DNA of 64,000 bases from Rhodohalobacter barkolensis (GTDB taxonomy: Bacteria > Bacteroidota > Rhodothermia > Balneolales > Balneolaceae), in assembly GCF_002834295.1 (NCBI RefSeq), contig NZ_PISP01000001.1:62001-126000 (forward strand), given 5' to 3'. Positions 1 to 64,000 of this stretch are shown one piece after another; positions within the stretch are counted from its first letter, which is position 1; every line of letters starts with the position of its first letter. A model generated the notes under the pieces. That model searched no databases. It saw only the letters and a program-made list of their open reading frames with translations, and had not been told where the DNA came from. The position numbers and the translations under genes are program-made.

Positions 1-298
1 AATTTCTCCGGATGACATCAGCGACGACTTAATCAGTTCATATCTCTCAACTGCAGATATTCCTGATCCTGACCTTATTATCCGAACGAGCGGCGAGTAT
101 AGAATCAGTAACTTTTTACTGTGGCAACTTGCCTACTCAGAACTTTACATTACAAAGACATACTGGCCGGATTTTAGAAGAAATGAGTTGTATCAGGCAA
201 TAAATTCTTATCAAAAGCGTGATCGTAGGTACGGGAACGTGAAAAACGGATATACAAAAAAGTTATCCGCAGCAGTTATAAATAAAATTATCTCTTAA
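1..298 (+). CDS. uppS: Undecaprenyl diphosphate synthase, C-terminal part (5' end outside window)
   Basis: The frame opens at base 2 and reads to a TAA at 296-298, giving about 98 C-terminal residues. The stretch [18 protein letters not shown], followed by [15 protein letters not shown], is the conserved C-terminal signature of cis-prenyltransferases: the RTSGE arginine/serine/glutamate region binds isopentenyl diphosphate, and the WPDF segment lies at the dimer interface. The enzyme makes the C55 carrier lipid used for peptidoglycan and surface polysaccharides. The stop lies 19 bases before the bamA start, so the two are probably cotranscribed, an arrangement seen in many Gram-negative genomes. 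The N-terminus cannot be assessed. Confidence 0.93.
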
Positions 299-317
299 AG
301 AAGTAATTATCTATCAC

Positions 318-2822
318 GTGGTCAAATACAAACGACTCTACATTTGCATAATCGTCTCTTTTATCGGGTTACTATCCATCAATCAAAGTTTTGCACAGGA
401 TTCGACTTTTACAATCCAGGACCCGACTTCAATATCTCCCCTTGAATACGAAATACAGGAAATTACCGTCTCAGGTATTGTAACAGCTCGGGAAAGCTAC
501 TTGATCAGCAGTAGCGGGCTTCGTGTTGGGGACCGGATCAACATTCCCGGTGAAGAAATTTCTGAAGCCATTCGCCGGCTTCACCGAACCAGTCTGTTCT
601 CGGACGTTTCGATTGAACACGAACGGGTATCCGGAGGCGTGCGAATCCATATTAAAGTGCAGGAGCAACCGCGTTTGGAAAGCTTTGAACTTGTTGGGGG
701 TAAACGATCTCACCGAAGAGATTTGCGTGAGCGTCTGAATTTAATTTCCGGATTTGCCGTAACAAACTCCGTACGAACACAGGCTGTCAACACAATCCAT
801 CGGTACTACAGAGAGGAAGGATATTGGAATACCGAGGTAAATGTTGTTGAGGAAATGAGTGATGATGAGCGAAATAGAATTTCACTCACATTTGAGATCG
901 ATCCTGGCGAGCGAGTCAAAGTTCGAGAAATAAACTTTGAAGGTAATGAAGAGTTTAGTGATCGCAAGTTGAGAAAAAGTTTTAATACCATTAAACAGGA
1001 TCGCTGGTGGAGAATTTTTAAGCGCCACGTATATACTCAGGATGAATATGAAGAGGGCATACAAAATGTTCTGGAGTTCTATCGGAATAGCGGTTTTCGA
1101 GACGTTCGGGTACTGGAAGATTCGGTTTATGTTGATGACTGGAGGAGAGATAAAGACGGTGTGATATTCGATATCGAAATCGAAGAAGGTCCACAGTATC
1201 GGGTGCGTAATATAAACTGGGAAGGTAATACGGTTTATACTGATCAGGAACTGACCAACACCCTGGGTTTTCAAACCGGTGACATATTCAATGAGTCAAA
1301 ATTTGATGAAAACCTTACAGGTCGCCGTGATGAGGAAGACATTTTAAGCCTTTACCAAAATGTAGGTTATCTGTTTTTTGAATTTTATCCCGATTTAGAA
1401 ATTGTTGATGGAGATTCACTGGACTTAAACATTGAGATTGTTGAAGGTGAAATTGCCACCATTCGAGAAGTTGAATTTTCGGGGAACACAAAAACACATG
1501 ATGATGTAGTTCGAAGAACGTTACGAACCGTTCCCGGACAAACGTACAGCCGGTCAGCAATTATTCGATCGATACGTGAGCTCGGACAGTTGGGCTATTT
1601 CAATCCGGAAGGGATACAACCTGACCTACAGCCCGATCGTGAAAACCGAACAGTAGACATCGATTATCAGCTTGATGAAACACAGGGAACAGATAACTTT
1701 GAGTTCTCCGGTGGATTTGGTGGTCGTCAGATCGGGATTATCCTTGCTGCAAGAGTTAACTTTAACAACTTCTCTGTTCAACGAATGTTCGAGCCGGGCG
1801 GTTGGAATCCAATTCCTTCCGGCGACGGTCAAAAACTATCCCTTGGAGTACAAGTTACCGGACGTGGCTATCAAAGTTACAACTTCAGTTTTACAGAACC
1901 GTGGCTGAGAGGTCGACCTACTTCGTTGGGTGTTAGCTTGTCGTACGATTTCCTGAATTATAACAACAATCGCAGTTTTGGTGGAATTCAGCAGCCGGAT
2001 AGAAGAAATGAGCTGTTTTCAGCCAGTGTAAGTTTAGGGCGAAGATTACAGTGGCCGGATGACTATTTCCAGCAAAGAACCGTATTAACCTATAATCACT
2101 TCAATGTTTCCGGATTTAGTGGAATATTTGAAGATGGTCGTGCAGACTTGATGACGGTGAAACATGAAATTGAACGGAATTCTACAGACAATCCAATTTC
2201 ACCACGTTTTGGATCTAAATTCAGTATTTCGGGTGAGGTTGCATTGCCGCTTCCGGATTTCCAACAGTTTTACAAGATCAAATCGAAGTACCAGCACCAT
2301 CATACAATTACAGGGAAACTTGTTTTAAGTGCCGGTGCTGAGTACGGTTATATGGGGTATTTGAGCAGCAGCGGGCAGAGTAATTTTCAGAGATTCTTCC
2401 TTGGAGGTACTCAAATACAGCAGCGTCAAAACTTCCTGAATGACAACGTAGACCTTCGTGGATTTCCCGGCGGCTTTAACGGTGTAATTTCTCCGCTGGA
2501 TCAGAATCAAAATCTGATTGGCGGACGTGTATACAATAAATATACCCTCGAGCTGCGTTATCCTGCCGTATCATCAGAACAGATACAGTTAATACCTTAT
2601 GCGTTTGTTGATGCAGGAAATACATTTATGGACTTAAACAGTTTTGATCCTTTTGAAGTAAAACGAGCAGCCGGATTCGGTGCCAGGATATTCCTGCCAA
2701 TCTTGGGTCTTGTAGATCTGAGTTACGGTTACAGAATGGACGGTACACCGGCCTCAAACGAAGGATCCGGACTGCGACCGGGTGAATGGGAATTCCTGTT
2801 CAATATCGGAGCTCCATTTTAG
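318..2822 (+). CDS. bamA: Outer membrane protein assembly factor BamA
   Basis: 834 residues starting at a GTG; no closer ATG restores the signal peptide, which ends near residue 26 (SINQSFAQ). About five POTRA domains fill residues 45-455, each with the alternating strand/helix pattern and a glycine-rich turn such as FEGNEEFSDRKL or FSGNTKTHDDVV. The Omp85 beta-barrel follows to the C-terminal Phe. The loop-6 RGF motif (LRGFPGG) is at residues 714-716, as expected for Omp85 insertases. The protein folds and inserts outer-membrane beta-barrels. It lies between uppS and three Skp-like chaperone genes, a typical envelope-biogenesis operon. The length is normal for Bacteroidota BamA. Confidence 0.95.
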   Translation: MVKYKRLYICIIVSFIGLLSINQSFAQDSTFTIQDPTSISPLEYEIQEITVSGIVTARESYLISSSGLRVGDRINIPGEEISEAIRRLHRTSLFSDVSIEHERVSGGVRIHIKVQEQPRLESFELVGGKRSHRRDLRERLNLISGFAVTNSVRTQAVNTIHRYYREEGYWNTEVNVVEEMSDDERNRISLTFEIDPGERVKVREINFEGNEEFSDRKLRKSFNTIKQDRWWRIFKRHVYTQDEYEEGIQNVLEFYRNSGFRDVRVLEDSVYVDDWRRDKDGVIFDIEIEEGPQYRVRNINWEGNTVYTDQELTNTLGFQTGDIFNESKFDENLTGRRDEEDILSLYQNVGYLFFEFYPDLEIVDGDSLDLNIEIVEGEIATIREVEFSGNTKTHDDVVRRTLRTVPGQTYSRSAIIRSIRELGQLGYFNPEGIQPDLQPDRENRTVDIDYQLDETQGTDNFEFSGGFGGRQIGIILAARVNFNNFSVQRMFEPGGWNPIPSGDGQKLSLGVQVTGRGYQSYNFSFTEPWLRGRPTSLGVSLSYDFLNYNNNRSFGGIQQPDRRNELFSASVSLGRRLQWPDDYFQQRTVLTYNHFNVSGFSGIFEDGRADLMTVKHEIERNSTDNPISPRFGSKFSISGEVALPLPDFQQFYKIKSKYQHHHTITGKLVLSAGAEYGYMGYLSSSGQSNFQRFFLGGTQIQQRQNFLNDNVDLRGFPGGFNGVISPLDQNQNLIGGRVYNKYTLELRYPAVSSEQIQLIPYAFVDAGNTFMDLNSFDPFEVKRAAGFGARIFLPILGLVDLSYGYRMDGTPASNEGSGLRPGEWEFLFNIGAPF

Positions 2823-2834
2823 AAACTCATTCAG

Positions 2835-3368
2835 ATGAAGAAATTTCACTACTTCACAATAATTTTTCTTCTGGCAGGTTATGATGTCTCGATAGCCCAA
2901 AATCAAAAAATTGGGTTTATCGATTCTGAAGTAATCATGCAAAATATGCCTGAATACAGTGGAGTGGAACAAAGGTTGAACTTATTGAGTGAAAACTGGC
3001 GGCAAGAGATTCGTGAACTTGAGGATGAAGTTGAAAGGATGAGAGAAGATTTTGAAGCCAGGGAAATTTTATTCACAGACGATATACGGGAAGAAAGAGC
3101 TCAGGAAATTGAAATGAAAGCGGAAGAGCTGGATCAGTTGATCGAAACTAGATTTGGGCCGGATGGTGAATATTTTACACGGCAAAAAGAGTTGCTTGAA
3201 CCCATACAAAGGCAGATATTTGATGCCTTAAACATCGTAGCTGAAAGGGAAGATTTTGACTTCGTTTTTGACCGTGCACAAGACTCTCGATTTCTGTTTG
3301 TACGCCAGCAATGGAACCTAACCGAAGATGTGATGTTAGAATTAGGGTTAGATTCATCAAGTAATTAA
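2835..3368 (+). CDS. OmpH/Skp-family periplasmic chaperone, copy 1
   Basis: 177 residues. A signal peptide ends near residue 22 (SIAQ), then comes the family opening KIGFIDSEVIMQNMPE, a long Glu/Arg/Gln-rich coiled coil (about residues 45-120), and a C-terminal strand region with DFVFDRAQ. Skp trimers hold unfolded outer-membrane proteins in the periplasm and deliver them to BamA. The gene starts 12 bases after bamA, so translation is probably coupled. It is the most diverged of the three tandem copies: its C-terminus is longer and lacks the L-N-K/T-T motif of the others. Family assignment is firm; which copy is the main chaperone cannot be told. Confidence 0.9.
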   Translation: MKKFHYFTIIFLLAGYDVSIAQNQKIGFIDSEVIMQNMPEYSGVEQRLNLLSENWRQEIRELEDEVERMREDFEAREILFTDDIREERAQEIEMKAEELDQLIETRFGPDGEYFTRQKELLEPIQRQIFDALNIVAEREDFDFVFDRAQDSRFLFVRQQWNLTEDVMLELGLDSSSN

Positions 3369-3413
3369 AGATTATAAATTATAACTTAGGTCGCTTAATA
3401 AATAGGACAATTT

Positions 3414-3935
3414 ATGAAACAAACAATTCTGACAATACTATTCATTCTCTTGCCTCTCTCTGTTTTCGGACAGATGAAAGTGGGGATCATGAATCCGGAT
3501 GATGTACTTGACGCACTGCCGGAAACTGAAGAGGTTGAATCTCAAATACAGGATTATATCCAACAGAGGCAAGCCGATTTTCAGGAACAATACCAGGTGT
3601 GGATCGAGGATGTGACAGAGTTCTCTGAACTTGTTGAAGCCGGTGAGATTTCTGAAGAAGAGCAGGCTCAACGTGAAGAAGAGTTTCAGGAAAGACAGGA
3701 AGAGCTCAACAACCTGGAAAGCAGAATTCAACGTCAGATTCAGCAACGACAAAATGAGCTGTTTTCACCTCTTCTCAACAGAGTGGATGAAGCCATGAGT
3801 GAAGTATCTGAAGAGCTTGGCCTGGATTTTGTTTTAAACAAAACGGCAAGTTCAGGCGACCCCATTGTTTACTACTCTTCCCAGCGCGGAGTAGACATTA
3901 CAGAACGAGTTATTCAAAAACTTACACAGAACTAA
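3414..3935 (+). CDS. OmpH/Skp-family periplasmic chaperone, copy 2
   Basis: 173 residues with a short signal peptide (LPLSVFGQ, cut near residue 20). The opening KVGIMNPDDVLDALPE matches the Skp beta-strand/helix start, followed by a very Gln/Glu-rich coiled coil (residues 40-115) and a C-terminal LDFVLNKTASSGDPIVYY. That C-terminal sequence resembles copy 3 closely, so copies 2 and 3 are the closer pair. It probably has the same periplasmic holdase role for outer-membrane protein precursors. It sits 45 bases after copy 1 and 18 bases before copy 3. Confidence 0.9.
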   Translation: MKQTILTILFILLPLSVFGQMKVGIMNPDDVLDALPETEEVESQIQDYIQQRQADFQEQYQVWIEDVTEFSELVEAGEISEEEQAQREEEFQERQEELNNLESRIQRQIQQRQNELFSPLLNRVDEAMSEVSEELGLDFVLNKTASSGDPIVYYSSQRGVDITERVIQKLTQN

Positions 3936-3953
3936 TACGAACTCTCTATTATC

Positions 3954-4499
3954 ATGAAAAAAGTATATACACTAGGATTCATATTTCTCATTGCAATTAC
4001 AACACTCATGGCAGCTCCTGCAGTACAGGCTCAGGATATGAAAATTGGGTTTGTAGAGCCTAGAGCGGTTCTTGAACGCATGCCCGAAATGAGAGCAGTA
4101 CAGCAACGACTTCAAAATTTTGCTGAGCGTAAGCAGAATGAACTGGTTCAGAAAGAGCGTGAGCTTCAAACGGAAGTTGAAGTTTATCAACAAAAAGTAG
4201 GAGTGATTTCTGAGCAGGCACGTCAGGAAGAAGAGGAGCGTTTAAATACGATGGATACCGAATTCCGTCAGATGCAGCAAGAAGCTCAACAGGAACTTCA
4301 GCAGCAGCGAGCTGAATTGATGTCCCCACTTTTAGAGCAGATTCAGGGAGCGATTGATGCTGTAGCTGAAAGAAAAGGCTTGGACTACGTATTGAATACT
4401 ACAACTTCAAACGGTGATGTGATCATTCTTTATGTTTCACCACAGGTTAGAGATGAGTACGATATCACGGATGAAGTAATGTCTGAGCTCGACATCTAA
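3954..4499 (+). CDS. OmpH/Skp-family periplasmic chaperone, copy 3
   Basis: 181 residues. The signal peptide ends with APAVQAQ (near residue 27), followed by KIGFVEPRAVLERMPE, a Gln/Glu/Arg coiled coil (residues 50-125) and LDYVLNTTTSNGDVIILYVSP. It is the last gene of the uppS-bamA-skp run; a strong hairpin terminator starts 30 bases after the stop. The near match of the ends of copies 2 and 3 points to gene duplication. The function inferred is periplasmic outer-membrane-protein chaperone. Confidence 0.9.
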   Translation: MKKVYTLGFIFLIAITTLMAAPAVQAQDMKIGFVEPRAVLERMPEMRAVQQRLQNFAERKQNELVQKERELQTEVEVYQQKVGVISEQARQEEEERLNTMDTEFRQMQQEAQQELQQQRAELMSPLLEQIQGAIDAVAERKGLDYVLNTTTSNGDVIILYVSPQVRDEYDITDEVMSELDI

Positions 4500-4528
4500 T
4501 TGACTCAGAGTAAAACAGTTTTAAAAAA

Positions 4529-4562
4529 GGCGACGCTAAATAATTAGTGTCGCCTTTTTTTT
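4529..4562. terminator. Bidirectional rho-independent terminator
   Basis: GGCGACGCTAA pairs with TTAGTGTCGCC (one G-U) over an ATAA loop, followed by eight T on the plus strand. An A-run lies just before the stem, so it can also work on the minus strand. It separates the converging skp copy 3 (+) and the VWA gene (-). Confidence 0.88.
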
Positions 4563-5670
4563 ATTTCACATTTTTTCTGCGGTTACGGATATAATCCTCA
4601 AATATATACCCGCCCAGTTTATCAAGAGAGGAGTAGTATGCACGTCCATGATTGGCCTGGGTAAGTTCGCGGACGAAATTTTGAAGGTATGGATCCCGGG
4701 CAATCATGAATGTTGTGATAGAGATCTGATCACGCTTACATTTGACGGCCTCATCCAAAACTTTATTCACAATTTTCCGATCCAGTCCAAAACTGTTTTT
4801 ATAAAATTTACCATTCTCCACCATACATGATGGTTTACCATCCGTAATCATAAAGATCTGCTTGTTGGCAAACTTTTTCCTTTGAAGAATGTGCCGAGCC
4901 ATTTGCAAGGCTTGAAGTGTATTGGTGTGATATGGGCCAACTTTAAGATATGGCAGGTCTTTAATTTCTATTTGCCAGGCTTTATTTCCGAAAGCAACGA
5001 TATCCAGCGAATCTTTCTCATAGCTGTTCATGATCAATTCTGAAAGTGCCATGGCTACTTTCTTTGCCGGTGTAATCCGGTCTTCTCCGTAAAGGATCAT
5101 AGAGTGACTCAAATCTATCAGGAGTACCGTAGCTGCAGATGTGTAGTGATCGGTGTTGTAGACCTCAATATCGTCTTCTCTGAGGCTAAACTGATCGAGA
5201 GAGGTATGCTTTAAAGCATTGATTAAGGTTTGAGTACCGTCGATGTGAGAAGTGTCGTCACCATGCTGCCATGAACGGGTTTCAGGTTGTCGTTCCAAGC
5301 CCCGCCCGGTATGGGCAGTTTTATGACCGCCCTCCCCACCTTTTTTCAGTTGATTGAATATTTCGTCCAGTGCTTTTCTTCGAATACTGCGGTCTGTTTT
5401 GGAAGTGGGCACCATTACGGACTCCTCTTCATCAAACCGGATATATCCGCGTTCTTTCAATTCTTCAATAAAATCTCCCAAACCGTAGCCGTCATCAAAC
5501 TGATCTGTGATATTATACTCTTCATCCAGCTGATTTAACCACTTCAGCGCTTGAGAAACATCGCCACCCGCAATGGATAAGAGTTCCTGGAATAGGTTAA
5601 ATAGCGTATCAAACGGAGCCTGATTACTTTGGTTGAACCGATCAGACCATTCTGAATATTTAAAATGCAT
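4561..5670 (-). CDS. VWA (von Willebrand factor A) domain protein
   Basis: 369 residues, no signal peptide. The C-terminal half is a VWA domain: LLIDLSHSMILYG gives the MIDAS motif D186-x-S188-x-S190, and MITDGKPSC supplies a later conserved Asp. The N-terminal half is helical and charged, with an HGDDTSHIDGTQTL linker around residues 136-150, as in cytoplasmic VWA proteins that work with AAA+ ATPases of the MoxR type. The moxR gene of this window lies 44 kb away, so a partnership cannot be claimed. The gene stands alone between a converging skp gene and a divergent rnhB. The metal-binding fold is clear; the function is unknown. Confidence 0.8.
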   Translation of the reverse strand: MHFKYSEWSDRFNQSNQAPFDTLFNLFQELLSIAGGDVSQALKWLNQLDEEYNITDQFDDGYGLGDFIEELKERGYIRFDEEESVMVPTSKTDRSIRRKALDEIFNQLKKGGEGGHKTAHTGRGLERQPETRSWQHGDDTSHIDGTQTLINALKHTSLDQFSLREDDIEVYNTDHYTSAATVLLIDLSHSMILYGEDRITPAKKVAMALSELIMNSYEKDSLDIVAFGNKAWQIEIKDLPYLKVGPYHTNTLQALQMARHILQRKKFANKQIFMITDGKPSCMVENGKFYKNSFGLDRKIVNKVLDEAVKCKRDQISITTFMIARDPYLQNFVRELTQANHGRAYYSSLDKLGGYIFEDYIRNRRKNVK

Positions 5671-5791
5671 AGGTGAACATCCGGTTTATCTTCTGCTTAC
5701 ATTTTTATAAACTCTCATTATCTAAAAATCATTGCACGGATCATGAATTAATTTGCTGAATCCGACTTTTAAAAATTTGACAGGCTATTGA

Positions 5792-6436
5792 ATGAAGGAG
5801 ATGTACCAATACGAAAATAATCTATGGCGAGATGGCTTTCAAAGAGTGATGGGGCTTGATGAAGTTGGGCGGGGATGTTTGTGCGGCCCGGTTGTTGCTG
5901 CCGGCGTCATAATAAAACCGGATTCAAAGCTCGACCCCGGTATCACAGACAGTAAAAAACTCTCCGATCTAAAAAGAAGAAGTCTGGTCGATGAAATTCA
6001 ATCAAAATCCCTTTTTTGGACGATACAGTACTGCTCACCCGGTGAGATTGATCAACTGAATATATTAAAAGCGTCAATCCTGGCAATGATGAAATGTTCG
6101 GAACAGAAGGGAGCGGATCCGGACTTTTTATTGGTTGACGGGAATCGATTTACCGACACGCTTATACCGTATCAGTGCGTAGTGAAGGGAGACGATAATT
6201 CGGTATCCATAGCTGCCGCATCCATTCTGGCAAAGGTATTCAGGGATGATCTTATGATCAGGCTGCATCAAGAGTACCCTTATTATGGTTGGGAAAGTAA
6301 TGTTGGTTATCCTACAGCTGCACATTACGATGGATTAAAAAAATTCGGCTATACAAAACATCACAGGAAATCCTTTAAACTCAGAACTGATAAAGCGTTT
6401 ATCAAGCCGGATAATTTATCTGTAAATACTGAATGA
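5792..6436 (+). CDS. rnhB: Ribonuclease HII
   Basis: 214 residues. MGLDEVGRGCLCGPVVAA (D23, E24) is the type-2 RNase H signature; DSKKL, FLLVDGN and AAASILAKVFRD follow in the right order, with HHRKSF near the C-terminus. The enzyme cuts RNA in RNA-DNA hybrids and starts removal of ribonucleotides misincorporated in DNA. The start is an ATG; an alternative ATG three codons later would change little. The last 21 bases overlap the end of rodA on the other strand. Confidence 0.95.
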   Translation: MKEMYQYENNLWRDGFQRVMGLDEVGRGCLCGPVVAAGVIIKPDSKLDPGITDSKKLSDLKRRSLVDEIQSKSLFWTIQYCSPGEIDQLNILKASILAMMKCSEQKGADPDFLLVDGNRFTDTLIPYQCVVKGDDNSVSIAAASILAKVFRDDLMIRLHQEYPYYGWESNVGYPTAAHYDGLKKFGYTKHHRKSFKLRTDKAFIKPDNLSVNTE

Positions 6437-7666
6437 TCGTTTGTTAAGATCAAGATTGAGGCAAACAGCCAGCATCAAAGTATTGGCTAAAAAAGCAGAT
6501 CCGCCATAACTGACAAACGGAAGTGGTACCCCCATGATAGGCAGAACACCTGTTGCACTTCCCATATTGACAACAAAGTGGGTAAAGTATATGAAGGTGA
6601 TGGATATGATTACCAACTGAGCAAACGGGTGTTTATGAGTGCTTGCCATGGTCATTAATCGCAGAAAAAGAAATGTATAGAGTATAAACAGGAAGCTGGA
6701 CCCGACAAATCCAAATTCCTCTCCAATAACGCAGTAGATAAAGTCTGTCCACTGTTCAGGTAAAAATCGAAGCTGAGTCTGGGTTCCTTCCATAAATCCC
6801 TTACCCGTTACACCTCCGGAACCGATTGCCGTTGTTGCCTGTAAGACGTTCCATCCGGCTCCCTGAGGATCAAGAGATGGATTTACGAAAGCTTCAACCC
6901 TGGCTCGCTGATGAGGTTGTAAAATATGCTGAAGTCCAACTTCTGTCCCCACAATAACAACAAGCCCAAGAACCAGGGCTGAAAGACTATACCATCTGCT
7001 TTTTTGCAGAAACAGAACGGTAACAGCGATGATGATTGCTGCAGCAATTCCAAAGGGGAGACCAATGACTGAGAAATACCCAATGATTGCCGGTGAAATC
7101 ATAATTAGCGATAGTCCGTATGGTAAGCCTGACCAGAATAGAACTACTGGAATTAGTGCGAGCATTACCAATGCAGTACCGGTATCATTTTGGAGTATGA
7201 CGATGATTGCCGGAACAAGAATGAATAAGATTGTAGTGAGTGCAGTTTTGACATTATTAGCAGTCATGTCTCTTTTATGAGTCAAATAGTTTGCAACAGC
7301 TAATATAGTGGCAAGTTTTAAAAACTCACTGACCTGTAGGCGTAACCCGAAAATTGAGAGCCAGCTTCGACTCCCCCCAACTTCAATTCCTGCAAAAACA
7401 GTAACAATGGCTAAGATGATGGTCACCCCATAAAAGAGATAAGCAACCCCTTGAAATGTTCTCGGAGATGTAAACTGAACGGCAATTAGGACGAACAACG
7501 AGAGTCCAATCCAGACGCTTTGACGCGCAAAATTATTCTGAATGTATTCGGGTAAAAATTGAGCAACTTCGCCCTGAGTAGCACTGTAGATTGCCGTTAA
7601 CCCAAACAGGGCCAATGCTAACCATGCAAACAGAACGGGCCAGTTAAATTCGTTAGAGTTGTGCAT
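6416..7666 (-). CDS. rodA: Rod shape-determining peptidoglycan glycosyltransferase RodA
   Basis: 416 residues with about ten membrane helices, of the SEDS family. GAGWNVLQATTAIGSGG, GKGFMEGTQTQLRFLPEQ and TDFIYCVIGEEFGFVGS are the conserved periplasmic-loop motifs of RodA; the Glu/Asp in this region is needed for glycan polymerisation. It works as the polymerase partner of PBP2, whose gene lies directly upstream and overlaps it by 14 bases. It is the last gene of the mreB-mreC-mreD-mrdA-rodA run. Confidence 0.95.
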   Translation of the reverse strand: MHNSNEFNWPVLFAWLALALFGLTAIYSATQGEVAQFLPEYIQNNFARQSVWIGLSLFVLIAVQFTSPRTFQGVAYLFYGVTIILAIVTVFAGIEVGGSRSWLSIFGLRLQVSEFLKLATILAVANYLTHKRDMTANNVKTALTTILFILVPAIIVILQNDTGTALVMLALIPVVLFWSGLPYGLSLIMISPAIIGYFSVIGLPFGIAAAIIIAVTVLFLQKSRWYSLSALVLGLVVIVGTEVGLQHILQPHQRARVEAFVNPSLDPQGAGWNVLQATTAIGSGGVTGKGFMEGTQTQLRFLPEQWTDFIYCVIGEEFGFVGSSFLFILYTFLFLRLMTMASTHKHPFAQLVIISITFIYFTHFVVNMGSATGVLPIMGVPLPFVSYGGSAFLANTLMLAVCLNLDLNKRSFSIYR

Positions 7667-9515
7667 CTTCCTCTACCTCCTCAACCGGTTGTTCAGTTCT
7701 GGGTTGGAAATTCAGTACGTAATCGAGAATCCAGTTTCTTTGGGGGCTGATTTCTCCATTGATGTACTTCTCAATTAACAGCCCGGCAACAGGTGCGGCG
7801 GATATGGATCCAAAACCTGAATTTTCTGTCAAAACAGCGATGGCAATTTTTGGATCATCCATTGGAGCAAAAGAGATGAACCAGCCGTGATTAGCTCCAT
7901 GTGGATTTTGTGCAGTTCCGGTTTTCCCGGCTACTTCAATGTCAGGGATATTTGTGTAAAAGCGACCGCCTCCTTCTGTAATCACTCTACGCATCCCCTT
8001 TTTTACAATATTAAGATGGTCTTCTCTGAGCCAATCAATTTTATTTTTCTCCGGGTCAGTATATCGGACGTCATTCTCACTGTACTGAATTCGATTTACG
8101 ATATGGGGTTGTACCCGGTAACCGCCATTTGCGATACTGGAAACAGCAACGGCCATTTGAAGAGGAGATGCAGAAACCAAACCCTGTCCGATCCCAAGAT
8201 TGATAATATCACCGATACTCCACCTGCGAACTCCAAAAGTTTGATTCAGATACGTACTGTCGGGTACAATACCGGTTCTTTCAGAGGGTAAATCAATTCC
8301 GTTCAGAGGACCAATGCCAAAATCTTGAATTAAATTTGACCAGGTATTTAACTGTCCGTTAGAGGCAACTCTATCCATCATCCAGTAAAAAAAGTAATTA
8401 CTCGATTCAGCAATAGATTTTTCAATGTCGTAATCACCTGGGTCTGCGAGATCTCCATAATTTCGCCCTCTCCTATAGTAGCCCGGACTTGTGAGTACCG
8501 TACGTTCATTAAATAATCCCATATGCAGGCCAACCAAAGCCATGAACGGTTTAAATGTCGAGCCGGGGGGTTGGCGAGCGGAAATGGCTCTGTTAAATAG
8601 TGGAGTTTTTGGGTCTGTGTTGATGCTTCTCCAGTAATCCATATCCATGCGACCGGCTAATCGCGATACATCATACTGAGGCGAACTTACCATACTTAAA
8701 ATAGCTCCGGTTTGTGGATCCATAGCAACCAGTGCGCCTGTTTTATTTTCCATCAACTGCTCGGCCAATATCTGTAACTCAGTATCTATGGTTGTGATTA
8801 AGTTGCCTCCTTCCTGTGGGGGAGAATCCAACTCACCATTGTTGAAAGAGCCTAAAGCTTGTCCATAAGCGTTCACCTTGATATACTCATTACCCAACTC
8901 CCCGCGCAAATGGTCTTCATAAACCATTTCAATACCGCTCTTGCCAATTTTATCACCCAGTCGAATATAGTCTGACTGCTCATACTCTTCTCTTGAAGCT
9001 TCTCTCAGATAGCCAAAAATATGAGACGCTTTCAGGTCGGGATGAAAATTTCGTTTACTGTCTACCTGATGACCAATACCCGGAAGCTGCCATAAATTTT
9101 CCTGAATAATGGAAAAGACTTCGAAAGGTACTTCTGTAAATAAACGGGATGTACGCTGCCAGGAGTATTGTTGAGCTATTTGAATTCTTTCAAGGATAAC
9201 TTGCTCATCCAAACCAAGCATATCCGACAGTAACGGAATTTTCCCCATATCAAAATTTGCGGGGGTGATGGTTATAGAGTAAATCGGCTGATTATCAACC
9301 AAAATGGTTCCATTTCGATCTAGGATTAGTCCTCGGGCAGGGTGAACCATCTCCATTCGGAGTGAGTTCTGCATACTGAGAGGTGAGTATTTTTCGTGAT
9401 CCAAGATCTGAAGCTGAAAAATGCGTATAAAGAGAACAAGTAATCCTATGATTATCACACCTTGCAAAATGCGAATGGAAGCTTTAACCTGCTCCGGTTT
9501 TCTTCTTCTTCCCAT
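7653..9515 (-). CDS. mrdA: Penicillin-binding protein 2 (elongasome transpeptidase)
   Basis: 620 residues. One N-terminal membrane anchor (about residues 15-36) precedes a PBP dimerisation domain and a transpeptidase domain holding all three motifs: STFK (catalytic Ser319), SSN (371-373) and KTGTAQ (531-536). It cross-links peptidoglycan during side-wall growth in complex with RodA, MreC and MreD. The C-terminus ends in an acidic tail (VEEVEEDAQL). The start lies two bases from the mreD stop and the 3' end overlaps rodA, so translation is coupled. Confidence 0.95.
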   Translation of the reverse strand: MGRRRKPEQVKASIRILQGVIIIGLLVLFIRIFQLQILDHEKYSPLSMQNSLRMEMVHPARGLILDRNGTILVDNQPIYSITITPANFDMGKIPLLSDMLGLDEQVILERIQIAQQYSWQRTSRLFTEVPFEVFSIIQENLWQLPGIGHQVDSKRNFHPDLKASHIFGYLREASREEYEQSDYIRLGDKIGKSGIEMVYEDHLRGELGNEYIKVNAYGQALGSFNNGELDSPPQEGGNLITTIDTELQILAEQLMENKTGALVAMDPQTGAILSMVSSPQYDVSRLAGRMDMDYWRSINTDPKTPLFNRAISARQPPGSTFKPFMALVGLHMGLFNERTVLTSPGYYRRGRNYGDLADPGDYDIEKSIAESSNYFFYWMMDRVASNGQLNTWSNLIQDFGIGPLNGIDLPSERTGIVPDSTYLNQTFGVRRWSIGDIINLGIGQGLVSASPLQMAVAVSSIANGGYRVQPHIVNRIQYSENDVRYTDPEKNKIDWLREDHLNIVKKGMRRVITEGGGRFYTNIPDIEVAGKTGTAQNPHGANHGWFISFAPMDDPKIAIAVLTENSGFGSISAAPVAGLLIEKYINGEISPQRNWILDYVLNFQPRTEQPVEEVEEDAQL

Positions 9516-9517
9516 AA

Positions 9518-9997
9518 CTACGCCCTGTCGGTTCTGACCAAATGCAAGAATCCGCCAATAATGGCAGTCATCAGTGTACTTACTACTGCTAAACTCCAGA
9601 AAACATATCCGGATGCGAATGTTTCAGAAAACATGGTTAGTGCAAAGAAAATGAGATTATGCAGAAATGCCACAGCTAAGAGAATCAAGAATACTTGCCA
9701 AAAAATGAACCTGTTCTCTGATATACGATTTAAATAGCTATGTAGTATAAATACAACTACAGTTTTTGAAAACATGTTAAGTCCCCAAAGGTCTGTAAAT
9801 GCATCCTGGAAAAAAGCCAGTGAGCCGGCTAAAATTAAACTCTCTACTTTACCCTGTTTAGTACAGAGCCAAATGAGGTAGACCAATACGAGATCTGCTT
9901 CGCCATCGAATATCCGCAGGTTCTTAAATAACAGAACCTGTACGGCAACCATACCCAGACCAATAAAGAGATACCGTAATGTATCAGATTTAATCAA
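9518..9997 (-). CDS. mreD: Rod shape-determining protein MreD
   Basis: 159 residues, very hydrophobic, with four to five membrane segments and the ...LVYLIWLCTKQGKVESLILAG... region typical of MreD. MreD is a membrane component of the elongasome that tunes MreC-PBP2 activation. The assignment rests as much on position as on sequence, because MreD is poorly conserved: the gene overlaps mreC by four bases and is followed two bases later by mrdA. Confidence 0.85.
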   Translation of the reverse strand: MIKSDTLRYLFIGLGMVAVQVLLFKNLRIFDGEADLVLVYLIWLCTKQGKVESLILAGSLAFFQDAFTDLWGLNMFSKTVVVFILHSYLNRISENRFIFWQVFLILLAVAFLHNLIFFALTMFSETFASGYVFWSLAVVSTLMTAIIGGFLHLVRTDRA

Positions 9998-10821
9998 AAC
10001 AATTCTTCTTGTTGATTTAGAAGTTCATTGATGGTGGAATCCGGCTCAAAGGTGACGATAAACGCTTCTGAAAGAGTAAATAGATCTGCAAATGCTCTCA
10101 CATAAATAGTTTGAGTTTCTACGCCGCGCCCGGGCTCTACTTCTGTAATTTCACCTATTGGTATACCGGGTGGAAATTGATTACTTGCTCCGGAGGTTTC
10201 CACGATCTGACCAATTTCTACCGGAATAGTTTGAGGTACATATTGTAAAACTAATTCATAATCCGATCGGCCGGACCACGAAACAATTCCATACGCTCGT
10301 GAACTTTGTATTCGGGCACTCACTCTGAAAAGAGAATTCGAATAGGGCAGAACTTGAGAATACTTTCCAGCTGTAAAACTGATGTGGCCAATCAGTCCGT
10401 CTGAATTGATGAGTGGCATACCCTGCTCGGCTCCATCATCAGATCCGGCGTTGATAGTCAGAGAGTTATTCAATCCGGTCAACTCTTTTGCTACAACCTT
10501 TACGGAAATGAGGGGATGCTCACTCTCTTCTCGTAGATTGAGTAGATCCCTTAAAATTCTGTTTTGTTGTTCTACAGAACGGAGACGGCTCAGCTCATCC
10601 TGCATTAAAATATTTTGTCGCTGGAGGTAGGTGTTTGTAGTTAGCGCTTGTCGGTAAATTCGAATATTCGACAGGGGTTGTTCGAGATAGCTTAATACTG
10701 TAATCGATATTTTACGCGCGTTTTGCAGGCCACCGTCATGTCTGCTTACCATCAGACCGATTGCGACAAGCAGAATGATAGCAGTAATGATGTAATCTTT
10801 TGCATCAGCTAAGCGTCGCAT
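9994..10821 (-). CDS. mreC: Cell shape-determining protein MreC
   Basis: 275 residues. One N-terminal membrane helix (about residues 10-26) is followed by a coiled coil (about 60-95, LQRQNILMQDELSRLR) and the beta-rich MreC core with NSLTINAGSDDGAEQGMPLI and GLIGHI. MreC links cytoplasmic MreB to periplasmic PBP2 and activates it. It lies 15 bases after mreB and overlaps mreD. Confidence 0.93.
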   Translation of the reverse strand: MRRLADAKDYIITAIILLVAIGLMVSRHDGGLQNARKISITVLSYLEQPLSNIRIYRQALTTNTYLQRQNILMQDELSRLRSVEQQNRILRDLLNLREESEHPLISVKVVAKELTGLNNSLTINAGSDDGAEQGMPLINSDGLIGHISFTAGKYSQVLPYSNSLFRVSARIQSSRAYGIVSWSGRSDYELVLQYVPQTIPVEIGQIVETSGASNQFPPGIPIGEITEVEPGRGVETQTIYVRAFADLFTLSEAFIVTFEPDSTINELLNQQEELF

Positions 10822-10836
10822 TCAGTTTTGCAGGTA

Positions 10837-11907
10837 TTAAGAAATTACAGTTCGATAGTAGTCAATATCTTCAAGAATGGCTCCTGTACCTCGAACAACA
10901 GCTGTGAGTGGATCTTCAGCGATATGAACAGGCAGATCGGTTGTCTCCATAATCAATTTATCCAGATTCTTGAGCATTGCTCCGCCACCGGTAAGCATAA
11001 TGCCGCGGTCAAGAATATCTGCTGAAAGTTCAGGAGGTGTCTGTTCTAATGATTTAGTAATAGCTTCAACAATTGTGTTTACTGATTCAGAAATCGCTTC
11101 CCGAACATCTTTTGATGTTACCTGCCGGGTTCTGGGAACGCCATTAACAAGATCACGGCCTTTGGTGATCATTTCCAGTTCTTCATCAAGTGGAGCTGCA
11201 GAACCGATTTCACACTTAATATTTTCTGCTGTACGCTCACCAATTAACAGGTTGTGATTTCTTCTAAAGTAGCTGATAATGTCATCGTTCAGCTCATCTC
11301 CACCTAAACGGACAGACTGTGCGTAAACAATCCCAGAAAGTGCAATCACAGCAATTTCTGTAGTACCGCCACCAATGTCTACAATCATATTTCCCACAGG
11401 TTCGTGTACATCCAGACCGATTCCGATTGCAGCTGCCATTGGTTCATCAACCAAATAAACTTCCTTTGCCCCGGCGTGTTCGGCACTGTCGCGAACAGCT
11501 CTTCTTTCTACCTCAGTAATTCCACTGGGAACACAAACAACCATCTGACGAGTGGTAGAGTACCACTTCATTTTAACTTTTTTGATCATACCCCTGATCA
11601 TCTGTTCGGCAACTTCAAAATCTGCAATAACTCCATCTCGCAAAGGACGAACCGTTCGGATATTTCGGTGAGTCTTTTCGTGCATAAGACGTGCTTCATG
11701 TCCTGTTGCCACCGGCTCATTTTGATTATTCAGCGCTACAATGGATGGCTCATTTAAGACAATCCCTTGGTCGCGAGCGTAGATCAGGGTGTTTGCCGTA
11801 CCAAGGTCAATTGCAATATCCGTATACAGAAAGTCAAAAAGTCCTTTCTTGGTTTGATTTTTGGAATCTTTAGATTTTGTCTTTGTAGGGGTATAGGTAT
11901 CCGACAT
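10837..11907 (-). CDS. mreB: Rod shape-determining protein MreB (bacterial actin)
   Basis: 356 residues. The actin/Hsp70 nucleotide motifs are present: DIAIDLGTANTLIY (phosphate 1), MIVDIGGGTTEIAVIAL (phosphate 2) and ILDRGIMLTGGGAML (adenosine). An N-terminal basic extension of about 25 residues (TPTKTKSKDSKNQTKKG) precedes the usual start and could include a membrane-binding stretch; a later start at a non-ATG codon is possible but the ATG here is well placed. It forms filaments that guide side-wall synthesis. First gene of the elongasome operon; about 100 bases separate it from the end of purH. Confidence 0.96.
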   Translation of the reverse strand: MSDTYTPTKTKSKDSKNQTKKGLFDFLYTDIAIDLGTANTLIYARDQGIVLNEPSIVALNNQNEPVATGHEARLMHEKTHRNIRTVRPLRDGVIADFEVAEQMIRGMIKKVKMKWYSTTRQMVVCVPSGITEVERRAVRDSAEHAGAKEVYLVDEPMAAAIGIGLDVHEPVGNMIVDIGGGTTEIAVIALSGIVYAQSVRLGGDELNDDIISYFRRNHNLLIGERTAENIKCEIGSAAPLDEELEMITKGRDLVNGVPRTRQVTSKDVREAISESVNTIVEAITKSLEQTPPELSADILDRGIMLTGGGAMLKNLDKLIMETTDLPVHIAEDPLTAVVRGTGAILEDIDYYRTVIS

Positions 11908-12010
11908 CGAAATGCTTGGCTTTTCGGTTAAATTTTAGGGCAACGAATAAAAATACGATTTTGAAGCTCTATTTGCGAATTCAACTTTATAAGATTTTAA
12001 TATTTCTTTA

Positions 12011-13585
12011 TCAATGCTTAAAGTGCCGTTTTCCGGTAAAAATCATGGACATGTTATTTTCATTTGCAGCTTGAATCACCTCTTCGTCACGAATACTTCC
12101 TCCGGGCTGAATCACTGCAGTTGCACCTGCTTTGGCAGCAGCTTCAACTCCATCAGCAAATGGGAAAAATGCATCCGATGCAATCACAGATTCTTCGAGG
12201 TTCAAACCCTCTTTTTGGGCTTTATCAACCGCAATTTCAGAGCTGTCGACCCGGCTGGTCTGACCTGTTCCTATCCCCAAAGTTTTCCGGTTTTTAGCGT
12301 AAACAATTGCGTTTGATTTTACGTGCTTCACAACTTTCCAGGCGAACAGCATATCTGCAAGTTCCTTGTCAGATGGATTACGCTCAGTTACCGATTTCAG
12401 GTCGTCTGTCTGTATAGTTTCGTAATCCGGTTGTTGTACCAATGCTCCGCCAAACAGTGATCTGAAAGTTAACTCGGTGTTAGAAGACGGAAACTGAAGA
12501 ATCTCCACTAATCTTCGATTTTTTTTCTGAGCCAAAAGATCTTTAGCATCCTCATCAAACGAGGGGGCAAGGATAATTTCTGTGAATATTTCGTCAATTG
12601 CTTTCGCAGTTTCCAGATCAATTGACCGGTTAGCGATCACAATTCCACCAAAAGGCGACATCTTATCTGTTTCAAAGGCCTTTCGATATGCATTGGAGAG
12701 GTTCTCATCCGAAGCAACTCCGCAAGGTACCGTATGTTTAAAAATGGCAATGGTCGGATCATCATGCTGAAAGTCCGACATCAGATTTAATGCACTGTCA
12801 ATATCAAGATAATTGTTGTAACTCAGTTCCTTTCCGTGAAAACAATTAATGAACTTATTTTGCTCACCGTAAATGGCAGCTTGCTGATGCGGGTTTTCGC
12901 CATATCTCAAATCTGATGATTTATGAAGACTCACATTGAGCTGATCCGGAAGGTTCAATTCATCAATCTCAGTAAAATATTTAGAAATTGCAGTATCATA
13001 ATCAGCTGTGTGTTCAAATGCTTTTCTTGCAAGCTGTCGGCGTGTTTTAAAAGATATTCCCTGATCAGATTCCAGTTCATCTGAAAATGTACTGTATTGA
13101 TCCGGATGGGTTAAAATGCAAACATGCGCAAAATTCTTAGCTGCAGCTCTTACCATCGTAGGCCCGCCAATATCAATATTTTCAGTAGCTGTTGCCGGAG
13201 TGATATTCTCTTTACTGATTGCTTCTTTGAAGGGGTAGAGGTTTACTACAACGAGCTCAATGGGGTCGATGTCTAATTTTTGAAGTTCTTCATTGTCAGG
13301 ATCATGACTTGTTCTGGCAAGAATACCGCCATGAATTTTTGGATGCAGAGTTTTCACCCGGCCATCAAGACACTCTGGAAAGTTGGTGATTTCACTCACA
13401 TCTTTAACCGGAATACCGGCATCCCTTATTACTTTTGCGGTGCCACCTGTACTTATAATTTCAACTCCATTTGCATGTAGGGAATTTGCTAAATCGGTAA
13501 TGCCCTGCTTATTTGAAACTGAGAGCAGTGCGCGCTTAATTTTAAGAGGTGTTGTCGGGAGATTGGAGAGGGGTTTGAGTGCCAC
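12011..13585 (-). CDS. purH: Bifunctional AICAR transformylase / IMP cyclohydrolase
   Basis: 524 residues, normal length. The N-terminal MGS-like IMP cyclohydrolase domain (about 15-150) contains LLSVSNKQGI, ISTGGTAKVI, LDGRVKTLHPKIHGGIL and VVNLYPF. The C-terminal transformylase domain includes LRYGENPHQ, KHTVPCG and SDAFFPFADGVEAA. It catalyses the last two steps of de novo purine synthesis, giving IMP. It starts 13 bases after purN, with which it forms a pair. Confidence 0.97.
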   Translation of the reverse strand: MALKPLSNLPTTPLKIKRALLSVSNKQGITDLANSLHANGVEIISTGGTAKVIRDAGIPVKDVSEITNFPECLDGRVKTLHPKIHGGILARTSHDPDNEELQKLDIDPIELVVVNLYPFKEAISKENITPATATENIDIGGPTMVRAAAKNFAHVCILTHPDQYSTFSDELESDQGISFKTRRQLARKAFEHTADYDTAISKYFTEIDELNLPDQLNVSLHKSSDLRYGENPHQQAAIYGEQNKFINCFHGKELSYNNYLDIDSALNLMSDFQHDDPTIAIFKHTVPCGVASDENLSNAYRKAFETDKMSPFGGIVIANRSIDLETAKAIDEIFTEIILAPSFDEDAKDLLAQKKNRRLVEILQFPSSNTELTFRSLFGGALVQQPDYETIQTDDLKSVTERNPSDKELADMLFAWKVVKHVKSNAIVYAKNRKTLGIGTGQTSRVDSSEIAVDKAQKEGLNLEESVIASDAFFPFADGVEAAAKAGATAVIQPGGSIRDEEVIQAANENNMSMIFTGKRHFKH

Positions 13586-13598
13586 GTTGGATTTGATT

Positions 13599-14174
13599 TC
13601 AGTTAGAGTTTAAAATTTCAGCAATTACTTTGGGAAGAAGTTTGTGTTCTTCTTTTAAAACTTTTCGGGCCAGGCTTTCGGGAGTATCATCGGGAGAAAC
13701 GGGTACTTTTTTTTGTTCAATGATATCTCCCTGATCATAAAATTCATTCACAAAATGAACGGTGCATCCGGATTCTTTTTCACTGGCATCTACAACTGCC
13801 TTGTGCACATTTAATCCATAAAACCCTTTTCCTCCATATTTAGGCAGAAGGGAGGGGTGTATATTGATTATCTGGTTGGGATACTTTTCTGTGATCGCTA
13901 CAGGGATTTTCTTTAAATATCCGGCGAGTATGATAAGATCAGGTTTCCACTCGTCCAATTTATGAATCAACTGTTCAGTATAACTTGATTGAGTGTCATA
14001 CTTAATTGTGTATACCGGAATGGATTCAGAATTTGCTCTTTCAATAGCGCCAATACCCGGTCGATCGGTTATGAGTCCGGCAATCCCGGCATCAAGAGTG
14101 CCCTCCTTAATTGAATCTATGATTGCCTGAAAATTGCTTCCTGATCCGGATGCGAATACGACGAGATTTTTCAA
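13599..14174 (-). CDS. purN: Phosphoribosylglycinamide formyltransferase
   Basis: 191 residues. VFASGSGSNFQAIID opens the formyltransferase fold; the catalytic Asn-His pair is in INIHPSLLPKYGG, and TVHFVNEFYDQGDII supplies the conserved Asp region. The enzyme formylates glycinamide ribonucleotide with 10-formyl-THF in purine synthesis. Linked with purH downstream; 76 bases separate it from the permease gene upstream. Confidence 0.95.
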   Translation of the reverse strand: MKNLVVFASGSGSNFQAIIDSIKEGTLDAGIAGLITDRPGIGAIERANSESIPVYTIKYDTQSSYTEQLIHKLDEWKPDLIILAGYLKKIPVAITEKYPNQIINIHPSLLPKYGGKGFYGLNVHKAVVDASEKESGCTVHFVNEFYDQGDIIEQKKVPVSPDDTPESLARKVLKEEHKLLPKVIAEILNSN

Positions 14175-14250
14175 CTCTGAAGGATTATCTGTGGACAGTT
14201 CGGGAAGAAGATAGGCAAAGATGGTAGATTAATCATCTCATTATTTGAGG

Positions 14251-15360
14251 TTACTCCTGAAGTTGATCCTGAACTTTAGGTTTTTCTACGGCTTCTCTGT
14301 TCAGACGGAAGATATGGTAATTATTAAAGCTCCAGATTACCTGATTGATGGTTATTTTTATAATTGTCGCGATCGGAATAGCGATTAACATTCCCAAAAT
14401 TCCGGCTGTTTGAGCACCAATCATAATAATGAATAGTATAGCTACCGGGTGCATATCTGCAGACTTAGAGAAAATGAGAGGTTGCAGAACAACATTGTCT
14501 AATATCTGCGCAAAAAGCACGGCAAAAATACTGGGAAGAACAAGTGAAAAATCACCGGTTTCAATAATTGAAATGATAATTGAGAGCACGTAACCGATCA
14601 GTGGACCGAAATAGGGGATAGAATTGGATATACCGATGGCAATACCAACGGATGCGGCGTTATTCAAGCCTGCAAAGGATAAAGCCAGCCAGGATGCAAT
14701 CCCTACCAAAGTACACTGCAAAACGACGCTTCTGAAATAGTATCCCAATCGGGTTTCAATTTTATCGATCAGAGTTAGAATTGATTCGAAATACTTATTG
14801 GGAACCAGTTCAAGCAGATCACGGCGAATCTTAAATCCATCTTTCAGAAAGAAAAATGTTGCAAATGGAATGATTAAAAATGCGGCAAAGAGATTCGTGA
14901 AAATACCTATGAGATCACTTAAAATATCTGAAAAGCGTCCGATGTTGAAGAAATCTTCAGCCAATATTTCAATATTTTCTCTTAAATAACCGGGAGGGAT
15001 AAAATCCAGATATTCGCGCAGTTGCATTTCGATCTGATTTGCAATAAAGATCATGTTATCCATTGTAAGCTGTCGGGCAAGCCCTGCCATTTGATTTGCA
15101 ACAATTGGAATAACACTTGTGGAAATCCAGACCAAGAGTAAAATAACGGAGGAGAGTGTTACCGTAATGGCTAACGTTCGATTCATCCCCGATGCCTGCA
15201 TACGATTTACAATCGGGTCGAGCATGTAACTGAGCAGCATTGCAATGATCGCATATGCCACAAGGTTAATGAAATTAAAAATGATGAGTGCAACAACAGC
15301 CAATGCTGCGAGTCCCACAATAGATTTGAAGATATTTTCGAATGTCAGATTTTTAAACAT
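14251..15360 (-). CDS. AI-2E/PerM-family permease
   Basis: 369 residues with about eight membrane helices and the family pattern: an N-terminal hydrophobic pair, a soluble amphipathic loop (residues 85-135), then FATFFFLKDGFKIRRDLLELVPN, GLNNAASVGIAIGISNSIPYFGPLIG and LQPLIFSKSADMHPVAILF. Members have been assigned to autoinducer export or sodium/proton antiport, but the substrate is not predictable from sequence. It overlaps recX by eight bases. Confidence 0.88.
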   Translation of the reverse strand: MFKNLTFENIFKSIVGLAALAVVALIIFNFINLVAYAIIAMLLSYMLDPIVNRMQASGMNRTLAITVTLSSVILLLVWISTSVIPIVANQMAGLARQLTMDNMIFIANQIEMQLREYLDFIPPGYLRENIEILAEDFFNIGRFSDILSDLIGIFTNLFAAFLIIPFATFFFLKDGFKIRRDLLELVPNKYFESILTLIDKIETRLGYYFRSVVLQCTLVGIASWLALSFAGLNNAASVGIAIGISNSIPYFGPLIGYVLSIIISIIETGDFSLVLPSIFAVLFAQILDNVVLQPLIFSKSADMHPVAILFIIMIGAQTAGILGMLIAIPIATIIKITINQVIWSFNNYHIFRLNREAVEKPKVQDQLQE

Positions 15361-16051
15361 CGAAATCGTTTTTAATCCTATCGATCGCTTTTTTTATAAA
15401 TGAGCCGGTAAAGCCTTTGCCTGCAAGATAGCGATACATTTTTTGTTTTCTTTTAAAAGGGTCAGACTCACGCAAAAAGTGCCGTTTTCTTTTGATGAGT
15501 AAATCTACACAAATCTGCTGTTGGTCCAAATCGTTAGTTATGCTTTGAACAGCTTTTTCAGCAATATTTTTACTGATTCCTTTTTTTCTGAGGGCACTTT
15601 TAATTTTAATTGGCCCCCACTGCTTGAAATCCGCCTTGTCGGAGGCAAATTTTTTCGCAAAAGATTCATCATTCAGCAGACCTTTTTGATCCAGCTCATC
15701 TATTACATCATCGATTATATCTTTGGGGTAGCCTTTTTTTAGTCCCTTCTGCTTAAGCTCGAATGAACCGTGATCTCTGCGGCTGAGGTAATAGTAGAAT
15801 GTATCCTTAATTTTCTGATACTCTTCTGATTGGGTTATCTGATCAAATAAAAAAGGCGTTAGTTCAACGCCTTTTTTTAGTGAATGGTCAATAAGTGTTT
15901 GAGAAGAAACGCCAACCAGGAATGTATCCTCATGAAAAAGCGAAAAGCGATCTTTCCGCTTTTTTTGAGGAGAGATGGAGGTGATTTTCAGAGGAAGTTT
16001 TTCTGAAATATCCGGTTTATCATATCTGTTTTTGTCCCGGTTATTCTTCAT
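15353..16051 (-). CDS. recX: RecA regulatory protein RecX
   Basis: 232 residues, somewhat longer than the usual 150-210 because of a basic N-terminal extension. The RecX three-helix repeats are visible: YYYLSRRDHGSFELKQKGLKKGYPKDIIDDVIDELDQKGLLNDESFAKKFASDKADFKQWGPIKI, split here as SRRDHGSFELKQKG, LDQKGLLNDESFAKKF and WGPIKIKSALRKKGI. RecX binds RecA filaments and limits their growth. The gene starts three bases after recA. It carries a terminator-like hairpin within its own coding sequence (see 15849-15878). Confidence 0.9.
   Translation of the reverse strand: MKNNRDKNRYDKPDISEKLPLKITSISPQKKRKDRFSLFHEDTFLVGVSSQTLIDHSLKKGVELTPFLFDQITQSEEYQKIKDTFYYYLSRRDHGSFELKQKGLKKGYPKDIIDDVIDELDQKGLLNDESFAKKFASDKADFKQWGPIKIKSALRKKGISKNIAEKAVQSITNDLDQQQICVDLLIKRKRHFLRESDPFKRKQKMYRYLAGKGFTGSFIKKAIDRIKNDFDV
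15849..15878. terminator. Terminator-like hairpin inside recX coding sequence
   Basis: AAAAAAGGCGTT and AACGCCTTTTTT form a perfect 12-bp stem with a five-base loop, with a T-run on either strand, so the minus-strand (recX-sense) transcript would present GGCGTT-loop-AACGCC followed by six U. It lies about 180 bases into recX and encodes part of SLKKGVELTPFLF. recA and recX are only three bases apart, which leaves no room for an intergenic attenuator. It may cut down expression of recX and the permease relative to recA. The structure is seen directly; activity is inferred. Confidence 0.55.
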
Positions 16052-16054
16052 CGA

Positions 16055-17107
16055 TTACTTTTTACCCGCTTCAGCGGTCTTTTTCTCTTTGGGTTCCTCT
16101 TCGGTCGGATTTTCATCCGGCATTAGTTTTTTGCGAACAATCTGTTCAATCTTGTTTGCAAGCTCTTCGTCCTCTTCGAGAAACTGTATGGCCGCATCGG
16201 TTCCCTGACCAATTGGTTCTCCGTCGTATCGGTACCAGCTTCCGCGTTTTTCAATAATATCATACTCCACGGCGAGGTCGAGAACTTCGTTAATTCGGGA
16301 TATTCCCTGTCCATACAGAATATTAAACTCAACCACTTTAAATGGCGGGGCAACTTTGTTCTTCACAATCTTGGCTTTGGTTCGGTTTCCCAATACTTCG
16401 TCCCCTTTCTTGATCGACCCGATTCTACGAATATCGATCCGAACAGAAGAGTAAAATTTCAAGGCTCGACCACCGGTTGTGGTTTCTGGATTACCGAACA
16501 TCACACCAATTTTTTCACGAACCTGGTTGATAAATACACATGCTGTTCGGGTTTTGCTTACAACACCGGTAATTTTTCGGAGTGCCTGCGACATCAATCT
16601 TGCCTGGAGACCCATATGTGAATCTCCCATTTCTCCTTCAAGTTCAGCGCGCGGTACAAGTGCGGCAACGGAGTCAACAACGATCACGTCCAAAGCTCCG
16701 GAGCGAATCAGTGTTTCGGTAATTTCCAGTGCTTGTTCGCCACTGTCCGGCTGAGATACGAGTAATTCGTCCGTATTTATTCCAAGATTCCGGGCGTATT
16801 TGGGATCAAACGCATGTTCCGCATCAATAAACGCAGCATAACCGCCTTTTTTCTGAGCCTGTGCGATAATTTGAAGTGCCAATGTTGTTTTACCACTCGC
16901 TTCAGGACCGTAAATTTCTGTGACTCTCCCTCGTGGAATTCCGCTCACGCCGAGCGCATAATCAACCATGATGGAGCCGGTGGAAATCGCATCCACTTCG
17001 TTGTAGGGATTGTCTCCCAGGCGCATCACAGTGCCTTTACCATGCTGCTTTTCTATCTGTCCGATTGCTATATCAATTGCTTTTGCCTTGTCGTTTTCTT
17101 TTGCCAT
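16055..17107 (-). CDS. recA: Recombinase RecA
   Basis: 350 residues, normal length. Walker A is GPEASGKTT (residues 67-75), Walker [16 protein letters not shown], with the L1/L2 DNA-binding loops around [17 protein letters not shown] and [22 protein letters not shown]. An acidic/lysine-rich C-terminal tail ([20 protein letters not shown]) follows. It catalyses strand exchange and, where present, LexA co-cleavage. It is first in a recA-recX-permease run and has its own 180-base upstream region. Confidence 0.98.
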
Positions 17108-17137
17108 GGTAATCTAATTATAGGTTGTTTAATTAAT

Positions 17138-17190
17138 TCTGATACAATCTAAGAAAATCCGGTGTCAACATATTGTCATCCTGTATCAGA
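17138..17190 (-). promoter_or_regulatory. Candidate recA promoter with flanking inverted repeat
   Basis: On the minus strand TTGACA (17168-17163) is followed after 17 bases by GTATCA, a plausible but weak -35/-10 pair. TCTGATACA (17138-17146) and TGTATCAGA (17182-17190) form a perfect nine-base inverted repeat that brackets this promoter and would be positioned to act as operators. A third related GATACA lies near 17222. No classical E. coli or Bacillus LexA box is evident. Binding is inferred only from symmetry and position. Confidence 0.35.
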
Positions 17191-17289
17191 AAGAATTCAG
17201 TATATGTTCGATTTATATGTATGATACAAATTCGACAGGTTCCTTACAGAAATATTTTAATTTTTTTTCGAAAGCCCGTAATCAGGGGC

Positions 17290-18129
17290 TCAGACTTTAT
17301 TTAAAATAAACCGTTTGGGTAATGAGTAATCGAGCGCACCAATGCCGAAAAGTGCATAGTCGTACCTTGCAGGGTCTTTCGGATTGAGGACGGATAACGT
17401 TTCAGTAAGTTCATGTACAGTTTTCCAGTCATCGGTTCTGCGAGCGATCAGTCCGTACTTCCTTGCCTGTCGGGCCACATGTACATCAAAGGGAATTAAC
17501 AGTTCGGAGGGTTCCATAAAGTTCCAGATTCCTAAATCAACCGGACTGTTTTTCCGAATAGTCCATCGAAGATACATGTAGAGACGTTTACAGGTACTGC
17601 CTTTTTCGGGATTTGATACATGCTTTCGGGTTCGTTCAGCAAAGTCACTGCTCATGGAAAAAAACTCTTCATGAAAAATGGCTAAAAAGGGTCTCTGCTG
17701 TTCACTGCCTAATGCTCTGCACTTTTCCCAGAACGACTCAAAATCATAGTAATCTGTGTAGATTTGTTGGAGTGCCAGAATCAAACCGTGAATATCGATT
17801 GGTTTGAAGGTGCGATGTTTAAAACCTTTAAGTACTTCAAAATCTTTTTGGGTGTAACTTCTCACAAATTCATATGGATGGTAGTTCATCCGTTTTAGCA
17901 GGTCATCGACCTTTGCCACAACGATATCCCGCCTGCCCCAGGCCATTGTTGCAGCCAAAAATCCGGCAACCTCAATATCCTTTTTTTCTGAAAACATGTG
18001 CATAAACTGAACGGGATCATACCGGATGTAATCCGCTTGTTCTACTTCATCATTGATTTTGTCGAGTAGGGGTTTGAGCTCCATTAAAGCTTTACGTGAC
18101 CTTTTTCGAAGTGGAGGACGAATATTCAT
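17290..18129 (-). CDS. TIGR02757 family protein (DUF2400)
   Basis: 279 residues, no signal peptide. The recognisable features are ADYIRYDPVQFMHMFSEKKDIEVAGFLAA, MAWGRRDIVVAKVDDLL, and KRLYMYLRWTIRKN followed by LIPFDVHVARQARKYGLI and DPARYDYALFGIGAL, which match the Bacteroidota family TIGR02757. Its helical layout suggests a relation to helix-hairpin-helix DNA glycosylases, consistent with its four-base overlap with mutY, but no catalytic role has been established from the sequence. The start ATG is unambiguous. Confidence 0.8.
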   Translation of the reverse strand: MNIRPPLRKRSRKALMELKPLLDKINDEVEQADYIRYDPVQFMHMFSEKKDIEVAGFLAATMAWGRRDIVVAKVDDLLKRMNYHPYEFVRSYTQKDFEVLKGFKHRTFKPIDIHGLILALQQIYTDYYDFESFWEKCRALGSEQQRPFLAIFHEEFFSMSSDFAERTRKHVSNPEKGSTCKRLYMYLRWTIRKNSPVDLGIWNFMEPSELLIPFDVHVARQARKYGLIARRTDDWKTVHELTETLSVLNPKDPARYDYALFGIGALDYSLPKRFILNKV

Positions 18130-19223
18130 GAATTAACAAACCTGGTAAGATCACTATTATCCATCTGATGTAACTCTTCAATCAGCGTCTTATTAGCTTT
18201 GGGGAAAGGGTGCTGATCAATCTCGGAAAGAGATACCCATCGCAGTTCTTGACCGGAAATAGGTTTGGGATTACCTGTGGTGATGACGCACCAATAGGCG
18301 TGCAGTGTAATTTTAAAATGAGAGTAGGCGTGTTTTAGTTCTTTGAATTTATTGAATACATCCACTTTTACCCCCAGTTCTTCTTCCAGCTCGCGTTGAA
18401 CGGTTTGAGTCAAAGATTCACCGCTCTCTTTTTTTCCGCCGGGAAATTCCCATAAACCGCCAAGCATGGCATCATTGGGGCGTAACGCAATTAGCAGTTC
18501 ATTTTGTTGATTAACAATGAGTCCCACCGCAATTTGATGATGTGGAATTTTTTTGGCCGGTGATTTATATGGAATGGTTTCTGTCTTTACGGCTTGATAG
18601 GCAACACAATCCGATGAAAGAGGACATTGATTGCAAAGCGGGTTTTTAGGGGTACAGACTGTTGCTCCAAGTTCCATTACAGCCTGATTAAAATCTCCGG
18701 GTTTATCAAATGGAATCAGATCATCCGCGAAAGTTTGGATTTTCTTTTTGGTTTTGCCGGATCGGATATCTTCTTCAATTCCATAATACCGTGTCAGAAC
18801 GCGAATCACATTTCCATCCACAACCGCGTGTTTTTTGTCGAATGCGATACTCAAAACTGCAGCTGCCGTGTATGGGCCAATTCCCTTTAGTTCTGTAATT
18901 GTATTGTAGTCAGAAGGTATGCTTCCTTCAAAATGATCAACCACCATTTTGGCTGCCTGGTGCAAATTCCGGCCACGGCTGTAGTATCCGAGTCCCTCCC
19001 AGAGTTTCAGAACCTGCTGTTGATTAGCATCAGCCAAATCGTAGACGGTGGGAAAAGCTGCTAAAAACCTTTCATAATATGGAATTACAGTTTCAACACG
19101 AGTCTGTTGAAGCATAATTTCAGAGACCCATATTTCGTAGGGAGAATCTGTCTGCCTCCAGGGCAGGTCTCGTTTGTTTTTGTAGTACCAGTCGAGAAGT
19201 TGTTGTGAAAAGCTGTAAGCCAC
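18126..19223 (-). CDS. mutY: A/G-specific adenine glycosylase MutY
   Basis: The catalytic domain shows SEIMLQQTRVETVIPYYERF (catalytic Glu), the helix-hairpin-helix ELKGIGPYTAAAVLSIAF and the catalytic Asp in VVDGNVIRVLTRYYGI. The 4Fe-4S cysteines are spaced C-x6-C-x2-C-x5-C (CTPKNPLCNQCPLSSDC). The C-terminal NUDIX-type domain recognises 8-oxoG; unusually it keeps a full Nudix box (GKKESGES...RELEEELGV). It removes adenine opposite 8-oxoG. I chose the GTG at 19223 (protein VAYSFSQQLLDWYY); the open frame reaches 19316 but would then overlap the upstream gene by 89 bases and add an atypical leader. Confidence 0.92.
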   Translation of the reverse strand: MAYSFSQQLLDWYYKNKRDLPWRQTDSPYEIWVSEIMLQQTRVETVIPYYERFLAAFPTVYDLADANQQQVLKLWEGLGYYSRGRNLHQAAKMVVDHFEGSIPSDYNTITELKGIGPYTAAAVLSIAFDKKHAVVDGNVIRVLTRYYGIEEDIRSGKTKKKIQTFADDLIPFDKPGDFNQAVMELGATVCTPKNPLCNQCPLSSDCVAYQAVKTETIPYKSPAKKIPHHQIAVGLIVNQQNELLIALRPNDAMLGGLWEFPGGKKESGESLTQTVQRELEEELGVKVDVFNKFKELKHAYSHFKITLHAYWCVITTGNPKPISGQELRWVSLSEIDQHPFPKANKTLIEELHQMDNSDLTRFVNS

Positions 19224-19227
19224 TCTA

Positions 19228-20784
19228 TCACTCTTGGTCTGAATTGGATTCTTCCATTTCCACAACCCGGATTTCAAAATCCTGAGATGCAGCGGCTCCA
19301 AATTGATCCGTTGCAATTACCTGGAAAGTATGCGAACCCACCTGGCGGATATTTGGTGTCCAGGTAAATCGTCCATTTCTTTCATTTATTCGTGCGCCAT
19401 CAGGAAGATCCACTCCCAGGTAACGGATTAGGTCCTGATTCATTCCATCCGGGTCGATGGCATCAATTTTATATTCAAAGGATTCATCAACCGGAATAGA
19501 AATAGGTCTTGCTGAAGAGAATCTGGGTGGAGCGTTAAACGGACGGAGGTCAATCATAAATTCCTCGCTATCACTCTGTCCGGAAGAGTTTGTAGCTGTG
19601 ATGGTCACTCTATGTCGCCCCGTCTGGGTGGCAGATGGTTGCCAGTAAAATGTTTTTCCCCGGATACTCGCGTTATTGAATGATGAACTGTAACTGAAGG
19701 AAACTTCGCCGGGTTCATAACTGCTTTCAAGTTTGATCGGTAAAATCAGCGGACGGGGAAAGGGCAGAGTAATATCCTCTATGGGTTGAAGAGCTAATTC
19801 TGAAGCAGATGAGCGGTTTGAACCTGAGTTATCACCCGAAGTTAAAACCACCGGCGAAATCTGATTAAATTCAGACACCCAAAGCTGCTCTTCAGTAACC
19901 GTAAAGTAGTTTCCGGCATCACCGTCTGATTTCCATTCAGTCAATTCTGAGCCAAATTCACCAATCCATAAATTTTCATCTACGGTACGGACCACTAAAT
20001 GATTATTCCAGATTTCTAATTTATCTACAGCGCTATTTGTCTGGGCAGTTTGGCGCATTTTGCCATCCGAATTGATCAGGAATATGTTACCGGATTGGTC
20101 TGTTCCAATCAGTTCGTCATCTGTAATAAATAGTTTTTCGATATTGCGCTCTGTTTCTACACTTTCATTGTGCTCCAGATTACCCTCTTCATCCTCGTCT
20201 GATGAGGGAGAGAAGATGTCAATTTGATTGCCATTGCTCAGAACATATAATGTTCGGTTTCTATCTGATGCCAGGCTTTGGATGTCATTGCCATTTAAAA
20301 TGTTCTCAAAAGGAAATTCAACAGAAGCATCTACCGATTCAGGAGTTTCAAGGCTTAATTTGCCCAATCCTGTATTTCCCAAGGCGATGTAGAGATTATT
20401 TGCAACTCTTTCTACTGATTTTGGACTGGCAGGCATAACTGTTGATGAGTAGACTCCAAGAACGGATGTAGGTTCAACAATGGTTAGTCTGCGGTTACTC
20501 CCGTAAATGTACGCAAATCGAATATCGCTCTCTATAGAGTTTCCTCGCTGCTGCATACCGGTAGATGAGTAGAGCCATTGGAGAGAATCTTCATTCGCTC
20601 GGAAAACGATCAGCCCTTCGCTTTCAGACAGTACGTAGAGGTGCGTTTCTGAGCTGTGTACATTTATAATTTCAGGGATTTCCATCCGGTGCCTGAAGTC
20701 GTGAGACCATTGAGCAAACACCATTGTGCCGGCATCCAGGATAAAAAGAAGTAAAAATGTGAGTGGTAGAAATTTTTTCATCAT
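19228..20784 (-). CDS. Secreted protein: propeller-like repeats plus two cadherin/Ig-like (He_PIG) domains
   Basis: About 518 residues. Starting at the MM pair at 20784 gives a clean signal peptide (MKKFLPLTFLLLFILDAGTM..FAQ); the in-frame ATG at 20802 would overlap the upstream stop. Residues 25-330 form short repeated beta units (LYVLSESEGLIVFRANEDSL, LYIALGNTGLGKLSL) like a WD/PQQ-type propeller. The C-terminus has two putative Ig domains, each ending in FYWQPSATQTGRHRVTITATN or FTWTPNIRQVGSHTFQVIATD. Probably periplasmic or surface exposed; the partner is unknown. It lies between an SDR reductase and mutY, without obvious functional link. Confidence 0.7.
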   Translation of the reverse strand: MMKKFLPLTFLLLFILDAGTMVFAQWSHDFRHRMEIPEIINVHSSETHLYVLSESEGLIVFRANEDSLQWLYSSTGMQQRGNSIESDIRFAYIYGSNRRLTIVEPTSVLGVYSSTVMPASPKSVERVANNLYIALGNTGLGKLSLETPESVDASVEFPFENILNGNDIQSLASDRNRTLYVLSNGNQIDIFSPSSDEDEEGNLEHNESVETERNIEKLFITDDELIGTDQSGNIFLINSDGKMRQTAQTNSAVDKLEIWNNHLVVRTVDENLWIGEFGSELTEWKSDGDAGNYFTVTEEQLWVSEFNQISPVVLTSGDNSGSNRSSASELALQPIEDITLPFPRPLILPIKLESSYEPGEVSFSYSSSFNNASIRGKTFYWQPSATQTGRHRVTITATNSSGQSDSEEFMIDLRPFNAPPRFSSARPISIPVDESFEYKIDAIDPDGMNQDLIRYLGVDLPDGARINERNGRFTWTPNIRQVGSHTFQVIATDQFGAAASQDFEIRVVEMEESNSDQE

Positions 20785-20788
20785 TAAG

Positions 20789-21763
20789 CTATAGCCATCC
20801 ATGTTTTTTGTACCATCTCAAAGTACGCGAAATTCCTTCTTCGAGCGAATATTCAGGTTGATAGTCTAATTCTCGGGTTGCCTTTTCATGCGAACATGTC
20901 CACTCCAGGATCATTTCGTTCGCTTTTTCCCGGTTAATAACGGGATATAAACCAAAAAATGATGCAGTTGTTTCAACCGTTGCTGCAATCTTTTTAACCC
21001 ATTTCGGATTTAACTTAATTGGGATATTTTTTTTGTCTAAAACGGTTGTTACTATGTTACGAATCATATTCCAGTTGGCAACTTTATCACCACTGATAAA
21101 ATAAGTGTGGATTCCTTTTTCTTTCTGTTCGGCAGCTTTTAAAATAGCTAAAACTACATCTTTAACATAGACGATGGATAATTCGGGATGGTTTCCGTCT
21201 CCAACAATGGGTGCAACACCGAATTTCATCATTTTAAAGAGGGTATAAATCTGATCCTCGCGCGGTCCGTAGACTGCTGGTGGACGTAAAATGGTGATCG
21301 ACATATCATCAGTGGCTACCTCTTTCACCATCTCTTCCATTCTTTTTTTAGACTCTCCGTACATGCTTACGGGGTTCATCCGATCTGATTCTGTCTTTGG
21401 CCTTCCTTCGCTTGGACCGGCTGCCGCTAAAGAAGATAAAATGACCATTTTTTTGATCCCCTTTTTCATGGCCAAACGAAGCAGGTTTTCTGTGGCTTCA
21501 ACATTGGCATAATTAAACTCAGCCTGGGTAGGGGCTTTTACAATCGCGGCAATATGAAATATCACATCGACATCATCTAAAGCTTTGTCGATGACGTTAA
21601 TGGAATGGAGATGGCCATTAATTTTTTCGTACTTCTTTCCATCCAGCCATTTTTCGCTGCTTCTGACCAGGCATTTGATTTTATCATAATCCGGGTGGTC
21701 AATGAGAGAGTCTACAAGATGGCTTCCAATAAAACCGGTTCCACCGGTAACAAATGCGTTCAT
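20789..21763 (-). CDS. NAD-dependent epimerase/dehydratase-family reductase (extended SDR)
   Basis: 324 residues. The Rossmann motif is VTGGTGFIGSHLVDSL (residues 4-19), and the active site is YGESK with an upstream ILSSLAAAGPSEG. The rest resembles 3-beta-HSD-like extended SDRs (LRPPAVYGPRED, LSIVYVKDVV). It is divergent from a glycosyltransferase-Spt-acyltransferase block. In Caulobacter an enzyme of this broad family (CerR) reduces 3-oxo-ceramide, so the location next to a serine palmitoyltransferase makes that a reasonable hypothesis. Sequence alone supports only an NAD(P)-dependent sugar or lipid oxidoreductase. Confidence 0.82.
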   Translation of the reverse strand: MNAFVTGGTGFIGSHLVDSLIDHPDYDKIKCLVRSSEKWLDGKKYEKINGHLHSINVIDKALDDVDVIFHIAAIVKAPTQAEFNYANVEATENLLRLAMKKGIKKMVILSSLAAAGPSEGRPKTESDRMNPVSMYGESKKRMEEMVKEVATDDMSITILRPPAVYGPREDQIYTLFKMMKFGVAPIVGDGNHPELSIVYVKDVVLAILKAAEQKEKGIHTYFISGDKVANWNMIRNIVTTVLDKKNIPIKLNPKWVKKIAATVETTASFFGLYPVINREKANEMILEWTCSHEKATRELDYQPEYSLEEGISRTLRWYKKHGWL

Positions 21764-21851
21764 TTAATTTGTATATTCAAGGCTTTAGAAATCTAACAAC
21801 CCAAACGGGAATTTGTCTAAGATACAAAGTTGCCCATTGCATTAAAACCAT

Positions 21852-22985
21852 ATGAGCAGGTTCAAAGTAGCGCTATTCACAGGAAATTATAACCATATTC
21901 GGGATGGAGTTTCTCTAACGCTAAACCGTATGGTTAAGTTTATGCTGGAGAACGATATTGAATTCAGGATTTTTGGTCCCACAATAGATCAACCTGCTTT
22001 AGAGCATGAAGGAACATTTGTATCTGTTCCTTCTGTAAGTTTACCGGGCCGGCCGGAATACCGGGTGTCGACATCTTTATCATCCGAAGCCAAAAGACAT
22101 CTGCATGAGTTTGATCCGGACCTGGTTCACATTGCAACACCGGATCTGCTGGGATATAAAGCATTGCGATGGGCGATGGATTTCGATAAGCCGGTTGTTT
22201 CATCCTACCACACCCACTTTACCAGTTACCTTAAATATTACAAGCTCTCTTTTTTGGAGCCGCTGCTCTGGAAATATCTGAACTGGTTTTACGGTCATTG
22301 CGAACAGCTCTACGTTCCTACGCCATCTATGGCCGAGTGGCTTGAGGAGATGGGGGTGGTTGCCGATCTTAAAATTTGGTCGCGGGGTATTGATACAGAC
22401 CATTTCAACCCGGAAAACCGAAGTGATGACTGGAGGAAAAAGCATGGATTTAAACCCGATGATGTTGTAGTCTCGTTTGTTTCGCGCTTAGTTTGGGAGA
22501 AAAACCTGAAGTTATACGCGGATGTTGTAAAACGCCTTCAGGAAAAGTATAAAAATCTGAAAGCCATGATTGTAGGTGATGGGCCCGCAGGTGATGAATT
22601 GAAACAAATTCTGCCAAATGCAGTTTATACAGGATTCCTGACAGGCGATGAATTATCCAAAGCTTACGCGAACAGCGATATCTTTTTTTTCCCATCAGAT
22701 ACTGAGACATTTGGAAATGTAACCCTCGAAGCAATGGCCAGCGGATTGCCCTGTGTAGTTGCTGATGCAGTTGGCAGTAAATCGTTGGTAGATCATGGCG
22801 GGAATGGATATCTTGCGCCGGTCGAAAAAAGTGATCTGTTTTACTCGTATATTGAAAAATTGGTTCTCAACCCGGATCTAAGACAAAAAATGGCTAATGC
22901 TTCGCTGCAAAAAGCCGGAAATTACAGTTGGCAAAATATTAATGGAAAATTGCTCAGCTATTACGAGCAAGTATTAGATTTATAA
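21852..22985 (+). CDS. GT4-family glycosyltransferase (MgtA/PimB-like)
   Basis: 377 residues. The N-terminal Rossmann half contains HIRDGVSLTLNRMVKFML and SSYHTHFTSYLKYYKLS; the C-terminal half contains SRGIDTDHFNPENR, FVSRLVWEKNLKLYADV, and the nucleotide-sugar site DIFFFPSDTETFGNVTLEAMASGLP with the E-x7-E motif. It resembles retaining glycosyltransferases that put mannose or glucose on lipid acceptors. It is the first of four genes running in one direction with Spt; glycosylation of a sphingolipid or diacylglycerol would fit. The acceptor cannot be read from sequence. Confidence 0.87.
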   Translation: MSRFKVALFTGNYNHIRDGVSLTLNRMVKFMLENDIEFRIFGPTIDQPALEHEGTFVSVPSVSLPGRPEYRVSTSLSSEAKRHLHEFDPDLVHIATPDLLGYKALRWAMDFDKPVVSSYHTHFTSYLKYYKLSFLEPLLWKYLNWFYGHCEQLYVPTPSMAEWLEEMGVVADLKIWSRGIDTDHFNPENRSDDWRKKHGFKPDDVVVSFVSRLVWEKNLKLYADVVKRLQEKYKNLKAMIVGDGPAGDELKQILPNAVYTGFLTGDELSKAYANSDIFFFPSDTETFGNVTLEAMASGLPCVVADAVGSKSLVDHGGNGYLAPVEKSDLFYSYIEKLVLNPDLRQKMANASLQKAGNYSWQNINGKLLSYYEQVLDL

Positions 22986-22994
22986 GCAGTAAGC

Positions 22995-24104
22995 GTGCGA
23001 ATACTTTATATATCACATCTACATCCTCCAAAAGATCAGCCTCTCGAAAATGTGGGAGGAATGCAAAATGTAAGCATTCAGATGGTGAACGCCATGAAGC
23101 GTCGCGATGACGTAGAGATGGAAACAATCATATTAAATGCTACCTGGAAGTTTATAGGAGTCAAAAGTTTTTTCTTCCTGGTTTCGCTTTTATGGAGGAT
23201 TCCTTCGGGAATCAAAAAGTTTAATCCCGATGTCATTCTTTTCTCTTCGATGGTAACGGCCGGCGTACTTCCGTTCATGATTCGTAAGCCTGAACCACCG
23301 TGTGTTACCATTAATCACGGGCAGGATGTTACGTTGCCCTTTTTTGTCTATCAATGGTACATTAAATATGTATTTAAAAATCTGCAGGGAGTCATCTCTG
23401 TATCTTCAGCTACAAGGCAAGCCTGTATAGATCGTGGGATGTCTCCGGAGATCGGAGTAGCACTTCCCAATGGTTTTGATATGAATGCCCTAAAAAAATT
23501 ACCTGAAAAAGACGAGGCTCGGTCACTGTTAGAGAAAGAGTTCAACATAGATCTGACAAACAAAAAACTTCTCTTGACGGTAGGCAGGCAAGTGAAGCGA
23601 AAAGGTCATCAATGGTTTATCGACAATGTATTTCATAAGATTGATAAGAACACAATCTATTTAATGGTTGGAGATGGTCCGGAAAATGAAAATATTAATC
23701 AGGCAAGAGAGCGGTCTGCAGATAAAGACCGAATTATCATTGCCGGTAAGCAGCCCGATCATATATTAAATGCTGCTTATGCAGGAGCTGATTTATTTGT
23801 AATGCCAAATATTCCAGTGGAGGGAGATATGGAAGGATTTGGGATAGTGCTTCTTGAGGCAAACCGGGCGGGAGTACCTGCAATAGCTTCCGATCTGGAA
23901 GGAATAAAAGACGTAATAAAACAGGGAGTAAATGGTTACAGAGTTCCGCATGGTGATGAGGATGCATTTGCTTCTAAAGTGAATAAAGTGTTGAGTGATA
24001 ATCTCGAAGAGTTGTCAAACTCGGCAGAAAAATATGTTAGGGAAAACTTTAACTGGGACTCTGTCGTAGACAAGTATATTCACTTCCTCAAAAGCGTGAA
24101 TTAA
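22995..24104 (+). CDS. GT4-family glycosyltransferase
   Basis: 369 residues from a GTG start 9 bases after the previous gene's stop. LENVGGMQNVSIQMVNAM gives the N-terminal acceptor/nucleotide loop, ITINHGQDVTLPFFVYQWY the middle, and VGRQVKRKGHQWFID, MVGDGPENENI and MPNIPVEGDMEGFGIVLLEANRAGVPAIA the donor-binding GT-B half with E-x7-E. A hydrophobic patch (residues 53-90) suggests membrane association, in keeping with a lipid acceptor. It is closely spaced with the upstream glycosyltransferase, so the two probably act one after another on the same molecule. Confidence 0.87.
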   Translation: MRILYISHLHPPKDQPLENVGGMQNVSIQMVNAMKRRDDVEMETIILNATWKFIGVKSFFFLVSLLWRIPSGIKKFNPDVILFSSMVTAGVLPFMIRKPEPPCVTINHGQDVTLPFFVYQWYIKYVFKNLQGVISVSSATRQACIDRGMSPEIGVALPNGFDMNALKKLPEKDEARSLLEKEFNIDLTNKKLLLTVGRQVKRKGHQWFIDNVFHKIDKNTIYLMVGDGPENENINQARERSADKDRIIIAGKQPDHILNAAYAGADLFVMPNIPVEGDMEGFGIVLLEANRAGVPAIASDLEGIKDVIKQGVNGYRVPHGDEDAFASKVNKVLSDNLEELSNSAEKYVRENFNWDSVVDKYIHFLKSVN

Positions 24105-24189
24105 ATAGGTAATTGTCACGTTACAATAATTTGATAGAAACGTAATACTCGGTATATTTACCCGATTAATGAAAATGTAATTTGTTAGC

Positions 24190-25437
24190 ATGGCCGATTC
24201 AAAAGCCGATACTTCTCATAAAAAGATATTTAATAAAGCGTACGATTTTACCAAAGCAGATGAGATTAAAGCTCAGGGCCTATATCCTTACTTTAAACCT
24301 CTTCAGGCCACAGACGGAACAACCGTTCAGATAGAAGGACGTGAAGTTATTATGGCCGGTTCCAATAACTATTTGGGACTCACTAATGATCCTCGAGTCA
24401 TTAAAGCCGCACAAGATGTAATCAGTACTTATGGAACAGGGTGCACCGGTTCCAGATATTTAAATGGTACTCTCGATCTTCACCTCGAACTGGAGGAAAA
24501 GCTTGCAACATTCATGAACAAAGAGTCATGCGTACTGTTTAGCACCGGTTATCAGACGAATGAAGGTTCAATTCAAACGATTGCCGGCAGAAATGATATC
24601 ATCTTTTCCGACCGTGATAATCATGCCTGTATTGTTGTTGGTACGCAAGTTTCAAATGCGAAAACTGTCAGATATCGTCATAACGATATGGAACATCTTC
24701 GCACAATGCTGGAAAAATCAGATCCCAACGCCGGTAAAATTATCGTCAGCGATGGTGTGTTTTCCATGTCGGGGACACTGGCAAAAGTACCCGAACTCGT
24801 ACAGTTAGCCAAAGAATTTGATGCGGCAATCTACCTCGATGACGCTCATGCTGTTGGAGTGATTGGAGATGGGGGTCGCGGTACAGCTTCTGTGTTCGGA
24901 CTTTCCGATGAGGTGGATTTAATTAGCGGTACTTTTTCAAAATCTTTTGCGTCCCTGGGTGGATTTATTGTGGGAGACCGATCAGTTATTGAGTATATCC
25001 GGCACCATTCTCCTGCGCACATTTTTAGTGCAAGTATGCCACCTGCAAATGTTGCAACAGTACTGAAATCACTGGAAATTCTGCAGGAAGAGACCTGGAG
25101 ACTTGAGAGATTGGAAGAGATCTCTAACTATATGCGAAAAGAACTTCGTAATCTTGGGTTTAATGTGTGGTCCAGTCAAACGCCAATTATTCCCGTTGTA
25201 ATCGGTGAAATGTATAACTGTTTTAGATTCTGGAAAGATCTGTTTGAGGCGGGTGTGTATGTAAATGCAGTTGTTCCGCCGGCTGTACCAAGAGGTCAGG
25301 CGCTTGTTCGTACAAGTTATATGGCAACTCACACCGATGAGCATCTCGATAAAATCCTTAGTGCGTTTAAAAAGGTAGGTATCATGCATGGGATTATCGA
25401 TAAAAATGGAAGATCACTCATAGACGTAGAAGCATAG
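24190..25437 (+). CDS. spt: Serine palmitoyltransferase (alpha-oxoamine synthase)
   Basis: 415 residues. The opening LYPYFKPLQATDGTTVQIEGREVIMAGSNNYLGLT (residues 29-63; read as separate parts) is characteristic of bacterial Spt rather than BioF or Kbl. CTGSRYLNGTLDLHLELEEKL, DDAHAVGVIGDGGRGT and the PLP lysine K251 in GTFSKSFASLGGF are all present. It condenses L-serine with a long-chain acyl thioester to give 3-ketosphinganine, the first step of sphingolipid synthesis. The GNAT-like gene follows after nine bases. BioF or KBL cannot be fully excluded without alignment, but the N-terminal signature favours Spt. Confidence 0.85.
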   Translation: MADSKADTSHKKIFNKAYDFTKADEIKAQGLYPYFKPLQATDGTTVQIEGREVIMAGSNNYLGLTNDPRVIKAAQDVISTYGTGCTGSRYLNGTLDLHLELEEKLATFMNKESCVLFSTGYQTNEGSIQTIAGRNDIIFSDRDNHACIVVGTQVSNAKTVRYRHNDMEHLRTMLEKSDPNAGKIIVSDGVFSMSGTLAKVPELVQLAKEFDAAIYLDDAHAVGVIGDGGRGTASVFGLSDEVDLISGTFSKSFASLGGFIVGDRSVIEYIRHHSPAHIFSASMPPANVATVLKSLEILQEETWRLERLEEISNYMRKELRNLGFNVWSSQTPIIPVVIGEMYNCFRFWKDLFEAGVYVNAVVPPAVPRGQALVRTSYMATHTDEHLDKILSAFKKVGIMHGIIDKNGRSLIDVEA

Positions 25438-25446
25438 ACGAAAACT

Positions 25447-26580
25447 GTGGAGAATAAACCGAAAAGCAATTCCGTAACGTTTATTTCAACAGATTCAGAA
25501 AAGAAGGATTTTATTCTTTTCCCTTACTCGCACTATGAAAATGATCAATTCTGGGTAGCTCCTCTTTTGATGGAGCAGAAAAAACTGCTCAACCCTAAAA
25601 AAAATCCATTCTATAATAATGCCGAGATCGCACTGTTCAATGCAGAGCATGAAGGTAAACCTGCCGGACGCTTAGCTGCAATAATTGATCATCGGTATAA
25701 CGACTTTCATAATACTAAAACCGGATTTTTTGGGTTTTTTGAGTGTATAGATCGGCAGTCTACTGCTGATCTAATGTTTCGTGTAGCTGAAGATTGGCTT
25801 CGGGACAAAGGAATGACCGATGTTTTGGGACCGGCAAATCCAAGCATGATGGATGAAATTGGTATTTTAGTGGAAGGATTTGATAAATATCCCAGCATCT
25901 TAATGCCCTATCACAAACCATACTACGATAATATTTTGAAGGGTGCCGGATATGATAAGTCGATGGATCTGCTCACATACTTGGTTACGCAAGACAGCGT
26001 AGACCGCGATCGTGCAAACCGTGCAATGGAAATTGTGAAAAAACGTCTCCCGGGGATTTCCATCCGGAAATTAAATTTAAAGAAGATTAAAGATGAAGTA
26101 AAAATCATTCGCGACATCTTTAACTCAGCCTGGAAAAATAACTGGGGATTTATACCGCTATCAGCTGAAGAGTTTGATGCTCTTGCCAAAGACCTGAAAA
26201 CCATCGTTGACCCAAATTTTGCGCATATAGCTGAGATTGACGGTGAACCGGTGGGATTCTCTGTTGCGTTGCCGGATTACAATCAGATATTTCGCAACAT
26301 GAACGGTAAACTTCTGCCGTTTGGTTGGTTGAAAATTTTGATGAATAAGAATAAAATCGACAAAGTAAGAACTGCTTTGATGGGAGTTATTCCAGAATAC
26401 CAAGGGCGCGGTATTGATGTACTGCTGCACAGGGAAGCGATTCAAAACGGTCTCGAAAATAATGTCTATTCGTCGGAAGTGGGTTGGATTTTGGAGAACA
26501 ATGTACAGATGGTTCGGGTAGCCGAAAAAATTGGCGGAACTCTGGACAAGAGATATCGCATGTACAAAAAAGAGCTCTGA
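25447..26580 (+). CDS. GNAT-fold acyltransferase-like protein, candidate ceramide synthase partner of Spt
   Basis: 377 residues from a GTG start. The N-terminal half carries FFGFFECIDRQSTADLMFRVAEDWLRDKG, DVLGPANPSMMDEIGILVEGF and LMPYHKPYYDNIL (read as separate motifs), and the C-terminal half LMGVIPEYQGRGIDVLLHREAI, a degenerate acyl-CoA loop (Q/R-x-x-G-x-G/A type), then SSEVGWILENNVQMVRVAEKIGG. This is a large two-lobed GNAT-superfamily protein. In Caulobacter the bacterial ceramide synthase belongs to the GNAT superfamily; adjacency to spt makes the same N-acylation role plausible here. Function is inference from context. Confidence 0.75.
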   Translation: MENKPKSNSVTFISTDSEKKDFILFPYSHYENDQFWVAPLLMEQKKLLNPKKNPFYNNAEIALFNAEHEGKPAGRLAAIIDHRYNDFHNTKTGFFGFFECIDRQSTADLMFRVAEDWLRDKGMTDVLGPANPSMMDEIGILVEGFDKYPSILMPYHKPYYDNILKGAGYDKSMDLLTYLVTQDSVDRDRANRAMEIVKKRLPGISIRKLNLKKIKDEVKIIRDIFNSAWKNNWGFIPLSAEEFDALAKDLKTIVDPNFAHIAEIDGEPVGFSVALPDYNQIFRNMNGKLLPFGWLKILMNKNKIDKVRTALMGVIPEYQGRGIDVLLHREAIQNGLENNVYSSEVGWILENNVQMVRVAEKIGGTLDKRYRMYKKEL

Positions 26581-26734
26581 TTTAATTGATTACCATTCTT
26601 GTTCAGTAGTAACAAGACAATTCTCTAAATATCCCTGATAATCACTTCTATTTGGAAGCGCTTCCCTTCAGATTTTGAGCTAAAATCCCTACCTTGGAAG
26701 AAAGATTATTCTAACTAATTAATTACTAAATATT

Positions 26735-28108
26735 ATGAGTGAATTCCGCATTGAAAGAGACTCTATGGGTGAGATTAAAGTGCCGAAAAATGCATACTAC
26801 GGTGCACAGACCCAGCGCGCATTTGACAATTTCCCAATCAGCAAGATTCGATTTAACAGAGATTTTATCTCAGCTCTCGGTCGTGTGAAACATACCGCTG
26901 CTAAAGTAAATTCCGAGCTTGACCTTTTGAACGAAAAAGTTGCCAAGGCGATTCAGGATGCAGCTGAAGAAGTGATGGAAGGAAAATTTGATGGAGATTT
27001 TGTTCTCGACATTTTCCAGACCGGATCAGGCACATCGACAAACATGAACGCGAATGAGATTATATCCAAGCGGGCAAATGAACTGAAGAATGGAACGGAT
27101 GTTACGATACATCCGAACGACCATGTGAATTATGGTCAGAGTTCAAACGATGTGATCCCGACCACGATTCGTATTTCAGCGGTATTGGCTGTTCGAAACA
27201 ATCTGCTGCCGGCGCTGAAACATCTTCACAAAACCATCCTTGAGAAAGGTGAGGAACTTAAAGATGTTGTTAAAACCGGCCGAACTCACCTGATGGACGC
27301 CATGCCGGTAACTATTCAGCAAGAGTTCAGTGGATATGCGCGACAGATTGAATTGGGTATTGCACGAATTGAGTCGGCGTTGGAGCGAATGCTGGAACTG
27401 CCACAGGGAGGTACGGCTGTTGGTACAGGAATCAATACGCATAAAGAATTTGGAGCAAAGTTTGCAGCTGAAGTAGCCAAAGCGACAGGCGAAAAATTCC
27501 GCGAAGCTGAAAATCATTTTGAAGCACAAGCCACGGTGGATGCCCCGGTTGAGCTGAGCGGTCAGCTTAAAACGCTTGCTGTCGGTTTGATGAAGATCGG
27601 AAACGACTTTCGCTGGATGAACTCCGGACCGAACGGCGGTTTGGGAGAAATTCAGCTGAAAGCTCTTCAGCCCGGCTCATCGATTATGCCGGGTAAAGTG
27701 AATCCGGTGATTGAGGAATCTCTTACAATGGTATCTGCCCAGGTAATTGGAAATGACGCGACTATTACGGTTGCCGGTCAGTCCGGTAATTTTGAGCTGA
27801 ATGTGATGCTCCCGGTAGTTGCTCACAACCTACTTCAGTCTATTGAAATTCTTGCCAATGCGGCCAGAAACTTCGCTGAAAGATCTGTGAGCGGATTGGA
27901 AGCCCGACGGGAAGTAATCAGCCAGATGGTTGGAAAAAATCCAATTCTGGTAACTGCGCTGAATCCATTGATTGGCTACGACAAAGCTGCTAAGATTGCT
28001 AAGAAGGCATTTGCTGAAAACCGATCTGTAATGGATGTGGCAAAAGAAATGACAGACCTGTCGGACGAAGAGCTGGAAAAAGCCCTCGACCCGATTAATA
28101 TGACATAA
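26735..28108 (+). CDS. fumC: Class II fumarate hydratase
   Basis: 457 residues. ERDSMGEIKVPKNAYYGAQT, FQTGSGTSTNMNANEI, GRTHLMDAMPVTI, GGTAVGTGIN and the catalytic loop GSSIMPGKVNPVIEE are in the expected order. VTALNPLIGYDKAAKIAK near the C-terminus points to fumarase rather than aspartase. It interconverts fumarate and malate in the TCA cycle. It stands alone, with an untranslated 150-base leader upstream and a 350-base gene-free region after it. Confidence 0.94.
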   Translation: MSEFRIERDSMGEIKVPKNAYYGAQTQRAFDNFPISKIRFNRDFISALGRVKHTAAKVNSELDLLNEKVAKAIQDAAEEVMEGKFDGDFVLDIFQTGSGTSTNMNANEIISKRANELKNGTDVTIHPNDHVNYGQSSNDVIPTTIRISAVLAVRNNLLPALKHLHKTILEKGEELKDVVKTGRTHLMDAMPVTIQQEFSGYARQIELGIARIESALERMLELPQGGTAVGTGINTHKEFGAKFAAEVAKATGEKFREAENHFEAQATVDAPVELSGQLKTLAVGLMKIGNDFRWMNSGPNGGLGEIQLKALQPGSSIMPGKVNPVIEESLTMVSAQVIGNDATITVAGQSGNFELNVMLPVVAHNLLQSIEILANAARNFAERSVSGLEARREVISQMVGKNPILVTALNPLIGYDKAAKIAKKAFAENRSVMDVAKEMTDLSDEELEKALDPINMT

Positions 28109-28160
28109 AATTGTCTTTGATTGGTAATTAGGTCAATCGGAATTAAAGTTTATAGAGACA

Positions 28161-28255
28161 ACCACCAAGGGCACAACGAAGGCGCGAAGGTCACAAAGAT
28201 TCAGGCACTAATATTTCCTATTTGATAAATGTACCGGCTTTGTGGCCATCGTGGT
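28161..28255. repeat. Imperfect inverted repeat in the fumC/E1 intergenic region
   Basis: The left arm (28161-28198, ACCACCAAGGGCACAACGAA and so on to CACAAAG) and the right arm (28238-28255, CTTTGTGGCCATCGTGGT) are inverted versions of the motif ACCACGAAGGNCACAAAG. Arms of this kind often flank GxxExxY-type genes in Bacteroidota; here only about 40 bases lie between them. The rest of the 348-base gap (28109-28456) holds no convincing gene; it probably contains the promoter of the downstream E1 gene. Confidence 0.5.
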
Positions 28256-28456
28256 AAGAAGAGCTAAGTACAGTTGTATATTCCAAAATTAACTTGGCCT
28301 GATTTTGATCGATCAGCGGTTTATAACTGTTAAGAAAATGGTTGATTCTGCAACGGGTAGAATTACTTTCACTCTTTTTTGAAATTAAGACACAGGGTTG
28401 TATTATTCCGCCGCCCAATTTATGCGTAAGAAACGATAAGTTAAATTATTTAGACT

Positions 28457-30862
28457 ATGAGCAAGCAAGCGACAAAAGAAAAGAAGAATAAAAAAACCGA
28501 CAGTATTCTAAATGATTATAAACTTGTTTGCATGAGTCGCGAGATGTCACTTCTTGGGCGTAAAGAAGTACTGACGGGTAAAGCAAAATTTGGCATTTTT
28601 GGTGACGGAAAAGAACTGCCACAGCTGGCACTCTCCAAGCATTTCAAAAATGGAGATTTTCGATCGGGATACTACCGCGATCAGACTATTATGATGGCGA
28701 TCGGGGAGCTTACAGTAGAACAGTTTTTTGCACAGCTCTACGCCAATCCGGATGTAGATAAAGATCCAAACTCGGGCGGGCGCCAGATGAATGCTCACTT
28801 TGCCACACGGCTGATTGATGAAGAGGGCAATTGGGTGGATCAAACCGCTCAGAAAAATACTTCTGCGGATATGTCGCCAACTGCGGGACAGATGGCACGT
28901 CTGCTTGGTTTGGCTCAGGCATCAAAAGTGTATCGCGAAAATGATCTTTTGAGCGATTGGAATCAGTTTTCAGATAATGGAAATGAGGTCGCTTGGGGAA
29001 CAATTGGTGATGCCAGTACATCTGAAGGAATTTTCTGGGAAACCATAAATGCCGCGGGTGTGCTTCAGGTACCGATGGTGGTTTCGGTTTGGGACGATGG
29101 TTACGGAATTTCTGTCTCCAAAAAATATCAAACCACAAAGGAGAGTATTTCTACAGTATTGCGCGGGTTTAAACGGACGAAGAAACAGCCAGGATTTGAA
29201 ATTATCAACGTGAAAGCGTGGGACTATCAGGCGCTACTTGATGCGTATGCAGAAGCATCAAAAATAGCCCGGGATGAACACGTGCCGGTTCTGGTTCATG
29301 TAGAAGAGGTAACACAGCCCCAGGGACACTCCACTTCCGGATCACACGAGCGTTATAAGGATGAAGATCGGCTGAACTGGGAAGAAGAGTACTGCTGTAT
29401 CAATCAGTTCAGACAGTGGATTGAGAAAGAGAAGATGGCTGAATCAGAAGAGCTGGATCAAATTGAAGAAGAGGCGAAAAAAGAAGTTCGAGAGGCTCAG
29501 AAAAAAGCCTGGAAAGAGTATCAGGATCCGATCAAGCAGCAGAAAGATGAAATGCTGGCTCTGCTCGATAGTTTAATCTCCAATCACAATGATGTGAGTA
29601 AGTTGGAGGAGATTAAAAAAGGGTTGGACAGAAAGAATAATGTGATTCGTAAGGATGTCATTTCTGCCGGGCGACAAGCACTTTTCGCTCTGAGAGGTAA
29701 AGAGTCCGGTGCCAAAAGTGATTTGGTCAAATGGCTCGATCATCAGCAGGAGGAAAATCAGCAGCGTTTTAATTCTCATCTTCTCAGCGATACACCAAAT
29801 TCACCACTGAAAGTGGAAGAGGTAAAACCGTCATACCCTGATGAAGCTAAAAATGTGGATGGCAGAGTTGTGCTGCGTGATAATTTTGATAAGATCTTTG
29901 AAAAGTATCCGAACGCGCTAGTCTTTGGCGAGGATGTGGGGCAGCTCGGAGATGTGAACCTCGGTCTTGAAGATATGCAGGAGAAGTATGGTGAGCTTCG
30001 CGTGAGCGACACCGGAATTCGTGAAGCAACCATTCTGGGGCAGGGTATCGGAATGTCGTTGAGAGGGCTTCGTCCGATCGCGGAGATTCAGTATCTCGAT
30101 TACCTGCTCTATTGCTTCCAGGGATTGAGTGATGATGTTGCTACCGTTCGATACCGAACGAGTGGCGGACAAGCCTATCCTCTGATTGTGCGTACCCGTG
30201 GTCATCGTCTGGAAGGAATTTGGCATTCAGGATCCCCAATGGGAATGATTATCAACGGAGTGCGGGGCGTTCATGTCTGCGTACCAAGAAATCTGACGCA
30301 TGCCGCCGGTTTTTACAATACCCTGTTCCAGGGAGACGATCCGGCGCTGATTGTAGAACCGCTCAATGCTTATCGGCTGAAAGAAAAACTACCGGAAAAT
30401 CTGGGTGAGTTTACAATTCCGCTGGGAGTGCCTGAAATCGTTCAGGAAGGAGAAGACATCACAGTAGTTTCATACGGCTCCACATTCAATCTGGTACAAT
30501 CCGTTCTGCCGCAGTTTGAAGAGGCGGGTATTTCCGTTGAGCTGGTTGACGCCAGAACACTTTTGCCGTTTGACCGAAACGGGATGATTCTGGAATCCCT
30601 GAAAAAGACCAATCGAATTCTTTTTGTGGATGAGGATGTACCCGGAGGAGCTACCGGTTATATGATGCAGCAGGTGATTGATGAACAGGGCGGATACCGA
30701 TATCTAGACTCAGAGGCGAAGTGCCTGACTTCACAGCCTCATCGTCCGGCGTACGCTACCGATGGTGATTACTTCTCTAAACCCAATGCAGAAGATATCT
30801 TCGAATCGGTATACGAAATCATGCACGAAGCCAACCCCGGCAAGTATCCGGCAATTAGATAA
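28457..30862 (+). CDS. Fused 2-oxoacid dehydrogenase E1 alpha/beta (branched-chain type)
   Basis: 801 residues. Residues 1 to about 460 are an E1-alpha module: SGYYRDQTIMMAIG, GRQMNAHFATRLID, SPTAGQMARLLGLAQA and the thiamine diphosphate motif GDASTSEGIFWETINAAG. A charged coiled linker of about 100 residues follows, then the E1-beta module (about 475-801) with VFGEDVGQLGDVN, DTGIREATILGQGIG and LFVDEDVPGGATGYMMQ. It decarboxylates a 2-oxoacid (probably branched-chain or pyruvate) and acylates the E2 lipoyl domain. No E2 or E3 gene is nearby. Alpha/beta fusions of this length are usual in Bacteroidota. Confidence 0.88.
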   Translation: MSKQATKEKKNKKTDSILNDYKLVCMSREMSLLGRKEVLTGKAKFGIFGDGKELPQLALSKHFKNGDFRSGYYRDQTIMMAIGELTVEQFFAQLYANPDVDKDPNSGGRQMNAHFATRLIDEEGNWVDQTAQKNTSADMSPTAGQMARLLGLAQASKVYRENDLLSDWNQFSDNGNEVAWGTIGDASTSEGIFWETINAAGVLQVPMVVSVWDDGYGISVSKKYQTTKESISTVLRGFKRTKKQPGFEIINVKAWDYQALLDAYAEASKIARDEHVPVLVHVEEVTQPQGHSTSGSHERYKDEDRLNWEEEYCCINQFRQWIEKEKMAESEELDQIEEEAKKEVREAQKKAWKEYQDPIKQQKDEMLALLDSLISNHNDVSKLEEIKKGLDRKNNVIRKDVISAGRQALFALRGKESGAKSDLVKWLDHQQEENQQRFNSHLLSDTPNSPLKVEEVKPSYPDEAKNVDGRVVLRDNFDKIFEKYPNALVFGEDVGQLGDVNLGLEDMQEKYGELRVSDTGIREATILGQGIGMSLRGLRPIAEIQYLDYLLYCFQGLSDDVATVRYRTSGGQAYPLIVRTRGHRLEGIWHSGSPMGMIINGVRGVHVCVPRNLTHAAGFYNTLFQGDDPALIVEPLNAYRLKEKLPENLGEFTIPLGVPEIVQEGEDITVVSYGSTFNLVQSVLPQFEEAGISVELVDARTLLPFDRNGMILESLKKTNRILFVDEDVPGGATGYMMQQVIDEQGGYRYLDSEAKCLTSQPHRPAYATDGDYFSKPNAEDIFESVYEIMHEANPGKYPAIR

Positions 30863-30873
30863 TAGAGTTTTCC

Positions 30874-30906
30874 AGACCTGACAGGTTTCTAAAACCTGTC
30901 AGGTCT
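30874..30906. repeat. Perfect 15-bp palindromic repeat
   Basis: AGACCTGACAGGTTT and AAACCTGTCAGGTCT pair perfectly around a three-base loop (CTA), directly after the E1 stop. There is no T-run, so it is not a standard terminator. The core CTGACAGG resembles palindromes scattered in Bacteroidota intergenic regions, so it may be a REP-like dispersed element; only one copy was noticed here. Confidence 0.6.
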
Positions 30907-30917
30907 TAGAATGTAAT

Positions 30918-30949
30918 AAAAGGTTCAGCAGAGATGTTGAACCTTTTTT
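30918..30949. terminator. Bidirectional rho-independent terminator
   Basis: AAAAGGTTCA and TGAACCTTTT form the stem, with the loop partly closed by two further pairs, followed by six T on the plus strand; the leading A-run makes it usable on the minus strand. It lies between the converging E1 gene (+) and ctaB (-). Confidence 0.85.
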
Positions 30950-30969
30950 GCTTGTAGAGAGATTGTGTG

Positions 30970-31875
30970 TTAAACAATCATCCAATCCAGGAAGACGAAT
31001 ATCCAGACAAGCGGGAGGTAGACGAAGGAGGCAAACATAAGAGACTTTGCCGTTGGGATATCTCGTTTAATAGCGAATTTGATGCCATACCATAGAAATG
31101 CAAGAGTTGTAAGCATACCGCCGGACAAAAATAACCAGCCCATCAGCTCCATCAGGTAAAGTTTGTAAACGGTTGGAATTAATATGATAAGCGGCAGAAG
31201 TGCCCAAAGAGTTGCTTTAATACCTTTTGGATCATTTTTAGGTAACATTTTGAACCCTGCATGATCGTAATCTTTTTCACAAACCCAGGCAATGGCAATC
31301 ACATGAGGGATTTGCCAGCAGTAAATAATTCCAAACAGAATCCACATTCCGTGTTCAAAAACGGTTCCGGTAGCTGCAGCCCATCCACCTACAACAGGCA
31401 AGGCTCCGGGAACGGCACCCACAAAAACGTTGAGTGCTGAAATCCGTTTCAGCGGAGTGTACATAAAGAGATAGATCATGGCTGTAGCAAGTGATACAGC
31501 CCCGGCAACGGGATTTACAACAAAGCTCAGGTAGAGCAATCCGGCAAAGATCAGGGTCAAAGAGAAGATAACACCGTGCTTTGGCGCGATACGTGAGTCT
31601 GGTAGGGGTCGTTTACTGGTTCGCTTCATCAGTCCGTCGTAGCGATGTTCCAGAAACATGTTGTGGGCAGCGGTACCGGCGGCTACAAAGTAAGTTCCAA
31701 TCAAAGCGTGGACCATAAGAATATAGTCCATACCACCGGCCGAACCCATCAGAAATCCGATAAGCATACTGGCCAGTACGGTAAATGTAATTCCCGGCTT
31801 GGTCAGTTCGTAATAGTCGCTAATGGTAGCGGTAATAGACTGAATTGTACCGGTTTGGATATTTGTGTTCGCCAT
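30970..31875 (-). CDS. ctaB: Protoheme IX farnesyltransferase (heme O synthase)
   Basis: About 301 residues, nine membrane helices, UbiA superfamily. NMFLEHRYDGLMKRTSKRP is the Mg-prenyl-diphosphate motif (N-x3-E/D-x2-Y-D-x2-M-x-R-T) and WCEKDYDHAGFKMLP supplies the second aspartate motif, read on the cytoplasmic side. It adds a farnesyl group to heme B for cytochrome oxidase. An extra GTG codon precedes the ATG at 31875; I prefer the ATG. It is divergent from ctaA, the next enzyme of the pathway. Confidence 0.93.
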   Translation of the reverse strand: MANTNIQTGTIQSITATISDYYELTKPGITFTVLASMLIGFLMGSAGGMDYILMVHALIGTYFVAAGTAAHNMFLEHRYDGLMKRTSKRPLPDSRIAPKHGVIFSLTLIFAGLLYLSFVVNPVAGAVSLATAMIYLFMYTPLKRISALNVFVGAVPGALPVVGGWAAATGTVFEHGMWILFGIIYCWQIPHVIAIAWVCEKDYDHAGFKMLPKNDPKGIKATLWALLPLIILIPTVYKLYLMELMGWLFLSGGMLTTLAFLWYGIKFAIKRDIPTAKSLMFASFVYLPLVWIFVFLDWMIV

Positions 31876-32041
31876 CACAGTGATTAGAATTATAGCAGGC
31901 CAAAATTAACGAATTTGCAGATGATATGTTACCTTAATATCCGCTTCAAATAAATGACATATTATAGGAACGATCTCTGCCTCTATTTGTATTTCAGTGC
32001 TATATTTTGGAGGTAATTAAACCTATTATTGTGAATTGAGA

Positions 32042-32974
32042 ATGAAACTGAATCTGTATCAAAAAACGGCTATTACTACTGTACTTGCAACCATTGTTTT
32101 AATCTTTGTCGGAGGATTGGTTCGGGCATCCGGAGCCGGGTTGGGCTGTCCGGACTGGCCGCAATGTTTTGGAATGTGGATTCCGCCAACCAACGCTGCG
32201 GATCTGCCTGCTCAGTATGATGCCTCACTTTTTAATCCCCTTCACACCTGGCTGGAATATGTGAACCGTTTGGTGGGTGTGCTTATAGGATTCTTGATTT
32301 CACTTACATTTCTATTCTCTTTCAAGTACAGGAAAAAAGATCCTGTTGTGACGGTAGCTTCCGGGGCAGCGTTTGTAATGGTGCTTTTTCAGGCTTGGCT
32401 GGGTGGGCAGGTGGTAAGAAGCGGCCTGAGTGGAGGTATGATTACGATCCACATGATTGTGGCGATGATCATTTTGGCAACTCTTCTCTATGCCAGTTTC
32501 AGGGCCACAAGAGAGAAGGTCAATATTCAACTTTCTAAAAAGCATCAGAAAACATTGATTCTGATTGCAATCGTGCTGTTTGCTTTAACCATGATTCAAA
32601 TGATTATTGGTACACAAGTGAGGGAGTCTGTCGATTTTGCTAAAAATGCTCTGGATCTTCCAAGAAGTGAGTGGATTGATACGGTGGGATCTCTCTACCC
32701 GATACATCGTAGTTTTTCGTGGATGGTTGTTGTTCCGGCCGGGCTCCTGCTGTTTTACAATAATAAGTTTAAGGTTCCATCTGTGTTAAACAGATTAGGC
32801 TGGGCAACTGCAGGTCTGATATTATTACAGGTAGTGGTTGGCGTCAGTCTCGAATGGTTTAACATGCCCGGCGTTTCGCAAATATTACATTTGGTAGGAG
32901 TGGCTGTGCTGATATGTGCCGAAATGCTTTACATCCTTCTATTGAGATTTTCCAACAAAAGAGTAAGTGCTTAA
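32042..32974 (+). CDS. ctaA: Heme A synthase (COX15/CtaA)
   Basis: 310 residues with about eight membrane helices. LVRASGAGLGCPDWPQCFG is the signature with the conserved cysteine pair; histidines in FNPLHTWLEYVNRL, TIHMIVAM, YPIHRSFSW and QILHLVGV are the heme ligands of the two four-helix halves. It oxidises heme O to heme A for the terminal oxidase. A TTG two codons upstream (32036) is the alternative start; the ATG at 32042 is preferred. It pairs divergently with ctaB. Confidence 0.93.
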   Translation: MKLNLYQKTAITTVLATIVLIFVGGLVRASGAGLGCPDWPQCFGMWIPPTNAADLPAQYDASLFNPLHTWLEYVNRLVGVLIGFLISLTFLFSFKYRKKDPVVTVASGAAFVMVLFQAWLGGQVVRSGLSGGMITIHMIVAMIILATLLYASFRATREKVNIQLSKKHQKTLILIAIVLFALTMIQMIIGTQVRESVDFAKNALDLPRSEWIDTVGSLYPIHRSFSWMVVVPAGLLLFYNNKFKVPSVLNRLGWATAGLILLQVVVGVSLEWFNMPGVSQILHLVGVAVLICAEMLYILLLRFSNKRVSA

Positions 32975-32991
32975 TTGAAGTAATGTACTGT

Positions 32992-33324
32992 TTACAGTTT
33001 CTCTTTAAGCTTTTGGAGAAATAGCTTCACCTCTTGCAAATCTTTTTTCACTTCAGCTGAGAGAGGTTCCGGGGATGCCGCAGATTTTTCATCCTCTTTA
33101 CCCTCAATAATTTTCTTTGCTCCGGCTGTGCTGTATTTCTTCTCTTGTATCAGCTCTTTTAGTTTGAGAACGAGAGTGATATCATCCTCTTTGTACGTTC
33201 TATTTCCGGCTTTATTCTTCCTGGGAGTTAAATCGTCAAAAATAGTCTCCCAATAACGAAGTACATGCGGTTCGATGTCGGTGATTTCACTCACTTCACC
33301 GATTGAGTAATACAATTTCTTCAT
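32992..33324 (-). CDS. MerR-family transcriptional regulator (small, HTH only)
   Basis: 110 residues. The N-terminal winged-helix has the MerR pattern: LYYSIGEVSEITDIEPHVLRYWETIF and LTPRKNKAGNRTYKEDDI, then a helical dimerisation stretch VLKLKELIQEKKYSTAGAKKII and a Lys/Leu-rich tail. No ligand-binding domain or cysteine metal site is present, as in the short MerR proteins common in Bacteroidota. Target unknown; it is convergent with ctaA and divergent from the GT2 gene. Confidence 0.9.
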   Translation of the reverse strand: MKKLYYSIGEVSEITDIEPHVLRYWETIFDDLTPRKNKAGNRTYKEDDITLVLKLKELIQEKKYSTAGAKKIIEGKEDEKSAASPEPLSAEVKKDLQEVKLFLQKLKEKL

Positions 33325-33406
33325 GGCACGGAAATCTTTTATTTTCAGCTTAACATAAAATAAGAGGCAGTTACTGTGACCATTAAATTAACGAATTTGT
33401 AAATCA

Positions 33407-34384
33407 TTGCAGGAAAAAAATATAGATAATTCCGAAAAGCCCGATTTAGTTGTACCGGATATCAGTATAGTGGTTCCCTTATTAAACGAGGAGAACTCAC
33501 TCAATGAGCTATTTCAACAAGTTCACGATGCTTTAAACAGTTCGGGGTACAGTTACGAAATTATATTTGTTGATGATGGATCACGAGATCGATCCTGGGA
33601 GATTATTGAAGAACTTTCACTCAATAATAGCTGGATCAAAGGGGTGCGGTTGCGGCGTAATTATGGAAAGAGTGATGCATTGCAAGCGGGTTTTGAAGAG
33701 GTTAGCGGGAAATATGTGATTACCATGGACGCCGATCTGCAGGATGATCCCAAAGAAATTCCGTTGATGATTCAACAGTTAAAGAATGGGGCCGATCTGG
33801 TAAGCGGATGGAAAAAAAAGCGTCATGACCCGATAACCAAAACGATCCCATCCCGTTTTTTTAATGCAGTTACCCGATGGGTGACAGGGATTAAGCTTCA
33901 CGACTTCAATTGTGGCCTTAAAGCGTACAAAAGAGAAGTGATCGACAATATCTACCTTTATGGGGAGATGCACCGTTACGTGCCGCTTTTGGCAAAATGG
34001 AACGGGTTTGATAAGATTGAAGAGAAGGTTGTTCAGCATCATCCCAGGAAATACGGTAAAACCAAGTTTGGGATATCCCGTTTTCTAAATGGATTTCTGG
34101 ACCTGGTGACACTGCTGTTTATTAATCGGTACATTCAGAGGCCGATGCATTTCTTTGGATTGTTTGGTGTGCTCTTTCTTTTTGTGGGTGTAGCAATCAA
34201 TCTATACCTGGCATATTTGAAGATCTTTCTGAATGAACCGCTTGGTAACAGACCTTTGCTCTTTCTCGGATTACTGTTGGTGATGGTTGGTGTTCAATTC
34301 TTTTCCATCGGATTTTTGGGTGAACTGCTGAATAGGGGAGTGAAGAAACAGAAGCCCAATAAAGCTGAAAAGACAGGTTTATGA
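33407..34384 (+). CDS. GT2-family glycosyltransferase (dolichyl-phosphate-mannose synthase/ArnC-like)
   Basis: 325 residues from a TTG start, as no ATG is available before the fold begins. VVPLLNEENSLNELFQQV, EIIFVDDGSRDRSWEII and ITMDADLQDDPKEIP are the GT-A motifs (DDG and DAD metal site), HDFNCGLKAYKREVI and GEMHRYVPLLAKWNGF the acceptor region; two C-terminal membrane helices follow (about residues 240-310). Such enzymes transfer a sugar to polyprenyl phosphate. It overlaps the methyltransferase gene by four bases. Confidence 0.9.
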   Translation: MQEKNIDNSEKPDLVVPDISIVVPLLNEENSLNELFQQVHDALNSSGYSYEIIFVDDGSRDRSWEIIEELSLNNSWIKGVRLRRNYGKSDALQAGFEEVSGKYVITMDADLQDDPKEIPLMIQQLKNGADLVSGWKKKRHDPITKTIPSRFFNAVTRWVTGIKLHDFNCGLKAYKREVIDNIYLYGEMHRYVPLLAKWNGFDKIEEKVVQHHPRKYGKTKFGISRFLNGFLDLVTLLFINRYIQRPMHFFGLFGVLFLFVGVAINLYLAYLKIFLNEPLGNRPLLFLGLLLVMVGVQFFSIGFLGELLNRGVKKQKPNKAEKTGL

Positions 34385-35202
34385 GCAGGATTGCCTACGA
34401 CCCGGTGAAAGACCGTTTTGCGAGCATTATTCGAAATTCCAGAATGTTGCGCAGAATATTTTATGCCCTTCTCGATCTTTTTTTCTTGCGAAGCTGGCAC
34501 ATCCGGAAAATATTGAAAATGATTGGTTCTGGTCTCGATAGCAAAGGTGAATGGAAACTTCTTGACGCCGGTTCCGGATTTGGGCAGTACGATCGATTTA
34601 TCCTGTCAAAATTCAAGAACGTGAACATTACATCGGTTGATGTAAAGGAAGACTATTTGAGAGATTCTGAACACTATTTTTCGCAGGATATCAAAAATAA
34701 CAGAATAGAGTTCAGGCAGGCGGATCTACTCACGTTTGATTCTGAGGAGAGGTTTGATGTTGTGATTTGTATCGATGTACTGGAGCATATTGAACAGGAC
34801 GTTCGGGTTATGAAAAATCTGGTAAAAGTGTTGAACCCGGGTGGTTACTTTTTGATGCACTCACCATCTCACTATTCGGAAGAGGACGCCGGGGATGAGG
34901 AGTCGTTTGTGGATGAACATGCAAGACCGGGATATTCAAAAGGAGAGATTTCTGATAAATTGACCGAAGCCGGTTTGAATCCTGAAAAAGTGCACTATAC
35001 CTATGGATTCTGGGGACACAAAGCGTGGGTTCTTTCTGTTAAGTGGCCGATGCTCTGGTTTAATAAATTCGGGATGATTGCTGCGTTGATTCTTCTGGTG
35101 TACTATCCGGTTACACTGCCGTTTGTGCTCCTGATGAATTTTGCTGATCTCATTACAGCCAATCCCAAAGGAAACGGAATTTACGCACTTGCACGCAAGT
35201 AA
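34381..35202 (+). CDS. SAM-dependent methyltransferase with C-terminal membrane segment
   Basis: 273 residues. LLDAGSGFGQYDRFIL (motif I), NITSVDVKEDYL (acidic motif II) and FDVVICIDVLEHIEQD (motif IV, post II) show a class I methyltransferase. NPGGYFLMHSPSHYSEEDAGDE follows. An unusual C-terminal hydrophobic segment (about 225-255, IAALILLVYYPVTLPFVLLM) suggests anchoring to the membrane, in keeping with a lipid substrate. ATGA overlap with the upstream GT2 gene implies coupled translation and a shared pathway, perhaps polyprenyl-linked glycolipid modification; the substrate is unknown. Confidence 0.8.
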   Translation: MSRIAYDPVKDRFASIIRNSRMLRRIFYALLDLFFLRSWHIRKILKMIGSGLDSKGEWKLLDAGSGFGQYDRFILSKFKNVNITSVDVKEDYLRDSEHYFSQDIKNNRIEFRQADLLTFDSEERFDVVICIDVLEHIEQDVRVMKNLVKVLNPGGYFLMHSPSHYSEEDAGDEESFVDEHARPGYSKGEISDKLTEAGLNPEKVHYTYGFWGHKAWVLSVKWPMLWFNKFGMIAALILLVYYPVTLPFVLLMNFADLITANPKGNGIYALARK

Positions 35203-35229
35203 TTTTAATTAACAAGGGCAGAATATTAT

Positions 35230-36387
35230 ATGAACTCATCCGATTACGGGAAGATTAAAGAGTTAATATCGAATTATAAAGAGTGGTTCATCAACAGGTT
35301 GAGAAAGTATGTAGAAGTTGAAACTCCAACTGGTGATACCATCCAGAACCGGAAGTTGCTCAACACAATTGCTGCCGATTTCAGGGATCTTGGGTTTGAA
35401 GTAGAGTGGAAGGAATCCGTCTCGAGTGCCGGGCAAATATTTTGCAGGCTGAAGTCTGTGAATACGGAAGAAGATCAGTTGATGATTGGCCATGCTGACA
35501 CCGTTTGGCCGGTTGGAACACTCGAAGAGATACCGTGGAAAATAGACGAAAATGTAATCACCGGTCCGGGTGTGTATGATATGAAGTCCGGAATAGTGAT
35601 GATGCAACTGTCCATCAAAGTTATGAAAGAACTTGGGTTGAATCCGGTATTACGTCCGGTTGTGATGATCACTTCAGATGAAGAGACCGGGAGTAGAGAT
35701 TCGTGGGATGAAATTGAGAAGATAGCAAAGGAAGTGAAACGTGTTTTTGTGCCGGAGCCGTCGATTGGGCTGGAAGGAAAGATTAAAACCCAAAGAAAGG
35801 GATCCGGCCGGTATCAAATTACGGTAAAAGGGAGAGAGGCTCATTCGGGAGTAGAACCGGAAAAAGGTGTAAGTGCGGTTGTTGAAATGTCAACGATTGT
35901 ACAAAATCTGGATAAGTTGAACGATTACGAAAAAGGAGTTTCCCTGAATGTTGGTATGATATCCGGCGGTAAAGCCGTAAATGTAGTGCCCGGTGAGTGT
36001 ACGATTCATATCGATTTAAGGTTTTTAAAAAATGAGGATGGTGAAGAGGTTGATCGGTACATCAAAGAATTAGAGCCGCAATTGAAAGGAGCAGAAATTT
36101 TGATAGAAGGCGGTTTAAGACGGCCTCCCATCATTCAGAATGAACGAAATGAAAAGCTTTGGAAGCTTGTAAAAGAGTGCGCTAATCAACTGGATCTCTC
36201 TATTGAACAGGGATTGAGCGGAGGTGGCTCCGATGGGAGTATCACCAGCCAATTTACCGCTACCATTGACGGAATGGGTCCTGTTGGTGAAGGGGCCCAT
36301 AGCCCTTCAGAAAAGATTTTAGTTCATGAGACATTGGATCGAGCTTCACTGCTTACGGCGATGTTACTGGCTGATGATGTTGGTTGA
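35230..36387 (+). CDS. M20-family metallopeptidase (carboxypeptidase G2-like)
   Basis: 385 residues, no signal peptide. The metal ligands are in MIGHADTVWPVGT (His/Asp), GVYDMKSGIVMM (bridging Asp), ITSDEETGSRDS (Glu pair) and the final EGAHSPSEKI (His). A dimerisation lid (about residues 190-300, GREAHSGVEPEKGVSAVVEM) interrupts the catalytic domain. Members release glutamate or other C-terminal residues from peptides or folates. It follows the methyltransferase after 27 bases and precedes the tRNA/repeat region. Confidence 0.87.
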   Translation: MNSSDYGKIKELISNYKEWFINRLRKYVEVETPTGDTIQNRKLLNTIAADFRDLGFEVEWKESVSSAGQIFCRLKSVNTEEDQLMIGHADTVWPVGTLEEIPWKIDENVITGPGVYDMKSGIVMMQLSIKVMKELGLNPVLRPVVMITSDEETGSRDSWDEIEKIAKEVKRVFVPEPSIGLEGKIKTQRKGSGRYQITVKGREAHSGVEPEKGVSAVVEMSTIVQNLDKLNDYEKGVSLNVGMISGGKAVNVVPGECTIHIDLRFLKNEDGEEVDRYIKELEPQLKGAEILIEGGLRRPPIIQNERNEKLWKLVKECANQLDLSIEQGLSGGGSDGSITSQFTATIDGMGPVGEGAHSPSEKILVHETLDRASLLTAMLLADDVG

Positions 36388-36418
36388 TATTCAGTGAAAT
36401 ATTCCAATACCCGGTAAG

Positions 36419-36838
36419 TTCGCAATATTAATAAAATGCTTTGTCCAAAAACAGAACACCGATCTGTAGAGTTAAGTAATTTCGTAATGAAACAAATTCA
36501 AGATCGGTTTGATCGCGTAACTTAATTCAGTTTTCGCAATTTAGATGAAATGGCTCATCCAAAAACAAAACCCAGATCCTTGCAGTAGAGAATAAATGTT
36601 GCGGTATGTAGACAAAAAAGGCTTTCGCAACGTAGATTAAGTGTCGTACCCAAAAATAATATCCAATCTGCGGAGTCGGGTATAAATGTTTCGGTATGAA
36701 GTCAATACTGCTTTCTGATCATAGACTTAAAATCCTTTCAAAAAACATCACCCCGATCTGTAGAGTCTGTAGAAACGACAGAAACCCGGAAATAAAAAAA
36801 TCCCAAACTCCGGGTGGAATTTGGGATGATTTGATGTG
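36419..36838. repeat. Degenerate ~90-bp tandem repeats and terminator copy, 5' part of a duplicated tRNA-Glu flank
   Basis: The stretch holds diverged units that each begin TTTCGCAAYNTAGAT or similar and share a core like TCCAAAAACAGAACNCCGAT then CTGNAGAGT and AATAAATGTT. Unit starts at 36532, 36623 and 36712 give periods of 91 and 89 bp, and an older copy begins near 36419. From about 36532 to 36860 the DNA is nearly identical to 36874-37204, i.e. a tandem duplication of about 330 bp that includes the tRNA-Glu 3' flank and its terminator. The units are not coding; stops and frameshifts differ between copies. Confidence 0.75.
36794..36827 (-). terminator. Duplicate of the tRNA-Glu terminator
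   Basis: On the minus strand, ATCCCAAATTCC pairs with GGAGTTTGGGAT around an ACCC loop, followed by a U-run. It is the duplicated copy, lying behind the truncated tRNA-Glu fragment at 36839-36860, so it probably has no transcript of its own to end. Confidence 0.7.
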
Positions 36839-36860
36839 TACCGCGTACGGGATTTGAACC
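36839..36860 (-). pseudogene. Truncated tRNA-Glu 3' fragment (T-arm and acceptor only)
   Basis: Reading the minus strand, GGTTCAAATCCCGTACGCGG and the discriminator A match the last 22 bases of the intact tRNA-Glu. The 5' side stops exactly before the first G of the T-loop strand (GGTTC) and is replaced by the 19-bp palindrome at 36861-36879. It cannot fold into a tRNA. Confidence 0.85.
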
Positions 36861-36879
36861 GCGAAAGCACTGCTTTCGC
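36861..36879. repeat. Palindrome GCGAAAGCACTGCTTTCGC at truncated tRNA-Glu junction
   Basis: Nine-base arms pair perfectly around a single central base. The same palindrome sits at the same place relative to truncated copies of tRNA-Arg (37724-37742) and tRNA-Pro (38125-38143, outer pair changed to C/G but still paired). Its right half is also the start of the neighbouring ~90-bp units. Confidence 0.85.
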
Positions 36880-37137
36880 AATTTAGATGAAATGGCTCAT
36901 CCAAAAACAAAACCAGATCTTTGCAGTAGAGAATAAATGTTGCGGTATATAGACAAAAAAAAGGCTTTCGCAACGTAGATTAAGTGTCGTACCCAAAAAT
37001 AATATCCAATCTGCGGAGTCGGGTATAAATGTTTCGATATGAAGTCAATACTGCTTTCGCTTCTTAGATTTAAAGTCCTTTCCCGAAAAAAACACCCCAA
37101 TCTGTAGAGTCTGTAGTAACGACAGAAACCCGGAAAT
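36874..37137. repeat. Second copy of the ~90-bp repeat block
   Basis: Near-identical copy of 36532-36793: units begin at 36874, near 36967 and near 37058, differing from the first copy by point changes and small A-run indels. It directly follows tRNA-Glu and its terminator on the minus strand. No gene is evident. Confidence 0.75.
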
Positions 37138-37171
37138 AAAAAAATCCCAAACTCCGGGTGGAATTTGGGAT
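37138..37171 (-). terminator. Rho-independent terminator of tRNA-Glu
   Basis: Minus-strand 12-bp stem ATCCCAAATTCC / GGAGTTTGGGAT (one G-U) with ACCC loop and a run of seven U. It begins 12 bases after the tRNA-Glu 3' end and probably ends the whole minus-strand tRNA transcript. Confidence 0.88.
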
Positions 37172-37182
37172 GATTTGATGTG

Positions 37183-37255
37183 TACCGCGTACGGGATTTG
37201 AACCCGTGTTACCGCCGTGAAAGGGCGGCGTCCTAAACCCCTAGACGAACGCGGC
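37183..37255 (-). tRNA. tRNA-Glu (TTC), copy 1
   Basis: 73 nt. Acceptor GCCGCGT/ACGCGGT (first pair G-U), anticodon stem-loop CCGCC-CTTTCAC-GGCGG giving TTC, T-arm CGGG-TTCAAAT-CCCG. CCA is not encoded. Identical in sequence to the copy at 37464-37536. Its 3' part and downstream flank are duplicated at 36532-36860. Confidence 0.96.
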
Positions 37256-37308
37256 TTAGATATGAAAAATTCAGTGAATGTTTTGTGGCTATCACTGCAG
37301 TAAAGATG

Positions 37309-37383
37309 GGAGCCCGATGGGAATCGAACCCACGGCCTCCAGGGCCACAACCTAGCGCTCTAACCGACTGAGCTACGGGCTCC
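37309..37383 (-). tRNA. tRNA-His (GTG)
   Basis: 75 nt. The acceptor has eight pairs, GGAGCCCG/CGGGCTCC, i.e. an encoded G-1 facing C73 as expected of bacterial tRNA-His. Anticodon stem CTAGG/CCTGG with loop TTGTGGC gives GTG; T-arm GTGGG-TTCGATT-CCCAT. Lies between the two identical tRNA-Glu genes. Confidence 0.94.
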
Positions 37384-37401
37384 ATATAGAAAAGAGAAGT
37401 G

Positions 37402-37442
37402 AGTCTTGAGTCATGAGATCAAAAATCTCTAGACTCAAGACT
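37402..37442. repeat. Long hairpin between tRNA-His and tRNA-Glu
   Basis: AGTCTTGAGTC pairs with GACTCAAGACT, then a 2x2 internal mismatch, then GAGAT with ATCTC around a CAAAA loop. A further CTCAAGACT follows at about 37448-37456. No U-run follows, so this is a dispersed palindromic repeat or a processing signal rather than a terminator. Confidence 0.6.
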
Positions 37443-37463
37443 TTAATCTCAAGACTAAATCAG

Positions 37464-37536
37464 TACCGCGTACGGGATTTGAACCCGTGTTACCGCCGTG
37501 AAAGGGCGGCGTCCTAAACCCCTAGACGAACGCGGC
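37464..37536 (-). tRNA. tRNA-Glu (TTC), copy 2
   Basis: 73 nt, same sequence as the copy at 37183-37255, anticodon TTC in CCGCC-CTTTCAC-GGCGG. It has no truncated 3' companion. The two copies probably arose by duplication around tRNA-His. Confidence 0.96.
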
Positions 37537-37564
37537 AGGGTAAAAAAATCTATTCATTAAAAAG

Positions 37565-37635
37565 AGGCGACAGGCGGATTCGAACCGCCGTACGAGGTTT
37601 TGCAGACCTCTGCCTAACCACTCGGCCATGTCGCC
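37565..37635 (-). tRNA. tRNA-Cys (GCA)
   Basis: 71 nt. Acceptor GGCGACA/TGTCGCC with U73, D-arm GCC-GAGTGGTTA-GGC, anticodon stem GAGGT/ACCTC with loop CTGCAAA giving GCA, T-arm GGCGG-TTCGAAT-CCGCC. CCA not encoded. Confidence 0.95.
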
Positions 37636-37702
37636 ATTTTACTGTGTCGCCCAAATTTAATTGAACTCAAAATATAGAATAATACGTCAAAATAAGTTGT
37701 TG

Positions 37703-37723
37703 TACGCCCGACAGAATCGAACC
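37703..37723 (-). pseudogene. Truncated tRNA-Arg 3' fragment
   Basis: On the minus strand GGTTCGATTCTGTCGGGCGT and the discriminator match the 3' end of the intact tRNA-Arg (37908-37981) apart from one missing base in the T-stem. The break is again exactly before GGTTC and joins the palindrome. About 20 bases of 3' flank are also duplicated (AATACGTCAAAA...TTGTTG). Confidence 0.82.
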
Positions 37724-37742
37724 GCGAAAGCACTGCTTTCGC
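37724..37742. repeat. Palindrome GCGAAAGCACTGCTTTCGC at truncated tRNA-Arg junction
   Basis: Identical to the palindrome at 36861-36879. It is followed by one diverged ~90-bp unit (37739 to about 37830: AACATAGATCAAATGACTTA then TCCATTAACAGAACTCC) resembling the units in the tRNA-Glu flank, so the same element type is present at both sites. Confidence 0.82.
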
Positions 37743-37907
37743 AACATAGATCAAATGACTTATCCATTAACAGAACTCCATTTTAGGAGTCGACTTTGAA
37801 TACGAACATCTGAAGCAAATCTGTTTTCGCAATTTACTGCCGATGTACAATGAAATAACAAGACTCATTGTGTTATTTCTAAATCTCAATACGTCAAAAA
37901 ATTGTTG

Positions 37908-37981
37908 TACGCCCGACAGGAATCGAACCTGTAACCTACTGCTTAGAAGGCAGTTGCTCTATCCAGTTGAGCTACGGGCGC
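37908..37981 (-). tRNA. tRNA-Arg (TCT)
   Basis: 74 nt. Acceptor GCGCCCG/CGGGCGT (first pair G-U), D-arm GCTC-AACTGGATA-GAGC, anticodon stem ACTGC/GCAGT with loop CTTCTAA giving TCT, T-arm ACAGG-TTCGATT-CCTGT. Its 3' end and flank are duplicated at 37681-37723. Confidence 0.95.
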
Positions 37982-38101
37982 CCGAATACCGTTAAATAAA
38001 ATCAACTGTCGGGTGGTACCTGTTGCAAAGTGCAACAACCCTGTAAATAAAACTCAGATTAAATGCCTGAAGTCGTCAATACGTCAAATAAAATCATAAA
38101 A

Positions 38102-38124
38102 GTCGGGGAGACAGGATTTGAACC
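38102..38124 (-). pseudogene. Truncated tRNA-Pro 3' fragment
   Basis: On the minus strand GGTTCAAATCCTGTCTCCCC and the rest of the acceptor match the 3' end of the intact tRNA-Pro exactly. About 55 bases of 3' flank (including TTGACGTATTGA and TTTAATCTGAGTTTTAT) are duplicated too, at 38046-38101 versus 38167-38224. Break point again directly before GGTTC. Confidence 0.85.
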
Positions 38125-38143
38125 CCGAAAGCACTGCTTTCGG
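38125..38143. repeat. Palindrome CCGAAAGCACTGCTTTCGG at truncated tRNA-Pro junction
   Basis: Same palindrome as at the Glu and Arg fragments with a compensated outer base pair (C-G instead of G-C). The compensation argues that the pairing matters, or that the flanking base was captured from each target. No ~90-bp unit follows here, only about 25 unrelated bases. Confidence 0.8.
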
Positions 38144-38224
38144 AACCTGTACCACCAATCTTTGAAATATAAAACTCAGATTAAATATCTGAAGTCATCA
38201 ATACGTCAATTAAAATTATAATAG

Positions 38225-38298
38225 TCGGGGAGACAGGATTTGAACCTGCGACCCTTCGCTCCCAAAGCGAATGCGCTACCGGACTGCGCTACTCCCCG
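38225..38298 (-). tRNA. tRNA-Pro (TGG)
   Basis: 74 nt. Acceptor CGGGGAG/CTCCCCG with A73, D-arm GCGC-AGTCCGGTA-GCGC, anticodon stem TTCGC/GCGAA with loop TTTGGGA giving TGG, T-arm GCAGG-TTCAAAT-CCTGT. First of the minus-strand tRNA cluster; the 209 bases upstream (38299-38507) hold no gene and probably contain its promoter. Confidence 0.95.
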
Positions 38299-38507
38299 TG
38301 ATGTTGTTTCTATAAAAGTTTAATTCGTGAGCTCTTAATATGAGTAAGCAACTCCCGAAAAAATTGTCAATATGTCAAAGTAGTAATGAAAAATTGAATC
38401 AACTTATCCCCATTAATTTCCTTAGCGGGATGTGTTTGTAATCAGTTTTTCAAAAGAATTCAAAGATAAAAGATTTCAGTTCTGAATGCAATTTATATCC
38501 GTTGATT

Positions 38508-39473
38508 TTACCCACTTTTTTTGAAGTCCTTGCTCAGCTCTTCTAAAAAGCCGATACCATAAGCAGTTAATTGGATAAATCCTGCAACCATACCCAAAAA
38601 AGAGATTTTTAGATCTTTTGTTGAAGTGGCGGCATCAATAAAAAGCACCAAAGCATAAAGTGGATAGAGTAAAATCAATTTCGATAATACACCATCACCC
38701 GTTAGCATTAAAAATAGGGAGATTGGAAGCCCAATTACAAAAAACACCGGCAATAGATGAACCAGCTTTAATTCATTCGGATAAAACCGTTTGATGTTTA
38801 TTCGAGCCCTTCCAAAAAAGTGTAGCTGGTGGTAAAACTGTTTGAAATCTGTTCGTCTCTTGTGATAGACGTATGCGTCCTCAATTAACCCTGTTTTGAA
38901 CCCTTTATTAATGATTCGCAGTGAGAATTCAATGTCTTCTCCCATGCGGGTAATTTTATATCCACCCGTTTCTTTATACACTTCTTGAGAAATTCCCATG
39001 TTGAAGCTTCTGGGGTGAAATGTTCCGATATGATTTTTCCTTCCCCGAATACCACCGGTTGTAAAAAAGGAGGTCATACTAAAACTGATGGCCTTTTGAA
39101 TAGGAGAGAAGGATTGATGAGCTCTGTCGGGTCCGCCCCAGCAATCCACATCGTGAATGGCTAGATACCGGTTAACGGATTCAAAATAATGAGGGGGAAT
39201 AATACAATCGGAATCAAAAACAACAAAATAGTCTCCGGCTGCTTTGTCGAACCCGAAATTTCGGGAAAACCCCTGTCCACTATTTTCTTTATAAAAATAT
39301 CGAATGGATAGTTGATCAGAATACTTTTCAACAATTTGGTCGCATCGATCTGTAGATCCATCTTCAATGACCAAGACCTCAAAATCGCCGTAGGTCTGAA
39401 GGGTTAAACTTTGTAGAAGCTCGTCAATTTCGTCCGGTCTGTTATAAATCGGAACAATTACTGAATAATCCAT
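38508..39473 (-). CDS. GT2-family glycosyltransferase with C-terminal membrane helices
   Basis: 321 residues. VIVPIYNRPDEIDELLQSL, EVLVIEDGSTDRCDQIV and VVFDSDCIIPPHYF (D-x-D metal site) mark the GT-A fold; GITGGIRG-type region and EDIEFSLRIINKGFKT (ED base motif) follow. Two to three membrane helices cover residues 235-305. Probably an inner-membrane polysaccharide or glycolipid glycosyltransferase. It stands alone after the tRNA cluster, divergent from the next gene. Confidence 0.88.
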   Translation of the reverse strand: MDYSVIVPIYNRPDEIDELLQSLTLQTYGDFEVLVIEDGSTDRCDQIVEKYSDQLSIRYFYKENSGQGFSRNFGFDKAAGDYFVVFDSDCIIPPHYFESVNRYLAIHDVDCWGGPDRAHQSFSPIQKAISFSMTSFFTTGGIRGRKNHIGTFHPRSFNMGISQEVYKETGGYKITRMGEDIEFSLRIINKGFKTGLIEDAYVYHKRRTDFKQFYHQLHFFGRARINIKRFYPNELKLVHLLPVFFVIGLPISLFLMLTGDGVLSKLILLYPLYALVLFIDAATSTKDLKISFLGMVAGFIQLTAYGIGFLEELSKDFKKSG

Positions 39474-39541
39474 GTATGCATTTCATAGAGAAATTCTCGT
39501 TCTTTAGAGCCGACAATATAACAACATTATAAAACGATTTA

Positions 39542-40657
39542 ATGAAGTATCTGCAAGTTATTCTGATTTTTACCCTTACTCTCTACTTTAATATCGATGC
39601 GGAAGCACGCCAGCTCACCGTGAGCTCAGTTTCTGAACATGCATCCAACTCTCAAGGTCAATATCCTCTGGATGGAGGGATAATGGAGTCCGACAGAGGA
39701 AGCTACTCTATAGGGGAGACCGATATCTACAATCCGAAATCCTGGAGTGTATCATATTGCCGTGAGAAGGCCGCATTCTTAGAAACGCGGGGAAGGGAAG
39801 TAATCCTGTCTATGTTTGAAACATCAGGAAAAAAACTAACTGAAAAGGAGTTGGAGTTTTTTGATTCTCAAGATGAAACATTAAAAGTATATCTTTTTGA
39901 TGATGGCCAAATGGCAACCCGGGATAATGTTGCAAACTTCACCTTTTTTGATGCAACAGGAGATCAGCTCTATTCTGTATCAAACAGTTCCCAAAGCAGT
40001 GAAGGAGAGAGGGAATCTGAATTGGCAGCTGATTCAAATGGAAACACCGTCGTACTTTATAATCCCGTTATTAACTATGGAAACTCCAGGGGATCGCAAG
40101 CGAGATTAGTTTATGGTGAGGAAGATCACGAGGTATTTTTCAGGGATCAATCAGCAGAAATCATTCAGCTAAAAGTGAGTGAAAGTGGTTCATACATCTC
40201 AATTCTGACTTCAACCGGTTCAGGTTATCAACTTCATCTCTATGACAGATTTGGCAACAAATTAAAGGAACATAGTTTTGATGATGAGCAAAAAGGTGTT
40301 TCGCTCAGTGAAGATGCAAAATATGTAACGGTCTACTCAGGAGGCCGGACTCAAGTTCTGGATGTATTGAGTGGTGATCGTGTGGGAAGTACAAGCTCGA
40401 GGTCCCCTGTAATCTATTCACGATACATGGAAGATGACGATGTAATTCTAGTTTTTGGTGGCAGGCTTCAAGGTAATCGAATTGATGATCCGACTATATC
40501 AGCTATTCATGTTGGGGCACGACAGATATTGAGAGAGAATATTGATGAATCGCTTTCCATTTATGATATGGATCGTTTGAGCATTACTCGTTTACAAAGT
40601 AACAGCTACCAAATAGAAGGGCTAAACCGCTCGCTTAGGGTACAAGCCGGTTTTTGA
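39542..40657 (+). CDS. Secreted protein of unknown function, beta-repeat rich
   Basis: 371 residues with a signal peptide (cut near residue 22, NIDAEA). The body has short repeated beta-strand units (YLFDDGQMATRDNVANFTFF, YISILTSTGSGYQLHLYDRF, VSLSEDAKYVTVYSGG) resembling a propeller. I recognise no family. A strong terminator follows. Probably periplasmic or exported. Confidence 0.65.
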   Translation: MKYLQVILIFTLTLYFNIDAEARQLTVSSVSEHASNSQGQYPLDGGIMESDRGSYSIGETDIYNPKSWSVSYCREKAAFLETRGREVILSMFETSGKKLTEKELEFFDSQDETLKVYLFDDGQMATRDNVANFTFFDATGDQLYSVSNSSQSSEGERESELAADSNGNTVVLYNPVINYGNSRGSQARLVYGEEDHEVFFRDQSAEIIQLKVSESGSYISILTSTGSGYQLHLYDRFGNKLKEHSFDDEQKGVSLSEDAKYVTVYSGGRTQVLDVLSGDRVGSTSSRSPVIYSRYMEDDDVILVFGGRLQGNRIDDPTISAIHVGARQILRENIDESLSIYDMDRLSITRLQSNSYQIEGLNRSLRVQAGF

Positions 40658-40688
40658 TATCTTTGGGGTAGATTTTCTGACTTTAAGT

Positions 40689-40720
40689 AAAAAAGCCCTC
40701 ATGTTTAGTGAGGGCTTTTT
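40689..40720. terminator. Bidirectional rho-independent terminator
   Basis: AAAAGCCCTCA and TGAGGGCTTTT form an 11-bp stem around TGTTTAG, with T- and A-runs on both sides. It separates the converging secreted-protein gene (+) and clpC (-). Confidence 0.9.
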
Positions 40721-40740
40721 CCATGAAATTATTACTAAGA

Positions 40741-43323
40741 TTAAGCTTTTTGTTCTGACTCGGATTCCGACTTGGTTTCACTGTCAGAATCTGACTTTTT
40801 CTTTTCACTTCCTTCCGGATTATTCCAATCAAACTCGAGTCCGTCGCGCGATTTATTCATTTTGATCTTAATCACAGATCCTTCAGAATGCTCACCGCTA
40901 AGTATTTCTTCAGCAAGCGGATCTTCCACATATTTCTGAATAGCTCTGCGCAATGGGCGTGCACCGTATTTCTGGTCAAAACCTTTATCCGAGATAAAGT
41001 CTTTGGCACCTTTCGTCATCTCGATTTCATAACCGAGACTTCTGATTCGGGCAAACAACTCATCGCCAATGATGTCGATAATTTTGAAGATGTGCTCTTT
41101 CTCCAACGGGTGGAATGTGAGAACATCATCAATTCTGTTAAGGAATTCCGGGTTAAACACTTTTTTCAACGCATCCTGGATGGTTGATTTCATCTGTGCG
41201 TAATCAAACTCCTGACCTCCGGATGAGAACCCGATGCCTTTACCCATATTTCGAATATCACGAGCACCAATATTTGATGTCATAATAATAATGGTATTTC
41301 TGAAATCGACCTTACGTCCAAGACTGTCTGTCAGAATTCCATCGTCCAGAACCTGAAGCAGAATATTGAATACGTCGGGGTGTGCTTTCTCAATTTCATC
41401 AAGCAGAACCACACTGTAAGGCTTTCTCCTTACTTTTTCAGTCAGAATTCCGCCCTCTTCATAACCAACATATCCGGGAGGTGCACCGACCAGTCGAGAT
41501 ACACTGAATTTCTCCATGTACTCACTCATGTCGATACGGATCAGAGCTTCTTCCTTATCGAAAAGATATTTGGCAAGTACTTTTGCCATTTCGGTTTTAC
41601 CAACTCCTGTTGGACCGAGAAAGATAAATGACCCAATAGGCCTGGAAGGATCTTTTAACCCGGCACGGGTACGCTGAATGGCTTTCGTAAGCTTTACGAT
41701 GGCCTCATCCTGTCCGATAACCTTCTTGCCAAGCTCTTCCCGCATTTTGAGAAGTTTCTGGCCTTCTTTCTGGCTGATTTTATTTACAGGTACACCGCTC
41801 ATCATAGCAACGACAGAAGCTACATCTTCTTCGTCTACTTCATAAACGATATGCTCAGATTCTTTCTCCCAATCTTTTTGGGCTTGCTCGAGCTCTTCCA
41901 TGAGTCGTTTTTCGGTATCCCGTAAACGAGCAGCTTCTTCAAAGCGCTGCTTCTTCACCATGGAGTTCTTTTCGTTACTTGTCTTTTCAATCTCCTCTTC
42001 CAGTTCAATAATATGATCCGGTACGGTGATGTTTGACAAGTGAACACGTGCTCCAACTTCATCAAGGGCATCAATGGCTTTATCCGGTAAAAAGTGATCG
42101 GTAACGTATCGATCCGTTAATTTCACACATGCATCAATGGCGTCATCAGTATATTTAACACTGTGATGCTTCTCATATTTACCTTTAATCTGATTGAGTA
42201 TCTCCAGGGTTTCATCCACTGAAGTCGGCTCAACCATGATTTTTTGAAAACGTCGCTCAAGAGCGCCGTCTTTCTCAATAAACTGTCGATATTCATTTAG
42301 GGTTGTTGCACCGATTGCCTGAACTTCGCCACGTGCAAGAGCGGGTTTCAACATATTGGAGGCATCCAGAGAGCCGCTTGCTCCGCCGGCACCCACAATG
42401 GTGTGGAGTTCGTCAATGAAGAGAATGACATTATCTGTCTTTTCGAGTTCGCTCATTACGGCTTTCATCCGCTCTTCGAACTGTCCACGGTATTTCGTAC
42501 CAGCAACCAGAGCGGCCAGGTCGAGAGCTATAACTCTCTTTTCATAAAGAACCCGGGAAACTTTCTTTTCAATAATTCGGGTTGCCAAACCTTCAGCTAT
42601 AGCGGTTTTACCAACACCGGGTTCTCCAATCAGAACCGGATTGTTTTTCTTGCGTCGGCTGAGTACCTGAGCAACACGTTCAATCTCTTTTTCCCTTCCA
42701 ATAATAGGATCAAGTTTACCATCTTCGGCCAACTGTGTTAGGTCGCGGCCAAAATTGTCCAGAACAGGTGTTTTAGACTTTTCCATTTTCTTTTCTCTCG
42801 AACTGCCTGATGATTGTGAACCTTTCGGTGATTGTGGAATATTTGCACTTGTAGTGCGGGCATCTTCCCGGTCGGTATCCCTGGTGTTGCCGGAAATGAT
42901 CATATCAAGCTCTTCTCTAACGGCATCATAAGAAACATTGAACTGCTGCAATATTTGTGCTGCAATATTCTCTTCATCTCTCAAAAGGGAAAGAAGAAGA
43001 TGTTCAGTGCCTATCGTGTCGCTTTTATAGAGCTTAGCTTCGAGATAGGTAATTCGAAGTACTTTTTCTGCCTGTTTTGTTAACGGAATATTTCCGACGG
43101 TTACAGTACCTCCCGTTCCTCTTACGGTGTCTTCAATAGTCTTCTTTAACTTGAAAAGATCGCAATCGAGATTTTTTAAGATTCGTATGGCAACTCCATC
43201 ACCCAGACGGACGATGCCTAATATTAAATGTTCTGTTCCGATGTAGTCATGTCCAAGTCGCAGTGCTTCTTCTCGACTGAACTGAATTACATCTCTTACC
43301 TTACTTGAAAAATTACCCTCCAT
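40741..43323 (-). CDS. clpC: ATP-dependent Clp protease ATPase subunit ClpC
   Basis: 860 residues. Two N-terminal Clp-N repeats ([21 protein letters not shown] and [20 protein letters not shown]), AAA+ module 1 with Walker [14 protein letters not shown] and [12 protein letters not shown], a UVR segment ([18 protein letters not shown]) that identifies ClpC rather than ClpB, and AAA+ module 2 with [12 protein letters not shown] and [12 protein letters not shown]. The tail is a Ser/Asp/Glu/Lys-rich extension. It unfolds substrates for ClpP. It is monocistronic; 168 bases upstream before gpmI. Confidence 0.95.
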
Positions 43324-43491
43324 ATCGGGACCTACAAAAAGATTTGGCTTTGGTTGATTGCTGAAAAATGTAACGAGTGATAACCTGTTTTAGTTCACAC
43401 CCAATGCCGCTATTGACGAAAGTAGTACGGTGATTTGCGAAATGCAAACTGTTTACACCCTTCTATAAAAATAGTCAGAAAAAAGGACTTT

Positions 43492-45015
43492 TTAGAATAG
43501 AGGTTTTCCGGTCATTTCCGGTGGTTGGTCGAGCCCCATCATTTTTAAAAGAGTAGGAGCAACATCGGCTAGAATACCGTTTTGGAGAGGCTCATGGTGG
43601 GTATCACTCACCAATATAACAGGTACCGGCGCGGTAGTGTGTGATGTGTGGGGGCTGCCATCGGGTTGAATCATACAATCGGCATTCCCGTGATCGGCAA
43701 TGATGAGAACTTCATAATGATGTTCTTTTGCAGTTTCAACAACTTTCTTGAGTTTACGGTCGATCATCTCAACCGCTTTGATGGTTGCTTCCATATCGCC
43801 GGTATGTCCAACCATGTCGGGATTGGCAAAATTGAGAATCGCCAGGTCAAATTTCTCTTTGACAAGTTCTGCACAAAGTTTTGAAGTAACTTCTTCTGCA
43901 CTCATTTCAGGCTGAAGGTCGTAAGTAGCAACCTTAGGACTTGGAACCATTACGCGAATTTCTCCTTTGTTGGAGGTCTCTTCGCCGCCATTAAAGAAGT
44001 AAGTAACATGAGGATATTTTTCAGTTTCGGCAATGCGAAGCTGACTTAGCCCTTTCCCGGATACATACTCTCCGAGTGTATTCTTCAATCGGGCGGGAGG
44101 GAAGGCTACCTTTACGAAACTGTCAAATGTTTCGTCGTATGAAGTGAATGTAACATAGTGCAGATCCAGCTCTTGTGTTTCAAAAGGAATTTCCTCATCT
44201 CTGAATAACGCCTTGGTAATCTGCCGGGCTCTGTCTCCTCTGATATTATAGAATATCACAACGTCGCCTTTTTGGATACGGCTGTTCTGTTCTGTTTTTA
44301 CATTATGAGGAAGAATGAATTCATCCGTTACATCATTGGAATAGCTTAGGCTAAAGGCCTCAGCTGCCTGATCAACTAACTCGCCTTTACCATGCACTAA
44401 AAGGTCGTACGCTTTTTGGGTGCGTTCCCAGCGTTTGTCACGATCCATGGCGTAGTAACGGCCAACGACTGAAGCCAATGTTCCTGTTCCAATCTCTTTG
44501 GCTTTTTGTTCAAATTCCTTCAGGTACTCGGCTCCGCCGTGTGGAGAGGTGTCGCGCCCATCGGTAAAAGCATGAACATAAGCCTGATCTATGTCATACT
44601 TTTTGGCCATTTCCATCAATGCAAAAAGATGTTCGTTGTGGCTGTGAACACCGCCGTCTGAAAACAAGCCCATGAAGTGAATCCTGCCATTGGCTTTTGC
44701 TTTATCAAAAGCTTCTGTTAAAACAGAATTCTCAAAGAAATCTCCCTCTCTGATCGATTTATTGATTCTCGAGAGTTCCTGCCAGACAATTCGTCCGGCA
44801 CCGATATTTAGGTGCCCGACCTCGGAATTTCCAAACTGTCCTTCCGGTAAACCCACATCTTCGCCGCTGGCAGAGAGTTGAGCATGAGGATATTTCTTGA
44901 TCAGAGAATCAAAAAAAGGAGTGTCTGCCTTGTCGATAGCGCTGACGTCGGGATTTTCTGCAATCCCGTAGCCATCCAGTACAATGAGAAGTGCCTTTTG
45001 AGTAGAGGGAGTCAA
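43492..45015 (-). CDS. gpmI: 2,3-bisphosphoglycerate-independent phosphoglycerate mutase
   Basis: 507 residues. LLIVLDGYGIAENPDVSA gives the first metal Asp; GQFGNSEVGHLNIGAG holds the catalytic Ser64; HAFTDGRDTSPHGG, NFANPDMVGHTGD and IIADHGNADCM supply the other metal and substrate residues. It converts 3- to 2-phosphoglycerate in glycolysis. It starts five bases after rpsT. Confidence 0.97.
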   Translation of the reverse strand: MTPSTQKALLIVLDGYGIAENPDVSAIDKADTPFFDSLIKKYPHAQLSASGEDVGLPEGQFGNSEVGHLNIGAGRIVWQELSRINKSIREGDFFENSVLTEAFDKAKANGRIHFMGLFSDGGVHSHNEHLFALMEMAKKYDIDQAYVHAFTDGRDTSPHGGAEYLKEFEQKAKEIGTGTLASVVGRYYAMDRDKRWERTQKAYDLLVHGKGELVDQAAEAFSLSYSNDVTDEFILPHNVKTEQNSRIQKGDVVIFYNIRGDRARQITKALFRDEEIPFETQELDLHYVTFTSYDETFDSFVKVAFPPARLKNTLGEYVSGKGLSQLRIAETEKYPHVTYFFNGGEETSNKGEIRVMVPSPKVATYDLQPEMSAEEVTSKLCAELVKEKFDLAILNFANPDMVGHTGDMEATIKAVEMIDRKLKKVVETAKEHHYEVLIIADHGNADCMIQPDGSPHTSHTTAPVPVILVSDTHHEPLQNGILADVAPTLLKMMGLDQPPEMTGKPLF

Positions 45016-45020
45016 ATTCT

Positions 45021-45272
45021 TTATAGATTATTGACGTGATTCGTCAATTTAGACTTTTTGCGAGCAGCGTTATTTTGATGAATTATTCCTTTAACAGAGA
45101 CTCTGTCGATGTAACTTACTGCTTCTTTCAGGTACTTTTCTGCAGTCTCTTTGTCAGTTTCGTTCAACACTTTCTTGATATGCGTTCTCATTTTAGAACG
45201 GCGGGTGTTGTTGTGTTGTTTTCTCTTTTCGCTTTGGCGAAGTCGCTTAATTGCGGATTTATGCTGTGGCAT
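45021..45272 (-). CDS. rpsT: 30S ribosomal protein S20
   Basis: 83 residues. MPQHKSAIKRLRQSEKRKQH and TRRSKMRTHIKKVL are the conserved basic N-terminal helices; KGIIHQNNAARKKSKLTNHV is the C-terminal rRNA-binding signature. Divergent from cmk and directly upstream of gpmI. Confidence 0.95.
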   Translation of the reverse strand: MPQHKSAIKRLRQSEKRKQHNNTRRSKMRTHIKKVLNETDKETAEKYLKEAVSYIDRVSVKGIIHQNNAARKKSKLTNHVNNL

Positions 45273-45400
45273 AACAAATTGGTTATTACGGTTAAATACT
45301 CGTTATCTTAAACAGTTCCCAAAATTAAGGGATATAGATTCAATTTACAAGAACGGATTGAAACTTAGACATAAAAAATTTATTTTAACCATTCTCTGAA

Positions 45401-46063
45401 ATGATCATTGTCATCGATGGGCCGGCGGGATCCGGTAAAAGTTCAACAGCCAAAGAAATTGCGAATCGATTAAGTATTCAATTTCTCGATTCGGGTGCCC
45501 TTTACCGGGCAATTACTTATTTATGGCTGAAGGCTGATAAACCGGATAAAGCCATATTCTTTGAAAATTTGCCAACTGTAAAATTACAGGCACAGTATAG
45601 AGATCAGACGTTTTTCGTTCAAGCTAATGGTGAAGACCTGACGCGAAAAATAAGAACGCAGGATGTTGCTGATCATGTAAGTGAAATTGCATCACACAAG
45701 GCTGCCAGAAAGTTCGTAAATGAATTCATGCGCAACCTTGTTCAGAAAGATGCATATATAGCGGACGGGAGAGATCTCGGAACCGCCGTTTTTCCGGATG
45801 CTGATCTGAAATTCTATATGGATGCTTCACTCGAAGAGCGGTCAAAAAGACGCTTTGATGAAATGAAGTCTTCAGACAGTTCTATCACGTTGAAAGATGT
45901 GAAAGAAAATCTGAGATCCAGGGATGAAAAAGATCAAAACCGGAAAAATGACCCGCTTAAAAAAGCGGACGATGCTGTGGTAATCGATACAACCGGCAAA
46001 ACATTTGAAGAACAGGTTCGTGAAATGATCTCGATTATTAAAGAGAACGTGAACATAAATTAA
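45401..46063 (+). CDS. cmk: Cytidylate kinase
   Basis: 220 residues. P-loop GPAGSGKSSTAKEIA (residues 7-21), LDSGALYRAITYL, YIADGRDLGTAVFPDADLKF (substrate site) and the lid SKRRFDEMK, with RDEKDQNRKNDPLKKADDAV near the end. It phosphorylates CMP and dCMP. It is followed after 61 bases by rpsA, a widely conserved cmk-rpsA pair. Confidence 0.97.
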   Translation: MIIVIDGPAGSGKSSTAKEIANRLSIQFLDSGALYRAITYLWLKADKPDKAIFFENLPTVKLQAQYRDQTFFVQANGEDLTRKIRTQDVADHVSEIASHKAARKFVNEFMRNLVQKDAYIADGRDLGTAVFPDADLKFYMDASLEERSKRRFDEMKSSDSSITLKDVKENLRSRDEKDQNRKNDPLKKADDAVVIDTTGKTFEEQVREMISIIKENVNIN

Positions 46064-46124
46064 AACTTAAACTCTAATCCCATTTCGAAAGTCGAAATGA
46101 GGCTGACTTTTAACAGGTAATTAA

Positions 46125-48029
46125 ATGACTGAAGAAACTAAAAACGAAAACGTAAACGAAGAAATCGAAACTGCTTCTGAAGAAGTAGAAGAGGTAGAAA
46201 CTGCCGAAGAGGAGACAAAAGCAGAAGAGAGTAACGGCGAAGCAAAAGAACTGCCAACATTTACCGGAGAAGTAGAAGGTAAAACATATACGCTCGATGA
46301 ACTTCAAGCCGCATCCGAAGATTATTCAGATGAAGAGTTCCATGAGCTTGCAGGGATGTATGAAAATACACTCAGCGAAATTGAAGAGAAAGAGATTGTT
46401 ACCGGTATCGTTGTTTCTGTTGATGAGAAATATGTGATTGTTGATATCGGATTTAAATCAGAAGGTATTGTACCTGCCAACGAATTTTCGGACAAGGTTC
46501 TTGAAAACCTGCAACCGGGCGATGAAGTAGAAGTATTTCTGGATAGAGTGGAAGACCGCGAAGGTCAGCTGATTCTCTCCCGTAAGAAAGCAGATATTCT
46601 GCAAGCTTGGGAAAACATTGAGAAAGCACACGACACCGGCGAAGTTATTGAAGGTTACATTCAGCGAAGAATTAAAGGTGGTATGGTTGTGGATGTATTC
46701 GGTATCGATGCGTTCCTTCCCGGATCACAAATTGATGTTCGTCCTGTTCGCGATTTCGATGCCTATGTTGGAAAGACCATGGAATTCCAGGTTGTAAAAC
46801 TCAACATGCAGGCAGAAAACGTTGTTGTATCTCACAGAGCGCTTATTGAAAGTGATCTTGAAGATCAGCGTCAGGAAATTCTCGAAACCATCGAAGCCGG
46901 TCAGGTTCTCGAAGGTATCGTTAAAAACATTACCGACTTCGGTGTATTTATCGATCTTGGTGGCGTTGACGGTCTGTTGCACATCACTGATCTATCATGG
47001 GGACGTGTTGAGCATCCGGAAGAGATTGTGAAGTTAGACCAGCGTATGAACGTTGCAGTAATCGACTTCGACGAAGACTCTAAACGAGTTTCTCTTGGAC
47101 TGAAGCAATTGCAGCCGCATCCGTGGGAAGACATTGATATCAAATATCCTGAGGGAATGCGAATTCAGGGTCGTGTGGTATCCATTGCCGATTACGGTGC
47201 ATTTATTGAGCTGGAGAAAGGCGTTGAAGGTCTGATCCACATCAGTGAAATGAGCTGGACACAGCATATTAAGCATCCATCTCAGCTTGTACAGAAAGAT
47301 GACATTATTGAGTGCGTTGTTCTGAACATCAACGAAGATGAGAAGAAAATTTCACTTGGTGTTAAGCAGCTCGAAAAAGATCCATGGGAAGATCTAGGAG
47401 AGAGATACCCAATCGGTTCTACCCACAAAGGTATTGTTCGAAACCTCACCAACTTTGGTGTGTTTATCGAGCTCGAGCCGGGAATCGACGGATTGGTTCA
47501 CGTTTCTGACCTGAGCTGGACTGAGAATGTAGAACATCCGAACGAAGTAGTTGATAAAGGTGAGGAGCTTGAAGTTGTGATCCTTGCAATTGACTTCGAC
47601 AACCGTCGGATAACACTTGGTCACAAACAAGTTGAAGATAATCCTTGGGAAAAATATGCTGAGGAGTACGGACTTGGTGCCAAAGTGGAAGGCGAAGTTT
47701 CTAAGATCACAGATAAAGGCATGTTCATTAAACTCCCATTGGGTGTTGATGCATTCTTACCGGGTGATAAATTGACTGAACCTGTTGAAGACCTGAAAGA
47801 GTCTTTTAAAGAAGGAGACAAGATTGAAGGATTTGTGGTTGAGTTTGATGAACCAAGCAAAACCATCGAAATCTCACAGGTTGAAGAGGAAGTGAAGAAA
47901 TCGAAGTCTAAAGCGAAGAAACAGCCTAAGAAGAGCGAAAGCGTAGAAACCGGAACACCGACTTTAGGTGAAGTTTCCGGATTGGCTGATAAGCTGAAAG
48001 AGAAAGAAGAGAACGATAAGAACAGCTAA
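46125..48029 (+). CDS. rpsA: 30S ribosomal protein S1
   Basis: 634 residues. A Glu-rich N-terminal extension of about 85 residues precedes six S1/OB-fold domains; motifs such as GIVKNITDFGVFIDLGGVDG, GRVVSIADYGAFIELEKGVE and GIVRNLTNFGVFIELEPGID mark the successive repeats, each followed by HISDLSW-type and KRVSLGLKQL-type strands. A Lys/Ser-rich tail ends the protein. It binds mRNA on the 30S subunit and helps initiation, important in genomes with weak Shine-Dalgarno sequences like this one. Confidence 0.96.
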   Translation: MTEETKNENVNEEIETASEEVEEVETAEEETKAEESNGEAKELPTFTGEVEGKTYTLDELQAASEDYSDEEFHELAGMYENTLSEIEEKEIVTGIVVSVDEKYVIVDIGFKSEGIVPANEFSDKVLENLQPGDEVEVFLDRVEDREGQLILSRKKADILQAWENIEKAHDTGEVIEGYIQRRIKGGMVVDVFGIDAFLPGSQIDVRPVRDFDAYVGKTMEFQVVKLNMQAENVVVSHRALIESDLEDQRQEILETIEAGQVLEGIVKNITDFGVFIDLGGVDGLLHITDLSWGRVEHPEEIVKLDQRMNVAVIDFDEDSKRVSLGLKQLQPHPWEDIDIKYPEGMRIQGRVVSIADYGAFIELEKGVEGLIHISEMSWTQHIKHPSQLVQKDDIIECVVLNINEDEKKISLGVKQLEKDPWEDLGERYPIGSTHKGIVRNLTNFGVFIELEPGIDGLVHVSDLSWTENVEHPNEVVDKGEELEVVILAIDFDNRRITLGHKQVEDNPWEKYAEEYGLGAKVEGEVSKITDKGMFIKLPLGVDAFLPGDKLTEPVEDLKESFKEGDKIEGFVVEFDEPSKTIEISQVEEEVKKSKSKAKKQPKKSESVETGTPTLGEVSGLADKLKEKEENDKNS

Positions 48030-48052
48030 TCTCTTTCTGACTTCAAAAATCT

Positions 48053-48090
48053 AAAAAGGCTCCTGAATTCATTTTCAGGAGCCTTTTTTT
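48053..48090 (+). terminator. Rho-independent terminator after rpsA
   Basis: AAAAAGGCTCCTGAA pairs with TTCAGGAGCCTTTTT (15 bp) around a six-base loop, followed by further T. It ends the cmk-rpsA transcript; the symmetric A-run means it can also stop the small minus-strand gene downstream. Confidence 0.92.
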
Positions 48091-48174
48091 ATATCAGTCA
48101 ATATACAGTAAGTCTTACAGGGAACGATTATAATCAGCAATACAGAATACGAACAATCAACGTCGGTACCTGAA

Positions 48175-48426
48175 CTACTTTTCCATGTAGAAGAAAATGG
48201 TATTCTCGGAGGGGTTTGAACTGCTTCGGATGCGGGTGTCATGCTCTTTATTAAAAGCATAGGCTATATTACGAATTGAGTTTAATTCTTTTTTGTCTGA
48301 GAACTTAACACGCAATGCCTCTCCACCAGGTTTGAGCTGTTCAATCGCATATTTCACCTTGTCATACTTGGATTTGCTCTTGCGAGATACACGTATCTTC
48401 GAGCGCGGAACAATTCTTACTTTCAT
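48175..48426 (-). CDS. Small basic protein of unknown function
   Basis: 83 residues, very basic at the N-terminus (MKVRIVPRSKIRVSRKSKSK), then an amphipathic helix (DKVKYAIEQLKPGGEALRVKF) and IRNIAYAFNKEHDTRIRSSS ending in an aromatic strand (ENTIFFYMEK). The layout, with a Pro-Gly-Gly turn, a helix and a final charged strand, resembles small phage or plasmid-type proteins of unknown role that may bind nucleic acid. Coding is supported by clean ATG, composition and lack of a competing frame. An AT-rich 262-base region lies upstream. Confidence 0.6.
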   Translation of the reverse strand: MKVRIVPRSKIRVSRKSKSKYDKVKYAIEQLKPGGEALRVKFSDKKELNSIRNIAYAFNKEHDTRIRSSSNPSENTIFFYMEK

Positions 48427-48688
48427 AATCTTGATTCTAATTTTAAGAGACTAAAAAAATGTAGTTAAATGCTGAGTAAGTAATAGAAACTTTAATGTTT
48501 TCTAACGCTTACTCATATTTAAAAATTAAGTACTTGTCAGTTCTCTTAAATCTAAAGAATTGAATAAAGCTATATCTTAGATACTACAGAGACTAACATT
48601 GAACACGAACACATTGAATTATTAAAAGAATATAGAAATTTTTGACAAAGTATCTAGAAGAGTAAAAATTATTTTAGATAGATAAATA
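48427..48688. other. AT-rich intergenic region, no gene seen
   Basis: Very AT-rich stretch between moxR and the small basic gene, both on the minus strand. It probably contains the promoter of the small gene and the 3' end of moxR. I see no convincing hairpin terminator or ORF. Confidence 0.4.
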
Positions 48689-49687
48689 TTATGGAACTTG
48701 TACTGTCATAAGAATTTTTTCAATAATATCTTCTGACGTGATCTCTTCAGCTTCTGCCTCAAAAGTAGGAATAATACGATGCCGTAGTACATCCATAGCA
48801 ATGGTTCGAACATCATCCGGGGTTACATATGCACGATGTTCCATAAATGCGTGAGCCCTTGCAGCGAGATTAAGATTGATTGAGGCTCGTGGAGAAGCAC
48901 CAAATTCAATCAGCTCTTTTAGGTCGGAGAGATTAAAATTCTCAGGATAGCGGGTAGCGAAAATCAGGTCAATGATATATTTCTCAACTTTTTCATCCAC
49001 GTAGATATCATTAATTACTTCGCGAGCGGCTAAAATTTTCTTGGCGTTGGTTACCGGGCTTAGCTGAGGTTTATCGCCGGTTCTGGCCATTCTTCTCATA
49101 ATTTCCAGCTCCTCAGTTTCGGTAGGGTACCCAATTTTAAGTTTTAGCATAAACCGATCAACCTGAGCTTCGGGCAGGGTGTAGGTTCCTTCCTGTTCTA
49201 CCGGGTTTTGTGTTGCGAGAACCAGAAAAGGTTTGTCGAGTGGAAATGTGCTTTCGCTGATGGTTACCTGCTTCTCCTGCATCGCTTCCAGCAGGGCACT
49301 TTGGACTTTGGCAGGGGATCGATTGATCTCGTCAGCCAAAACGATATTGGCAAAAATAGGTCCTTTTTTAACGTTAAATTCAGACTCCTTCTGATTATAG
49401 ATTAAAGTTCCAATAAGGTCGGCCGGAAGCAGGTCCGGGGTAAATTGAATTCGTTGAAACTTGGTATCAATTACCTGGGCTAGCGAAGATACCGTTAGCG
49501 TTTTGGCCAGACCCGGAACACCTTCAAGCAGTACATGGCCATCGGCAAGCAGGCCGATCAAAAGGCGGTCTATCATATATTTTTGGCCTACGATAACTTT
49601 TTCCAGTTCTGAATAAATATCATCAATAAATGCACTGTGGAATTCAATTTTTTCGCCAAGTGCCTGCATATCAACTTCTATACTCAT
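48689..49687 (-). CDS. MoxR-family AAA+ ATPase
   Basis: 332 residues. Walker A LEGVPGLAKTLTVSSLA, Walker B NIVLADEINRSPAKVQSALLEAMQE, sensor LVLATQNPVEQEGTYTLPEAQVDRF and the C-terminal lid with SPRASINLNLAARAHAF. MoxR ATPases act as chaperones with VWA proteins, but the usual batABC/DUF58 partners are not adjacent here. Divergent from uppP. Confidence 0.9.
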   Translation of the reverse strand: MSIEVDMQALGEKIEFHSAFIDDIYSELEKVIVGQKYMIDRLLIGLLADGHVLLEGVPGLAKTLTVSSLAQVIDTKFQRIQFTPDLLPADLIGTLIYNQKESEFNVKKGPIFANIVLADEINRSPAKVQSALLEAMQEKQVTISESTFPLDKPFLVLATQNPVEQEGTYTLPEAQVDRFMLKLKIGYPTETEELEIMRRMARTGDKPQLSPVTNAKKILAAREVINDIYVDEKVEKYIIDLIFATRYPENFNLSDLKELIEFGASPRASINLNLAARAHAFMEHRAYVTPDDVRTIAMDVLRHRIIPTFEAEAEEITSEDIIEKILMTVQVP

Positions 49688-49849
49688 TTTAAAATCTGAT
49701 TAAAATATTGATGTTCTATTTGGTATCTTTGGTGCTTCCAAACGGCCTGTAATGAACGAATAAATAGAATTAGCTGCAAAATCATTCAATACTGCTTACA
49801 GGTGCATGATAAAAATATCATTTTAAATTTAAATAAGAACTGATAACAG

Positions 49850-50665
49850 ATGGATTTATTACAGGCTATCTTTTTAGGCCTTCTCCAGGGGATTACTGAA
49901 TTTTTACCGGTAAGTAGTTCGGGGCATCTTGCACTGGCGCGTGCTTTTTTTGGGAATGATATCATACCGGGTATTACTTTCGAAATCGTTGTACACTTTG
50001 GATCTTTTTGCAGTATAGCGGTCTACTACAGAAGGAAACTGATAGCAATGATCGCTGATATTCTGAAAAGTTTTTCTCCCACCGGTATTCGGGAAAAACG
50101 ATTTATCACAGACTACCACACGCGATTAGCTTATGTGATTCTTTTAAGTATGATACCCGCCATGCTCGTTGGTTTCACAATGAAAGATGCAATTGAGGGC
50201 TTATTTCTAAATCCGTTTGTTGTATCCATCATGCTGATGGTAACCGGCTCACTTCTATTTTCTACAAAATTTGCCGGTCGTCCGGAGAATGATGTCAATG
50301 CAACGAAAGGATTTTTGATGGGAATTGCTCAGGCATGCGCTATTATACCCGGTATCAGCCGATCGGGATCCACAATCTCAGTGGGACTTTTTACAGGAAT
50401 TAGCAGGGCAAATGTCGCAAATTTCTCATTTTTGATGGTGCTGCCTGTGCTTGCCGGCGCCATGCTCTTAGAGGTTTTAGAGATTATGGAAAATGGGATT
50501 GAAATTGCAGCTGTCACCTTTTTAGCAGCAGGATTCCTGACTTCATTTATATCCGGATATTTTGCACTGAAATACTTAATTATTTTACTTAAAAAGGAAA
50601 AATTCCACTATTTTGCGTACTACTGTTGGGCTGTTGGACTCTTCGGGATAATATTCTTTTTCTAA
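49850..50665 (+). CDS. uppP: Undecaprenyl-diphosphatase
   Basis: 271 residues with about eight membrane helices. LLQGITEFLPVSSSGHLAL and ACAIIPGISRSGSTISVGLF are the two active-site motifs (Glu-rich and the second with Arg/Ser); YHTRLAYVILLSMIPAMLVG lies between. It recycles undecaprenyl diphosphate to the monophosphate carrier, complementing uppS at the other end of the window. Confidence 0.95.
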   Translation: MDLLQAIFLGLLQGITEFLPVSSSGHLALARAFFGNDIIPGITFEIVVHFGSFCSIAVYYRRKLIAMIADILKSFSPTGIREKRFITDYHTRLAYVILLSMIPAMLVGFTMKDAIEGLFLNPFVVSIMLMVTGSLLFSTKFAGRPENDVNATKGFLMGIAQACAIIPGISRSGSTISVGLFTGISRANVANFSFLMVLPVLAGAMLLEVLEIMENGIEIAAVTFLAAGFLTSFISGYFALKYLIILLKKEKFHYFAYYCWAVGLFGIIFFF

Positions 50666-50743
50666 ATCGTAAAAGTGATGTAATACGGTTGATGCCATTT
50701 TTAAATTTGGCTACCTTTACAACCGTAAAAAGAAAAGCACAGA

Positions 50744-51265
50744 ATGGAAACATATTTATTTGTACTATTTGCTGTTATAGCTATTGCCTCCGCATTGGGG
50801 ATGATATTGAATAAAAGCACCGTTAACAGCGCATTGATGCTGGTCATTAATTTGGTGACTCTTTCCGGTATTTATCTTCTCTTAAACGCTCAGTTTTTAG
50901 CGTTGATTCAAATCTTAGTTTACGCCGGCGCCATAATGGTGCTCTTCCTTTTTGTTATCATGTTGTTGAATGTGGACGATGAGGAGAGTCTATTTGCTAA
51001 ATTCAGGGTTAAATACTTTATCGCATTTCTACTGGGCAGTGTGATTTTTGCCCAAATTCTTTACAGTATTGGCGGTGCTGCTGAATTATTGCCGGAAATT
51101 TCATCTGATATGCTCGAAGCGGGTACAGTTGAAGCATTAGGTGATGTACTTTACACCGATTTTCTATTCACATTTGAAATGACCGCTATACTTTTGACAG
51201 CGGCTGTGGTGGGTGCGTTGATGCTTGCACAATTTCAAGTAAAAAAAGATGAGGATTCTGAATAA
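50744..51265 (+). CDS. nuoJ: NADH-quinone oxidoreductase subunit J
   Basis: 173 residues, five membrane helices. [49 protein letters not shown] (split here as [19 protein letters not shown] and [19 protein letters not shown]) is the signature of NuoJ, with the conserved Gly/Ala pattern in the third helix. It forms part of the proton-pumping membrane arm of complex I. The stop overlaps the nuoK start by one base. Confidence 0.94.
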
Positions 51266-51567
51266 TGGTAGGGATTGATTGGTATCTGGCACTCAGTGCT
51301 ATCCTGTTTACAATTGGAGCAATCGGAGTTTTAATTCGAAGAAATGCAATTGTAGTATTTATGTGCGTCGAGTTGATGCTCAATGCCGTGAATTTATCGC
51401 TTATTTCATTCAGCGCCTTTCACGGGGATGTTACCGGGCAAATACTGGTATTCTTTTCTCTCTCAGTGGCAGCTGCGGAAGCTGTTGTTGGTTTGGCTAT
51501 TATCATCTCAATATTCAGAAATAACTTATCTGTAGATATTACAAAGGTCAATCTGTTACGCTGGTAA
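51265..51567 (+). CDS. nuoK: NADH-quinone oxidoreductase subunit K
   Basis: 100 residues, three membrane helices. [30 protein letters not shown] carries the conserved glutamate of the second helix (split: [19 protein letters not shown]), and [18 protein letters not shown]-type sequence the third. Together with nuoJ it is separate from any other complex I gene in this window, and a terminator follows at once. Confidence 0.94.
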
Positions 51568-51602
51568 TATCTATATTTAATAAGATTTTGGAACACAATT
51601 TT

Positions 51603-51632
51603 AAAGCCTTCCTAAGTATGGAGGGCTTTTTT
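51603..51632 (+). terminator. Rho-independent terminator after nuoK
   Basis: AAAGCCTTCC pairs with GGAGGGCTTT (one G-U) around TAAGTAT, followed by six T. The rest of the gap to the next gene (51633-51868) contains the shared upstream element at 51797-51830. Confidence 0.85.
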
Positions 51633-51796
51633 ATTATTTACCCTTCTCTTCAACAGTCGATATTTCATTATTCCATTCATTCCTTCCTTGAACGGATATA
51701 GAGTCTATCTGTAGCAATTAGTGATTCTTGCATTTTAACTCGTCAATTTTCGTCCTTTTGCCTTCGGATAGATTTTTTAAAAAAAATCTGAATGTT

Positions 51797-51830
51797 GATT
51801 AGGGGAACACCCTGCCTTCATCTGTACTAC
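51797..51830 (+). promoter_or_regulatory. Shared bipartite element, copy 1 (candidate ECF sigma promoter)
   Basis: GATTAGGGGAACACCC (51797-51812) and TTCATCTGTACTAC (51817-51830), start to start 20 nt. The same pair at the same spacing precedes the paralogous lipoprotein gene at 52953 and the DUF5666-like lipoprotein gene at 59907 (-). The first box includes GGAAC, the classical ECF -35 core. It lies about 50 bases before the ATG. Confidence 0.65.
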
Positions 51831-51868
51831 CAACAGAACAACAACCCCATAATCAAAATATTCAAGAC

Positions 51869-52582
51869 ATGAAGAATTCAATATTTAAACTAATTAGTAT
51901 GATTCTGGTCATCGGCGTGATTGCTGTTGGCTGTGATTTAACAGAATCATCTGTTGACGGTCAATCCGACGTTCAGGTTCAAATGAAAGTTAATGCCGGA
52001 CCGGTTACTAAAGCGATGGTTACCAGCAACAATGAGCACACAAATACCCTGGAAATTCAGGAAGTGAAACTCTTCATCGAAGAGATGGAGCTTGAAAGTA
52101 TCAATGACGATTCATCTGACTTTGAGATTGAATATTTCATCGCAGACCTTCCTTTAGATGGTTCTCCGCTGGTTATTACCAAGAAACAGATTCCAGCAGG
52201 ACTGTACGACGAGTTTGAGCTCGAAATCGAAAAGCCAGACGATGATGATGTAGAAGTCAATGATCCCGATTTCCGTGATGAAACCGGAAGGTACTCACTG
52301 GTTATAAAAGGTCTCTTTAACGGAGAAGAATTTACATTCAGAAGTAGTGAAGATTTTGAATTAGAAATGGACCTGAATCCACCACTTGAAGTCACAGAAT
52401 CTGAAAGCTCAACATTGGTTGTTTCAGTAGACGTAGACTCATGGTTCAAAGACAGCAATGGGGAGTATTTGGATCCTAAAGACTACTTCAACTCGGAAAG
52501 AATCAACGAAAACATTGAAAACTCATTCGAAGGGTTTGAAGACGATGATGATGACGACGATGATGACGATGACGACGACTAA
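51869..52582 (+). CDS. Lipoprotein (DUF4382-like) with poly-Asp tail
   Basis: 237 residues. A lipoprotein signal (VIGVIAVGC) is cut before Cys22. The body has a beta-sandwich-like pattern with LEIQEVKLFIEEMELESI and KKQIPAGLYDEFELEI (an L-P/IPAG-Y motif typical of DUF4382-like proteins). It is about 75-80% identical by eye to the first 230 residues of the protein at 52953. After FEGFE the protein ends in 13 consecutive Asp, where the paralogue continues into its repeats. The acidic tail suggests Ca2+ or other cation binding. A terminator hairpin follows at 52612. Confidence 0.75.
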   Translation: MKNSIFKLISMILVIGVIAVGCDLTESSVDGQSDVQVQMKVNAGPVTKAMVTSNNEHTNTLEIQEVKLFIEEMELESINDDSSDFEIEYFIADLPLDGSPLVITKKQIPAGLYDEFELEIEKPDDDDVEVNDPDFRDETGRYSLVIKGLFNGEEFTFRSSEDFELEMDLNPPLEVTESESSTLVVSVDVDSWFKDSNGEYLDPKDYFNSERINENIENSFEGFEDDDDDDDDDDDDD

Positions 52583-52611
52583 TTTTTCTTAAAAATATCC
52601 CTATACCCCAT

Positions 52612-52647
52612 AAGCCCTGCTGTTGACCGCGCAGGGCTTTTCTTTTT
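52612..52647 (+). terminator. Rho-independent terminator after the poly-Asp lipoprotein gene
   Basis: AAGCCCTGC pairs with GCAGGGCTT around a ten-base loop, followed by a T-rich tract. A very similar hairpin ends the paralogue at 54438, showing that the duplication covered the promoter, gene and terminator. The remaining gap to 52881 shows no gene. Confidence 0.85.
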
Positions 52648-52881
52648 TCTGTTACTGGGGCCGCTTGTCCACTTCTTTTCCCTTACACTTAAAGAATGTA
52701 CTAAGCCATATAATAATACTTTGACTACAATCTGATCTTATATCCGGATTAATAAATACGTTTACCACCAAAAGAGTTTATTTGTTAAACCATTGCAGGA
52801 AGCTATTTCTACACTTTTTTCCTGAAGTGAATAATTTTCATGCCCTGGACCATTGGGCAGATTATTAAAAAACAGAATAAT

Positions 52882-52915
52882 GATTAGGGGATACTCCCGC
52901 CTTCATCTGTACTAC
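52882..52915 (+). promoter_or_regulatory. Shared bipartite element, copy 2 (candidate ECF sigma promoter)
   Basis: GATTAGGGGATACTCC (52882-52897) and TTCATCTGTACTAC (52902-52915) at the same 20-nt spacing, 51 bases before the ATG from the second box. The following leader (AGAACAACACCCCCATAATC) is also shared with copy 1. Confidence 0.65.
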
Positions 52916-52952
52916 CAGTAGAACAACACCCCCATAATCAAATACCCAAGTC

Positions 52953-54404
52953 ATGAAGAATTCAATTTTTAAACTTTTTAATGTGATTCTGGTCATAGGC
53001 GTTCTGGCTGTTGGCTGTGATTTAACCGAATCAACTGTTGATGAACCGTCAGACGTTCAGGTACAGATGAAGGTCAACGCCGGTCCGGTTGCCAAAGCGA
53101 TGCTTACTAGCAACAACGAACATACTAATACACTGGAAATCCAGGAAGTGAAGATGTTTATCGAAAAGATGGAGCTCGAAAGTATTACTGATGATTCATC
53201 GGACTTTGAGATCGAAAATTTCATCGCTGATCTTCCTTTAGACGGTTCACCATTGGTTATTACCGAGAAACAGATTCCTGCAGGACTCTATGATGAGTTT
53301 GAACTCGAAATGGAAAAGCCTGATGACGATGATGTACAAGTAAAAGATCCCGATTTCCGTGATGAAACAGGTAGTTACTCCTTGGTTGTAAAAGGCCTCT
53401 TTAACGGAGAAGAGTTTACTTTCAGAAGCGCCGAGGATTTTGAAATTGAAATGGATCTGAATCCTCCTCTTGAAGTAACAGAAACGGAGAGTTCAACATT
53501 GGTAATATCAATTGATGTAGACAGCTGGTTTACCGGTTCTAATGGTGAAAAACTGGATCCTAAAGATTTCAAAAATACTGAGATGATTAATGATAATATA
53601 GAAAACTCGTTCGATGGGTTTGAAGATGATTATGACGATGATTCCGAAGAGTACGAATTTGAAGGCTATGTTGAGTCGGTAGATCTCACTGAGCAGACTT
53701 TCACCCTAACCAACGGAATGACGCTGCATGTGAACAGCGAGACCAGGTTTGATGATGACCTGAAATCTCTCGATGAACTTGAGTATGCTATTAGCGAGGG
53801 ATACACCGTGGAAGCTGACGGAGAGTACTACGTCGACAGTTCCGGAAGAAATGTGGTTGTTGAAGTGGACCTAGAAATCGAAGATGAAGACGACTTCGAG
53901 GATTACGATTTTGAAGGCTACGTTGAGTCAGTGGATCTCACTGAGCAGACTTTTACCCTAACCAACGGAATGACGCTGCATGTGAATAGCGAGACCAGGT
54001 TTGATGATGACCTGAAATCTCTCGATGAACTTGAGCATGCTATCAGCGAGGGATACACCGTGGAAGCTGACGGAGAGTACTACGTCGACAGTTCCGGAAG
54101 AGATGTGGTTGTTGAAGTGGACCTGGAAATCGAAGATGAAGACGACTTCGAGGATTACGATTTTGAAGGCTACGTTGAGTCAGTGGATCTCACTGAGCAG
54201 ACTTTCACCCTAACCAACGGAATGACGCTGCATGTGAACAGCGAGACCAGGTTTGAAGATGACCTGAAATCTCTCGATGAACTTGAGCATGCTATCAGCG
54301 AGGGATACACCGTGGAAGCTGACGGAGAGTACTACGTCGACAGTTCCGGAAGAGATGTGGTTATTGAAGTGGATCTAGAGATTGAAAACGGTGACGATGA
54401 CTAA
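52953..54404 (+). CDS. Lipoprotein (DUF4382-like) with three near-identical DUF5666-like repeats
   Basis: 483 residues. Lipoprotein signal with Cys22 (GVLAVGC). Residues 23-235 are the DUF4382-like part shared with the upstream paralogue. Residues 237-320, 321-404 and 405-483 are three repeats of exactly 84 residues (252 bp) with FEGYVESVDLTEQTFTLTNG, LHVNSETRFDDDLKSLDELE and YTVEADGEYYVDSSGR, separated by EDEDDFEDYD linkers. The DNA of the repeats is nearly identical, a sign of recent amplification or gene conversion. The repeats are small beta-barrels of the DUF5666 type. Probably surface or periplasmic; function unknown. Confidence 0.8.
   Translation: MKNSIFKLFNVILVIGVLAVGCDLTESTVDEPSDVQVQMKVNAGPVAKAMLTSNNEHTNTLEIQEVKMFIEKMELESITDDSSDFEIENFIADLPLDGSPLVITEKQIPAGLYDEFELEMEKPDDDDVQVKDPDFRDETGSYSLVVKGLFNGEEFTFRSAEDFEIEMDLNPPLEVTETESSTLVISIDVDSWFTGSNGEKLDPKDFKNTEMINDNIENSFDGFEDDYDDDSEEYEFEGYVESVDLTEQTFTLTNGMTLHVNSETRFDDDLKSLDELEYAISEGYTVEADGEYYVDSSGRNVVVEVDLEIEDEDDFEDYDFEGYVESVDLTEQTFTLTNGMTLHVNSETRFDDDLKSLDELEHAISEGYTVEADGEYYVDSSGRDVVVEVDLEIEDEDDFEDYDFEGYVESVDLTEQTFTLTNGMTLHVNSETRFEDDLKSLDELEHAISEGYTVEADGEYYVDSSGRDVVIEVDLEIENGDDD
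53661..54404 (+). repeat. Three tandem 252-bp coding repeats
   Basis: Units start at 53661, 53913 and 54165 (spacing 252 and 252). Differences are a few silent and conservative changes (GAGTAT/GAGCAT, GATGAT/GAAGAT, AATGTG/GATGTG). This makes the copy number likely to vary between strains and assemblies. Confidence 0.93.
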
Positions 54405-54437
54405 GTTTTCTTAAAAAATTCCCTATATACCCCATGG

Positions 54438-54470
54438 GCCCTGTTGCTGACGCACAGGGCTTTTATTTTA
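54438..54470 (+). terminator. Rho-independent terminator after the repeat lipoprotein gene
   Basis: GCCCTGT pairs with ACAGGGC around a nine-base loop followed by TTTTATTTTA. It is the paralogue of the hairpin at 52612. The rest of the gap to 54619 contains no gene. Confidence 0.82.
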
Positions 54471-54619
54471 TCGTTCCACTATTAGTCTGCTACTCTCAAT
54501 TACAAGGATGGAATAATTTTACAATACAAGTTATTTATCTGTAGCTCATTCAAAGACTATTTCACCCCCCGTGGTTTCGTCCCAGAGTCATGTGACACGA
54601 GGTACGGTGTAGTACTTTT

Positions 54620-57259
54620 TTAGAACGAGTACTTCACCGAAAAAGAAGGGTGGAAGCCGAGGTCTAAAACATCAACAGGTACAGGGGTTAGTCTTGGGAT
54701 TGACCTCGTCTCGTCAAAAGAGAACGCATAGTTTCTGTACCATACATTTTCCTGATCCAATACATTGAAAATCGAAAACGTAGCTTCAAGGCTGTTCTGG
54801 TTTCTGAACTGATGGGAGAAGCTCAACGTTGCATCAAGTCGCCGGTAGGCATCCAGGCGTTCCACAGGATCGGTCTGGAAAATATTTAACCTGTTTGGCG
54901 CTCCGCTCATCATCAGCCAGGAGAGATAGAAATCAATTCCCTTTCCAATATTTGTTTCCAGGATAGCATTGTAACTGTGCCGGCGATCCCAATCCGCATA
55001 AAATTCCTCGCCGTTCAGTAAAAAAGGGTTGCTAAAGGTCATTTCAGACAGCGTGTAGGTTTGGGATATGACAAAGCGCCCAAAGTAGTTGCGAAGGAGT
55101 ATTTCGATACCTGAAGCAGTGCCGCTATTTTGATAAAACCATGGAGTGCCGGAAAAAGTATTAGCCAGAGACTGAGTATTTAATTCGTGGCTTCTGAGAT
55201 TTTTATACTCTTTCTGATAGGCTTCTATTTGAAGTAAAAAATGGTTTGAAGGTAAAATCTGAAGTCCTATGGTGAACTGTTCTGCTTCTGCTGGTTTTTG
55301 ATTTTCCGGAGTCAGAATCCAGACGTCTGAAGTGGCGCTGTTCTCGATTGTGATTCGATGCAGAAATTGTTGATTTATTGAATACCCACCCTTAATCCTT
55401 AGCCCGTTCAATGGTTTTATCACAACTTCTCCACGGGGAGAGAAGTAGAATTCACTGTTGAGGGTGTAGTAGGTTGAGCGAAGTCCTGCATGGATTTCCA
55501 GAAAACCGAGGGGTTCCCACTTGTTTTGAAGATAAGCCTGCACCATGTGTGAACCTACATTTTGAAAATAGGACGGGCGATCAAAAGAAAATTCGCTGTA
55601 CTCACTCAGGTAATATTTCCACCCGGCTCCACCGGTCGCTGAGAAATTGGTTGTGTTGAATTCCAGCTCCTGATTGAATTTGAATTCATTCATTGCGCTT
55701 CTGTTTCGAAAGGGGTAGGTGAAGACAGAAACATTTTCAGATTCATCCGTTGAGTTTAAACGGGCGTAGACGAAATCCTCTTTTTCAAAATCGGTACGGT
55801 AGGAGCTGAATCCGGCCTGCGTAGAGCTGTAATATCTGTTTCTGAGCTCCTTCTCAAACTGAACGCTGAATGAAAGATTTCCCCATTCATTTGTGGTTTC
55901 AACCGGTTGAAAAGTAAATTCGCTACCCGATTCGGCCGTTCTGGTCCTGCGATCCGCCAGTTGATTGGTATAGTCGCCCCCAAAATAGCCACTGAAAATC
56001 CAGCGTGAAGCATCTTTGTTTTCAACATAAATTTTAGTGTGAAGATCAGCAAAAAATGCATCAGACTGACCGGGAACCAGGACCAGATCCGTAAAATCCT
56101 GAAAATTGCCGGTAACCCTTCGAGGTCGATTAATATCGAGACCCCATTGGATCATTTTAGAATTATTGAACCAGTTGAGTTGATCGATCAGAGAAACGCG
56201 ACCGGAAAGAAGCCAGCTGCTTCTTTTGCCCAAAGGGCCTTCAAAAGTTCCATTTAAACTTGTATTACTCAACCCTACATTCCCATTGAATTCATTCATG
56301 GAGCCTGTACGTGTAATCAGATTGAGTGCACCACCGGTAGGGGAGTCCATCTGTGCAGGAGCTACACCGTAGTAGTAACCGGAATTCTGAATTGCATCCG
56401 GATTGAAACTATCCAAGAGACCAAAGAGATGACTTTGATTAAAAATACTGAGCCCATCGAGTTGCACCATAAATCCATCGGGAGTGCTTCCGCGTACATT
56501 GATTCCATTGTTGAAAGCTGTACCGGCAGATACGGATGGATGAGACTGCAGCGCCCGAATTGAGTTAGCCTCTCCCATGGGACTGAATCGGGCAGCATCC
56601 ATCAGTCTGCTTGTTAGGGAATCGGAAGGATTGTAGCTCATCGAACCTGAAATGATAATCTCGTTACCCCGAACCGGTTCCGGTTCCAGGCGTATTGATA
56701 AATCACGTATTTGATTGGAAGCAGAAATATCCAGCTCAACTGTTTTCTGTTGATAACCGATATAGGAAAATGTCAACTGAACCGATTCAGTAGCCAGTTG
56801 TCGAGTTATGGAAAACCTCCCGGATGCGTTTGTAGCGGCACCTTTTCGATCGCCGGATTCATCCCAAGTGAGCGTGGCAAAGGGTAATCGTTCTCCTGTA
56901 TTATGATCGAGAACTTGTCCTGAAATCAACACATTCAAGGTGCGGTTTCTGTCAAAATTATCCCGTTGGGTAATTAAAACCTGTTTTCTGTCATGGTCCG
57001 TCAGCAAGGAGATTTCAGTCCGGGCCAGTGCACTATTCAGGTCTTCAAATATTGATTCTACATCAGACTCGAGCGTAACCGTCACATCAGCAATGAGAGA
57101 TTCCCGGTATAGAAAAAAGTATCCGGTTTCATTCTGCACGGTCTGGATAACCTTTTTTAGGGGAGTGTTTGAAAAAGAAAAATCGGAAGCTTTTGCAAAC
57201 TCCGATTGTATCATGAGTAGGAATACAGCTATAAAGAAGCATCTACCAACTGAGTTCAT
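54620..57259 (-). CDS. TonB-dependent receptor with STN signalling domain
   Basis: 879 residues. Signal peptide (cut near residue 24, FAKA), then a secretin/TonB short N-terminal (STN) domain (about 26-96, NTPLKKVIQTVQNETGYFFLY), a carboxypeptidase-regulatory-like beta-sandwich (about 108-195, ISGQVLDHNTGERLPFATLTW), the plug (about 205-330, GINVRGSTPDGFMVQLDGLSIFNQ) and a beta-barrel ending in Phe. An STN domain signals through a FecR-type anti-sigma factor, which is encoded just upstream (24 bases). Substrate unknown; no SusD gene is adjacent. Confidence 0.88.
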   Translation of the reverse strand: MNSVGRCFFIAVFLLMIQSEFAKASDFSFSNTPLKKVIQTVQNETGYFFLYRESLIADVTVTLESDVESIFEDLNSALARTEISLLTDHDRKQVLITQRDNFDRNRTLNVLISGQVLDHNTGERLPFATLTWDESGDRKGAATNASGRFSITRQLATESVQLTFSYIGYQQKTVELDISASNQIRDLSIRLEPEPVRGNEIIISGSMSYNPSDSLTSRLMDAARFSPMGEANSIRALQSHPSVSAGTAFNNGINVRGSTPDGFMVQLDGLSIFNQSHLFGLLDSFNPDAIQNSGYYYGVAPAQMDSPTGGALNLITRTGSMNEFNGNVGLSNTSLNGTFEGPLGKRSSWLLSGRVSLIDQLNWFNNSKMIQWGLDINRPRRVTGNFQDFTDLVLVPGQSDAFFADLHTKIYVENKDASRWIFSGYFGGDYTNQLADRRTRTAESGSEFTFQPVETTNEWGNLSFSVQFEKELRNRYYSSTQAGFSSYRTDFEKEDFVYARLNSTDESENVSVFTYPFRNRSAMNEFKFNQELEFNTTNFSATGGAGWKYYLSEYSEFSFDRPSYFQNVGSHMVQAYLQNKWEPLGFLEIHAGLRSTYYTLNSEFYFSPRGEVVIKPLNGLRIKGGYSINQQFLHRITIENSATSDVWILTPENQKPAEAEQFTIGLQILPSNHFLLQIEAYQKEYKNLRSHELNTQSLANTFSGTPWFYQNSGTASGIEILLRNYFGRFVISQTYTLSEMTFSNPFLLNGEEFYADWDRRHSYNAILETNIGKGIDFYLSWLMMSGAPNRLNIFQTDPVERLDAYRRLDATLSFSHQFRNQNSLEATFSIFNVLDQENVWYRNYAFSFDETRSIPRLTPVPVDVLDLGFHPSFSVKYSF

Positions 57260-57283
57260 ATTTTCCCAAACCCCTATTAAAAA

Positions 57284-58273
57284 TTACTGTAGTTGAAACT
57301 GATACCGATCTTCATCAATCTGAACGAATTCACCACCAAGCACAACTTCTAAATCCTGCAAACTCTGCTCGCGATCTTCGAGTGTGATAGAACCACCCAG
57401 AACTTCAGATCGAGTAGATTCTTCCATCTCAATTTCAATTCCAAAGTGAAATTCAAGTTCATCTGTTATTGATCCGGCACTTCGATCACTGAACATAAGC
57501 CTGCTCTGAGTCCACGAAGTGACTAAGGATTCTTCGAAACTGAAAGTTTCATAGAGTTGCAGATCGCGGATGGTTGCTCCTTCTCCGCTGGTTAATGTTA
57601 CGGATTGATCCTGATCCGGTGTCTCAAATGAAACGCGGCCCTCTATAAGATAAACGTTTGTTTCGCTGTTTCTTTCACTCAAGTTGAATGTAGTACCCAA
57701 AACCCGAATCCGGCCCTCAGTCGTTTCAACAAGAAACTCACGCTCCGGATTATGAGTCACCTCAAATAAACCTTCTCCGGAAAGTGAATAGCTCATATGC
57801 TCTTCAGATTCTGAGTTCAGATACAGTTGGGAATTTGGTCGCAGTGTTACAATTGAACCATCCTTCAATTCTACAGGTGTGATAGTTGTACCTGCATCGG
57901 CGATAAGGGTGGACTCAACCTGAGTGTTTTGACGTAATAAAAAGATCGAAGTAAACATGATCAAAACAGCTGCAGCCGCCGCCCAGATCCACTTGCTTCG
58001 GGAGAGTGAATATATGTTGGCACTTCCTGAGGAAGTTTGATCCTTCTCCGTCTGATTGATTTGGTCAAAAATGGATGCTTTTACATCATCTTTTCCTTTT
58101 ACAGCAATCTCTTCTGACTTTCCGTATTGATAGATTTTTGCTTCGTGCAGAAATTTAAAGAGCGGATCATCGATTTGAGCACTATCGAGTTCTCCGTTCA
58201 AAACTTTGCCGTAAGCCTTGCTTAGCAGAAGGTCCTGATCATTTTCCGATATGTTTGAATGGTTTGTCATCAA
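57284..58273 (-). CDS. FecR-family anti-sigma factor / transmembrane signal transducer
   Basis: 329 residues. A cytoplasmic N-terminal part (DUF4880-like helices, residues 1-90) precedes one membrane helix (about 95-113, WIWAAAAAVLIMFTSIFLL). The periplasmic FecR domain follows: TTITPVELKDGSIVTLRPNSQL, SLSGEGLFEVTHNPEREFLV and TTEGRIRVLGTTFNL. A final STN-binding-like region (DELEFHFGIEIEM, LGGEFVQID) ends the protein. It would keep the ECF sigma factor bound until the receptor signals. Confidence 0.9.
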   Translation of the reverse strand: MMTNHSNISENDQDLLLSKAYGKVLNGELDSAQIDDPLFKFLHEAKIYQYGKSEEIAVKGKDDVKASIFDQINQTEKDQTSSGSANIYSLSRSKWIWAAAAAVLIMFTSIFLLRQNTQVESTLIADAGTTITPVELKDGSIVTLRPNSQLYLNSESEEHMSYSLSGEGLFEVTHNPEREFLVETTEGRIRVLGTTFNLSERNSETNVYLIEGRVSFETPDQDQSVTLTSGEGATIRDLQLYETFSFEESLVTSWTQSRLMFSDRSAGSITDELEFHFGIEIEMEESTRSEVLGGSITLEDREQSLQDLEVVLGGEFVQIDEDRYQFQLQ

Positions 58274-58278
58274 TTTTA

Positions 58279-59907
58279 TTAATCTTCTTCAGAGTCAGAA
58301 TCTTCTTCAAATTTTATGCTGTAAACAATCCAGATTGCTTCGGCTGAATTGTAGTAGTAATCGCCATCCGCTTCCACAGAAATACCGGCATCCAGTGCAG
58401 CTGCTACTTCCTCGAGGGAATTGAAGTCGTCCTGTTCTATAATAGTCTCTTCCGTGATAAGAATTTGTTGACCATTGATCAAGGTGATGACTTGATTATC
58501 GATATCCACGGATTGAACCAGTTCTTCGAATTCATCCATTTCGAGTTCAAAATCCACTTCAGTTAAAATAAAGCGTTCGGTTTCCGGATCGACGTAAAAA
58601 TCACCTTCTGCATATACCGGCAGATTTAGATTTAATGCTTCAATTACATCCTCCAGTGAGTTGAAATCGTCATCAAACTCAAGATCAGTTTTTGCATTGA
58701 GGTAGAAAATTTCTCCGGTACTCAACGTCAGAGAGCTATCGGCCAAGTTGAGGTTTTCTACAAACTCTTCGAATTCATTTCCTTCATTTTCGAATTCAAC
58801 TTCACCGGCAATCCAAAGATTTACGTTTTCATCCGGTTTATAATACTCACCTTCTGCTTCAATACGGACTCCGCTCTCCATTGCAGAGACCACCTCATCA
58901 AGCGATTGAAAATCACTGTCATCATCAATTTCAGTTTCACTGTTGATCTGAATTTTCTGACCATTCGAAATTGTAAATATATTTTGCTGCAGATCTACCT
59001 CCACAATGCGTCCCTCGAACTCATCGTCATCAAACACTTCACCGCTTTCCAATCGAATTCTGTAGGTTTCAAAAACGTCCCTGAACTTGAGCAGTGCTGT
59101 ACCGTCTCCGTTAAATTCAAGTGTACCGTTCACAATTTTCGCCTCTGTGTCGCTTCCGGTTTGATTGGACCGAATGGTCGATTCGTAGCTCAGCGCTCCT
59201 GTAACTCCTTTTCGAAAACTTCGGATCTGCTCTACAGTCTCTTTGTTAATCTTAACATCCAAAAAATTCAGGTCAACCAGGTACTCGCGCTGAATCTGCC
59301 CGGTTGCATCATTCCGGATAAACAGGCCTTCACCGGTGTGTGATCCATCTAACGAGAGAAGCGGAGATTGATCGGATAGTCCGTCCAGAATAAGCCGGTC
59401 TGTGCGGTTAAAGGTAGAAGATTTGGATACAGTTTCAATCTCTCCGGTTCGCTGACCTTCAAATTCAAGCGACTCAATCAAATGACTGTTTTGATTTGGG
59501 GATTCAATAAAATTTCCATCGCTGTCGCGAAAAATATATTTCAGGTCATATTGAGTCGGGATACCGGTCATTGCATCAGTTCGGCCGAATTGTACCTGAT
59601 GAGCTCCCTGTGCTGAGATGTACTCGTAAGAATAGTCGTTAAGATTGCGGAAGCTACCGGTAGCCAACACAGAATTACCTGTAGCCAATCCGTTACTTGT
59701 AGGGATGGCAAATGCTTCGGTAAAACTGGACAGGAGACCACTGTCATTTTCAGAAACAGATTCGCCAATAATTTGTCCGGTTACGCGCAGCTCTTCGTCA
59801 GTTAAAATGGATCGGTTACTTTCAAAACTGTCGATGGTACACGAAGAGAGCGTGAAAACAAATAGGGCAAATAGAGTAAGAAGAATATGGGTTGAAAAAT
59901 GTTTCAT
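58279..59907 (-). CDS. Lipoprotein with three diverged DUF5666-like repeats
   Basis: 542 residues. Lipoprotein signal with LSSC (Cys23). Residues 40-290 are a beta-rich region with no family I recognise. Residues about 297-375, 378-454 and 459-534 are three DUF5666-like repeats (VEVDLQQNIFTISNGQKIQI, LNLADSSLTLSTGEIFYL, VQSVDIDNQVITLINGQQIL), each ending with EAEGEYY, YAEGDFYV or EADGDYYY. They match the repeats of the plus-strand lipoprotein in layout but are far more diverged. It lies between the sigma gene and fecR, five bases from the latter, an unusual insertion in a fecI-fecR-fecA order. Confidence 0.75.
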   Translation of the reverse strand: MKHFSTHILLTLFALFVFTLSSCTIDSFESNRSILTDEELRVTGQIIGESVSENDSGLLSSFTEAFAIPTSNGLATGNSVLATGSFRNLNDYSYEYISAQGAHQVQFGRTDAMTGIPTQYDLKYIFRDSDGNFIESPNQNSHLIESLEFEGQRTGEIETVSKSSTFNRTDRLILDGLSDQSPLLSLDGSHTGEGLFIRNDATGQIQREYLVDLNFLDVKINKETVEQIRSFRKGVTGALSYESTIRSNQTGSDTEAKIVNGTLEFNGDGTALLKFRDVFETYRIRLESGEVFDDDEFEGRIVEVDLQQNIFTISNGQKIQINSETEIDDDSDFQSLDEVVSAMESGVRIEAEGEYYKPDENVNLWIAGEVEFENEGNEFEEFVENLNLADSSLTLSTGEIFYLNAKTDLEFDDDFNSLEDVIEALNLNLPVYAEGDFYVDPETERFILTEVDFELEMDEFEELVQSVDIDNQVITLINGQQILITEETIIEQDDFNSLEEVAAALDAGISVEADGDYYYNSAEAIWIVYSIKFEEDSDSEED

Positions 59908-59934
59908 TTTGATAGTGTATTACGTTGTTCAACT

Positions 59935-59968
59935 ATAATACAGATGAACCGGGGTGTTTCCCCTAATC
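59935..59968 (-). promoter_or_regulatory. Shared bipartite element, copy 3 (candidate ECF sigma promoter)
   Basis: On the minus strand GATTAGGGGAAACACCCC (59968-59951) and TTCATCTGTATTAT (59948-59935), start to start 20 nt, as at copies 1 and 2. It lies 41 bases from the ATG of the DUF5666-like lipoprotein gene and overlaps the end of the sigma gene by two bases, so lipoprotein-fecR-receptor can be expressed apart from the sigma gene. Confidence 0.65.
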
Positions 59969-60533
59969 ATTTTTTCAAAAGATTGAATGTTTTTAGAAGG
60001 TCTTTACCATAAATTTCCGTGATGCCATGGCGCAGATCTTTAAATGCGAGTGCCATATGGTTTTCTATCGTTTTAGGACTGACATCCATGGCATCGGCTG
60101 CTTCCTTATAAGTGAACTCTTTCATAAAACAGAGTTCAAAAACCATTCCTCTCTTTTCCGGCATTGATGAGATAATCTTTCGAACAATTCGTAAAAGTTC
60201 TTTGTGATCGAGCGACTCTTCCGTGCTTTTTGCTGTTGAATGTTCTTCAGGTACCTCTTGCTCTTTAAATTTAGACTGATACTCGATGTGATTCAACATT
60301 CGGCTGTATGCGATTGTAAAGAGATAGGATCGCAAAGATTTGGTTTCATCGATACTGCCGCGCTTTTCCCAAATCATAATAAAAGCCCGTTGAACCAGAT
60401 CCCGTGCCTCATCATGGTTCATGTTTCGGCTGACCAGAAATCGGTACAAGCTATCGTAATGACGATTAAAAAAGGTTTCAAACGCAGCCCGATCTCCATT
60501 ACGGATAGCTATGGATAACTCAATATCATCCAT
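59967..60533 (-). CDS. ECF RNA polymerase sigma factor (FecI-like)
   Basis: 188 residues from the ATG at 60533 (MDDIELSIAIRNGDRAAFE); the open frame reaches 60596 but the extra 21 residues are hydrophobic and untypical. Region sigma2 (about 10-78) contains YDSLYRFLVSRNMNHDEARDLVQRAFIMIWEKR; split as FLVSRNMNHDEARDLVQRAF. Region sigma4 (about 120-172) contains MVFELCFMKEFTYKEAADAM and VSPKTIENHMALAFKDLR. It would direct RNA polymerase to the shared promoter elements and be held by the FecR protein encoded two genes downstream. Confidence 0.9.
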   Translation of the reverse strand: MDDIELSIAIRNGDRAAFETFFNRHYDSLYRFLVSRNMNHDEARDLVQRAFIMIWEKRGSIDETKSLRSYLFTIAYSRMLNHIEYQSKFKEQEVPEEHSTAKSTEESLDHKELLRIVRKIISSMPEKRGMVFELCFMKEFTYKEAADAMDVSPKTIENHMALAFKDLRHGITEIYGKDLLKTFNLLKK

Positions 60534-60824
60534 ATCACTCTCTTTAGAAAGAGCGAGGATTAAGAGTATGAGGTCTATGCCGGGTAGTATTGCCATTTAA
60601 CGATTATTTTGATTAACCGAAGATGTAGAGTAATCATTCTAAGGTTGACAGAAAAGAGTGGAATTTTACTCAAATGATTGATCAAAAGTAAGCTGATCTT
60701 TTTCGTTTTCATTAGTTAGAAGTGTATTTTCAACACTCACGAAATTTTTTAGGAGGAGAAAAAAGTCGGCAAGTCGAATCTTGATGGTTATTCAATCCTC
60801 CGGTCAATAAAAACAGATATTACA

Positions 60825-62498
60825 TTGAGCGATAAAAAGATCATTTTTTCGATGGTTGGGGTCAGCAAAGTTTACAAACCCAACAAAACAGTTCTGAAAG
60901 ACATCTATCTTTCCTTTTTTTACGGTGCTAAAATTGGAGTTTTAGGACTCAACGGTGCGGGGAAAAGTACACTGCTCAGAATCATTGCCGGAGAGGATGA
61001 AAATTACATCGGCGATATTTCTCGTCAGAAAGGAATTACCTTTGGTTATCTGCCGCAGGAACCCCAACTGGATCCTGATAAAACTGTGAAGGAGATTGTT
61101 CAGGAGGGTGTTCAGGAGACGATGGATCTGGTCAAAGAGTATGAAGCGGTGAATGAGGGGTTCAGCGATCCGGATGCAGATTTTGAGGCTCTTATTGAGA
61201 AGCAGACCAAACTTCAGGAAAAGATTGATCGAATCGGCGCCTGGGATATTGATTCCAAACTGGAGCAGGCGATGGATGCTCTGCGGACACCTCCGGGTGA
61301 CGCTAAAATCGGCGTTCTATCCGGTGGCGAAAAACGCCGTGTTGCACTATGCCGTCTGCTGCTGAAAAAGCCTGACGTTCTGTTATTAGATGAGCCGACC
61401 AATCATCTGGACGCAGAGTCTGTAGGCTGGTTGGAGCAGCACCTGGCCCGCTATGAAGGAACCGTTATTGCTGTAACGCACGATCGTTATTTTCTGGATA
61501 ATGTTGCCGGCTGGATTCTGGAGCTGGATCGTGGTGAGGGTATTCCGTTTGAAGGGAACTACTCATCATGGCTGGAGCAAAAGAAGAATCGCCTGCAGCA
61601 GGAGGAGAAAGAGGAGTCGAAACGGCAGAAAACACTTCAGCAGGAACTGGATTGGATTCGTCAAAATCCAAAAGGCCGACGCAAGAAGAGTAAGGCGCGG
61701 ATTAATTCGTACGAAAAACTGCTGTCTGAAGAGCATCAGAAACGCCGGGAAGATATGGAGATTTATATTCCGGCCGGCCCTCGTTTGGGTGATCAGGTGA
61801 TTGTGGCAGAACATGTATCAAAAGGATTTGGAGATCGCCTTCTGATGGAAGATATGAACTTTGATCTACCACCCGGCGGTATTGTGGGAGTGATTGGTCC
61901 GAACGGTGCGGGTAAAACCACCCTGTTTAAAATGATCACCGGAGAGGAGGAACCGGATAAGGGTACCTTTATTACCGGAGATACAGTAGAGCTGGGATAT
62001 GTGGATCAGAAGCGACCATTGGATCCCAACAAAACCATTTGGGAAGAGATATCCGGAGGTCATGATTTGATCAAGCTGGGAAGCCGTGAAATGAATTCTC
62101 GTGCATACGTAGCACGATTCAACTTTAGCGGCAGTGATCAACAGAAGAAAGTGAGTGAAATTTCAGGTGGTGAACGCAATCGGGTACATCTTGCCAAAAT
62201 GCTGAAGGAGGGAGCTAACGTGCTGCTTTTGGATGAGCCGACCAACGATCTGGATGTGAATACACTTCGTGCGCTTGAGGAAGCACTTCTGGAGTTTGCA
62301 GGTTGTGTAGTGGTAATTTCGCATGATCGCTGGTTCCTGGACCGTGTGGCAACGCACATTCTTGCGTTTGAAGGAAACAGCCAGGTGTACTGGTTTGAAG
62401 GGAATTATGAGGAGTATGAGGAGAATCGGCGTCAACGCCTTGGAATATCTGAAGACCAGCCACATAGAATTCAGTACAAAAAACTGATGCGCGATTGA
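60825..62498 (+). CDS. ettA: Energy-dependent translational throttle protein EttA (ABC-F)
   Basis: 557 residues from a TTG start (MSDKKIIFSM). Two ABC cassettes: Walker A GLNGAGKSTLLRI and GPNGAGKTTLFKM; signatures LSGGEKRRVALCR and ISGGERNRVHLAK; Walker B LLLDEPTNHLDAESV and LLLDEPTNDLD. EttA-specific linker EGIPFEGNYSSWLEQKKNRL and NPKGRRKKSKARINSYE are present. It binds the ribosomal E site and gates the first elongation step according to ATP/ADP. The fully conserved EttA features rule out a transporter ATPase. Confidence 0.95.
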   Translation: MSDKKIIFSMVGVSKVYKPNKTVLKDIYLSFFYGAKIGVLGLNGAGKSTLLRIIAGEDENYIGDISRQKGITFGYLPQEPQLDPDKTVKEIVQEGVQETMDLVKEYEAVNEGFSDPDADFEALIEKQTKLQEKIDRIGAWDIDSKLEQAMDALRTPPGDAKIGVLSGGEKRRVALCRLLLKKPDVLLLDEPTNHLDAESVGWLEQHLARYEGTVIAVTHDRYFLDNVAGWILELDRGEGIPFEGNYSSWLEQKKNRLQQEEKEESKRQKTLQQELDWIRQNPKGRRKKSKARINSYEKLLSEEHQKRREDMEIYIPAGPRLGDQVIVAEHVSKGFGDRLLMEDMNFDLPPGGIVGVIGPNGAGKTTLFKMITGEEEPDKGTFITGDTVELGYVDQKRPLDPNKTIWEEISGGHDLIKLGSREMNSRAYVARFNFSGSDQQKKVSEISGGERNRVHLAKMLKEGANVLLLDEPTNDLDVNTLRALEEALLEFAGCVVVISHDRWFLDRVATHILAFEGNSQVYWFEGNYEEYEENRRQRLGISEDQPHRIQYKKLMRD

Positions 62499-62505
62499 TC
62501 TGAAT

Positions 62506-63219
62506 ATGCCACCCAAGCACATCATTCAACTCGATGATATTGAAATTGAAGTCACACGAAAGCGTGTGAAAAATCTCAATATTCGTATCTATCCGTCTGC
62601 CGGAAGGGTAGCCATGTCTATACCTAAGAGAACAGATCTTTCGGTAGCAGAAGATTTTGCGCGGAAGAAGTTTTCATGGATCAAAAAGCATCTGCACAAG
62701 AGAGCGATTCAAAAGGCAAAAAAAACAAGGAGTCTTTCTTATCGGGATGGTGAAATCCACCCGGTTTGGGGGCAGGAGATGGTTCTTACCGTGAATGAGG
62801 TAAATGGCCCGCCCAATGTTGAATGCAGAGATGATACGCTAAGTTTGATGGTGCGGCCGGAGAGTTCATCCGAAAAACGAGAGTCTGTTTTAATTGAGTG
62901 GTATCGCACAGAACTGAAGCGTGAGATTCCAAAACTGATTGAGAAGTGGGAAGGACCCATGGGAGTGGACGTTCGGGAGTTTGGGGTGAAGCGGATGAAA
63001 ACCCGTTGGGGAACTTGTAATACAAAAGCTCGGCGTATCTGGCTCAGTTTGGAGCTGGCAAAGAAAAATCCAAAATGTCTGGAATATGTAGTGGTTCATG
63101 AAATGGTACACCTGCATGAAAGGCTTCATAATAAAAGGTTCTACAGGTTGATGGATCAGTTTTTACCTGATTGGCGAGAGCGTGATCTGTTGCTGAAGGG
63201 TAAGAGGAAAACCTGCTAA
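62506..63219 (+). CDS. YgjP-like M48-family metallopeptidase domain protein
   Basis: 237 residues. The zinc motif HEMVH (H198-E199-x2-H202) sits in YVVVHEMVHLHERLHNKRF, with a downstream FLPDW giving the third ligand region. KRMKTRWGTCNTKARRIWLS is the conserved central motif of the YgjP/DUF45 family. Soluble, no membrane helix. Substrate unknown; it starts seven bases after ettA. Confidence 0.9.
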   Translation: MPPKHIIQLDDIEIEVTRKRVKNLNIRIYPSAGRVAMSIPKRTDLSVAEDFARKKFSWIKKHLHKRAIQKAKKTRSLSYRDGEIHPVWGQEMVLTVNEVNGPPNVECRDDTLSLMVRPESSSEKRESVLIEWYRTELKREIPKLIEKWEGPMGVDVREFGVKRMKTRWGTCNTKARRIWLSLELAKKNPKCLEYVVVHEMVHLHERLHNKRFYRLMDQFLPDWRERDLLLKGKRKTC

Positions 63220-63232
63220 AATCATTATGACC

Positions 63233-63400
63233 AAAAAAAAGAGGATTTTGGGTGTCCGCCAAAATCCTCTGTTGGTGTGTTGAGAAACGCTGCTCACACG
63301 TTTCTCAAATGCTCTCTAACTTTATCTCTGGTTAATCTGCTCTTAGAATGTTTTAGATTGCTCTATGTATATGGAACAAATAACTGCGATTCCTTACAAT
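63233..63400 (-). ncRNA. Candidate small RNA with terminator (minus strand)
   Basis: A perfect 11-bp hairpin, GAGGATTTTGG/CCAAAATCCTC (63241-63269), is preceded on the plus strand by eight A, so on the minus strand it is a textbook terminator with eight U. Just upstream on that strand a second hairpin (TTGAGAAACG ... CGTTTCTCAA, about 63280-63308) follows an AT-rich possible promoter region. No minus-strand gene is present upstream to need this terminator, which suggests a short untranslated transcript. The 5' end is a guess; alternatively the hairpin simply ends the plus-strand ettA-ygjP transcript. Confidence 0.35.
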
Positions 63401-63521
63401 GGTTTTTTAATTTATTTGTTTGAGCTAAAAATAAATAATAGAGTTCTCTAACTTCAGATAAAATAGTCGGATAAGGATTTGAGAAAATTAATTTTTTATC
63501 TGTATAGAGGGCTAAAACGGA

Positions 63522-63549
63522 AATAAAAAGACCTGTAGGCCTTTTTATT
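63522..63549. terminator. Terminator-like hairpin
   Basis: AATAAAAAGACC pairs with GGCCTTTTTATT (one mismatch) around TGTA, with T- and A-rich arms on both sides. No gene is directly adjacent; it may end a transcript coming from beyond the window on the minus strand. Confidence 0.5.
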
Positions 63550-63559
63550 CAGAGGTTTA

Positions 63560-64000
63560 TGTTCGCGGGTGTGCGTAGTTGGGATTGAACGCACCTCTGA
63601 ATTTTTCGGATTCTGTCTCCTCTCGTTGATGAGATGTCATAGAACATCCCCTATTGAGAGGGGAAATGTAAAGGTGAGAATCCGTCAGCATGGCTCACTG
63701 TGCGAGGGGTGTGTACATTGATTGTAAAATTATTGCAATTCCGGTATAACATTTTTTGGTGTGCTGAATTTGGAGTGAATCGAAACGTTGAGGTTAGAAT
63801 TTAACCTGGAGTTAACACACCTCTGAAGTACCGCTGGACGATTGTACTTCTGTCTCCTCTTCAGAGGAGATTTCCATTTTCACTCCTCGATAAATTATTT
63901 GGCAGGCTTCGAGGAGTGGTCTATTTTCTTAAACTACTGTTTATCCCGTTTAGGATTTACACTTAAGACGGCAGTGTTAACATGGCGGACCAGATTAGCC
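63560..64000. repeat. Gene-free region with diverged intergenic repeats
   Basis: Two related blocks are visible: ACGCACCTCTGAATTTTTCG with TCTGTCTCCTCTCGTTGATG and CCCCTATTGAGAGGGG (63581-63665), and ACACACCTCTGAAGTACCGC with TCTGTCTCCTCTTCAGAGGA (63819-63873). Such CACCTCTG/GAGAGGGG strings are common dispersed non-coding repeats in Bacteroidota. No ORF with a recognisable product was found. Confidence 0.5.

Follow-up and report, generated by a model that had tools for sequence, protein, structure and literature searches.

A probable FecIRA-type surface-signalling regulon with a constant lipoprotein component in Rhodohalobacter barkolensis

In classical FecIRA systems, fecR typically, though not essentially, lies directly after fecI. 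In the stretch of Rhodohalobacter barkolensis DNA analysed here (the window; 64,000 nucleotides), a minus-strand series runs from an ECF sigma factor gene through the lipoprotein gene lipC and fecR to a TonB-dependent receptor gene, and two genes for the acidic lipoproteins LipA and LipB converge on this series from the plus strand. This arrangement raises the question whether the lipoproteins are part of the signalling system, and what they might do in it. The features, in window coordinates, are as follows.

51799..51829, plus strand: promoter-like motif TTAGGGGAACACCCTGCCTTCATCTGTACTA upstream of lipA
51869..52582, plus strand: lipA, acidic lipoprotein with lipobox Cys22, DUF4382/MbnP-like domain and poly-Asp tail
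52541..52579, plus strand: LipA C-terminal tail of 13 Asp, with GAT and GAC codons mixed
52884..52914, plus strand: promoter-like motif upstream of lipB
52953..54404, plus strand: lipB, LipA paralogue with three DUF5666 repeats in place of the tail
53646..54392, plus strand: the three LipB DUF5666 repeats, near-identical, with a 252-nt period
54620..57259, minus strand: TonB-dependent receptor with STN-like N-terminal extension, CarbopepD_reg_2 and Plug
57284..58273, minus strand: FecR-type membrane anti-sigma factor/regulator
58279..59907, minus strand: lipC, lipoprotein with lipobox Cys23, the module core
59053..59907, minus strand: LipC N-terminal domain (residues 1-285), a conserved family without a Pfam model
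58300..59031, minus strand: three divergent LipC DUF5666/OB-fold repeats, the variable tail
59936..59966, minus strand: promoter-like motif in the gap separating sigma from lipC, directly adjoining the stop codon of sigma
59967..60596, minus strand: ECF sigma factor (TIGR02985), with an internal ATG at 60533 as alternative start and no motif upstream

An open reading frame check of the window confirmed all six genes, and with them the gene order of the original prediction. The sigma factor scores 129.6 bits against the NCBIfam model TIGR02985 (cut-off 126.4), and FecR, which contains the hydrophobic segment WIWAAAAAVLIMFTSIFLL, scores 56.7 bits against the Pfam model PF04773 (cut-off 24). The receptor matches the Pfam models CarbopepD_reg_2 (58.6 bits; cut-off 32.2) and Plug (24.3 bits; cut-off 23.9). 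It had been described as an STN-receptor, of which the Plug-containing receptor stands, together with about 85 extra N-terminal residues that are conserved among homologues and show an STN-like pattern, but a Pfam STN domain was detected in none of 22 receptor homologues. Against the sequences of solved structures, this region gave chance matches only, and the receptor no informative relative. No further minus-strand gene follows the receptor; convergent lipB lies there instead, and SusD is absent from the locus, as had been noted. The three other sigma-bearing FecR loci of the genome all proved on inspection to have the classical sigma-FecR-SusC-SusD order. Thus, the lipC locus truly differs, and the view that a lipoprotein between fecI and fecR is not classical holds.

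The arrangement is not peculiar to this genome. Of 40 Balneolaceae loci, 37 have the order sigma-LipC-FecR-receptor on one strand; among the remaining three, L049 and L066 end at a contig boundary and L078 is a lone LipC. The module is also present in other families of the class, and several genomes carry a second complete copy (for example L040, L045, L051 and L139/L143). In sister genomes an orthologue of the sigma factor (37-42%) adjoins lipC, and the motif is present in most of them. Genome G082, which is 98% complete, has kept a lone lipC; the sigma orthologue is absent (best match 25%) and the motif before lipC is lost. Judged from sequence, this is a real and conserved system that appears to be of the bacterial cell-surface sensing type, in which an uncharacterised lipoprotein nearly always goes with the receptor, the regulator and the sigma factor. 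Clustering of the flanks of the 40 loci revealed no substrate genes among the conserved neighbours. By inspection, the conserved flanks reflect lineage synteny, e.g., ABC-type, SPFH/NfeD-like and RidA-like genes. The original prediction would have been contradicted by homologous loci that lack the lipoprotein and serve a known substrate; LipC is constant in the homologous loci, and therefore no such case was encountered. A search of open literature yielded no description of the system, nor anything that joins Balneolaceae with FecR.

The constant part of LipC is its unnamed N-terminal domain of about 285 residues. DUF5666 repeats (PF18914; cut-off 27 bits) are clearly present in LipC (41.0 bits) and LipB (85.6 bits), and a genome-wide search found none beyond these two proteins. 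The earlier statement that one plus-strand lipoprotein carries this repeat type was accurate: LipB has three 252-nt repeats with 92-94% identity, and LipA has none. However, 16 of the 41 LipC proteins have no DUF5666 at all, and the others have anywhere between 1 and 11 copies. The repeats are thus a variable tail of LipC, which rules them out as the core of the module, and the description of the island as "rebuilt around DUF5666" was wrong. The LipC domain has no informative relative among solved-structure sequences, and its model no clear structural relative. Partial matches of the model to outer-membrane barrels, OspA and ORD (Z 7-9) were treated as a common beta arrangement, given rmsd values of 4-7 and the lack of a convincing Foldseek match.

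A feature overlooked by the original prediction is a promoter-like motif of two boxes, TTRGGGG-N15/16-(C/G)TGTANTA. It occurs at exactly three places in the 3.6-Mb genome: upstream of lipA, of lipB and of the lipC-fecR-receptor operon; none was found upstream of the sigma gene. This common motif bears out the earlier grouping of LipA and LipB with sigma, FecR and receptor. With a leave-one-out position weight matrix (PWM), 40 of the 41 lipC genes score at least 14; with the full PWM, 15 of the 17 DUF4382 genes from genomes that have the system score at least 16.9. A score above 5 is reached at none of six DUF4382 genes of genomes without it and at none of 39 sigma genes, and a score of 12 at four of 322 flanking genes. 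Strict matches number 104 in 51 genomes with LipC versus 5 in 38 without; motif presence per genome follows LipC presence with a Fisher p of 8.5e-15, a value to be read in the light of the shared ancestry of these genomes, whose counts are not independent samples. We infer from these distributions that the motif is a candidate promoter read by the ECF sigma factor of the module.

Taken together, the locus is probably a surface-signalling regulon of the FecIRA type in which a lipoprotein is the constant fourth component. The receptor would bind an extracellular ligand, and FecR would relay the signal over the inner membrane so that the ECF sigma factor is released. The freed sigma factor would then activate, through the motif, a very small regulon consisting of the lipC-fecR-receptor operon, lipA and lipB, with transcription start sites expected just after GTGTANTA at lipC and at lipA/lipB homologues. 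LipC would most likely be a capture or gating partner of the receptor at the outer membrane, although lipC could also be a regulated passenger rather than a receptor partner. LipA and LipB would be the induced output, acidic lipoproteins of predicted MbnP fold with a poly-Asp or an OB-fold (DUF5666) tail, presumably exposed at the surface. In keeping with such a regulon, runs of at least five Asp occur in 15 of 15 examined DUF4382 proteins beside or in it (LipB excepted), versus none of eight unlinked ones. Like the ferric citrate system FecI/FecR/FecA of E. coli, the locus has an ECF sigma factor, a membrane FecR and a TonB-dependent receptor with an N-terminal extension, and the receptor operon lies behind a sigma-dependent promoter (putative here) with the sigma gene outside the operon. 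Unlike in that system, fecR is part of the putatively sigma-driven operon, the regulon has two extra lipoprotein genes, and the locus lacks a ferric-citrate ABC transporter. Moreover, lipC lies between fecI and fecR in 37 of the 40 loci, unlike the classical order, and hence we regard the system as a variant of the FecIRA type.

A more specific form of this explanation has the receptor importing a metal or metal chelate, with LipC and the acidic lipoproteins as metal binders on the cell surface; the MbnH-like enzymes of relatives would modify a partner protein, as in methanobactin mbnIRT-PH systems. We consider this reading possible but less likely than not. A common DUF4382/MbnP-like domain forms the N-terminal part of both LipA and LipB. 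LipA scores below the Pfam cut-offs both for DUF4382 (PF14321; 20.2 bits, cut-off 25) and for MbnP (PF20243; 22.8 bits, cut-off 27; E 1e-4), and five of nine relatives match DUF4382 with E values no higher than 0.05 (best 2.5e-6). The AF2 model of LipA (pLDDT 76, pTM 0.73) has MbnP (7l6g) as its best structural match (Z 9.9, rmsd 3.8 over 167 residues; next match 5.1), and favours an MbnP fold for this protein; Foldseek alone found no significant match. A LipA profile run against solved-structure sequences matched only the Asp-rich tails of Rad6, an artefact. The sigma-FecR-receptor sets mbnIRT occur together with MbnP and MbnH (PMC3621798). In relatives, the motif precedes all eight orthologues (at least 70% identity) of an MbnH-like di-haem lipoprotein. 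Poly-Asp tails also fit metal binding. The 13-Asp tail of LipA is present as described, and a tail of at least seven Asp codons before the stop is unique in the genome.

On the other hand, acidity is also a common halophile trait. The copper site of MbnP is formed by conserved His ligands and a modified Trp, whereas the mature part of the LipA family contains no invariant His or Cys except the lipid-bearing Cys; one invariant Trp (W171) is retained. The R. barkolensis genome has no MbnH orthologue at E 1e-20, MbnH-like genes and DUF4382 genes are not always found together, so that the two are no obligate pair, and methanobactin-type systems have no described counterpart of LipC. The DUF5666 repeat shares the OB fold of CusF and related chaperones (Z about 8) but has no conserved counterpart of the Met/His/Trp set of the CusF copper site; the likeness is one of shape only, and a role for DUF5666 as copper chaperone was dropped. 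The metal suggested by the original prediction thus gains from the predicted fold of LipA and loses by the missing ligands, and on sequence a metal role of the system is possible. The broader proposal of a trans-envelope metal circuit throughout Balneolales/Rhodothermales, with LipC as a new type of lipoprotein partner of the receptor, and with metal-binding surface lipoproteins and the enzymes that modify them chemically as sigma output under one conserved promoter, appears doubtful. The enzymes in question are the MbnH-like di-haem enzyme, a CotH-type kinase and, in one relative, a gamma-carboxylase-like protein.

Rather unlikely is that the lipoproteins are pure output, such as a surface coat, an adhesion or a cation-binding layer, with LipC merely the first gene of the regulated operon and uninvolved in sensing or uptake. 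The motif-bearing genes of relatives encode mostly exported proteins or lipoproteins (CotH-like kinase, YHYH, DUF4382, di-haem enzyme), the variable repeat tails resemble surface display, and the second-best structural matches of LipA are Bacteroides adhesin and fimbrial folds (Z 4-5). However, LipC is the only constant lipoprotein, has a fixed place between sigma and fecR and is duplicated along with the entire cassette; this points to a function in the core circuit.

That the motif is the binding site of a separate regulator instead of a sigma promoter is improbable: several copies contain GGGGTACCCC-like palindromes, but many do not, the two boxes have nearly fixed spacing and lie mostly 60-100 nt before start codons, and the motif is lost along with the sigma gene. 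A degenerate SusCD polysaccharide locus, with which the TIGR02985 sigma, FecR and CarbopepD_reg_2-Plug receptor would agree, is largely refuted and very improbable indeed, since there is no SusD, conserved neighbours in the 40 relatives include no substrate genes, a lipoprotein of a different family precedes FecR, and the three SusCD-type signalling loci of the genome differ in order and have longer receptors.

The FecIRA-type regulon proposed here, kept over much of a class, reveals an unnamed lipoprotein family as a constant putative partner of a signalling receptor. It also offers a sequence that an ECF sigma factor may use as promoter, and a putative regulon of only three promoters in the genome. 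Both the assignment of targets to the sigma factor and the part that a lipoprotein plays in TonB-linked signalling are thereby open to direct tests. Finally, the predicted fold of LipA suggests that MbnP-fold proteins may serve outside methanobactin operons.

The window contains six confirmed ORFs, which encode a sigma factor (TIGR02985), the lipoprotein LipC, FecR, a TonB-dependent receptor (CarbopepD_reg_2 plus Plug) and two acidic lipoproteins, LipA and LipB. The first four are arranged in that order on the minus strand, with intergenic gaps of 59, 5 and 24 bases, respectively, and the genes of LipA and LipB are located on the plus strand, convergent with the receptor gene. Family searches detected DUF5666 in LipB and LipC; the DUF4382 matches of LipA and the LipB N-terminus, and the MbnP match of LipA, fell under curated cut-offs. 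The locus anatomy fits FecIRA-type cell-surface signalling, the direction of which we infer here. The original prediction that the gene order differs from the classical one was borne out, because this genome has three more FecR loci that include a sigma gene, and all three are, by inspection, classical (sigma-FecR-SusC-SusD). The sigma ORF is as follows:

Window 59967-60596, minus strand: sigma ORF with hydrophobic N-terminal extension MAILPGIDLILLILALSKES

As this extension is hydrophobic and partly conserved among relatives (pattern LLLxxALSKS), translation may in fact begin at the upstream ATG and not at 60533. In two relatives (loci L074 and L075) the sigma-lipC gap is about 1.0-1.4 kb. 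Inspection of the window also revealed a NuoJ-like and NuoK-like pair (50744-51567), with no other complex I genes adjoining within the window, and three OmpH/Skp-like genes in a row downstream of a BamA-like gene (2835-4499).

LipC is the real novelty of the system, being its constant fourth member. Homologues are present in 52 of 92 Balneolaceae genomes, a count that would include matches through DUF5666 alone, and in 59 of 394 genomes phylum-wide, chiefly inside the class Rhodothermia; matches outside the class in this search were few, weak and partial. Among the named records are Rhodohalobacter, Gracilimonas and Balneola; the source genome falls into one genus group with the record of Rhodohalobacter sulfatireducens. 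Of 40 family loci that were fetched, 37 have sigma, LipC, FecR and receptor in this order on a single strand; two others end at a contig edge, and L078 has LipC by itself. Other families of the class also possess the cassette, plus some stand-alone LipC copies. Within LipC, conservation is highest in the N-terminal domain of about 285 residues, which has no Pfam name. Cys23, D170 and H190 are invariant and H103 nearly so, while the tail varies from 0 to 11 DUF5666 repeats, as in this homologue:

L040 3120-6752: 1210-residue LipC homologue that carries 11 DUF5666 repeats

LipB is a LipA duplicate in which three almost identical 252-nt DUF5666 repeats take the place of the poly-Asp tail. These are 72% identical to some repeats of the L040 homologue, from a related genome, which suggests that lipoproteins have exchanged tails.

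A sequence of about 31 nt, TTRGGGG-N15/16-(C/G)TGTANTA, is located upstream of lipA, lipB and lipC, and matches exactly three sites in the genome, as does a looser pattern. Under the strict pattern, the 51 genomes that have LipC yield 104 matches and the 38 that lack it yield 5. Since a reversed-pattern control gave about one match per genome in both groups, the evidence lies in this contrast, not in the raw count. With a position-weight model trained on lipC promoters, 40 of 41 lipC genes scored at least 14 (leave-one-out), and only 4 of 322 flanking genes reached 12. In genomes with the system, 15 of 17 DUF4382 genes scored at least 16.9, including one in G035 that sits on a different contig from the operon; in genomes lacking it, none of six scored above 3. 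The motif is absent at two further DUF4382 homologues: one belongs to a Balneola genome that has the system, the other to the source genome outside the window. Genome G082 has kept lipC, lacks the sigma orthologue and has lost the motif upstream of lipC; in its sister genomes the orthologue adjoins lipC and the motif is present in most. Upstream of lipC in several more distant class members the motif is still recognisable. Its genome restriction, its tracking with the system and the co-loss in G082 indicate that it is likely the promoter of the system's sigma factor, which would recognise it. No sigma gene scored above 5; the sigma gene is likely outside its own regulon, with fecR and the receptor gene inside.

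In relatives, the motif marks several other possible targets about 60 nt ahead of their start codons: a di-haem lipoprotein resembling MbnH (in each of its 8 close orthologues), a CotH-like kinase (3/3 close orthologues), a YHYH lipoprotein (2 genomes) and two single cases. Neither the MbnH-like gene nor the CotH-like one has an orthologue in the source genome. The single cases, which may be due to chance, are:

L206 1887-5031: DUF1800-DUF1501 gene pair, clean motif copy upstream (genome G031)
L221 2696-4227: HTTM/vitamin K-dependent gamma-carboxylase-like gene near the LipC operon, motif 65 nt ahead of the start (genome G075)

The motif could also be common to paralogous sigma factors.

Each of the 15 DUF4382 proteins examined in or beside the regulon, the LipB fusion excepted, has an uninterrupted run of at least five Asp; none of eight unlinked homologues does. 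The mixed codons of these runs rule out simple codon slippage. A third DUF4382-type lipoprotein of the source genome has neither motif nor Asp tail:

L227 4089-5801 (contig 1, about 138,089-139,801, beyond the window): DUF4382-type lipoprotein with TIGR02543-type repeats

By composition, the nearest documented relative of the system is methanobactin MbnIRT with MbnP and MbnH (PMC3621798), a likeness that lends some weight to a possible metal role. The best match of the LipA model (pLDDT 76, pTM 0.73) was MbnP, with Z 9.9 against 5.1 for the next in a second-look alignment; Foldseek alone gave no significant match. However, metal ligands are not conserved in this MbnP-like family, which counts against the metal idea: its invariant positions include many acidic residues and a single Trp but no His, and the lipid-bearing Cys is the only Cys among them. 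In the LipC model (pLDDT 88.7), the DUF5666 repeats are predicted CusF-like OB folds (Z about 8), but lack a ligand set comparable to that of CusF. The N-terminal domain is modelled as extended beta structure, for which structure comparison gave no clear relative. The lipoproteins are probably surface-exposed, and LipC is presumably in contact with the receptor. It has three candidate roles: ligand capture, receptor gating, or mere output of the system.
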